Source: Aquihabitans sp.
GTDB taxonomy: Bacteria; Actinomycetota; Acidimicrobiia; Acidimicrobiales; Iamiaceae
NCBI GenBank assembly: GCA_025353965.1
Contig: JANXNS010000250.1
Span: forward strand, 1 to 33,742
Direction of reading: 5' to 3'
DNA: 33,742 nt
Shown: piece after piece, positions 1 through 33,742 of the stretch
How the letters are laid out: every line of letters begins with the position of its first letter
Position numbering within the stretch: the stretch's first letter is position 1
Translations under genes and position numbers: made by a program
The notes under the pieces: generated by a model
Seen by the model: the letters and a program-made list of their open reading frames with translations, nothing else
Database searches by the model: none
Told to the model about the DNA's origin: nothing

Positions 1-133
1 GCACGATCTCGCTGTAGACGTGGGCCTCACGGACCCGGCGGGCGATCAGTTGGGCATATTGCGCCCCGAAATCGACCACGAGAACCGGCCCCGCCTCGGC
101 CGCACGATGGGGGGGCTGAGCGGAATCGGTCAT
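1..133 (-). CDS. guaA: GMP synthase (glutamine-hydrolysing), N-terminal fragment
   Basis: Partial: only the first 44 codons are in the window and the rest runs off the left edge. The visible protein has a short polar leader and then [20 protein letters not shown], the first strand and helix of the class I glutamine amidotransferase domain of GuaA. The full enzyme converts XMP to GMP using glutamine and ATP in the cytosol. The ATG (131-133) overlaps the TGA of the upstream guaB3 gene by four bases (ATGA), so the two are very likely translationally coupled in a guaB-guaB3-guaA guanine nucleotide cluster. The catalytic Cys and the synthetase domain lie outside the window. Confidence 0.93.
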
Positions 134-1245
134 GGATGCACCGGGGTGATTGTGAGCTCCGCTTTCTGGAGTTCCTTCAGGGTGGGGTAACCGCAGGTGG
201 CCATGGTTCGACGAAGCGCTCCCGCCAGGTTGGCGCGGCCATCGCTGCGATGGGCCGGGCCAACCAACACGTCCCGGATGGTGCCAGAAGGCAGAACCTG
301 GACCCGTGCCGAGCGAGGCAGGTCTGCATGGCCACCGTTGAGACCCCAATGCCATCCGCGACCGGGAGCATCGGTGGCCGCAGCTAGCGGAGCCCCGATC
401 ATGACCGCATCTGCGCCGCATGCCACCGCTTTGGCGATATCGCCACCGGTGGTGATCCCACCATCGGCGATCAGGTGGACATACACGCCGGTCTCGTCCA
501 GATGACGCATCCGCGCCGCCCGCGCATCGGCAATGGCGGTGGCCTGGGCCGCCCCCACGCCGAGCACGTTCCTCGTGGTGGAGGTTGCCCCGGCGCCGAC
601 GCCGACCAAAATCCCGGCCGCACCGGTACGCATGAGGTGCCGGGCCGCCTGATAGCTGGCGCAACCCCCGACGATCACCGGGATATCGAAGCGGCGCACG
701 AAGGTCTTGAGGTTGAGCGGATCGCCTTCTTTCGTGACGTGCTCGGCCGAGACGACCGAGCCCTGGATCACCAGCAGATCAAGCTCAGCGGCCAGAAGCG
801 CGTCGGCCAAAGCGGGCAGCCGCTGAGGGGTGATCGCGGCGCACGACACCACGCCGGAAGCGCGGATTTCTTTGATCCGATCACGGATGAGTTCCGGCTT
901 GATCGGTTCCGCATACATGGCCTGAAGCCGACCGGTTGCCTCTCCCTCGCTGAGGGTCCCGATCTCCTGGAGCAGCGGTTCCGGGTCTTCGTATCGGGTC
1001 CAGAGACCTTCCAACGCCAGCACGCCCACCCCGCCAGCCTCGCCAATGGCGACGGCGGAGGCCGGGCTCACCACGCTGTCCATAGCCGCCGCCATAATCG
1101 GCAACTCAAAATGAAATGCGTCTATCTCCCAGGACAGATCTACGTCCTCTGGGTCCCGGGTACGTCGGCTGGGCACCAAGGACACGTCCGCCAGCCCGTA
1201 GGCCCGACGTCCCGTCTTCCCCATGCCGATTTCGATCTCAGCCAC
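130..1245 (-). CDS. guaB3: GuaB3-family IMP dehydrogenase-related protein (no CBS domains)
   Basis: A 371-aa (beta/alpha)8 barrel of the IMPDH/GMP reductase superfamily. It lacks the two CBS domains present in the neighbouring GuaB; the short linker at residues 95-110 takes their place. Visible family motifs are [10 protein letters not shown] (49-58), the phosphate loop [11 protein letters not shown] (215-225) and [15 protein letters not shown]. Where GuaB has the catalytic Cys of GSICTTR, this protein has Ser222. Cyanobacterial GuaB3 proteins have been reported to have IMPDH activity; for actinobacterial members the reaction is less settled, so I do not assign one. Start is GTG at 1245 with GAGGAG about 7-9 nt upstream. 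It lies directly before guaA (4-nt overlap) and after an inserted propeller gene that separates it from guaB. Confidence 0.88.
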
Positions 1246-1359
1246 GACCCTGCTCCTCGAACCCGTATCGGGAAAGCTCCGAGCCTACGCCCTTCGCCTG
1301 GTTCTCCTTGCACGGAGATGCCCGAATCGACAGTCCGTGCCCGGAGGAGTGGAAACGGG

Positions 1360-2580
1360 CTAGCGGGGGATTATCGGCGTGGCCTTCGTGCCCTTGCTGT
1401 GGATGGCTTCGGGGGTCCAACGGCCCGACCCTGCGGGAGCACCGGCCTCGGGATTGGTGAACCAGAGCTCATCGGGTTGGGTACCAGGTCCGTACCAGGC
1501 CACATCGATGTACCCGTCGTCATCGAAGTCACCAACGAGCGGGCGGGCCGTGGTTTGGTCGTGGGCGGTACCGGCGAGCGTAAAGAAATCATCGGCCGTC
1601 GTCTCGTGAAAGTAGCGGTCCTGAGCGGCGGGCAATGTGCCGGGCACCTCAATAAATGCTCCATCGAGGCCGGCCGAGACCACCGTTGCTGCCACGTCGA
1701 CTGGTTCGATCGGCACGTTTTGGAAGGCCGAGCCGGTGCTCCGCCACAAGCGCGGGGGGCCTGAGCCATTGCCCCACCACAAGATGCCGTCACGAAGCTC
1801 ACTGAAGATGGTGACCGGCTGGTAGGACCCAGCCATGGAGAGGTTGGTCTGGGCGAAGGCGCCGCCGGCAGTACTGACCCACTTGTAGTCCGGAGCCGTG
1901 CCCTGCTGGTACAGCACAACGTCTTCGATGTAATCGCCGCTGAAATCGCCGATGACCAGCTGGTAGGCACCATTCACGTTGAGCTCACGACTGGTGTAGG
2001 TGCCAGGTGCGTTGTAGGGCGCACTGGTTCGGTCGGTGAAGTGCCAGTAATAGTCCTTTGCCGAACCGGGCCCGAGAAACAAGATGTCGTCCTTGGCGCC
2101 AACCGAGCGGTAGTCGCGCAGGACCTTGGGCTGGTAGGTCCCACCCACGTTGACCTTGCGGGTCTTGTCGAAGTACCCAGCGATGTTCGCCGAGATCCAC
2201 AGCGAGTCCACCGCGGATCCGACACCATAGAAAAGAATGTCGTCGTAGTCGTCGCCACCGAAGTCGCCGGCCACGGGGACGAAGTCGCCGCCGATGGACA
2301 TGCTCACCTTGGTGAAGCCGCCGGAGACCGTCGAACCGCCGGTGGTACGGGCGCCCTTGTGGCCGATCCACAGGGAGTCACCCGCTGATCCTGGGGCGTA
2401 GAACAGGATGTCGGTTGCGCCGTCCCCCGCAAACTGGCCGACCACCGTCTTGTACGTTCCGCTGAGCGCCAGGGCGCGGTAATCCCACCCGTCGCCCAAC
2501 TCGGCCGAGGCCTTGACGGGGGCGAACAATGCCGTCACCAATGCCAGAACCGCAGTGGCCACCGACAGTCGTTGAATCAC
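1360..2580 (-). CDS. Secreted FG-GAP/VCBS-like seven-repeat beta-propeller protein
   Basis: A 406-aa protein with a clear Sec signal peptide: Arg4, a hydrophobic core at residues 6-20 and an AxA-type site (KASA, cleavage after about Ala26). The mature part has seven repeats of roughly 43-59 residues built on GDFxGDxxxDxLxYxxGSAxDxLW. They are centred at about 46-72, 105-130, 155-181, 209-236, 257-281, 300-325 and 348-374; the sixth is the most worn. Acidic loops such as DFDDDGYID (351-359) resemble the calcium loops of FG-GAP/integrin-alpha repeats. Seven repeats suggest one closed seven-bladed propeller. No catalytic or anchoring domain is visible, so an extracellular binding role is only inference. 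GTG start with AAGGAG five bases upstream. It sits between guaB and guaB3, which are often adjacent in actinobacteria, and looks like an accessory insertion. Confidence 0.85.
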   Translation of the reverse strand: MIQRLSVATAVLALVTALFAPVKASAELGDGWDYRALALSGTYKTVVGQFAGDGATDILFYAPGSAGDSLWIGHKGARTTGGSTVSGGFTKVSMSIGGDFVPVAGDFGGDDYDDILFYGVGSAVDSLWISANIAGYFDKTRKVNVGGTYQPKVLRDYRSVGAKDDILFLGPGSAKDYYWHFTDRTSAPYNAPGTYTSRELNVNGAYQLVIGDFSGDYIEDVVLYQQGTAPDYKWVSTAGGAFAQTNLSMAGSYQPVTIFSELRDGILWWGNGSGPPRLWRSTGSAFQNVPIEPVDVAATVVSAGLDGAFIEVPGTLPAAQDRYFHETTADDFFTLAGTAHDQTTARPLVGDFDDDGYIDVAWYGPGTQPDELWFTNPEAGAPAGSGRWTPEAIHSKGTKATPIIPR

Positions 2581-2633
2581 GTGTGCTCCTTATTTTCCGC
2601 CGACACGCTGGTGCGAGCCGACTCGACCGTCCA

Positions 2634-4163
<1,530 letters not shown>

Positions 4164-4172
4164 TTAGGGAAA

Positions 4173-4562
4173 TTACCGACGCAGAGACTTGAGAATCTGC
4201 CTGGCGACCACGGTGTTCATTTGGTACACAACCGTCTTAGAGGCGTCTCGGGCCAGCTTTACAACGCTGCCACCAGTGACTTCTTCCACACTGTCCAGCC
4301 CGTCAACCAAGGCCTGCTTGGTTGCATCGGTGGCCTTGTAGCCAGCGTTGGTGAGTGCCTTGACAATCTCGCTCTGCGCTACTGGTTCGGGCGCAGCTGA
4401 CGCAATGATGCGCAGCGCTTCCTTGGTGAGTTCCGCCCCTTGCTCGATGGCCTCATGCCTGGTGAGGTTGCCCTCCTCTTGGCCCTCCACCGAGGCCAGC
4501 CAGCGGCGTACCTTCACGATCAGCTGGCCGTGAGTATCACCTTCGAAAGAGATCGTGGCCAT
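4173..4562 (-). CDS. Conserved-looking hypothetical protein, possible winged-helix fold
   Basis: 129 aa; I do not recognise the family. There is no signal peptide or membrane segment. Residues 1-30 look like a short beta-rich start (MATISFEGDTHGQLIVKVRR). From about residue 45 the pattern helix (TKEALRIIASAA), second helix (QSEIVKALTNAG), third helix (ATKQALVDGLDSV) and a strand pair (EEVTGGSVVKL) would fit a small winged-helix domain. The C-terminus is basic (ILKSLRR). A regulator or nucleic-acid binder is therefore possible, but this is inference from pattern alone. The ATG at 4562 has no good ribosome binding site. Stop to guaB start leaves 60 nt, and it follows the YqgE gene by 25 nt, so it may be co-transcribed with both. 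Confidence 0.7.
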   Translation of the reverse strand: MATISFEGDTHGQLIVKVRRWLASVEGQEEGNLTRHEAIEQGAELTKEALRIIASAAPEPVAQSEIVKALTNAGYKATDATKQALVDGLDSVEEVTGGSVVKLARDASKTVVYQMNTVVARQILKSLRR

Positions 4563-4587
4563 GGAACCACGCTAACCCCACCAGCGC

Positions 4588-5133
4588 TTAGTTGGCCGAG
4601 GGATCATCGGGATGGTTGGCAAACCACGCGGTCTGGCCAGGCTGCCGGCGCAAGACACCCGCCCAGAGGCCCGTTGGATCGGCGGTCACCAGATCGTCGG
4701 GATGCACATTTACCGGCCACCAAGCTCCCTCGCCCAGTTCGTCCTCGAGTTGGCCGGGGGCCCAGCCAGCCGACCCTGCGAAAAGGCGAACGCCGCCCCA
4801 GGGGCTGTGGCCATGGCTCGGTGGCGAGTGAAGGTCCACCGTCCCCACATCGCCAACCACGTGCCCAAAGTGTTCCGATGGCCCGTCACCGCGAAGGGCC
4901 AACCCCACCACTGCGTCGGTACCTACTGGGCCGCCAATGAAGAGAACGGCTGGCGAAGCCACCTGCGATGCCCACTCCTCGGCCACGTCATGAACCGGCG
5001 TATCACTCGGACGGTTGATCACCACACCAAACGCGCCATCCACGCTGTGGGCTAGAAGCAACACCACCGTGCGCTCAAAGTTGGGGTCGCCAATGAGCGG
5101 CGTTGCCACCAGCAGGCGGCCGACGTGGCTCAC
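4588..5133 (-). CDS. YqgE/AlgH family protein (UPF0301)
   Basis: 181 aa, the usual length. Family signatures are GRLLVATPLIGDPNFERTVV near the N-terminus (residues 5-24), GAFGVVINRPSD (about 33-44) and FIGGPVGTDAVVGLALRG (about 65-82). The biochemical role of the family is not established; in Pseudomonas AlgH is linked to alginate regulation. It appears cytosolic, with no signal or membrane segment. The start chosen is GTG (5131-5133), because the conserved SHVGRLLVATP motif begins there; it has no strong ribosome binding site. Upstream, 138 nt separate it from the Nudix gene and hold no recognisable feature. Confidence 0.9.
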   Translation of the reverse strand: MSHVGRLLVATPLIGDPNFERTVVLLLAHSVDGAFGVVINRPSDTPVHDVAEEWASQVASPAVLFIGGPVGTDAVVGLALRGDGPSEHFGHVVGDVGTVDLHSPPSHGHSPWGGVRLFAGSAGWAPGQLEDELGEGAWWPVNVHPDDLVTADPTGLWAGVLRRQPGQTAWFANHPDDPSAN

Positions 5134-5271
5134 GTTGTGGCACCCGACAGGCAGCGCGCAGCCGCAACCAAACAGGTCGCCGTGGCAGCAATCGGGTGGG
5201 TCACCCCATCGACGCTAACGGCGCGCAAGGCCGACCGGCACCGGCGCGACCGGACCCAGCTGGCATCACCG

Positions 5272-5988
5272 TTAGATGTGGTGAAGTTCGCCCCGAGCTA
5301 CCGTGCCCGTCGCCAAGCCAAGCAACTGGCGAAGCATGGCCGCGGTTGCGCCCCACACGATGTCCTCCTCCAGCTCGAAGAAGAAGATGGAACGGTCCGC
5401 CCCGAAGAGAAACCATCGCTCCTCCCGGTAGATCGCCGGGTCCAGTAACTCGGCTAGCGGTAGATGCAGTACGGCATCCACCTCAGCGGGGCTGGCCACG
5501 AGCGACGGCAATCCGGGGAGGAGCCCCACGTAAGGGACGATGAACGACCCGCTGGTAGCCGTAGTCAGGTGGTCCAACTCCCCGATGATCTCGATGGACG
5601 AGGGGTCCAACCCGATCTCCTCGTCCGCTTCACGGCACGCCGTCTCGGCCAGAGACTCGCCCTCGTCTTGGCGTCCGCCGGGGAAGCTGACCTCTCCGCT
5701 ATGTACCCGTAACGCAGCCGAACGGCGGGTGAGCACGACATGCGCTTCACCGCCGTGCTCATAGATCGGGGCCAACACGGCAGCTGCCCGAGAAAGCTGC
5801 CCTTCGCGCTCAGACCGCACTGGCGGATCGATCCCGGCGAAAACGTCGCGCAACCGGGCAGTGTCTACACGGCGATCCACGTCGTCGAGATGCGCCCACG
5901 GAGCCGGATCCCCGGGGCGAGCTGAGGCCGGCCGGGGAATCCGCTGCAACGCACGGCGTTTTGGCGCGGCGCCCACCGGACCGGTCAC
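5272..5988 (-). CDS. Nudix hydrolase, CoA pyrophosphatase (NudL) type
   Basis: 238 aa from the GTG at 5988. The Nudix box is perfect at residues 105-127 (G-x5-E-x7-READEEIGL). Just before it, VVLTRRSAALRVHSGEVSFP (85-103) matches the NuCoA motif of coenzyme A diphosphatases. The likely reaction is therefore hydrolysis of CoA or acyl-CoA to phosphopantetheine and 3',5'-ADP. A longer reading from 6126 is open, but its first 46 codons overlap a separate small gene in another frame and look like out-of-frame sequence. Starting at 5988 puts the GTG 10 nt after that gene's stop, with a weak GGTGG upstream. Residues 1-60 before the domain are poorly conserved in character. Confidence 0.87.
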   Translation of the reverse strand: MTGPVGAAPKRRALQRIPRPASARPGDPAPWAHLDDVDRRVDTARLRDVFAGIDPPVRSEREGQLSRAAAVLAPIYEHGGEAHVVLTRRSAALRVHSGEVSFPGGRQDEGESLAETACREADEEIGLDPSSIEIIGELDHLTTATSGSFIVPYVGLLPGLPSLVASPAEVDAVLHLPLAELLDPAIYREERWFLFGADRSIFFFELEEDIVWGATAAMLRQLLGLATGTVARGELHHI

Positions 5989-5998
5989 GCCACCACCG

Positions 5999-6160
5999 TC
6001 ATGGCTGGTCTGCGAGAGCGGACTCCGCCAAGTGTTCGAGGACATCGCGTAGGCCACCGGTCTTGAGGTCTGCCATGACCCGACCTGGCGTGAGTTCGCC
6101 CTTCTCCCAATCCATCCAAGAGGCAAGTAACTTCACGGGGTCGGCGGGCGGTCGTTCCAT
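5999..6160 (-). CDS. Small 53-aa conserved-looking protein
   Basis: A short gene overlapped by the over-long reading of the Nudix gene. It begins ATG at 6160 with AGGA seven bases upstream. The protein reads MERPPADPVKLLASWMDWEK, continuing GELTPGRVMADLKTGGLRDV and ending LEHLAESALADQP. It is acidic and amphipathic, with Trp15 and Trp18 in a WMDWEKGE motif followed by TPGRVMADLKTGGL. I believe similar short proteins with a W-x-x-WE-x-GE...PG...LKxGGL pattern occur in other actinobacteria, but I could not search. No function is proposed. Its TGA is 10 nt before the Nudix start, suggesting coupled expression. Confidence 0.66.
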   Translation of the reverse strand: MERPPADPVKLLASWMDWEKGELTPGRVMADLKTGGLRDVLEHLAESALADQP

Positions 6161-6255
6161 GCGCTCATCCTACTGACGGCCACCCTGGGTCCCCCTTCCG
6201 GCGTCGGGGAACAGGACTGGGCCATGGGGGTAGCGGGCACAACCGAGTAGCACGC

Positions 6256-6288
6256 GAAGGAGCCCAGGCCTTGGGCCTGGGCTCCTTC
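6256..6288 (-). terminator. Perfect 15-bp hairpin downstream of groEL
   Basis: GAAGGAGCCCAGGCC (6256-6270), a 3-nt loop and the exact complement at 6274-6288, starting about 30 nt after the groEL stop. The stem is long, GC-rich and perfectly paired. There is no T-run on either side, as is common for actinobacterial terminators. It most likely ends the groES-groEL transcript and insulates it from the small-protein/Nudix genes. Confidence 0.75.
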
Positions 6289-6317
6289 AACTAGCTGTGC
6301 TGCACGGGAGCAGCTGA

Positions 6318-7964
<1,647 letters not shown>

Positions 7965-7978
7965 CTAGGTTCCTCAGC

Positions 7979-8272
7979 TCAGTTCTTGACGATGGCGAGG
8001 ACGTCACGGGCATTCAGAATGAGGACATCCTGGCCATCTGACGTGATCTCGGTGCCGCCGTACTTGGAGTAGACGACAATGTCGCCCACCTTGACGTCTA
8101 CCGGGAGGCGCTTTTCGCCGTCCTCGTCCCAGCGGCCTTCGCCGACGGCGAGGACTTCACCCTGCTGGGGCTTCTCCTTGGCGGTATCGGGAATCACAAG
8201 CCCACTTGCGGTGGTTTCTTCGGCATCACCGGGCTTCACGATGATTCGATCTTCGAGCGGCTGCAGGGACAT
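7979..8272 (-). CDS. groES: Co-chaperonin GroES (10 kDa)
   Basis: 97 aa from the ATG at 8272, whose GGAGG lies five bases upstream. An in-frame ATG at 8284 has no ribosome binding site and would add only four residues. The protein starts [14 protein letters not shown] and contains the mobile loop around [12 protein letters not shown] and the roof segment [13 protein letters not shown]. It ends [20 protein letters not shown] and DVLAIV, all standard GroES features. It caps the GroEL ring. It is the first gene of the groES-groEL operon. Confidence 0.97.
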
Positions 8273-8321
8273 CAGCGCCTCCATGGCGTGAGTAGCGGTG
8301 CCGAACGCGCTCCAACGGGCG

Positions 8322-8348
8322 TTAGCACTCCTCTATGGCGAGTGCCAA
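8322..8348 (-). promoter_or_regulatory. CIRCE operator (HrcA site), proximal
   Basis: On the minus strand TTGGCACTC, nine spacer bases, then GAGTGCTAA. This is the CIRCE inverted repeat with one mismatch to the TTAGCACTC-N9-GAGTGCTAA consensus. It overlaps the expected transcription start of groES, where HrcA repressor binding would block initiation until heat shock. hrcA itself is not in the window. Confidence 0.93.
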
Positions 8349-8376
8349 CGATACGGCGCCAGCGCGCCAGTCGCAA
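8348..8376 (-). promoter_or_regulatory. groESL vegetative-type promoter
   Basis: On the minus strand TTGCGA (8376-8371) and TATCGT (8353-8348) are separated by exactly 17 nt, each matching four of six consensus bases. The predicted start near 8341 falls inside the proximal CIRCE element and leaves a leader of about 70 nt before groES. Confidence 0.66.
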
Positions 8377-8400
8377 GCAGTCGCGCCCTGAGAGTGCTAA
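8374..8400 (-). promoter_or_regulatory. Second, degenerate CIRCE-like element
   Basis: On the minus strand a perfect TTAGCACTC arm (8400-8392), nine bases, then GACTGCTTG (8382-8374), which matches six of nine positions of the second CIRCE arm. It overlaps the -35 hexamer, so HrcA binding here could compete with polymerase. The weak right arm makes this less certain than the proximal site. Confidence 0.55.
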
Positions 8401-8412
8401 TTCTTTCGAAAA

Positions 8413-9459
8413 TTAGGGCAACAACGGCAGGCGCAGGTTGGGATCTGCGCCCGTATCGAGTGGGCTCGGGCCGTCGGTTCCGAGGCGCCACCACGCGGCC
8501 GCCGCCACCATTGCGGCGTTATCTGTACACAGTGCCCGGCTCGGAAGCGAGCCGTGAATGCCATCTTCTACGCAGGCAGACAGGAACCGTTCGCGCAGCA
8601 ATGAGTTGGCAGCGACGCCACCACCGAGCACCAGGCCCTTGGCCCCAATTTGGCGGGCTGCCCGCCGGGCCTTGGTGACCAACACGTCGACAACGGCCTC
8701 CTGGAAGCTGGCCGCAACATCGGCCGTGGAGGCTTCTGGATGCTTCCGAACATGGTTGACCACCGAGGTTTTGAGCCCAGAGAACGAAAAATCCAAACCC
8801 TCGGCCAGCATGGCGCGAGGGAACCGAATGGCTATCGGGTCACCCTCCAGGGCGATCCGATCAATCGCCGGGCCGCCGGGGTACCCGAGTCCGAGGTACC
8901 GACCGACTTTGTCGAAGGCCTCTCCCGCGGCATCGTCGATGGTGGAACCGAGCATTCGATAGCGGCCGTGCCCCTCCATCTCGATCAACATCGTGTGCCC
9001 GCCAGAAACCAGGAGCACAACAATCGGTAGTTCCAGTGTCGGATCCTCCAGCAGCGCCGCGTAGAGGTGGGCCTCCAGATGGTTGACGGCCACGAAGGGC
9101 ACGCCCCAGACCAGGGCCAACGCCTTCGCCGTGCTCACCCCCACCAGCAACGCGCCAACGAGCCCGGGACCATAGGTAGCGGCAACGGCATCCAACTCGG
9201 AACCGTCGACCCCGGCCTCAACCAGCGCCTCGGCGATGACTGGAGTGAGGAGGTCGACGTGGGCCCGGCTGGCTATCTCGGGCACCACACCGCCAAAACG
9301 GGCGTGAATGTCGACCTGGCTCGACACGACCGACGATCGAACCACGCGGCCGCCTACCACGACGGCAGCCGCGGTCTCATCGCACGAGGTCTCGATACCT
9401 AAAATACGGGTATGCACGTCTACCCCGGGACGAGCGAGCGTCGGATCAGTGGTGGTCAT
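8413..9459 (-). CDS. tsaD: tRNA N6-adenosine threonylcarbamoyltransferase TsaD
   Basis: 348 aa, full length. With TsaB and TsaE it transfers the threonylcarbamoyl group to A37 of ANN-decoding tRNAs (t6A). ASKHA-fold motifs include ILGIETSCDETAAAVV (19-34), GGVVPEIASRAHVD (56-69), the metal ligands His127 and His131 in VNHLEAH, VSGGHTML and Asp313 in CTDNAAMVAA. The ATG overlaps the rimI TGA by four bases. It is the last gene of the tsaE-tsaB-rimI-tsaD block, so the t6A genes are tightly coupled here. Confidence 0.97.
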   Translation of the reverse strand: MTTTDPTLARPGVDVHTRILGIETSCDETAAAVVVGGRVVRSSVVSSQVDIHARFGGVVPEIASRAHVDLLTPVIAEALVEAGVDGSELDAVAATYGPGLVGALLVGVSTAKALALVWGVPFVAVNHLEAHLYAALLEDPTLELPIVVLLVSGGHTMLIEMEGHGRYRMLGSTIDDAAGEAFDKVGRYLGLGYPGGPAIDRIALEGDPIAIRFPRAMLAEGLDFSFSGLKTSVVNHVRKHPEASTADVAASFQEAVVDVLVTKARRAARQIGAKGLVLGGGVAANSLLRERFLSACVEDGIHGSLPSRALCTDNAAMVAAAAWWRLGTDGPSPLDTGADPNLRLPLLP

Positions 9460-10094
9460 GACCGGTCCATCCCGGCCCGGTCAGCGGCGGGGTGAAGGTT
9501 GCCCGATGAGGCCCCGACCCGGATCGGAGCGTCGAAACCTTGACGCGAGGTGGGCGGCAGCTGGGCTTGATCGATCACGGCCAGCCGGGCGGCGTACTCG
9601 TCGGTGTTGATCTCGTGGGCCCACATCACTAGAGCGTCCTCGCCATTGTCGGAGTAATAGGCCTTGCGAGCCCCGGCGGGTGCGAACCCAAACCGGCGAT
9701 AGATCTCCTGCGCACGCACGTTGGACATGCGCACCTCAAGAGTCATTTGGTTGGCCCCAAACGCCAGGGCCTGGCGGACCAACTCCGCCAGCAGTCGGGT
9801 GGCAATCCCGTTGCGCTGCCAAGCAGGGTCAATCGCCACGGTGGCCACATGGGCGTCGTCGGCGATCATCAGTACGCCGGCGTAGCCCACCAACGTCGGG
9901 CCGATACGAGCAACCAGATAGACCCGGCCACCCCGCTCGAGCTCGTCTTCGAAAAGCCGAGAAGACCAGGGCCGCGGATACACCGAGGTCTCAATGGCCA
10001 AAACCGCACGCAGGTGACGACGACGCATCGGCGAAACCGTGACCACCAAGCCACAGGGCGCCGGGCCATCGACGGTTACCGCGCCCGGCGTCAT
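9456..10094 (-). CDS. rimI: Ribosomal protein S18-alanine N-acetyltransferase (RimI family)
   Basis: 212 aa from the ATG at 10094, which overlaps the tsaB stop (ATGA). The open frame extends upstream to 10175 but that part overlaps tsaB. GNAT-fold features: an N-terminal strand and helix (HLRAVLAIETSVYPRPW, 27-43), VATVAIDPAWQRNGIATRLL (83-102) with the acetyl-CoA motif QRNGIA, and NVRAQEIYRRFGF (125-137). Tyr147-148 lie near the usual catalytic tyrosine. About 50 residues follow the normal RimI end (from HEINTDEY on); this tail is unusual and has no recognisable domain. Placement between tsaB and tsaD supports RimI over other GNATs, but the exact substrate is not shown by sequence. Confidence 0.85.
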   Translation of the reverse strand: MTPGAVTVDGPAPCGLVVTVSPMRRRHLRAVLAIETSVYPRPWSSRLFEDELERGGRVYLVARIGPTLVGYAGVLMIADDAHVATVAIDPAWQRNGIATRLLAELVRQALAFGANQMTLEVRMSNVRAQEIYRRFGFAPAGARKAYYSDNGEDALVMWAHEINTDEYAARLAVIDQAQLPPTSRQGFDAPIRVGASSGNLHPAADRAGMDRS

Positions 10095-10789
10095 GCGCCC
10101 TCCCGCATGGACCAATTGATCTCCGCATCGGGCCGACGGAGGTAGAGCAGCTGCACCTCCTGGGGGCGGATCCAATCCTCACGGAGTGCCTTGGCGTGCG
10201 CGAGCTGAACGAGCGATCGCGCCGACGGGTACGCGTGATCCCCACCAGCCAGCTCGATACCGGGCCGGGCCGAGAGTTCCTCGGCATAGCGAATGGCACC
10301 ATCACCAGCCAGGATCGTTTCACCAGGCTGGGCCAGCAGCTCAGCGGCCAATTCATCCGGCGTGCCGATCGTGGGCTCGCTCAAGCGCTGGATACCACCG
10401 GGTACCTGTCGGTAGAAGGCCCAGAACACTTCGCTTCGGCGGGCATCGATCACCGCCGCAATACGCCGGTCCGTGAAGCGCAGCGGGAAGGCCAGGAGGT
10501 CGAGGCTCGAGACCGCGATCATCGGCACCCTGAGCGCCTGGGCAATGGCCTTGCCGGATGCAACGCCCACGCGTAATCCGGTGAACAAGCCAGGGCCGTT
10601 GTCCACCGCAACGCACGAAATCTCCGACAGCTCAATCCGGGCCTGATGGCACACGAACTCCACCGCTGGGATGAGGTTCTCGGCGTGGCGCTTGCCCCGC
10701 GCCGAATGAGATGAAGCAAGCACGCCCTCGTGGCCACCGATGGCACAGCCCACCTGAGCCGTGGCGCTTTCCAACCCAAGGATCAACAC
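10091..10789 (-). CDS. tsaB: tRNA threonylcarbamoyladenosine biosynthesis protein TsaB
   Basis: 232 aa from the GTG at 10789. That start is supported by GGAG seven bases upstream and by the conserved beginning LILGLESATAQVG. The first 24 codons of the longer open frame overlap tsaE and do not fit the family. Signature segments: SARGKRHAENLIPAVEFVCH (compare the H(S/A)E-L-P pattern), VAVDNGPGLFTGLRVGVASG and AVIDARRSEVFWAFY. TsaB is the ASKHA-fold partner that heterodimerises with TsaD and is needed for t6A synthesis. It overlaps tsaE by seven bases upstream and rimI by four downstream. Confidence 0.94.
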   Translation of the reverse strand: MLILGLESATAQVGCAIGGHEGVLASSHSARGKRHAENLIPAVEFVCHQARIELSEISCVAVDNGPGLFTGLRVGVASGKAIAQALRVPMIAVSSLDLLAFPLRFTDRRIAAVIDARRSEVFWAFYRQVPGGIQRLSEPTIGTPDELAAELLAQPGETILAGDGAIRYAEELSARPGIELAGGDHAYPSARSLVQLAHAKALREDWIRPQEVQLLYLRRPDAEINWSMREGA

Positions 10790-11301
10790 GTGAGGTCTCC
10801 AGGTCCTTCGCCAAGCCAACCGGCCAGGGCTTCCGTGACGGCACGCTCCCGAGCCAACCACCGACCACCACGGGCCGAAAGTTCGAGCGTTCGGTCATCG
10901 TCTTTCTCGCCAAAGGTGAGATGAATTTCGAGGTACTGATCGCCCAGCGCAGGCAGCACCGCATCTCCCCATTCCACCAGCATCACCGCGTCCTCATCGA
11001 GCATCTCACTCACGCCGAGCTCGACGACCTCGCGGATCTGATCCAGCCGATACACATCGAGGTGATGGAGCGCGAGACGCCCGCCGCTGTACTCCCGGAC
11101 GATGGTAAAGGTCGGGCTCGTGACCCGGTCAGCAATGCCCAGACCAAGCGCAAAACCCTGGGCGAAGGCGGTCTTACCTGCACCCATCTCCCCCGCCAAC
11201 ACGATCAGATCGCCTGGACCACAAAGCCCCGAAAGCGCGGCGGCCAAGGTCTGAGTCTCCGCTGCAGAACAGGTATGGGCCACCTGCACCCGCGGCTTCA
11301 C
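10783..11301 (-). CDS. tsaE: tRNA threonylcarbamoyladenosine biosynthesis ATPase TsaE
   Basis: 172 aa. P-loop ATPase of the TsaE (YjeE) family: Walker A GEMGAGKT (37-44), TSPTFTIVREY, HHLDVYRL and the late motif LVEWGDAV (W-G). It binds the TsaB-TsaD dimer and resets the t6A synthase cycle by ATP hydrolysis. The start is an ATG in PRVQVAHT context. It lies 72 nt after the alpha/beta hydrolase stop and runs into tsaB with a seven-base overlap. About 20 residues after the usual family end are Gly/Ala-rich and of no clear meaning. Confidence 0.95.
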   Translation of the reverse strand: MKPRVQVAHTCSAAETQTLAAALSGLCGPGDLIVLAGEMGAGKTAFAQGFALGLGIADRVTSPTFTIVREYSGGRLALHHLDVYRLDQIREVVELGVSEMLDEDAVMLVEWGDAVLPALGDQYLEIHLTFGEKDDDRTLELSARGGRWLARERAVTEALAGWLGEGPGDLTC

Positions 11302-11373
11302 GAGCGGATTCTCGAGGTCACGCCAACCTGGATGGTGGCGGCAGCAAGCAAGGGCACACCGTCATCGTAGTGA

Positions 11374-12384
11374 TCACCTGGAGTCCTCGATCCGCCGGAC
11401 GAAGCCGTCGATGAGCTCGGCGAGTTCGGCCGGTCGTTCCTGCATGAGTTGGTGGCCCGCACGACGCAGCACAACCAGTTCCGAGTTCGGTAGAAGGTGC
11501 GCAAGATGGCGGCCCGCGGGCACCGGCGTGAGGATGTCCCGGGTTCCCACAATCACCAGCGATGGCGTCTGCGTGGCCTTGAGCGCCACGCGCCCGTCGT
11601 GCTCGATGAGGCCGCCAAGCGATGACAGCAGCGCTGCGGGGGCCATAGACCGACCCATCTCGGCCACGATGCCCACCGCCTTGGCCGACGGCCGATCCCC
11701 GAAGGCCGCCCGAACCACGCGGGTGTTGACGGTGCGGCGACCGGGGAGACCGCGCCCACCGTCGAGACGGCCCTGACCTCGAGCGACGAGCGACCGGGCC
11801 AAGCGGTCCACATAGGGCGGCATCACCTGGTGGGCTCGGGTGGCCACGAACACCAGACCGGCCACTCGTTCCGCCAGGACTTCGGGAAAATCACCGCAAA
11901 ACTGCATAGCGGCCATCCCCCCCATGGAATGACCAACCACGATGGCGTCGGGGAGGTCGAGGCTGATGAGCACGGTGGCCAGGTCGGCCGCCAAGCTAGG
12001 AATGCCATAACCGTTGCTGCCAGCAACTGAGGCCCCATGGCCCCGCAGGTCGAGGGCGAGCACGCGGTAGCGATCGGTGAGCTGATGGAACTGGGGGGCC
12101 CACACGTCGGACCGCAACGTGATGCCATGCAGCAGGACGAGCGGACGCCCCACCCCCTTCTCGATGACGTGAACCACCCCGCCGTCGGCAGCGGACAACT
12201 CGTGGTGGATGATCCCGGCGGGGAGGTCCAGCAACGCATCACTCGGGTGATCACGTCGCGACCCCGGGTCAGGCGTTTCCGGGCCGCGAACGTCCGATGG
12301 ATGAGTGGCCCCATAGGCCCCAGCAGCGGCGGCGCCAAGCCCTAAAACAGTCGCTCCTAACACCACAATTTTCTTGGTGTTCAC
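11374..12384 (-). CDS. Alpha/beta hydrolase with N-terminal membrane anchor or signal
   Basis: 336 aa from the GTG at 12384, which overlaps the alr stop (GTGA). Residues 1-26 (NTKKIVVLGATVLGLGAA then AAGAYGA) form a positively charged start and a hydrophobic segment without a clean AxA site, so either an uncleaved anchor or a signal peptide. The hydrolase fold follows: oxyanion strand VLLHGI (83-88), LDLRGHGAS (111-119), nucleophile elbow GHSMGG with Ser153, acid Asp283 in GTRDILTP and His311 in AGHQLM. All triad residues are present. The substrate cannot be told; esterase, lipase or haloperoxidase-like activity are all possible. It is placed in the alr-tsaE stretch and probably acts outside the membrane. 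Confidence 0.85.
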   Translation of the reverse strand: MNTKKIVVLGATVLGLGAAAAGAYGATHPSDVRGPETPDPGSRRDHPSDALLDLPAGIIHHELSAADGGVVHVIEKGVGRPLVLLHGITLRSDVWAPQFHQLTDRYRVLALDLRGHGASVAGSNGYGIPSLAADLATVLISLDLPDAIVVGHSMGGMAAMQFCGDFPEVLAERVAGLVFVATRAHQVMPPYVDRLARSLVARGQGRLDGGRGLPGRRTVNTRVVRAAFGDRPSAKAVGIVAEMGRSMAPAALLSSLGGLIEHDGRVALKATQTPSLVIVGTRDILTPVPAGRHLAHLLPNSELVVLRRAGHQLMQERPAELAELIDGFVRRIEDSR

Positions 12385-13532
12385 GGGCCATTTTCCCGGT
12401 AGCGGCGCGGCACCCGGGGACTGATCCCGCACATGATTTCGTAGCCAATGGTGCCGAGGCGTTCGGCCCATTCAGCGGCACCGATGTACTCCCCGCCTTG
12501 ATCGCCCAGAAGTACGACCGCATCCCCGACCGCAACCGGATGGTCGCCGCAGTCCACCAAGAGCTGATCCATGGTGATGTTTCCGGCGATGGGACAGCGT
12601 CGGCCACCCACCAACACTTGACCGCCCGTGGATGACAAGCGACGGGCCACACCGTCGGCGTAGCCCAGCGGCACCGTGGCAATCGTGGTCTCGCGATCGG
12701 GCGCATAGGTGAGCCCATACGAGATGCCCTCCCCCGCGGCCACGCGCTTCACGTGGGAGACCCGAGACTTCAGTGACATGACTGGCTGGAGGACCACACG
12801 GTTGGCCAACGCCGGGCTTGGATCCAGGCCATACATGCCGATCCCGCAGCGCACGAGATCGAACCGGGTATCGGGGTGGGCAATAGCCCCGGCAGTGTTC
12901 GCGGCATGACGGAGCGGCACGGCGATGCCCGCGACTTGGAGGTCCGCCAACACGGCCCGGTAACGGCGAGTTTGTTCTGCGGTGAACGCATTGTTGGGCT
13001 CGTCAGCCACCGCGAAATGAGTGAAGACAGAAGCGAGCCGAAGGCCGGGCGCCCCGTCCATCAAGCGAGCAAGGGATACGACATCGAGGGGTTGGGCGCC
13101 CACGCGGTTCATTCCGGTGTCCACCTTGAGATGAACCGGCACGGGTTCTTGCGGCCCTCGGCGCGCTCGCTCGGCTGCAGCAACAAGGCCAGCAACGCCG
13201 GCCTCGGTGTAGACCGTCGCATCCAGGTCCCGCGCAACCAGTTCGTCGAGCTCGTCCGGGGAGGCCTGCGACAACACCAGGATCGGGGCGGAAATCCCCG
13301 CGGCGCGCAGCTCAGCGCCTTCGTCCACCAACGCCACCCCGAGCAAGTCGGCCCCTCCGCGCAGAGCGGCCTGAGCCACCCGTACCGCGCCGTGGCCGTA
13401 GCCGTCGGCCTTCACGACCGCGCAGAACTGAACCGGGCCGATGACCGATCGAAGCGACTCCACGTTGGCAGTCACCGCCCCTAGATCGACGTCGGCCCAG
13501 ACGGGACGCAAGGGGCGATCAGCCGTCGTCAC
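12381..13532 (-). CDS. alr: Alanine racemase
   Basis: 383 aa from the GTG at 13532. PLP-dependent enzyme that interconverts L- and D-alanine for peptidoglycan. Fold type III motifs: AVVKADGYGHG with the PLP lysine Lys41, HLKVDTGMNRVG (135-146), the second base Tyr272 in GISYGLTYAP, and GNITMDQLLVD. The open frame continues 44 codons upstream to 13664, but that stretch overlaps the CBS gene and does not look like Alr; with the chosen start the overlap is 14 nt. No strong ribosome binding site is present, so translational coupling to the CBS gene is likely. Confidence 0.95.
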   Translation of the reverse strand: MTTADRPLRPVWADVDLGAVTANVESLRSVIGPVQFCAVVKADGYGHGAVRVAQAALRGGADLLGVALVDEGAELRAAGISAPILVLSQASPDELDELVARDLDATVYTEAGVAGLVAAAERARRGPQEPVPVHLKVDTGMNRVGAQPLDVVSLARLMDGAPGLRLASVFTHFAVADEPNNAFTAEQTRRYRAVLADLQVAGIAVPLRHAANTAGAIAHPDTRFDLVRCGIGMYGLDPSPALANRVVLQPVMSLKSRVSHVKRVAAGEGISYGLTYAPDRETTIATVPLGYADGVARRLSSTGGQVLVGGRRCPIAGNITMDQLLVDCGDHPVAVGDAVVLLGDQGGEYIGAAEWAERLGTIGYEIMCGISPRVPRRYRENGP

Positions 13533-13989
13533 GGATGATCGAACGAAGGATGTCGACTCGCGCCACGATGCCCACCAAACCGGCATCTCCCAGCACCGGT
13601 AGGCGAGAAATGTCATGTTCATGCATGAGGGTTGCCGCCTCCTCGACCGTGTCGTCTGCGCCAATGGTGATGGGGTCTGAATGCATGACCTGCCCCACGG
13701 TGCTGCCCAAGGTCCGGCGTAGATCTTCGTCGAACTGGCGCTTCGAACTAGGCAGTTCCAGGGTTGCCCCCAGCAGGGAGATCACGGTGGGGAAATGCAG
13801 GCGGCTCTCCTGGACAATGAGGTCTCCGGTCGACAACATGCCGACGACCTCTCCCGCAGAAGTAACCACAGGCGCCCCATCTATCCCCCGCTCCACCAAA
13901 ATCTGCATGGCATCGCCGACGTTGTCGTCTGGCGCAAAGGTCAAGACCTCGGTGGTCATGACCTCAGATACGGGTGATTGGCGGGACAT
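13519..13989 (-). CDS. CBS-pair domain protein
   Basis: 156 aa consisting almost only of two CBS motifs: residues about 8-62 (VSEVMTTEVLTFAPDDNVGD ... GMLSTGDLI) and about 97-153 (VGQVMHSDPITIGADDTVEE ... VGIVARVDILRS). CBS pairs typically bind adenosine nucleotides and regulate partner proteins; no catalytic domain is attached here. Its start follows the nnrDE stop with no gap (TAAATG) and its end overlaps alr by 14 nt, so it is expressed with both. Its partner is unknown. A role in sensing nucleotide state near NAD(P)HX repair is only a guess from position. Confidence 0.9.
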   Translation of the reverse strand: MSRQSPVSEVMTTEVLTFAPDDNVGDAMQILVERGIDGAPVVTSAGEVVGMLSTGDLIVQESRLHFPTVISLLGATLELPSSKRQFDEDLRRTLGSTVGQVMHSDPITIGADDTVEEAATLMHEHDISRLPVLGDAGLVGIVARVDILRSIIRDDG

Positions 13990-15372
13990 TTAGCCTCCGG
14001 GCAGTTCGGCGAGCGCAGCAGGGAGGTGATCGACGACATCGCTGGCCACCAGCCCTCGCCGCCAGGTTAGGGCGCCAGCCCGACCATGGAGATGTGCCGC
14101 CGCCGCCGCCGCTCGGTCGGCGCCGACACCTTGGGCCAGCAAGGCCACAACCGTTCCGGTGAGGACGTCGCCCGTGCCCGCCGTGGCCAGCCGTTCGTCG
14201 CCGGCAATACAGGCCCAGACATGGCCACCGGGGCTGGCCACCAGCGTGGTCGGGCCCTTGAGTAAGACCACCGCTCCCGTGGCCGCAGCCAAGGTCCGCA
14301 CTGCGTCGAAACGATCCGCGGCGGGGGCCAACCCCGTAAGCCCCTCGAACTCGCCGTCATGGGGCGTGAGCACCACCGCTCCCGCTCCCTTCGGTCGGCC
14401 CGCGATCACCTCGGCCGCGTCGGTACCGAGCGCCCGCAGCCCGTCACCATCGACCACAACGGGGATGGCGCACCCGGCCACTAGCGCCCTGACCTCGCGG
14501 GCAACGTCTGGATCTGCGCCAATGCCGGGGCCGACCGCCAGGGCTCCGAACCGACCCAGCCCGCTGAGGACCTCCGCCGCCCAGCCCGCCGCTGAGAGCG
14601 AGGTCACTACGGCTTCGGTCGGAGCGTACGGGTCACGGTCCGAACCGGGACTCGCGAGCCGGACATAGCCCGCCCCGGCCCGCTGAGCAGCTCGAACGGC
14701 CAGGTGAGCGGCACCGGTCATGCCCGGTGAGCCGGCCACTACCCAGGCAGCGGTCCGCCACTTGTGCGACGACCGCGCCCGGTCCGGTAGCCACGCCGCC
14801 ACATCCTGTGGCTGCACCACATGGGCCCGGGCGGCCGACACGTCGAGCCCAATGTCGGCCACCGTGACGATGCCACGATGTTCAGCACCGTCGGCCAACA
14901 GCAAGCCGGGCTTCCAGGCCGCAAACGTGACGGTCCGGGTGGCCGACCACGGCTGACCGGATGCCACGCCCGTCAGGCCGGAGATGCCCGAAGCAATGTC
15001 GACGGCGAGCACCGGCGTCGCCGGATCGGCCAATTTCGGCGGGTTGAACGCACCACGGAACCCCGTCCCGTACGCGGCGTCGATCACCAGGTCCGCCATC
15101 GGCAGCGTGGGCGGGGCGGCGGCCGCGTCGACCAGGTTGCACCGCACGCCCCGAGCGGTGAGTCGTACCGCAGCGGCCCGGCCGTCGGCACCGTTGTTGC
15201 CCTTACCCACGAGCACCACGACCCGCTTGCCGTAGGCCCCACCGAGTAGCTCAATCGCCGTGCGGGCCACCGCCGCGCCGGCACGCTCGATGAGCTCGAC
15301 CACCGGTTCCGGCGCGGCCGCGTCCACGGCCGCCATTTCCTCGGGAGTGATAATCGCCTGCATCTCCCCCAT
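13990..15372 (-). CDS. nnrDE: Bifunctional NAD(P)HX epimerase / ADP-dependent NAD(P)HX dehydratase
   Basis: 460 aa. Residues 1 to about 205 are the NnrE (YjeF N-terminal) epimerase domain with VVVLVGKGNNGADGRAAA (51-68). Residues about 210-460 are the NnrD ribokinase-like domain with VDGDGLRALG, LTPHDGEFEGLTG and GTGDVLTG, whose Asp402 is the catalytic residue. Together they repair hydrated NADH and NADPH. The fused form is common in bacteria. ATG at 15372 is used; a second in-frame ATG at 15363 is possible but has a purine run touching it. A divergent hydrolase gene begins 42 nt away. Downstream it abuts the CBS gene. Confidence 0.95.
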   Translation of the reverse strand: MGEMQAIITPEEMAAVDAAAPEPVVELIERAGAAVARTAIELLGGAYGKRVVVLVGKGNNGADGRAAAVRLTARGVRCNLVDAAAAPPTLPMADLVIDAAYGTGFRGAFNPPKLADPATPVLAVDIASGISGLTGVASGQPWSATRTVTFAAWKPGLLLADGAEHRGIVTVADIGLDVSAARAHVVQPQDVAAWLPDRARSSHKWRTAAWVVAGSPGMTGAAHLAVRAAQRAGAGYVRLASPGSDRDPYAPTEAVVTSLSAAGWAAEVLSGLGRFGALAVGPGIGADPDVAREVRALVAGCAIPVVVDGDGLRALGTDAAEVIAGRPKGAGAVVLTPHDGEFEGLTGLAPAADRFDAVRTLAAATGAVVLLKGPTTLVASPGGHVWACIAGDERLATAGTGDVLTGTVVALLAQGVGADRAAAAAAHLHGRAGALTWRRGLVASDVVDHLPAALAELPGG

Positions 15373-15414
15373 CCTGCCCGCCCGCGCCGTACCCGCCAGT
15401 ACGGTTCACGACCT

Positions 15415-16293
15415 ATGGGGCTGGCCGAAACGATCACCTTGCCCGATGGACGGACCCTTGGGTTCGATGACGTGGGCGAATCAGGCGGCATACCGGTGTT
15501 GTACGTGCACGGCTCCCCCGATTCACGCCGGTCTCGACACCCAAGCGACGGGATCGCCGCCCGCCTCGGAATTCGCCTGGTGGCTGTCGACCGACCGGGA
15601 GCGGGCCTCTCCTCGCCTCACCGGACGGGCACACTCGGATCCTTTGCGGACGACGCCATCGCCTTGGCCGATCATCTCGAGGTGGATGGCTGGCGCCCAT
15701 TCGCTTGGTCCGCCGGCGCGCCCTACGCATTGGCCATTGCTGCCCGCCATCCCAGCCGAGTGGACCGGGTGGCCGTGGCGGCCGGGCTAGTGCCCTTCGC
15801 GGCCTACCAAACACCGGGGATTCTCGACGGCGCCGACGGCGGCCGCGCCATGGTGGCGGAGCTGGGCGAGGAACTCGGTGCAGTCGGCCTGGCCGAGGTG
15901 GCGGCACCGATGCTGGCCCCCTACCCGTGCGATATGGCGCTGGCCCTGGAGCACGTGCTGGAAGGGGCTGGGCCCACTGGCAGCGCGGAACTGCACGCCG
16001 TTGCTGGGGCCGCGGAGGCGCTGGCGGCCGGGGTAGCGGACTCGGTTGCCCACGGATTGGCCGGGCTAATTCGAGACCTCGAACTGCAAGTGGAACCGGC
16101 CGACGTGGACTGGTCCCACGTCGCGGCGCCGGTGGACCTCTGGTACGGCCATCGAGACACCACCGCTCCACCCTCGTTCGGCCACTGGTGGGCCGAACAC
16201 CTCCGCTGGGCCGAGCTCACCGTGATCCCCGACGCCGGCCACCTCGTGGCCCTAGCCCACTGGGAACCAATCCTCGCCCGCCTGCTCACCTAG
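15415..16293 (+). CDS. Alpha/beta hydrolase with AxSxG nucleophile elbow
   Basis: 292 aa, one of only three plus-strand genes. Fold motifs: PVLYVHGSPDSR (27-38), VDRPGAGLSS (58-67), the nucleophile elbow FAWSAGAPYA with Ser99 (Ala instead of the usual first Gly), Asp248 in YGHRDTTAP and His276 in DAGHLVA. The triad is intact. The HGSPDSR and DRPGxG pattern is common in a broad family of uncharacterised hydrolases and proline iminopeptidase-like proteins, so the substrate is unknown. No ribosome binding site precedes the ATG. Only 42 nt separate it from divergent nnrDE. Its 3' end reaches into the scar of a vapC gene on the other strand, which suggests that it, or the region around it, was rearranged. 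Confidence 0.87.
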   Translation: MGLAETITLPDGRTLGFDDVGESGGIPVLYVHGSPDSRRSRHPSDGIAARLGIRLVAVDRPGAGLSSPHRTGTLGSFADDAIALADHLEVDGWRPFAWSAGAPYALAIAARHPSRVDRVAVAAGLVPFAAYQTPGILDGADGGRAMVAELGEELGAVGLAEVAAPMLAPYPCDMALALEHVLEGAGPTGSAELHAVAGAAEALAAGVADSVAHGLAGLIRDLELQVEPADVDWSHVAAPVDLWYGHRDTTAPPSFGHWWAEHLRWAELTVIPDAGHLVALAHWEPILARLLT

Positions 16294-16326
16294 CAGGACC
16301 ATGGCGTTCACATCCAGCAACGCCAC
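16252..16326 (-). pseudogene. vapC toxin N-terminal remnant
   Basis: From a GTG at 16326 the minus strand reads VALLDVNAMVLLGEQ, then GEDWFPVG and a stop. The first dozen residues match the start of VapC PIN-domain ribonucleases, including the first catalytic Asp (Asp5 in LLDVN). Homology ends around 16290, where the plus-strand hydrolase gene ends (16293), so the rest of the toxin is gone. The GTG is three bases after the stop of the vapB-like fragment, which is normal vapBC spacing. Confidence 0.62.
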
Positions 16327-16329
16327 GGG

Positions 16330-16524
16330 TCATTCACCTTCGTCTGCTGAGCGGACCATATTCGGGGTGATGACCGGTGTACCGGCAGGCACGCGGATTA
16401 CGGGAAGGCTCCCAGCTACATCCACCCGGCCTGGGGCGAGCCCCCTCCGGCTCAACTCAGAAACGACAGATCCGACGTCTGGCCATCCGAACAGGTGGGA
16501 TTGGCTTCCAGCCCTAGAGGGCAA
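16330..16524 (-). pseudogene. vapB-like antitoxin remnant (C-terminal part)
   Basis: A 64-codon open frame. From about codon 17 (near 16476) it reads VGSVVSELSRRGLAPGRV then a linker and PVIRVPAGTPVITPNMVRSA, the pattern of the end of VapB antitoxins that pair with the LLDVN-type VapC. The DNA-binding N-terminus is missing, and the first 15 codons (RAGSQSHLFGWP) look unrelated. The frame overlaps the acpS end by 11 nt. I treat it as a decayed antitoxin rather than an active gene; it has no good ribosome binding site. Confidence 0.62.
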
Positions 16525-16879
16525 CGGCGATTGCTTCTGCGGTTCGGTGGGTGTGGGCGAGGGTGAGCTTCCACTCGGTCACCCCTGCCTCCGCCGCCAG
16601 CGCCGCGGCGCGGCCGGTGATCAACAATGAAGGGGCGCCCGACGGGGCCCGCACCACCTCTACGTCGTGCCAGTCGACGGCCCCGAGCCCCACGCCGAGC
16701 GCCTTCATGACCGCTTCTTTGGCCGCGAAACGAACGGCGAATCGCTGGGCGGGATCCTTCGCCGCTTCCGCATACGTTCGCTCACCCGGGGTGAAAAGCC
16801 GCCCGACCAGGGTCGGCGTTCGGGCCAAGGCAGCACGAACCCGATCCACCTCGACGAGGTCGACTCCGATGCCAATCAC
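16514..16879 (-). CDS. acpS: Holo-[acyl-carrier-protein] synthase
   Basis: 121 aa, standard length. It transfers 4'-phosphopantetheine from CoA to apo-ACP. Motifs: GIGVDLVEVDRV with metal ligand Asp7, and RFAAKEAVMKALG with Glu55. It ends with WKLTLAHTHRTAEAIAVAL, as in the family. GTG start at 16879 without a clear ribosome binding site; it begins 16 nt after the stop of the small membrane peptide gene, so coupling to that gene is likely. The glmS-acpS-nnr-alr order is typical of actinobacteria. Confidence 0.95.
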   Translation of the reverse strand: MIGIGVDLVEVDRVRAALARTPTLVGRLFTPGERTYAEAAKDPAQRFAVRFAAKEAVMKALGVGLGAVDWHDVEVVRAPSGAPSLLITGRAAALAAEAGVTEWKLTLAHTHRTAEAIAVAL

Positions 16880-16895
16880 GATCGCCGCATGGGGG

Positions 16896-16973
16896 TCACA
16901 GTCGGCGGTTGTTCACGAACGCGATTGCGATCATCACCAGCGATACAACGAAAACCAAAAGAATGACGATCAT
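16896..16973 (-). CDS. 25-residue single-span membrane peptide
   Basis: ATG at 16973 with AAGGA seven bases upstream, ten nt after the glmS stop. The peptide begins MIVILLVFVVSLVMIAIAFV and ends NNRRL: one hydrophobic segment of about 20 residues followed by two Arg, giving an expected N-out, C-in membrane helix. It stops 16 nt before acpS. The excellent ribosome binding site and membrane character argue for a real gene, but I recognise no family and conservation is untested. Confidence 0.55.
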   Translation of the reverse strand: MIVILLVFVVSLVMIAIAFVNNRRL

Positions 16974-16983
16974 GCTGGGGTCC

Positions 16984-19900
16984 TTACGCGTCGGCTGCGG
17001 TTGAGCGCCAGCGGTCGGCCAGGACATTGACCGGGGTGGTGAGCAACTCGATCGGGGCGATCCGGCCAAGCAGATCATCTCGGAAGGTCGGTTCGGTCTC
17101 GGTGACCGCGTCCTTGAGGGCCGCATAGCGGCCGCGATAGGCCTCCATGACCGACCTCATTCGGCCCGAACTCAGCTCTTCTGCAAAGCGACAATGCAGC
17201 AGGGTGATGCCCGTGCATTGGTTGCCCTTGACCTCGGGGATGATCACCAGCGCTCGACCATCGCTGCGGCCCACGGCCACGGTGACCTCGCGCTCGGAGG
17301 CGACGCGATGCTTCGTACCGCGGAGCAGGGGATTGCGTTCGGTCCGCAACGGCAGGCCTCTAGCGATGCCACCGCGGTCCACCACGACGATGGTCGCATC
17401 GGCGCCATCGACATCTCCTTCGATCCGGTAGCGGGTATACCCCACCACCTCCTCGATCGCGCTGTCGAGCCCGGCGAGGGTCCGGAGGGCCTTGTAGCTG
17501 AGACGATCCCGGGCAGCACCGGCAGTCAGCGCCTCGGACACGAGCGGAATATCCAGCAGGCCTTCGTCCGAGCGGGAGATTCCCACGGTCACCGTCTTGG
17601 CCTGATGCTTGATGGCATCGACTGGACGGGTGAGCTCCTCTATGGCACTAGTGAGCGACGCGGTGAGGTCCTCTATGACCATGCTCGGGGTTCCCACCCG
17701 CCCATGCTCACTCTGGTAGGCCTCCAGCGGGGCGATGCCGGTGGCATAGCGGAGCATGGACGACAACCGGACGGCGGTTCCGGCTTCTAAGTGACCGTTA
17801 TACGAACCCGAGCGGAGGCCATCGTGAAACCGCGCCGAGACGCTCTCGAAGACAGGGCGGAGGTCCGCCAAGAGTTGCTCGGCGTCCGCCACGACGGGCC
17901 CGGCCACCGCTTCTTCGATGGCCCCGCGAGCCTCACGAAGGGGCCGAGCCTGCGCATCAATGGCCAACGCGGCCTCATACCCGAACAGGTGGCCCACCAC
18001 GGTGGTCAGCACGAACGCCAAATCTGGGAGGACATAGGGGACGGTGATCACCCGAAGGGCAGCGTTGAAACGGTCTTCGTCCTCGGTGGCTATCACGATC
18101 GGCGTGGCCTTATGGGCCCGATAGATCGCAACTTCTTTGGCGACATCGTCCGCATTGGAACCCGACAGGCCCGCGGCGCACACCAGGATCAGCGGCTCCG
18201 ACGAGAGGTCAATGTGTTTCTTGTCCTCAATGGCATCCGACGCAATGGCCTTGTAGCAAAGCTCCGAAAGTTTGATTCGGATCTCCTCCGCGGCCACGCG
18301 GTTGGCGCCAGATCCGACAATCGCCCAGTAGCGGCGAGAAGGCGTGAGTTCCTGCGCGGCTTCGGCGATCACCGATCGCCGGGCCAGGGTTGCCTCCATT
18401 GCCGCAGGGAGGTCGCGCAGCCCGGCGAGTAGTTCGCTGCGGTGCACGGCCGCGTCGGTCGTGCCCGGTACCTCTTGCGAAATGGCGGCGGCGAGCAGAA
18501 ACCCGGCGGCAATCTGAGCGTAGAAGGCCTTGGTGGAAGCAACGCTCATCTCCACATCGCGACCGTCAGAGGTGTAGAGCACGCCGTCGCTCTTGTCGGT
18601 GAGGTCGCTGGCCCGCCGGTTGACGATGGCCACCACGAGCGCACCGCGGCCTCGGGCCAGATCAACCGTTCGGTTGGTGTCGGTGGTAGTGCCGGACTGG
18701 CTGATGGCCACGATCAAGGTGTCGGACATGTCTGACCGGAGCGAAAAACCGGAGAGTTCGGTGGCCGGGAGCGCTTCTACGCGGACCGGGGTTCCGGCCA
18801 GCTCGGTGGTGAGGGCCCGGGCCAAACTTTGGCCGGCAACTGCGGCCGTGCCCTGCCCGATGACCTGGACCCGCGAGATGGCTCCCGAGCGCAGCCCCGC
18901 ACGGATGGAGTCCGGAAGGGTGTCAGGACCCAGCGTGACTCGCAGCAGTCCATCGGCCCCGGGGGCGATCTTGCCGCGGAGCGTCTTACGGAACGAGCCC
19001 GGTGCCTCCTCGATTTCTTTGAGCAAGAAATGTTGGTAGGTACCTCGATCGATGTCCCGGGTGGTCACCTCCGGGGTCACCAACTCGGCTGCTGTGAGTG
19101 GCAGCTCGATGCCGTTGTAGGAGTACCGCTGTACCCCGCCGAGCGTGCCAGCCTGAGCCGCGTCCAGCTCCACTACCTGGCCACGAGAGGCCGACGGATC
19201 GGTGAGGTCCGCCGGGGTTTCGCCATCGAGACGGAAGTAATGACTGGCGTCTTCGACCACCCCATATGGCTCCGAGGCCACGATGTAGAGGTCCTCGTCG
19301 AGGCCCACATACAGGGCCTGGCCGCTCCCTCGCAGCGCAAGCTGGAGCCGGTCGGGAGCCGCCGCCACGTTGGCGGCGATGGCCACCGACCCGTCGAAAC
19401 GGCGCACGGTCTGGCGAAAAGCTTCCACCGATTCGTCGCCAGCCGTTAGGCGACGCGAGACGAGCGTGGGAATCACCTTGGCGTCGCTGGTGATCTCAGC
19501 CGCTATGTGGAGGTCGTCGGAGACCTTGAGATCAGCGAAGTTGTCGACATCACCATTGAGGGCGGCGGTCACGTACGGACCATTGGCATGGCCGATTTCA
19601 TCGGAGTTCATGGGGTGGGCGTTGGGCTGGGAAATGATCCCAATCGAGGCCCATCGGGTATGGCCCAACACGGTGACCTCGGCCTCGTTCGCAAGCAGCG
19701 CCCGATGCAGCAGGGCATCGGCCCGGATGGCATCGCGGAGAACACGGCTGTTGTCACCCAACTCGCCGATTTCCGCCGCCGCCTTGTACACGAGGCTCAG
19801 GTGGCCCTCCGGCGTGACCCGCACCGCTCCCGCGGTGAACAAGCCATCTCCGGACCGGGCACCAATGAGGGCCGTGACAGCGGGGTCGACGAAGTCCAGC

Positions 19901-20442
19901 CCATGGCCGCGGACCAAGAGCATGAGACCGGCTGAATCCCGCCCTCGTACCTCCAGGCGGTCAATGGCCGAGAGTGCGGCCTGGACCGACGCAAAGGCCT
20001 CAACCGCCGAGCGGGTCGGATCGGCCCCGGCCAGGTCGCCAACGGCACGGGCCGTCCGAAGCCGGTCGCGCTGAATCGCCCAGAGGGCGTCCTTCAGGCG
20101 AATGACCGCCGCGTTGACCGCTTCTTGGCCCGTTGGATCTGCTGGCTGCGCATCAAGCCCCGCTTCCCGGTCGGCGAGGGCAACCATCGCCGCTTCCACC
20201 AGGCCGCCGATGCTGGTGGCGAGCGAGCGATCGGCCAGAAGCGCCAGAATCCCCGGGGTGCCCCGCAGCAGCCGATCCACCTCATTTGCCTGTCCGGCCA
20301 GCGTGGCCACCACGTCGGCGAGATCGGCGGGGCTGGCGGCGCTGAGCCGGGCCGCACTGCCGTCGAGCATCCCGAGGAGCGTCGCTGACGATGGTGGGGT
20401 TCTCTCGCTCCGGCGACGGAGTACCGCAATGATGCCGCACAT
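16984..20442 (-). CDS. glmS: Over-long glutamine--fructose-6-phosphate aminotransferase-like protein
   Basis: 1152 aa against about 610 for ordinary GlmS, which makes glucosamine-6-phosphate from fructose-6-phosphate and glutamine. The start must be this ATG because catalytic Cys2 follows (MCGIIAVLRR). Residues about 12-163 are a helical Ala/Leu-rich insertion. The glutaminase domain then resumes with RGRDSAG (166-172), GHTRWAS (260-266) and NGDVDNF (296-302). SIS domain 1 has SQSGTTTDTN (581-590) and SVASTKAF (633-640). SIS domain 2 keeps equivalents of E. coli Glu488 (Glu727), His504 (His743) and the fructose-binding Lys603 (Lys949 in KHQAKTVTVG). About 200 further residues (955-1152) have no recognised domain. 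All catalytic residues survive, so GlmS activity is likely. It follows glmM, the next enzyme of the pathway, which supports the call. Confidence 0.87.
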   Translation of the reverse strand: MCGIIAVLRRRSERTPPSSATLLGMLDGSAARLSAASPADLADVVATLAGQANEVDRLLRGTPGILALLADRSLATSIGGLVEAAMVALADREAGLDAQPADPTGQEAVNAAVIRLKDALWAIQRDRLRTARAVGDLAGADPTRSAVEAFASVQAALSAIDRLEVRGRDSAGLMLLVRGHGLDFVDPAVTALIGARSGDGLFTAGAVRVTPEGHLSLVYKAAAEIGELGDNSRVLRDAIRADALLHRALLANEAEVTVLGHTRWASIGIISQPNAHPMNSDEIGHANGPYVTAALNGDVDNFADLKVSDDLHIAAEITSDAKVIPTLVSRRLTAGDESVEAFRQTVRRFDGSVAIAANVAAAPDRLQLALRGSGQALYVGLDEDLYIVASEPYGVVEDASHYFRLDGETPADLTDPSASRGQVVELDAAQAGTLGGVQRYSYNGIELPLTAAELVTPEVTTRDIDRGTYQHFLLKEIEEAPGSFRKTLRGKIAPGADGLLRVTLGPDTLPDSIRAGLRSGAISRVQVIGQGTAAVAGQSLARALTTELAGTPVRVEALPATELSGFSLRSDMSDTLIVAISQSGTTTDTNRTVDLARGRGALVVAIVNRRASDLTDKSDGVLYTSDGRDVEMSVASTKAFYAQIAAGFLLAAAISQEVPGTTDAAVHRSELLAGLRDLPAAMEATLARRSVIAEAAQELTPSRRYWAIVGSGANRVAAEEIRIKLSELCYKAIASDAIEDKKHIDLSSEPLILVCAAGLSGSNADDVAKEVAIYRAHKATPIVIATEDEDRFNAALRVITVPYVLPDLAFVLTTVVGHLFGYEAALAIDAQARPLREARGAIEEAVAGPVVADAEQLLADLRPVFESVSARFHDGLRSGSYNGHLEAGTAVRLSSMLRYATGIAPLEAYQSEHGRVGTPSMVIEDLTASLTSAIEELTRPVDAIKHQAKTVTVGISRSDEGLLDIPLVSEALTAGAARDRLSYKALRTLAGLDSAIEEVVGYTRYRIEGDVDGADATIVVVDRGGIARGLPLRTERNPLLRGTKHRVASEREVTVAVGRSDGRALVIIPEVKGNQCTGITLLHCRFAEELSSGRMRSVMEAYRGRYAALKDAVTETEPTFRDDLLGRIAPIELLTTPVNVLADRWRSTAADA

Positions 20443-20451
20443 TGTTGGGAA

Positions 20452-20485
20452 GGCCTCCGGAGGGGCGTCGGGTACCGAGGAGGCC
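20452..20485 (-). promoter_or_regulatory. Hairpin covering the glmS ribosome binding site
   Basis: On the minus strand GGCCTCC (20485-20479) can pair with GGAGGCC (20458-20452) across a 20-nt loop. The GGAGG in the second arm is the only good Shine-Dalgarno sequence of glmS, 11 nt before its ATG. The hairpin could limit glmS translation. There is no room for a glmS ribozyme in the 97-nt gap. Confidence 0.35.
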
Positions 20486-20516
20486 CCGGCACCTCACCAA
20501 TGTACCGGTCGGTCCT

Positions 20517-20540
20517 AAACCCCCGAACTGGGCGGGGTTT
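20517..20540 (-). terminator. Weak hairpin at the glmM 3' end
   Basis: AAACCCC (20517-20523) pairs with GGGGTTT (20534-20540), loop of ten bases, touching the glmM stop codon. On the minus strand it is followed by only a short T-rich bit. It could be a partial terminator or attenuator between glmM and glmS, but it is short. Confidence 0.3.
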
Positions 20541-21883
20541 CAGGCACTGGCGGCAGCGCGCACGGCGGCGGCCAGAATGTCGGCAACTTCCCGGGCTTCG
20601 GCGTCGGTAGGAGCCTCCACCATCACCCGTACGACAGGCTCAGTTCCGCTGGGCCGCAACAACACCCGGCCGCGTTGGCCTAGGCGGGCCTCGGCCTGAG
20701 CCACCGGTCCCGCCATGTGGTCGAGCAGGAGTGGGTCACGACGAGCTGTTCGGACATTCACCAACACCTGGGGAAGCCGAGTCATGGCCTCGGCCACCAA
20801 TTCCGCCAGTGGCCGGCCGGAACGGGCCAGCAGATCCATGACAAACAGCCCGGCGAGCAGGCCATCCCCGGTGGACGCGAGATCTCGAAAAATCACATGT
20901 CCGGACTGCTCGCCACCGATGGAATAGCCGCCCCGGTCCAACTCTGCCAGCACGTAACGGTCACCGACCTGGGTGGCGTTGACGGTGATCCCGTGGGCAG
21001 ACATGCCGTGGCGGAACCCCAGGTTGCTCATCACCGTGACCACAACAGTGTCGTCCACCAGCAGACCGCGACGATGTCGGTCCAGGGCGCAGATGCCGAT
21101 GATCTCGTCCCCGTCGACCAAATTTCCCCTGGCATCGACCGCCAGGACCCGATCCGCATCGCCGTCGAGCGCCAAGCCCAGATGGGCCCCGACGGCGAGG
21201 ACCGCCCGTTGCAGATCGGCGGGATACGTAGACCCACAACCGTCGTTGATGTTCACCCCATCGGGCTCATCATGAATGGCGGTGACCTCCGCACCTAGCG
21301 CGGAAAATACCTCGGCAGCCAAGCCCGCCGCAGCACCGTTGGCGGCGTCGATCACCACGCGAAGCCCATCCAGCCGACGGCCCTCAAGCACGTCGGCCGC
21401 TAGGTGATCGCGGTAGCGGGCCAGACCTGATCGGTCGGCCGAGAGCGTCCCGACCTCCGCGCCCTCGGGTCGCGGGCGGGGGTCTCCCTGTCCGCTCAAC
21501 GCCGCCAGTTCGGCCTCTAGCGCAGCCTCCACCTCGTCGGAAAGCTTGAGCCCACCGGCGGAGAACAACTTGATGCCATTATCCCCGAAGGCATTGTGGG
21601 ATGCCGAAATCATTGCGGCGCACACGCCATCCGTCGCCGACAGGTAGGCAACACCGGGCGTGGGCAGGACCCCGAGGTCCACTACCTCTACCCCTTCGGT
21701 GGCCAGGCCCGCAGCGAGCGCCGCCCCGAGCAGGGTTCCCGAACGCCGCGGGTCCCTACCGATGAGCCAGCGACGGCCGCCAAGGACCCGAGCCGCCGCG
21801 CGTCCTAACGTGAGCGCAAGCTCAGGCGTGAGCTCTCGATTGGCCACCCCACGCACACCGTCGGTGCCGAACTTCAAGGTCAT
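20540..21883 (-). CDS. glmM: Phosphoglucosamine mutase
   Basis: 447 aa from the ATG at 21883, preceded by GGAGG nine bases away. The open frame runs 84 codons further upstream into rpsI, but the conserved start LKFGTDGVRG fixes this one. It converts glucosamine-6-phosphate to glucosamine-1-phosphate for UDP-GlcNAc. Motifs: catalytic phosphoserine Ser95 in MISASHN, metal loop DGDADR (240-245), sugar loop GGEQSGH and phosphate loop RPSGTEPVVRV. It lies 49 nt after rpsI and 97 nt before glmS, the enzyme acting just before it. Confidence 0.97.
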   Translation of the reverse strand: MTLKFGTDGVRGVANRELTPELALTLGRAAARVLGGRRWLIGRDPRRSGTLLGAALAAGLATEGVEVVDLGVLPTPGVAYLSATDGVCAAMISASHNAFGDNGIKLFSAGGLKLSDEVEAALEAELAALSGQGDPRPRPEGAEVGTLSADRSGLARYRDHLAADVLEGRRLDGLRVVIDAANGAAAGLAAEVFSALGAEVTAIHDEPDGVNINDGCGSTYPADLQRAVLAVGAHLGLALDGDADRVLAVDARGNLVDGDEIIGICALDRHRRGLLVDDTVVVTVMSNLGFRHGMSAHGITVNATQVGDRYVLAELDRGGYSIGGEQSGHVIFRDLASTGDGLLAGLFVMDLLARSGRPLAELVAEAMTRLPQVLVNVRTARRDPLLLDHMAGPVAQAEARLGQRGRVLLRPSGTEPVVRVMVEAPTDAEAREVADILAAAVRAAASA

Positions 21884-21932
21884 CAGCAACGGCCTCCGGC
21901 CCAGGCGAGCCCAGCCGGAGCTGAGCGCTCGA

Positions 21933-22325
21933 CTAGCGCTTGGAGTACTGAGGAGCCTTACGGGCCTTCTTGAGGCCGTACTTCTTGGATTCCTTCTTGC
22001 GATCGTCTCGGGTGAGGAACCCGGCCCGCTTGAGGGCGGCACGCAGTTCCGGATCGAGTTCGATGAGCGCCCGGGAAATGGCAAGGCGCAGAGCGCCGGC
22101 CTGGCCGGTGATGCCGCCACCATGCATGGTGACATCTACGTCGTAGGTCTCCTCCAGCTGGGTGAGACGGAGCGGCTCGGTGAGAATCATCCGGTGCGTG
22201 GGGTTCGGGAAGAAGTCTTCCAGCTCCCGGCCGTTGATAGTGATCTTGCCTTCGCCGTCACGCAGACGGGCTCGGGCGACGGCTTCCTTGCGGCGGCCGG
22301 TGGACTGCACCAGGGGCTTGCTCAC
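21933..22325 (-). CDS. rpsI: 30S ribosomal protein S9
   Basis: 130 aa from the GTG at 22325, with AGGAG ten bases upstream; the frame is open for 11 more codons overlapping rplM, which do not fit the family. Motifs: [15 protein letters not shown] (8-22), [30 protein letters not shown] and the conserved C-terminal tail [12 protein letters not shown], which reaches the P-site tRNA. It lies 13 nt after rplM, the usual rplM-rpsI pair. Confidence 0.97.
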
Positions 22326-22338
22326 GGGTCTGTCTCTC

Positions 22339-22788
22339 CTACGCGCTACGGCGGGCATCGGCCAGCTCGAGCGGTTGCGGCTGCTGGGCAGCGTGCGGGT
22401 GGGTGGGGCCGGCGTAGACCTTGAGCTTCTTGAGCTGGGCCCGACCGAGGCGGTTGTGGGGCATCATGCCGCGAATGGAGTTGCGCACGGCATCTGCCGG
22501 CTTCTTGGCGAGGAAGTCTGCGTAGGTGCGCTCCTTGATACCACCGGGAAACCCGGAGTGGCGGAACACCTTCTTCTTCTCGGCCTTGCCCGACGTGAGC
22601 ACGACCTTGTCGCAGTTGATGATCACGACGTGGTCACCCATGTCCATGTGCGGCGCGTAGGTGGGTTTGTGCTTGCCCCGCAGAATATGGGCGACCTCAG
22701 TGGCGAGGCGACCCAGCACGAGACCCTCGGCATCAATGATGAGCCAAGCACGATCAATCTCGGAGGCTTTAGGGGTGTAGGTGGTCAC
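22339..22788 (-). CDS. rplM: 50S ribosomal protein L13
   Basis: 149 aa from the GTG at 22788 (AAGGA eight bases upstream). The longer frame to 22830 adds residues not found in L13. Motifs: [40 protein letters not shown] and [16 protein letters not shown]. First gene of the rplM-rpsI-glmM-glmS run. In many actinobacteria truA precedes it directly; here an ssuD gene stands between. Confidence 0.97.
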
Positions 22789-22863
22789 GCACGTGGTCCT
22801 TGGTTCAAACATCTCGGGAACCCAGATCACGCGTCAACAGACGGGGCTCTGGGCCGGAGAACA

Positions 22864-22893
22864 ACGATACGGCCCCCGCTCGGCGCGGAGCAA
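22864..22893 (-). promoter_or_regulatory. Possible rplM promoter
   Basis: On the minus strand TTGCTC (22893-22888), 18 nt, then TATCGT (22869-22864), the same -10 sequence as the groES promoter. It lies in the 150-nt gap before rplM, where a promoter is expected. A 9-bp inverted repeat (ACGCGTCAA at 22829-22837, TTGACGCGT at 22903-22911) brackets it. Confidence 0.4.
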
Positions 22894-22938
22894 ATAGCAC
22901 GCTTGACGCGTCGAGTGGCGGATCAGGGAAAGAGCAGG

Positions 22939-24111
22939 TCACGGGCGCCGATTGGGCACAACACCGAAGGCGACCCCACCAGCGGCGGTAGAGCCGGTTT
23001 GCATACCCTTTGCGACGGCCTCGGGGCGGGTCCATGACCCTCGACCTTCGAGCACCGGGAGCACGCCCTCGCCAAACCAGTAGAGCTCCTCGAGGTGGGG
23101 GTAGCCGGAGAGAATGAATTCGTCGATGCCAACGGCTCGGTACTCCTCGATCCGATCAGCTACGTCGGTGTGGCTCCCCACCAATGCCGTGCCCGCGCCA
23201 CCGCGGGCTAGGCCCACCCCCGCCCAGAGGTTGGGGGAGACCTCCAAGTCATCTCGACTGCCGCCGTGCAGGGCCAGCATCCGCTTCTGACCTTCAGATT
23301 CGGTGGTCGACATGCGGGCGTGTACGGCGGCGATGGTTTCGTCGCTGATGCCGTCGAGCAAGGCGTTGGCCGCCGCCCAGGCTTGCGCGGCCGTATCACG
23401 GCTCACCACGTGCAGGCGGATCCCAAAACGCATCGTCCGACCTTTCGCCACCAGCGCCCGAACGCGGTCCAGCTTTTCGGCTACTTGCTCGGGCGGTTCA
23501 CCCCAGGTGAGGTACACGTCAGCATGCTTGGCCGCCACCTCGAGGGCGGCGGGTGACGACCCCGCGAAATAGACCGGTGGGATGGGGTCGGGCTGACGAC
23601 CGAGCGCCCCCTGTTCCACATGAACATGCGCGCCCTCGTAGTCGACGACATCGCCGGCCCAGAGACCACGCACTACGTCGAGAAACTCCTCGCATCGTGC
23701 GTAACGCTCGTCCTTCTCCAGCCAGTCGCCGTAGGAATGCTGTTCAGCAGAGTCACCTCCGGTCACCACATTCAGCAGGAGCCGACCGCCGGTGTGGAAC
23801 TGGTAGCTGGACGACATCTGCGCCGCCAGCGTGGGCGAGGTCAAGCCCGGACGGAACGCAACGAGGAACTTGAGGCGCCGGGTGTGCTGGGCCAGGGCCA
23901 TGGTGGTGATCCAGGCGTCGTCGCACCACGGTCCGGCGGGGGTGAGCGCCCCCTCGAAGCCAAGATCCTCAGCGGCTGCGGCGATTTGCGTGAGGTAGCT
24001 GAGGGTGGCGGGGCGGGCCCCAACGGCCACCCCAGGGTTAGGGGACTCGGGCTCCACCAGCCGCCGCCCATCACCGTTGGTCGGCAGGAACCAGTGGAAC
24101 ACGATCGACAT
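22939..24111 (-). CDS. ssuD: FMNH2-dependent alkanesulfonate monooxygenase (SsuD-type)
   Basis: 390 aa, close to the 381 aa of E. coli SsuD and similar along its whole length: FHWFLPTNGDGR, AGPWCDDAW with Cys63 (E. coli Cys54), RLKFLVAFRPGLTSPT, YLTWGEPPEQV, RFGIRLHVVSR with Arg232 and His234 (Arg226, His228), LARGGAGTALVG with Arg303 (Arg297) and SGYPHLEE with Tyr337 (Tyr331). It releases sulfite from alkanesulfonates using reduced flavin from a partner reductase. No ssuE reductase or ssuABC transporter is in the window, so it stands alone between truA and rplM, probably gained as a sulfur-scavenging insertion. About 30 residues at the C-terminus exceed the E. coli protein. Other bacterial luciferase-like monooxygenases remain possible, but the active-site match is strong. 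Confidence 0.91.
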   Translation of the reverse strand: MSIVFHWFLPTNGDGRRLVEPESPNPGVAVGARPATLSYLTQIAAAAEDLGFEGALTPAGPWCDDAWITTMALAQHTRRLKFLVAFRPGLTSPTLAAQMSSSYQFHTGGRLLLNVVTGGDSAEQHSYGDWLEKDERYARCEEFLDVVRGLWAGDVVDYEGAHVHVEQGALGRQPDPIPPVYFAGSSPAALEVAAKHADVYLTWGEPPEQVAEKLDRVRALVAKGRTMRFGIRLHVVSRDTAAQAWAAANALLDGISDETIAAVHARMSTTESEGQKRMLALHGGSRDDLEVSPNLWAGVGLARGGAGTALVGSHTDVADRIEEYRAVGIDEFILSGYPHLEELYWFGEGVLPVLEGRGSWTRPEAVAKGMQTGSTAAGGVAFGVVPNRRP

Positions 24112-24135
24112 GGCGGCGAGTATGGGGGGTCGTGG

Positions 24136-24975
24136 TCAGCGCGTCAACGTGGGTTCGGGGCCCGACGACCAGCCGTCGTAGCGGACGGTCCAGAGGGTGA
24201 GACCCTGAGGCGGCGCCAAGTCTCCGGCCCGGTCACGATCGCCCGAGCGGATGATGGCCAGAACGTCGCCGGCATGCTTCTTCCCGCGTCCTACATCCAC
24301 CAATGTCCCAACGACCGAGCGGACCATCTGGTGGCAGAAGGAACCTGCCTCAATTTCGAAGCGCAGGTCTCCCCCGCCATCGTCGTGCCACACCGCCTCG
24401 GTCACCGATCGGACGAGCGAGGCAGGTTCGCCGTCGCGGCGCTTTGGCCGGCGACAGAAGGCGGAGAAATCGTGATCGCCGATCAGCGGGTCGCACGCCA
24501 ACACCATGGCGGGCAGCGACAGGGGATCCGGCACGTGCCAGGCAAAATGGGCTTGGAACGGATCTGGAGCGGGCCGGTTCAGTATTCGGTAGCGGTACCG
24601 GCGCGCCCGGGCCGAAAAACGGGCGTCAAAATCGCCGTCCACCAACGCCGCATCGGTAATGGCGATCGCCGGCCCACACATCTTGTTGACCGACTTCATC
24701 AGGCCGGCCAGGTCCATCCGGTCCGGGGCCGCGTCGAAGGTGACCACCTGCGCACGAGCGTGGACGCCCTTGTCGGTACGGCCGGCGCAGGTGAGCTCAA
24801 CTGGGTGACCAAGGACGGTCCCGATTGTGTCGGTGAGCACGCCCCCAACCGTCCGAACACCAGCGTTGACGGCAAACCCGCTAAACGGCGCCCCGTCGTA
24901 GGCCACGACGAGGCGGACTCGCACCGTTGGACCCTGCGGCCCCTCTTGGACGTCGGTGGGGTCAAACAGCGTCAC
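24136..24975 (-). CDS. truA: tRNA pseudouridine(38-40) synthase
   Basis: 279 aa. It makes pseudouridine at positions 38-40 of the tRNA anticodon stem. Catalytic Asp68 is in CAGRTDKGVHARAQVV (63-78). Other motifs: VVAYDGAPFSGFAVN, RARRYRYRILNRP, DHDFSAFCR and FCHQMVRSVVGTLVDVG. The segment FSGFAVN replaces the common FSGWQxQ, a variant rather than a loss. GTG start at 24975 with a weak GGA upstream. It usually follows rplQ; here the plus-strand islet 25057-26835 separates them. It is divergent from the FAD oxidoreductase, 81 nt apart. Confidence 0.95.
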   Translation of the reverse strand: MTLFDPTDVQEGPQGPTVRVRLVVAYDGAPFSGFAVNAGVRTVGGVLTDTIGTVLGHPVELTCAGRTDKGVHARAQVVTFDAAPDRMDLAGLMKSVNKMCGPAIAITDAALVDGDFDARFSARARRYRYRILNRPAPDPFQAHFAWHVPDPLSLPAMVLACDPLIGDHDFSAFCRRPKRRDGEPASLVRSVTEAVWHDDGGGDLRFEIEAGSFCHQMVRSVVGTLVDVGRGKKHAGDVLAIIRSGDRDRAGDLAPPQGLTLWTVRYDGWSSGPEPTLTR

Positions 24976-25056
24976 GGTTTCCGACGCTACCCGGTCGCTG
25001 TCACAACCAGCCCCGCTCGATCGTCATGGTGGTAGTCATTCCAGAGGAGAGCAACC

Positions 25057-26394
25057 ATGACCGATCTGAGCCATTCCGATACCCACGCCACCATCAGCCA
25101 TTCGAGTGGCCCTAGCGCAGACCTCATCGACGTGATCGTCGTTGGTGGGGGGCTCGCGGGCCTCGTCGCGGCCGCCACGGCCGCCCGGAGTGGTCGGCGG
25201 GTGGTCGTCCTTGACCCACACCGGCTGGGCGGACGCGCACGCGTCGATGACCGCAAGGGTTTCCGTTTCAACCGAGGCCCTCGAGCGCTGTACCTGGGCG
25301 GCGCGGGCCGGCCGATTCTCGATTCGCTCGGCGTCGATACCCGCGCCGGAGCATCCCCTGCGGTCCCCCAGTCTCAGGGGCGCCACCAGGGCGAACTGCG
25401 CCTGCTCCCCCAGGGACCAGGCTCGCTCATGCGCACCCCGCTCCTACGGCCAGCCGAAAAGGTCCGGGTGGGCCTCCTCCTCACCAAGTTCCCCAAGCTG
25501 GACACCAAGGCCCTCGCGGGGACGAGTTTTGGGGCGTTCCTGGCGGAGCAGCACCTCGGCCCCACCGCCGCAGACCTGGTCCGGATGTTGGCCCGAGTTG
25601 CTACCTACGCCGCCGAGCCGGACGCCGCGGATGCTGGGGCGGTCGTCGGCAATATGCAACTGGCTCTGGCCGAAGGGGTCCGCTACTTGGACGGAGGGTT
25701 CCAGGCCATCGTGGACGGCCTCCAGGCCGCAGCGGCCAAAGCCGGGGTCGAATTCCGCGCGGTTGCGGCCACCAGTGTCCAGCCCGGCGGCTCCGCCCCG
25801 CCGGTGGTACACACGGCTCAGGGGCCAATCTCCGCAGCTTCGGTCGTGCTGGCCACGGGCACACCAGCAGCCGCGGCGAACCTGCTCGGGGCCCCCATTC
25901 TCGGTGCCGAGCTCCTGACCGCTCCGGTCACCGCCGCATGTTTGGAACTCGGGCTCCGACGCTCACCCCGCTACCCCGTGGTATTCGGCATCGGTGAGCC
26001 GCTCTATCTCAGCACGCACTGCCCGCCTGCGAAGCTGGCCCCGCCCGGACATGCCGTGGTCCACGTGATGCGCAACCATGCGGCCGACGAGCCGCTTGAG
26101 CATCACGAGCAACGGGCGTGGCTTTGGGCAGCTGCGCAGCAAGCGGGCGTGACCGAAGATGACGTGGTGGAGCAACGGTTCTTGGCCGAGATGGTGGTCA
26201 CCGGAGGCATGCCCACCGCGGTAGGCGGTGGCCTCCCCGGACGCCCCGCAGTGAGCAGCCCAGAACGGCCCGGCATCTTGTTGGCCGGAGACTGGGTGGG
26301 TGCGGTCGGACTGCTCGCCGATGCTGCCGTGGCCAGCGGGGCCGTGGCCGGGCAACACGCCGCGGCCCTCGCAGCCACGATGGCCACGACATGA
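25057..26394 (+). CDS. NAD(P)/FAD-dependent oxidoreductase (phytoene desaturase/amine oxidase-like)
   Basis: 445 aa on the plus strand with GAGGAG seven bases before the ATG. A 22-residue His/Ser-rich leader precedes the dinucleotide fold DVIVVGGGLAGLVAAATAAR (25-44), then VVVLDPHRLGGRA and the FNRGPRALYLGG segment typical of protoporphyrinogen oxidase/phytoene desaturase-like enzymes. The C-terminal FAD motif is GILLAGDWVG followed by LLADAAVASG. The substrate is unknown. In actinobacteria such oxidoreductases often lie next to ECF41 sigma genes, and an ECF41 fragment does follow here. The stop TGA is directly followed in the same frame by that fragment. Confidence 0.87.
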   Translation: MTDLSHSDTHATISHSSGPSADLIDVIVVGGGLAGLVAAATAARSGRRVVVLDPHRLGGRARVDDRKGFRFNRGPRALYLGGAGRPILDSLGVDTRAGASPAVPQSQGRHQGELRLLPQGPGSLMRTPLLRPAEKVRVGLLLTKFPKLDTKALAGTSFGAFLAEQHLGPTAADLVRMLARVATYAAEPDAADAGAVVGNMQLALAEGVRYLDGGFQAIVDGLQAAAAKAGVEFRAVAATSVQPGGSAPPVVHTAQGPISAASVVLATGTPAAAANLLGAPILGAELLTAPVTAACLELGLRRSPRYPVVFGIGEPLYLSTHCPPAKLAPPGHAVVHVMRNHAADEPLEHHEQRAWLWAAAQQAGVTEDDVVEQRFLAEMVVTGGMPTAVGGGLPGRPAVSSPERPGILLAGDWVGAVGLLADAAVASGAVAGQHAAALAATMATT

Positions 26395-26406
26395 CGCCAG
26401 CCGACG

Positions 26407-26835
26407 GTGGCCTCACGGGCCCGGCGCCGGGTGCAGGACCAACGGCCGCGCTTCTCCCCCACTGATGAGGCAGCCTGGGAAGTAACCGTTGCGTTCCTCA
26501 CCGCCGCGCAGGTCGGGGACCTCGACACCCTGGTGAGCTTGCTGGCCGACGGCGCGCTCGCCACCAGTGACGGCGGGGCGGACCATCATGCCGCCCGCCG
26601 CCCGATCATCGCCGAGAAAATCCCCCGGTTCATGGCCAACCTCGCCACCCGACTGGGCCCTACCGATGTGCTCATCCCGCACGTAGTGAACGGCCAGCCC
26701 GGTCTCGTCATCGAACGTGACGGCAAGGCGGGCATGGCCTTGTCGTTCTCCATCGTTGGCGGCCTGGTCACCAACATCTGGATCGTGGTCAACCCGGCCA
26801 AGATCCAAACGTTGGACTCGGCCCCCATCTCCTGA
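26407..26835 (+). CDS. SnoaL-like C-terminal domain of an ECF41 (SigJ-type) sigma factor, sigma domains missing
   Basis: 142 aa from a GTG. The first residues (ASRARRRVQDQRPRFSP) match the junction just after region 4 in SigJ/ECF41 sigma factors. The rest is the family's SnoaL-like extension: EVTVAFLTAAQVGDLDTLVS, LATSDGGAD, AARRPIIAEKI, HVVNGQPGLVIERDGK and the end IVVNPAKIQTLD. In ECF41 proteins this extension regulates sigma activity. Regions 2 and 4, needed for promoter binding, are absent: the frame is closed at 26392-26394 by the TGA of the oxidoreductase. No ribosome binding site precedes the GTG; reinitiation after the stop 12 nt upstream is possible. It may be a remnant after a deletion or a retained stand-alone domain. 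Confidence 0.72.
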   Translation: MASRARRRVQDQRPRFSPTDEAAWEVTVAFLTAAQVGDLDTLVSLLADGALATSDGGADHHAARRPIIAEKIPRFMANLATRLGPTDVLIPHVVNGQPGLVIERDGKAGMALSFSIVGGLVTNIWIVVNPAKIQTLDSAPIS

Positions 26836-26854
26836 TTCCAAAGCCGGAAAACGA

Positions 26855-26882
26855 CGAAGGCCCGCCTCGCGGCGGGCCTTCG
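26855..26882. terminator. Bidirectional terminator between convergent genes
   Basis: Perfect 12-bp stem CGAAGGCCCGCC (26855-26866), loop TCGC, complement at 26871-26882. On the minus strand it is followed by TCGTTTTCC, so it best serves the rplQ end of the alpha operon. It also lies 19 nt after the plus-strand ECF41 fragment and could end that transcript too. Confidence 0.85.
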
Positions 26883-26928
26883 CAGAAACGGTTGAACAAG
26901 CCAGCGGGCCGGCGTGATCAGGTGGGAA

Positions 26929-27282
26929 TCAGACGAGCTCGATGCGGGCCATCGGGGCGTTGTCGCCCTGACGCGGTCCGAGCTTGAGGATTCGGGTGTA
27001 ACCACCATTGCGATCGGCGTAACGGGGTCCGACATCGTCGAACAACTTGGCGGCGATCTCTTTGTCGTTCAGGTAGGCAACAACCAACCGGTGGTTGTGC
27101 AGCCCGCCCTTCTTGGCCTTGGTGATGACCTTCTCGGCCACCGGGCGCAGGGCCTTGGCCTTGGCCTCGGTGGTCACAATGCCTTCAGCGGCAATGAGCG
27201 ACGAAACGAGGTTCGCCATCATCAGCCTCTGGTGTTGCGCGGTACCGCCAAATCGGCGACCGCGCTTTGGGGTTGCTGGCAT
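26929..27282 (-). CDS. rplQ: 50S ribosomal protein L17
   Basis: 117 aa. Conserved start RGRRFGGTAQHQRLMMANLV (8-27), GIVTTEAKAKALRPVAEKVIT and the end YTRILKLGPRQGDNAPMARIEL. The N-terminus uses FGGTAQHQ where most L17 proteins have LGR-x-x-x-HR, still a recognisable variant. It lies two bases after rpoA and is the last gene of the alpha operon, before the terminator. Confidence 0.97.
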   Translation of the reverse strand: MPATPKRGRRFGGTAQHQRLMMANLVSSLIAAEGIVTTEAKAKALRPVAEKVITKAKKGGLHNHRLVVAYLNDKEIAAKLFDDVGPRYADRNGGYTRILKLGPRQGDNAPMARIELV

Positions 27283-27284
27283 AG

Positions 27285-28223
27285 CTATTCCATCCCGCGG
27301 AGCGCCAGGCCCCGCTCGTTCAGCTTCTCGATAACCTCATCGAGCGACTTCTGGCCAAAGTTGGTGATGGCCAGAAGGTCATCCTCGCTCTTGCGCAGCA
27401 GCTCGCCCACGGTGTTGACCTGGGCCCGCTTGAGGCAATTGCGAGGACGCTCGGAGAGATCGAGGTCTTCGATCGGCATTTCCAGCTCAGGCGAGGACGC
27501 CATGGTTGCGCTGGTCTCGCCGAGCTCGAGAGTTGGGGGATCTTCGCTCATATCGGCAACGAGCTGCACCAGCTTGGTGAGCGTGTCGCCAGCCGACGCC
27601 AAGGCGTCGCGGGGCGTGATCGAACCGTCGGTCTCAATATCGAGCACGAGGCGGTCGTAGTTGGTATCCATCTCCACCCGGGTGGGCTCGACCAGGAAGG
27701 TCACCCGCCGGACGGGCGAGAAAATGGAGTCGACCGGGATGACACCAATGATGTTGGTGCCCTTGTCTCGGTCAGCCGAGAGGTAGCCCCGCCCACGCTC
27801 GATCGTGAGATCAAACGCAAGGCGACCCTTCTCGTTCAGGGTGGCAATGGTGTGGGTGCCGTTGAGCACCTCGACATCGGCCGTGGCCTGAATGTCCGCA
27901 CCAGTGATATCGGCCGGACCCCGCACATCAAGGCGCAGGGTGACGGGCTCGTCGGAGACCGAAGTGAGCACCAAGTCCTTCAAGTTCAAGATGATGTCGG
28001 TGACATCTTCCGTAACACCAGTAATGGTGTCGAACTCGTGAAGGGCATCGTCGAATCGGACAGCCGTAATGGCTGCGCCGGGGATCGACGACAACAGGGT
28101 ACGCCGCAGCGAGTTGCCGAGCGTGTGGCCGAAGCCGGGCTCGAGCGGGCTGATGGCAAACCGCTGACGGTTGCTCTCTTCCTCACCGACGGGCTCGACC
28201 GTGGGACGCTGAATGACCAGCAT
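27285..28223 (-). CDS. rpoA: DNA-directed RNA polymerase subunit alpha
   Basis: 312 aa. The N-terminal dimerisation domain (to about residue 230) has FAISPLEPGFGHTLGNSLRR (26-45) and LLSSIPGAAITAVRFD. After an acidic linker comes the C-terminal DNA/activator-binding domain: LSERPRNCLKRAQVNTVGEL and ITNFGQKSLDEVIEKL. The Arg in SERPRNC corresponds to E. coli Arg265, which contacts UP elements. ATG with AGGAAGG six bases upstream. It sits between rpsD and rplQ, as is usual. Confidence 0.98.
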   Translation of the reverse strand: MLVIQRPTVEPVGEEESNRQRFAISPLEPGFGHTLGNSLRRTLLSSIPGAAITAVRFDDALHEFDTITGVTEDVTDIILNLKDLVLTSVSDEPVTLRLDVRGPADITGADIQATADVEVLNGTHTIATLNEKGRLAFDLTIERGRGYLSADRDKGTNIIGVIPVDSIFSPVRRVTFLVEPTRVEMDTNYDRLVLDIETDGSITPRDALASAGDTLTKLVQLVADMSEDPPTLELGETSATMASSPELEMPIEDLDLSERPRNCLKRAQVNTVGELLRKSEDDLLAITNFGQKSLDEVIEKLNERGLALRGME

Positions 28224-28258
28224 GTGAAGCCTTCCTCAGGAACTAGATCGTCGGGGAG

Positions 28259-28873
28259 TTACTTGGAGTACAGCTCAATGATGAGCTGCTCTCTCACGGG
28301 CACGTCGATCTGCGCACGAGTGGGCAGTTCGTTGATCGTGACCTCGAAGCCGCCTTCGCCTACCTCTATCCACGCCGGCTTGAGCCGATCGAGGGTGTCG
28401 AGGTTATGACGGATGACGATCATCTGGCGGGACTTCTCACGCAGGGAGATCACGTCGCCCTTGCGAACCCGATAGCTCGGGATATCGACCCGCTTGCCAT
28501 TGACGTTGATCATCCCGTGGCCCACGAACTGGCGGGCCTGCGGCCGGGTGGAAGCCCAACCAGCACGGAAGACGATGTTGTCAAGGCGTTGTTCGAGCAT
28601 GCGAAGCAAGCTCTCGCCAGTAACGCCCTTTTGGCGGCTGGCCTCTTTGTAGAGGTTGGAGAACTGCCGCTCCAGAACGCCGTAGATGTACTTGGCCTTC
28701 TGCTTCTCCTGCAGCTGCAGGAGATACTCGGAGGGCTGGCGACGGCGGCTACGGCCGTGCTCACCCGGAGGGTACGGCCGCTTGTTCAGCGCCTTTGCAC
28801 CCTTGTCGTTTTCAAAGATGTTCACGCCAAGGCGGCGAGAAATCTTTACTTTGGGACCGGTATAACGAGCCAT
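28259..28873 (-). CDS. rpsD: 30S ribosomal protein S4 (zinc-free form)
   Basis: 204 aa. The N-terminus (MARYTGPKVKISRRLGVNIF) lacks the CxxC zinc motifs, so this is the C-minus form. S4 domain motifs: LEQRLDNIVFRAGWASTRPQ, ARQFVGHGMINVNGKRV and YRVRKGDVISL. It nucleates 30S assembly and often represses its own operon through the mRNA leader. It lies between rpsK (16 nt) and rpoA (35 nt), with AAGGA just before the ATG. Confidence 0.97.
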   Translation of the reverse strand: MARYTGPKVKISRRLGVNIFENDKGAKALNKRPYPPGEHGRSRRRQPSEYLLQLQEKQKAKYIYGVLERQFSNLYKEASRQKGVTGESLLRMLEQRLDNIVFRAGWASTRPQARQFVGHGMINVNGKRVDIPSYRVRKGDVISLREKSRQMIVIRHNLDTLDRLKPAWIEVGEGGFEVTINELPTRAQIDVPVREQLIIELYSK

Positions 28874-28889
28874 GAATCCTTACCCCGCG

Positions 28890-29288
28890 TCAGATCCGAC
28901 GCCGCTTGGGGGGGCGGCAGCCGTTGTGGGGCATGGGGGTCACGTCTTTGATGCCTGTGACCTCGATTCCCGTATTCTGGATAGAACGGATAGCTGTCTC
29001 GCGGCCCGAACCCGGACCCTTGACCAGCACGTCAACCTTGCGAACCCCGTGCTCCATCGCCCGACGCGCGGCCTGCTCGGCAGCCATCTGAGCGGCGAAG
29101 GGGGTGCTCTTGCGCGATCCCTTGAACCCGACGTTTCCGGCGGAGGCCCAGGAGATCACATTGCCCTCCTGGTCGGTGATCGACACGATCGTGTTGTTGA
29201 AGGAACTCTTGATGTGCGCCACCCCGTAGGTGACATTCTTGCGTTCCTTCTTGCGGGGGCGACGGCCCCCAGGCTTTGGCTTGGCCAT
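28890..29288 (-). CDS. rpsK: 30S ribosomal protein S11
   Basis: 132 aa. Basic N-terminal tail ([16 protein letters not shown]), then [20 protein letters not shown] and the end [20 protein letters not shown] with PPKRRRI. Part of the 30S platform near the E site. Its ATG overlaps the rpsM stop by one base (TAATG), indicating coupled translation. Confidence 0.98.
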
Positions 29289-29665
29289 TACTTGCGAACC
29301 TTCTTCTTCCCGGCGACAGTTTTCTTCGGGCCCTTACGGGTCCGGGCGTTCGTGTGGGTGCGCTGACCGCGCACCGGGAGACCCTTGCGGTGGCGGAGGC
29401 CCTGGTAAGAACCGATCTCCATCTTCCGCTTGATGTCCTGCTGAACCTCACGCTTGAGGTCACCCTCGACCTTGACGTTCTGGTCGATGTAGGCACGTAT
29501 CTTGTTGATTTCTTCGTCAGTGAGATCGCGGGTGCGCGTGCTCTCACTGATTCCGGCGAAGGCGCAGATTTTCTCTGCGGTCGTCCTACCGATGCCGAAG
29601 ACGTAGGTGAGCGAGATCACGAGCCGCTTTTCACGGGGAATGTCTACGCCGGAGATGCGTGCCAT
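29288..29665 (-). CDS. rpsM: 30S ribosomal protein S13
   Basis: 125 aa. [20 protein letters not shown], the helix-two-turn-helix segment [16 protein letters not shown], and the C-terminal [20 protein letters not shown] plus a Lys-rich tail ending KKVRK. It contacts the large subunit and P-site tRNA. It starts two bases after the rpmJ stop and overlaps rpsK by one base. Confidence 0.98.
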
Positions 29666-29667
29666 TG

Positions 29668-29784
29668 CTAGCCCTGCCTCTGCTTGTGCCGGGGGTTGGA
29701 AGAGCAGATAACGCGAACCGCGCCGTGGCGGCGGATCACCTTGCAGTGCTCACAAATGGTCTTGACGCTGGGTTGAACCTTCAT
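29668..29784 (-). CDS. rpmJ: 50S ribosomal protein L36
   Basis: 38 aa, overlooked easily because of its size. [20 protein letters not shown] followed by [18 protein letters not shown]. The zinc ribbon is complete: Cys11, Cys14, Cys27 and His33, the zinc-containing form. ATG at 29784 with GAAGG five bases upstream. An in-frame ATG 33 nt further up has no place in L36. It is the first gene after the 252-nt gap that follows map. Confidence 0.97.
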
Positions 29785-29807
29785 TGGTGCCTTCGAGTTG
29801 TGGTCGA

Positions 29808-29833
29808 CCGTCCGCATGGGTATGCGGGGACGG
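29808..29833 (-). promoter_or_regulatory. Hairpin in the rpmJ leader
   Basis: CCGTCCGCAT (29808-29817), a 4-nt loop and ATGCGG-GG-ACGG (29822-29833): a 10-bp stem with a two-base bulge, ending 23 nt before the rpmJ ATG on the minus strand. No T-run follows, so it is more likely a leader structure (for example for ribosomal-protein feedback) than a terminator. Function not shown. Confidence 0.4.
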
Positions 29834-29960
29834 CTACTTGTAGCGTTAGGCGATCAGCAGGGAGATGCGCGAGCAATCCCCAAGAATCTCCTGGTCGTAC
29901 CGGGTTTCAGCCACGTCGACGCGCCGCAAAGCGCGACCGCCGTCAGGGCCGAAGGGTCAT

Positions 29961-29989
29961 GCTAACGCGGGAGGCTCGGGCCACCAAGT
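29961..29989 (-). promoter_or_regulatory. Possible promoter upstream of rpmJ
   Basis: On the minus strand TTGGTG, 17 nt, TAGCAT, in the gap between map and rpmJ. The -35 is poor (three of six) and the -10 moderate (four of six). A promoter here would let rpmJ-rpsM-rpsK-rpsD-rpoA-rplQ be transcribed apart from secY-adk-map, with a leader of roughly 170 nt. Apart from this and the hairpin at 29808-29833 I see nothing in the gap 29785-30036. Confidence 0.3.
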
Positions 29990-30036
29990 TGGCGCCACTA
30001 CCACATCTTGACAAAGGCCACGCGGACTCGACGAAA

Positions 30037-30807
30037 TCAAGGGAGCGTGAGGATCTCTGGCCCATTTGGACCCACATAAATGGTGTGCTCGGCATGAGAA
30101 GCCCAGTCGCCCGAAGCAGTAACCACGCTCCAGTCGTCGTCCAGCAGGGCCGTCTCCGGGTCTCCGAGCACCAACATGGGCTCGACCGCCAGAACGTTGC
30201 CTACTCGGAGCTTGGCTCCCGTGCCGGCCTGGCCCTGGTTGGGAATGTTGGGTGCCTCGTGCATGGCCTGACCAATCGCATGACCGGTATATCCCTCGAC
30301 AACACTCATCCCGCCGGCCAGCGCCGTGGATTCCACGGCGTGCCCAATATCGCCGATGCGGTTGCCCGCGACCATGACCTCTACCGCTGCCAGCAACGCC
30401 GCCTCGGTGACGTCAATGAGACGAAGAATGGCCGGGTCCACGTCTCCGACCGGAGCCGTGAAGGCAGCATCTCCATGCCAACCATCAATGATGGCCCCAC
30501 AATCGATGGAAATGATGTCGCCGTCGCGCAGGACAACGTCGTCGCTCGGGATGCCGTGCACCACCATCGAATTGGGCGACGCACAGATCACGCCGGGAAA
30601 CGGTGGCATGGCATAGCCGAGAAAGTTTGAGGTCGCCCCCCGAGACGAGATCACCTCGCGGCCGATCCGGTCAAGGGCGCCGGTGGAAACCCCGGGGGCG
30701 ATAGCGCCGCGAATTTTCTCGTGCATCTCGGCCACCACCCGCCCAGCACGCCGCATCACGGCCACTTGCTCAGGAGTGCGGACTGCTGCCGCTCGAGAGA
30801 ACAACAC
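30037..30807 (-). CDS. map: Methionine aminopeptidase, type I
   Basis: 256 aa. It removes the initiator Met from nascent proteins. The pita-bread metal ligands are all visible: Asp102 (SIDCGA), Asp113 (HGDAAFT), His176 (GHAIG), Glu209 (AVEPML) and Glu240 (SHAEHTIYV); His84 in VHGIP is the substrate-side histidine. The loop before it reads CASPNSMVVHG rather than the usual CxSVNE-x-x-HG, a small deviation. GTG start, five bases after the adk stop. Downstream, infA would be expected but is not found. Confidence 0.96.
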   Translation of the reverse strand: MLFSRAAAVRTPEQVAVMRRAGRVVAEMHEKIRGAIAPGVSTGALDRIGREVISSRGATSNFLGYAMPPFPGVICASPNSMVVHGIPSDDVVLRDGDIISIDCGAIIDGWHGDAAFTAPVGDVDPAILRLIDVTEAALLAAVEVMVAGNRIGDIGHAVESTALAGGMSVVEGYTGHAIGQAMHEAPNIPNQGQAGTGAKLRVGNVLAVEPMLVLGDPETALLDDDWSVVTASGDWASHAEHTIYVGPNGPEILTLP

Positions 30808-30812
30808 GGCGC

Positions 30813-31475
30813 TCAGCCAGCGCGGCGAGCGGCAACGGAGGCAAGGAGCCGGGCGAAGACTTCCTCGGGGGACCCAATGCCATCTATCTCGGAGAGCAAC
30901 CCACGCTCCTCGTAGAAGGACACGAGGGGGAGCGTCTCTGCGGCATAAAGGTCGAGCCGCTTCCGGACTGCGTCCTCGGTGTCGTCGTCGCGCTGGACAA
31001 CTTCTCCACCATCAACGTCGCAGATCCAGCCGTTCTTGGGCGGGGTATCGACCGAGTAGATCTGACCGCACGTCTTGCACACGCGCCGCTTGGTGATGCG
31101 CTCGAGGACCACATCTTCCGGTACCTCCAGATTGAGGACCACATCCAGCGGGCGATCAGCCGTGATCTTCTCCAAGGCCAAGGCCTGCGCTTCGGTCCGG
31201 GGAAACCCGTCCAGGATGTAACCGCGCTTGGTGGTGTCGCTCTCGTTGAGGCGTTCGTCCACGATGCCCACCATGATCTCGTCCGAAACGAGGCCTCCGC
31301 CGTCCATGACGGACCGGGCCTTGAGGCCGAATTCGGTCCCGGATGCCACCGCGGCACGGAGCATGTCCCCGGTCGAGATATGGGGCACGACGAAGTGCTG
31401 GCCCAGGCGCACGGCCTGGGTTCCCTTACCCGCGCCCTGTCGGCCGAGCATCACAAGACGGACGCCTGCGGTCAT
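30813..31475 (-). CDS. adk: Adenylate kinase
   Basis: 220 aa, long (LID-containing) form. P-loop GRQGAGKGTQ (11-20), AMP-binding STGDMLRAAV, GYILDGFPRTEAQA, and a zinc-type LID with CKTCGQIYSV, then CDVDGG; three Cys (CxxC plus one) are visible and an Asp probably supplies the fourth ligand. It equilibrates ATP, AMP and ADP. It starts four bases after the secY stop and precedes map by five bases, the classic secY-adk-map order. Confidence 0.97.
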   Translation of the reverse strand: MTAGVRLVMLGRQGAGKGTQAVRLGQHFVVPHISTGDMLRAAVASGTEFGLKARSVMDGGGLVSDEIMVGIVDERLNESDTTKRGYILDGFPRTEAQALALEKITADRPLDVVLNLEVPEDVVLERITKRRVCKTCGQIYSVDTPPKNGWICDVDGGEVVQRDDDTEDAVRKRLDLYAAETLPLVSFYEERGLLSEIDGIGSPEEVFARLLASVAARRAG

Positions 31476-31479
31476 CGGG

Positions 31480-32877
31480 TTACTTCGACGAGCCCTTGGC
31501 CGACTTCGCGGCCTTCGCTTTGGTGGTGTCCAGGAAGCCTTCGTAGTTACGCATCATCAGCTGACCATCGATCTGCTTCACCGTTTCCAAGGCCACGCCC
31601 ACCGCAATGAGGATGGAGATTCCGAAGAAGCCGAGCTGCTGCCCACCAGAGGTGCTGCCGAGCGCCTTGCCGATGGCGTAGGCCGGGACCAGCGCAATAG
31701 CCGCAACAAACAGGGCACCGGGAAGGGTGATGCGGGAAAGAATCTTGGCCAGGTAGCGCTCGGTCTGATAACCGGGTCGGATACCGGGGATGAACCCGCC
31801 TTGCTTGCGGATCTGGTCTGCCTGCTTATGCGGGTCGAACTGGATAGCGGTGTAGAAGTAGGCGAAGGCGATGATCAAGATCCCGTAGAAACTCAGGTAC
31901 ACCAGCGAGGTGCTCCTGACCAAGTGGTTGTTCACGAACTGCTGGACGTCCCAGGCCCAGTTGGGCTTGGTTGCGCTGGCCGTCCCGACCGGCAGGATCT
32001 GGGAAACGATCACCGGGAGGTACAGGACCGAGCTGGCAAAGATGATGGAGATCACGCCGGCGCCGTTGACCTTGAGCGGTATGTAGGTGCTCTGGCCGCC
32101 ATACATTTTCCGGCCCACCTGACGCTTTGCGAACTGGACGGGGATGCGCCGCACGCCTTGCTCGACGAACACGATGGCCACCAGCAGGCCGACGAACATG
32201 AGGGCGATACCGATCATGGCGGGCGTACCGGATTCTGCCCGGACGGTGCCGAAGTTGGCGGGGAGGCGGCTCACGACCGAGGCGAAGATCAGGATGGACA
32301 TCCCGTTGCCGACGCCGCGTTGCGTAATGACCTCGCCAAACCACATGAGAAGGGCAAAGCCCGCCGTCAGGGTGAGGACGACTAGCGCAAAGCGACCAGC
32401 GGTGTAGTTGTCACCGAAGAGGTCCAGGCCGGTGCTGTTGCCACGAGACCCAAACCCACCACCACCGCCAGTGTGGAACAAATAGGTGATACCCGTGCCT
32501 TGAAGCAGCGCAATGGCTACGCCGAGGTAACGGGTCCACTGGGTGATCTTGCGCTGACCAACCGCGCCCTGCTCTTGCCACTGCTCGAGCTTGGGGATCA
32601 CCACGGCCAGGATCTGCATGATGATCGACGCCGTGATGTACGGCATGATCCCGAGCGCAAAGATGGCGAATTGGGTGATGGCCCCACCGGAGAACGTCTG
32701 CAGGAAGCTCAGCACCCCGCCTTGCTGGGCCCGTGCTTCCAGATCCTTGATCGACGCAAGGTCGATACCGGGGACGGGGATGTGGGCGCCGAAGCGATAC
32801 ACCCCCACCATGAACAACGTGAAGAGGAGCTTATTGCGAAGCTCCGGGATCTTGAGAACGTTGCGAAGGGTCGACAC
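31480..32877 (-). CDS. secY: Preprotein translocase subunit SecY
   Basis: 465 aa, ten membrane spans in the usual pattern. It forms the protein-conducting channel with SecE and SecG. Family segments: RNKLLFTLFMVGVYRFGAHI near the N-terminus, the plug region ALGIMPYITASIIMQ, and the cytosolic loop QFAKRQVGRKMYGGQSTYIP. The C-terminal LMMRNYEGFL is also typical. A Gly-rich stretch (TGGGGGFGSRGNS) in an outer loop is longer than usual. GTG start with AGGAG five bases upstream. It sits between rplO and adk. Confidence 0.98.
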   Translation of the reverse strand: MSTLRNVLKIPELRNKLLFTLFMVGVYRFGAHIPVPGIDLASIKDLEARAQQGGVLSFLQTFSGGAITQFAIFALGIMPYITASIIMQILAVVIPKLEQWQEQGAVGQRKITQWTRYLGVAIALLQGTGITYLFHTGGGGGFGSRGNSTGLDLFGDNYTAGRFALVVLTLTAGFALLMWFGEVITQRGVGNGMSILIFASVVSRLPANFGTVRAESGTPAMIGIALMFVGLLVAIVFVEQGVRRIPVQFAKRQVGRKMYGGQSTYIPLKVNGAGVISIIFASSVLYLPVIVSQILPVGTASATKPNWAWDVQQFVNNHLVRSTSLVYLSFYGILIIAFAYFYTAIQFDPHKQADQIRKQGGFIPGIRPGYQTERYLAKILSRITLPGALFVAAIALVPAYAIGKALGSTSGGQQLGFFGISILIAVGVALETVKQIDGQLMMRNYEGFLDTTKAKAAKSAKGSSK

Positions 32878-32924
32878 TCGCGCTCCTGGAGGGCGTTAGA
32901 GACGTGGCCGGAGGCCGACGGCGT

Positions 32925-33413
32925 TCAGCGGTTGGTGAACTGGTTGCCCTTGGCGGGCGGACGACGCTCACCCCATGGGAGGGGCAGGCGTTCCACCGTA
33001 CCGCCCGCGGCGGTGATGGCTGTTTCGGCGGACTTGGAGAACGCATGGGCCTTGACCGAGACAGCTCGGCTGAGCTCTCCCCGGCCGAGAACCTTGACGA
33101 ACGATCCCTTTCCGACGAGACCCATGCCCAGAAGGGCTTCGGGCGACACGTCGGTGAGGCCACAGGCCTCCAGGGTGTCCAGGTTGAGGGCTTGGTATTC
33201 CACGCGGAAGGGGTTGTTGAAGCCCTTGAGCTTCGGGATCCGCATGTGCAGCGGCATCTGGCCGCCTTCAAAGCTGGCCGGGATCGAGCCGCGAGCCTTC
33301 TGGCCCTTGGTACCACGGCCGGCAGTCTTGCCACCCTTGCCGGCGATACCGCGTCCGACGCGCTTACGTGACTTGTTCGAGCCCTCAGAGGGCTGGAGGT
33401 CGTGAACCTTCAT
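32925..33413 (-). CDS. rplO: 50S ribosomal protein L15
   Basis: 162 aa. MKVHDLQPSEGSNKSRKRVG, then GRGIAGKGGKTAGRGTKGQK and FEGGQMPLHMRIPKLKGFNN, all diagnostic of L15. The C-terminus (GERRPPAKGNQFTNR) extends some residues past the usual end. The ATG overlaps the rpmD stop by one base (TGATG); secY follows after 47 nt. Confidence 0.98.
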   Translation of the reverse strand: MKVHDLQPSEGSNKSRKRVGRGIAGKGGKTAGRGTKGQKARGSIPASFEGGQMPLHMRIPKLKGFNNPFRVEYQALNLDTLEACGLTDVSPEALLGMGLVGKGSFVKVLGRGELSRAVSVKAHAFSKSAETAITAAGGTVERLPLPWGERRPPAKGNQFTNR

Positions 33414-33613
33414 CAGGCTTCGCCTTCCTCGGTGGTGACCATTTCCACGGTGACCATGTGGGGCACCCGGGCGATCATGCCGCGGATCTCCGGGCGATCA
33501 GGCAGGGTGTTGGATTTACCGATGCGACCGAGGCCCAGGGCGCGAATGGTACCGCGCTGCTTGGGCTTACAGCCGATGGTGGACTTGGTCTGGGTGACCT
33601 TGATCTCGGCCAT
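33413..33613 (-). CDS. rpmD: 50S ribosomal protein L30
   Basis: 66 aa from the ATG at 33613 (GAGGTG eight bases upstream); a GTG two codons earlier is too close to that site. EIKVTQTKSTIGCKPKQRGT, then IRALGLGRIGKSNTLPD and RGMIARVPHMVTVE, typical of L30. It lies between rpsE (2 nt) and rplO (1-base overlap). Confidence 0.97.
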   Translation of the reverse strand: MAEIKVTQTKSTIGCKPKQRGTIRALGLGRIGKSNTLPDRPEIRGMIARVPHMVTVEMVTTEEGEA

Positions 33614-33615
33614 GT

Positions 33616-33742
33616 TCACTTCACCTCGTCGACAACCAGCGGACCGCGCTGGCTCTCGTTGTAGGCGTCGAGCAGACCCTTGGGGACAAACTCCTCAGGC
33701 GAGAGGCCACGCAAGCGGGCGATCTCGTCCGGGCGCTTGAGG
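33616..33742 (-). CDS. rpsE: 30S ribosomal protein S5, C-terminal fragment
   Basis: Partial: the last 41 codons, running off the right edge. LKRPDEIARLRGLSPEEFVP matches the S5 C-terminal helix (compare LKRPEEVAxxRGL). It is followed by an extension ending RGPLVVDEVK. Its TGA is two bases before the rpmD ATG. Confidence 0.94.
   Translation of the reverse strand, partial: LKRPDEIARLRGLSPEEFVPKGLLDAYNESQRGPLVVDEVK

Follow-up and report, generated by a model that had tools for sequence, protein, structure and literature searches.

What is represented by an open reading frame of 142 amino acids that resembles the regulatory tail of a sigma factor and follows, in the same frame, an oxidoreductase gene? 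The question is raised by a stretch of 33,742 nucleotides from Aquihabitans sp. (contig JANXNS010000250.1), hereafter called the window, where a preliminary description had recognized at positions 26407-26835 the remnant of an ECF41 (SigJ) sigma factor deprived of its regions 2 and 4. The coordinates, the oxidoreductase frame and the stop reported there all hold, and the reading frame contains zero internal stops. In ECF41 factors, the C-terminal extension touches the sigma linker and governs the activity of the factor: its partial truncation gives a hyperactive factor and its complete removal an inactive one (PMC3426412, PMC8999054). Their promoters, TGTCAC...CGTC/TGTT, precede genes for a carboxymuconolactone decarboxylase, an oxidoreductase or an epimerase (COE) (Wecke et al., 2012, PMC3426412), and the COE gene was the only detectable ECF41 target in the two species tested (PMC3426412). 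The account that we consider probable is that of a decayed ECF41 oxidoreductase-sigJ locus, resulting from a single private deletion of a kind that recurs in the class Acidimicrobiia.

A shuffled stretch of the same composition stays open with a p of about 0.05; it is thus homology, and not the open frame, that carries the case. The profile search proposed in the preliminary description matched the NCBIfam SigJ family far beyond chance (NF007214, profile positions 151-290 of 293, E 2.9e-28), and the frame also matches TIGR02957 (positions 145-280 of 281) and aligns with Mycobacterium tuberculosis SigJ (PDB 5xe7) from residue 154 onward. It therefore carries the SnoaL-like C-terminal extension of ECF41 type as a remnant of SigJ, as had been claimed. 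Across the whole genome, the NF007214 match covers positions 144-290 only. Sigma-70 region 2 is absent from the window frame, where the match begins at 144-151, and so is the helix-turn-helix of region 4, of which VASRARRRVQ is all that remains (Table 1). No stand-alone family rose above threshold for the 142 amino acids, on which the Pfam SnoaL models also stay below threshold; a SnoaL family standing alone with this N-terminus would have spoken against a sigma factor origin, but none was found, and the relatives sharing that N-terminus are full-length SigJ proteins. An AlphaFold2 model of the extension (pLDDT 83) presents a complete SnoaL fold and has SigJ 5xe7 among its top structural matches (TMq 0.63); judged by this model, the remnant would adopt that fold in full.

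Table 1. Features of the oxidoreductase-sigJ locus of the window and of three further loci in which an extension lacks sigma regions.
Feature	Sequence	Positions	Strand	Remarks
ECF41-type target promoter, TGTCACA-N16-CGTC	Window	24999..25025	+	Upstream of oxidoreductase; intact
Shine-Dalgarno-like GAGGAG of the oxidoreductase	Window	25044..25049	+	Direct sequence reading
FAD/NAD-binding oxidoreductase	Window	25057..26394	+	445 aa; the "O" of the ECF41 COE set; apparently intact
Ancestral sigma start (ATGA overlap; ATG 26391-26393) with 24-aa dead-end frame MTPADGGLTGPAPGAGPTAALLPH*	Window	26391..26465	+	Start in relatives and translation
Deletion junction	Window	26394..26407	+	About 434-452 nt missing: sigma 2, linker, most of sigma 4
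Surviving end of sigma region 4, VASRARRRVQ	Window	26407..26436	+	Aligned to ACRQVASRARRRVR of relatives
Complete SnoaL-like C-terminal extension of ECF41	Window	26437..26835	+	DGGADHHAARRP and NPAKI motifs; NF007214 151-290
Oxidoreductase (first ~100 aa) fused in frame to extension	L096 (JAENWR010000125.1)	1418-2275
54-aa epimerase-like N-terminus in frame with extension, joined at DGGG motif	L133 (G492:C46)	1619-1179
CMD-like fragment joined in frame to SigJ region 4 end and extension	L081 (G088:C11)	3456-4094

The oxidoreductase, in which a Pfam scan recognizes NAD_binding_8 and Amino_oxidase domains, lies immediately upstream of the extension, in the linkage typical of COE partners, and ends in a TGA at 26392-26394 followed by C. 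The same pairing exists in relatives. The 60 related genomes searched contain eight close copies in which this oxidoreductase precedes a full-length sigJ, 290-301 amino acids long (interrupted in the sister genome G003, Aquihabitans sp. G128, NZ_CP077604.1), whose start overlaps the oxidoreductase stop as ATGA. The downstream neighbours of the window locus, rplQ and rpoA, also adjoin the pair in several relatives, indicating that it is the same locus. The full-length pairs that the preliminary description suggested looking for thus exist at the orthologous place, and they support its proposal that a deletion united the two genes of an oxidoreductase-ECF41 pair.

At the junction, ATGACGCCAGCCGACG is joined to GTGGCCTCACGG, with a breakpoint uncertain by up to about 15 nt. 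The distance from the sigma ATG to the Val codon of QVASRAR is 450-468 nt in relatives against 16 nt in the window, and the missing length leaves a remainder of 2 when divided by three in the comparison with seven relatives (G003 has an additional base). As the loss is not a multiple of three, the extension lies in a frame different from that of the ancestral sigma start, which now leads to a dead end after 24 amino acids. Without region 2 or the linker, and with little more than the end of region 4, the remnant cannot act as a sigma factor; the missing segment was not found by profile search on other contigs of the genome. Every other copy in the family of the window is full length and free of this deletion, and the locus combines the marks of a pseudogene fragment: longer orthologs, a lesion private to one lineage and a start out of frame. 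Three members of the same genus (G002, G007, G011) gave no extension match, and the locus is, in view of this, dispensable.

The promoter motif upstream of the oxidoreductase, a perfect one and the single match in the window (0.07 expected), agrees with the ECF41 motif of Wecke et al. (2012; PMC3426412). The preliminary description had mentioned neither this motif nor the persisting sigma start, nor that the extension is out of frame with that start. The motif occupies the same place in all nine of the orthologous loci that are closest and in 17 of the 20 SigJ loci retrieved; 19 matches were counted against 0.24 expected. ECF41 regions 2 and 4 were not found elsewhere in the genome, either with NF007214 or with the sigma 2-4 profile; other ECF sigma factors are present; since no other ECF41 factor exists there, the promoter appears to have lost its reader. 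It would thus be orphaned, unless another sigma factor uses it. Activation of the partner gene by the remnant is expected to fail in the absence of regions 2 and 4. A wider regulon of this promoter was considered and set aside, as the genome gave three further matches to the motif and two to its reversed form, which is the chance level.

Regarding the age of the loss, the window branch of a common tree has a length of 0.373 substitutions per site in the extension and of 0.370 in the oxidoreductase, and the branch of its sister G003 0.154 and 0.160, respectively. The relative acceleration of the extension, estimated by bootstrap, is 1.33 (0.82-2.25), and the sister has an equal median. Of the positions invariant in the other nine copies, the window retains 33 of 35 in the extension, with conservative changes (R to K, V to I), and 77 of 79 in the oxidoreductase. 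The GC3 of the extension, 0.85, is at or above that of neighbouring genes. On the window branch, synonymous sites are saturated and the codon model traded time for omega, which makes its omega uninformative. An unaccelerated, conserved extension with high GC3 makes a long neutral phase unlikely; judging from substitutions, such a phase would fill at most a small part of the window branch. It follows from the equal rates that the deletion is recent, that the extension remains in use, or that the assembly is in error at this place. The alternative formulated in the preliminary description, recent loss or selection, fits the unaccelerated and stop-free extension, but an assembly error fits equally.

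Two observations on G003 may be added. Its sigJ (L047:3396-3525) has single-base insertions at two points, and a frameshift in glmM lies in the same stretch. A parallel decay of sigJ was dismissed because the frameshift also affects the conserved glmM, for which long-read indel errors are simpler; these frameshifts are probably uncorrected sequencing errors in a complete genome. Elsewhere in the window (16984-20442, minus strand), a reading frame of 1152 amino acids has a GlmS-like middle (SIS domain) with long N- and C-terminal parts, and is 85% conserved across 964 aa in G003.

Extensions without sigma regions are not exclusive to the window. In 395 genomes of the class Acidimicrobiia, matches to an extension profile were compared with those to a sigma 2-4 profile, and an extension was counted as sigma-less when it had no sigma 2-4 partner and no contig end truncated its N-terminal side. 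Of about 75 extension matches, five (~7%) were sigma-less: the window, G227 (L129), G402 (L132), G492 (L133) and G182 (L134), the latter retaining half of region 4. Two more, L096 and L081 (the latter in G088), were found outside this sample, and with them all three types of partner enzyme are represented. As in the window, the extension of L096, L129, L132, L133 and L081 is fused to the 5′ part of the COE partner gene or follows it; this gene is essentially whole in the window and L132, whereas in most of these five loci it is partly deleted. The junctions differ in each case and several are out of frame or startless (L132, L081, L129). In L132 the oxidoreductase is nearly whole and the extension lies out of frame, on a contig that ends just past the extension; L129 (JABSQH010000016.1) carries a frameshift; L081 is missing its own start and has an integrase-like reading frame close by. 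The promoter motif is retained in L132, in L096 (TGTCAC-N17-CGTC at 1557) and, with one mismatch, in L133 (a promoter-like TGTCACA-N16-TGTC upstream). Both L133 and L096 have a ribosome-binding site (GAGGAG in L096), and L096 would be, from its reading frame and signals, the cleanest candidate for an expressed enzyme-SnoaL fusion. The fragments of L081 and L133 are presumed, by sequence recognition, to be of a decarboxylase and an epimerase, respectively; a Pfam scan of the L081 fragment did not confirm the former.

Copies with a defective extension were also encountered (G125, G480). A bias toward sigma-less over extension-less remnants was examined and discarded (five against two in the 395 genomes, p = 0.45, not significant), and the short reading frames of G452, G101, G574 (C337) and G221 were rejected as contig-end truncations. 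Separately, L140:2296-3282 and G125:C17:33071 mark a pair of SigJ copies some 7 kb from each other whose region 2-4 scores are equal, one of them with an internal deletion and a frameshift in the extension. No sigma-less form was found to persist across species, although the genera of G402 and G492 are represented by one genome each, which gives the comparison no power there, and no close plasmid copies were found. The varied and mostly unusable junctions of these independent extensions favour recurrent decay by deletion.

Other explanations must be weighed against this decay. The organism could have a full-length sigJ of which the assembly skipped about 440 bp: the genome is in 264 contigs, all except the missing segment looks intact and unaccelerated, and a breakpoint within about 15 nt of a start codon is a little suspicious. 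Such an artefact is unlikely, however, given that no other contig of the genome holds the missing segment and that clean deletions of like kind occur in other, independent assemblies. As for a rare readthrough of the TGA at 26392 producing an oxidoreductase-SnoaL fusion protein, the common frame, the single stop and the C that follows it seem inviting, and the preliminary description had seen in them a leaky context. Nevertheless, TGAC is part of the normal ATGAC start overlap in six of the eight relatives, so that it is inherited and not a readthrough signal; the sharing of the frame has a one-in-three chance of arising and the spacer runs across leftover region-4 codons. This makes readthrough very improbable, and a stop evolved for that purpose is not supported.

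A closer matter is whether the extension, freed from the sigma factor, works alone as a functional SnoaL domain, expressed at a low level from GTG 26407 or by re-initiation, binding a ligand or acting in trans, for example on the oxidoreductase. A free function is possible, the sole positive evidence for it being conservation: the extension is unaccelerated and keeps its motifs and its complete predicted fold. Sigma-less forms do recur, and L096 and L133 are in-frame fusions with a ribosome-binding site and an ECF41-like promoter. Against this stand the lost start codon and the lack of a ribosome-binding site upstream of GTG 26407 and of every further start in the frame, so that the frame is without the start signal of a stand-alone SnoaL protein; the mostly unusable, case-by-case junctions; the absence of persistence across species; and the fact that an ECF41 extension regulates the sigma parts to which it is fused (PMC3426412, PMC8999054), none of which is left in the genome, leaving nothing for it to control in the known way. 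The suggestion that the extension works alone is thus in line with its conservation only, and we give it little probability. Even less probable would be a general process in which extensions are repeatedly freed by deletion and retained, free or fused to enzymes, as ligand-binding SnoaL domains under the old ECF41 promoter, with the window as an early stage in which the partner enzyme is still whole.

The order of the genes, the missing sigma segment, the preserved promoter motif, the lack of other ECF41 sigma regions and the unaccelerated extension are direct observations; it must be considered that a conserved, stop-free extension with intact promoter and oxidoreductase would also be expected of a functional domain. 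Recurrent decay would nonetheless order them as follows. Before the deletion, an operon would have been driven from the promoter at 24999-25025, and translation of the sigma factor would have been coupled through the ATGA overlap. A single deletion of some 430-450 bp would then have taken region 2 and the linker, together with almost the whole of region 4, leaving the intact promoter, the oxidoreductase and a 3′ sigJ fragment encoding the SnoaL extension, which, out of frame with the old start, most likely has no useful translation. The oxidoreductase would no longer be driven by this promoter. The loss, private to the species of the window, would be recent, and one of several independent sigma-stripping deletions in Acidimicrobiia. 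It has the look of ordinary decay, not of a novel device.

Such a locus illustrates the dying of a self-regulated sigma system, in which the promoter, the target enzyme and the regulatory domain outlast the sigma half. Sigma-less extensions also constitute natural material for the question of whether this domain can fold and bind its ligand without a sigma factor, and they are a warning that short "SnoaL" reading frames next to COE genes can be sigma remnants.

In comparison with known systems, the locus resembles the ECF41 (SigJ) COE systems (PMC3426412) in its upstream oxidoreductase, its TGTCAC..CGTC promoter and an extension with DGG and NPxK motifs, with homology to SigJ spanning the whole extension. 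It differs from them in having no region 2 or linker and nearly nothing of region 4, and a start codon in another frame. With stand-alone SnoaL/ketosteroid-isomerase-like proteins it shares the fold of the predicted model, whereas its relatives in sequence are the C-termini of SigJ rather than SnoaL enzymes that stand alone. The window locus is a decayed member of the known ECF41 system, and a real and clear deletion remnant.
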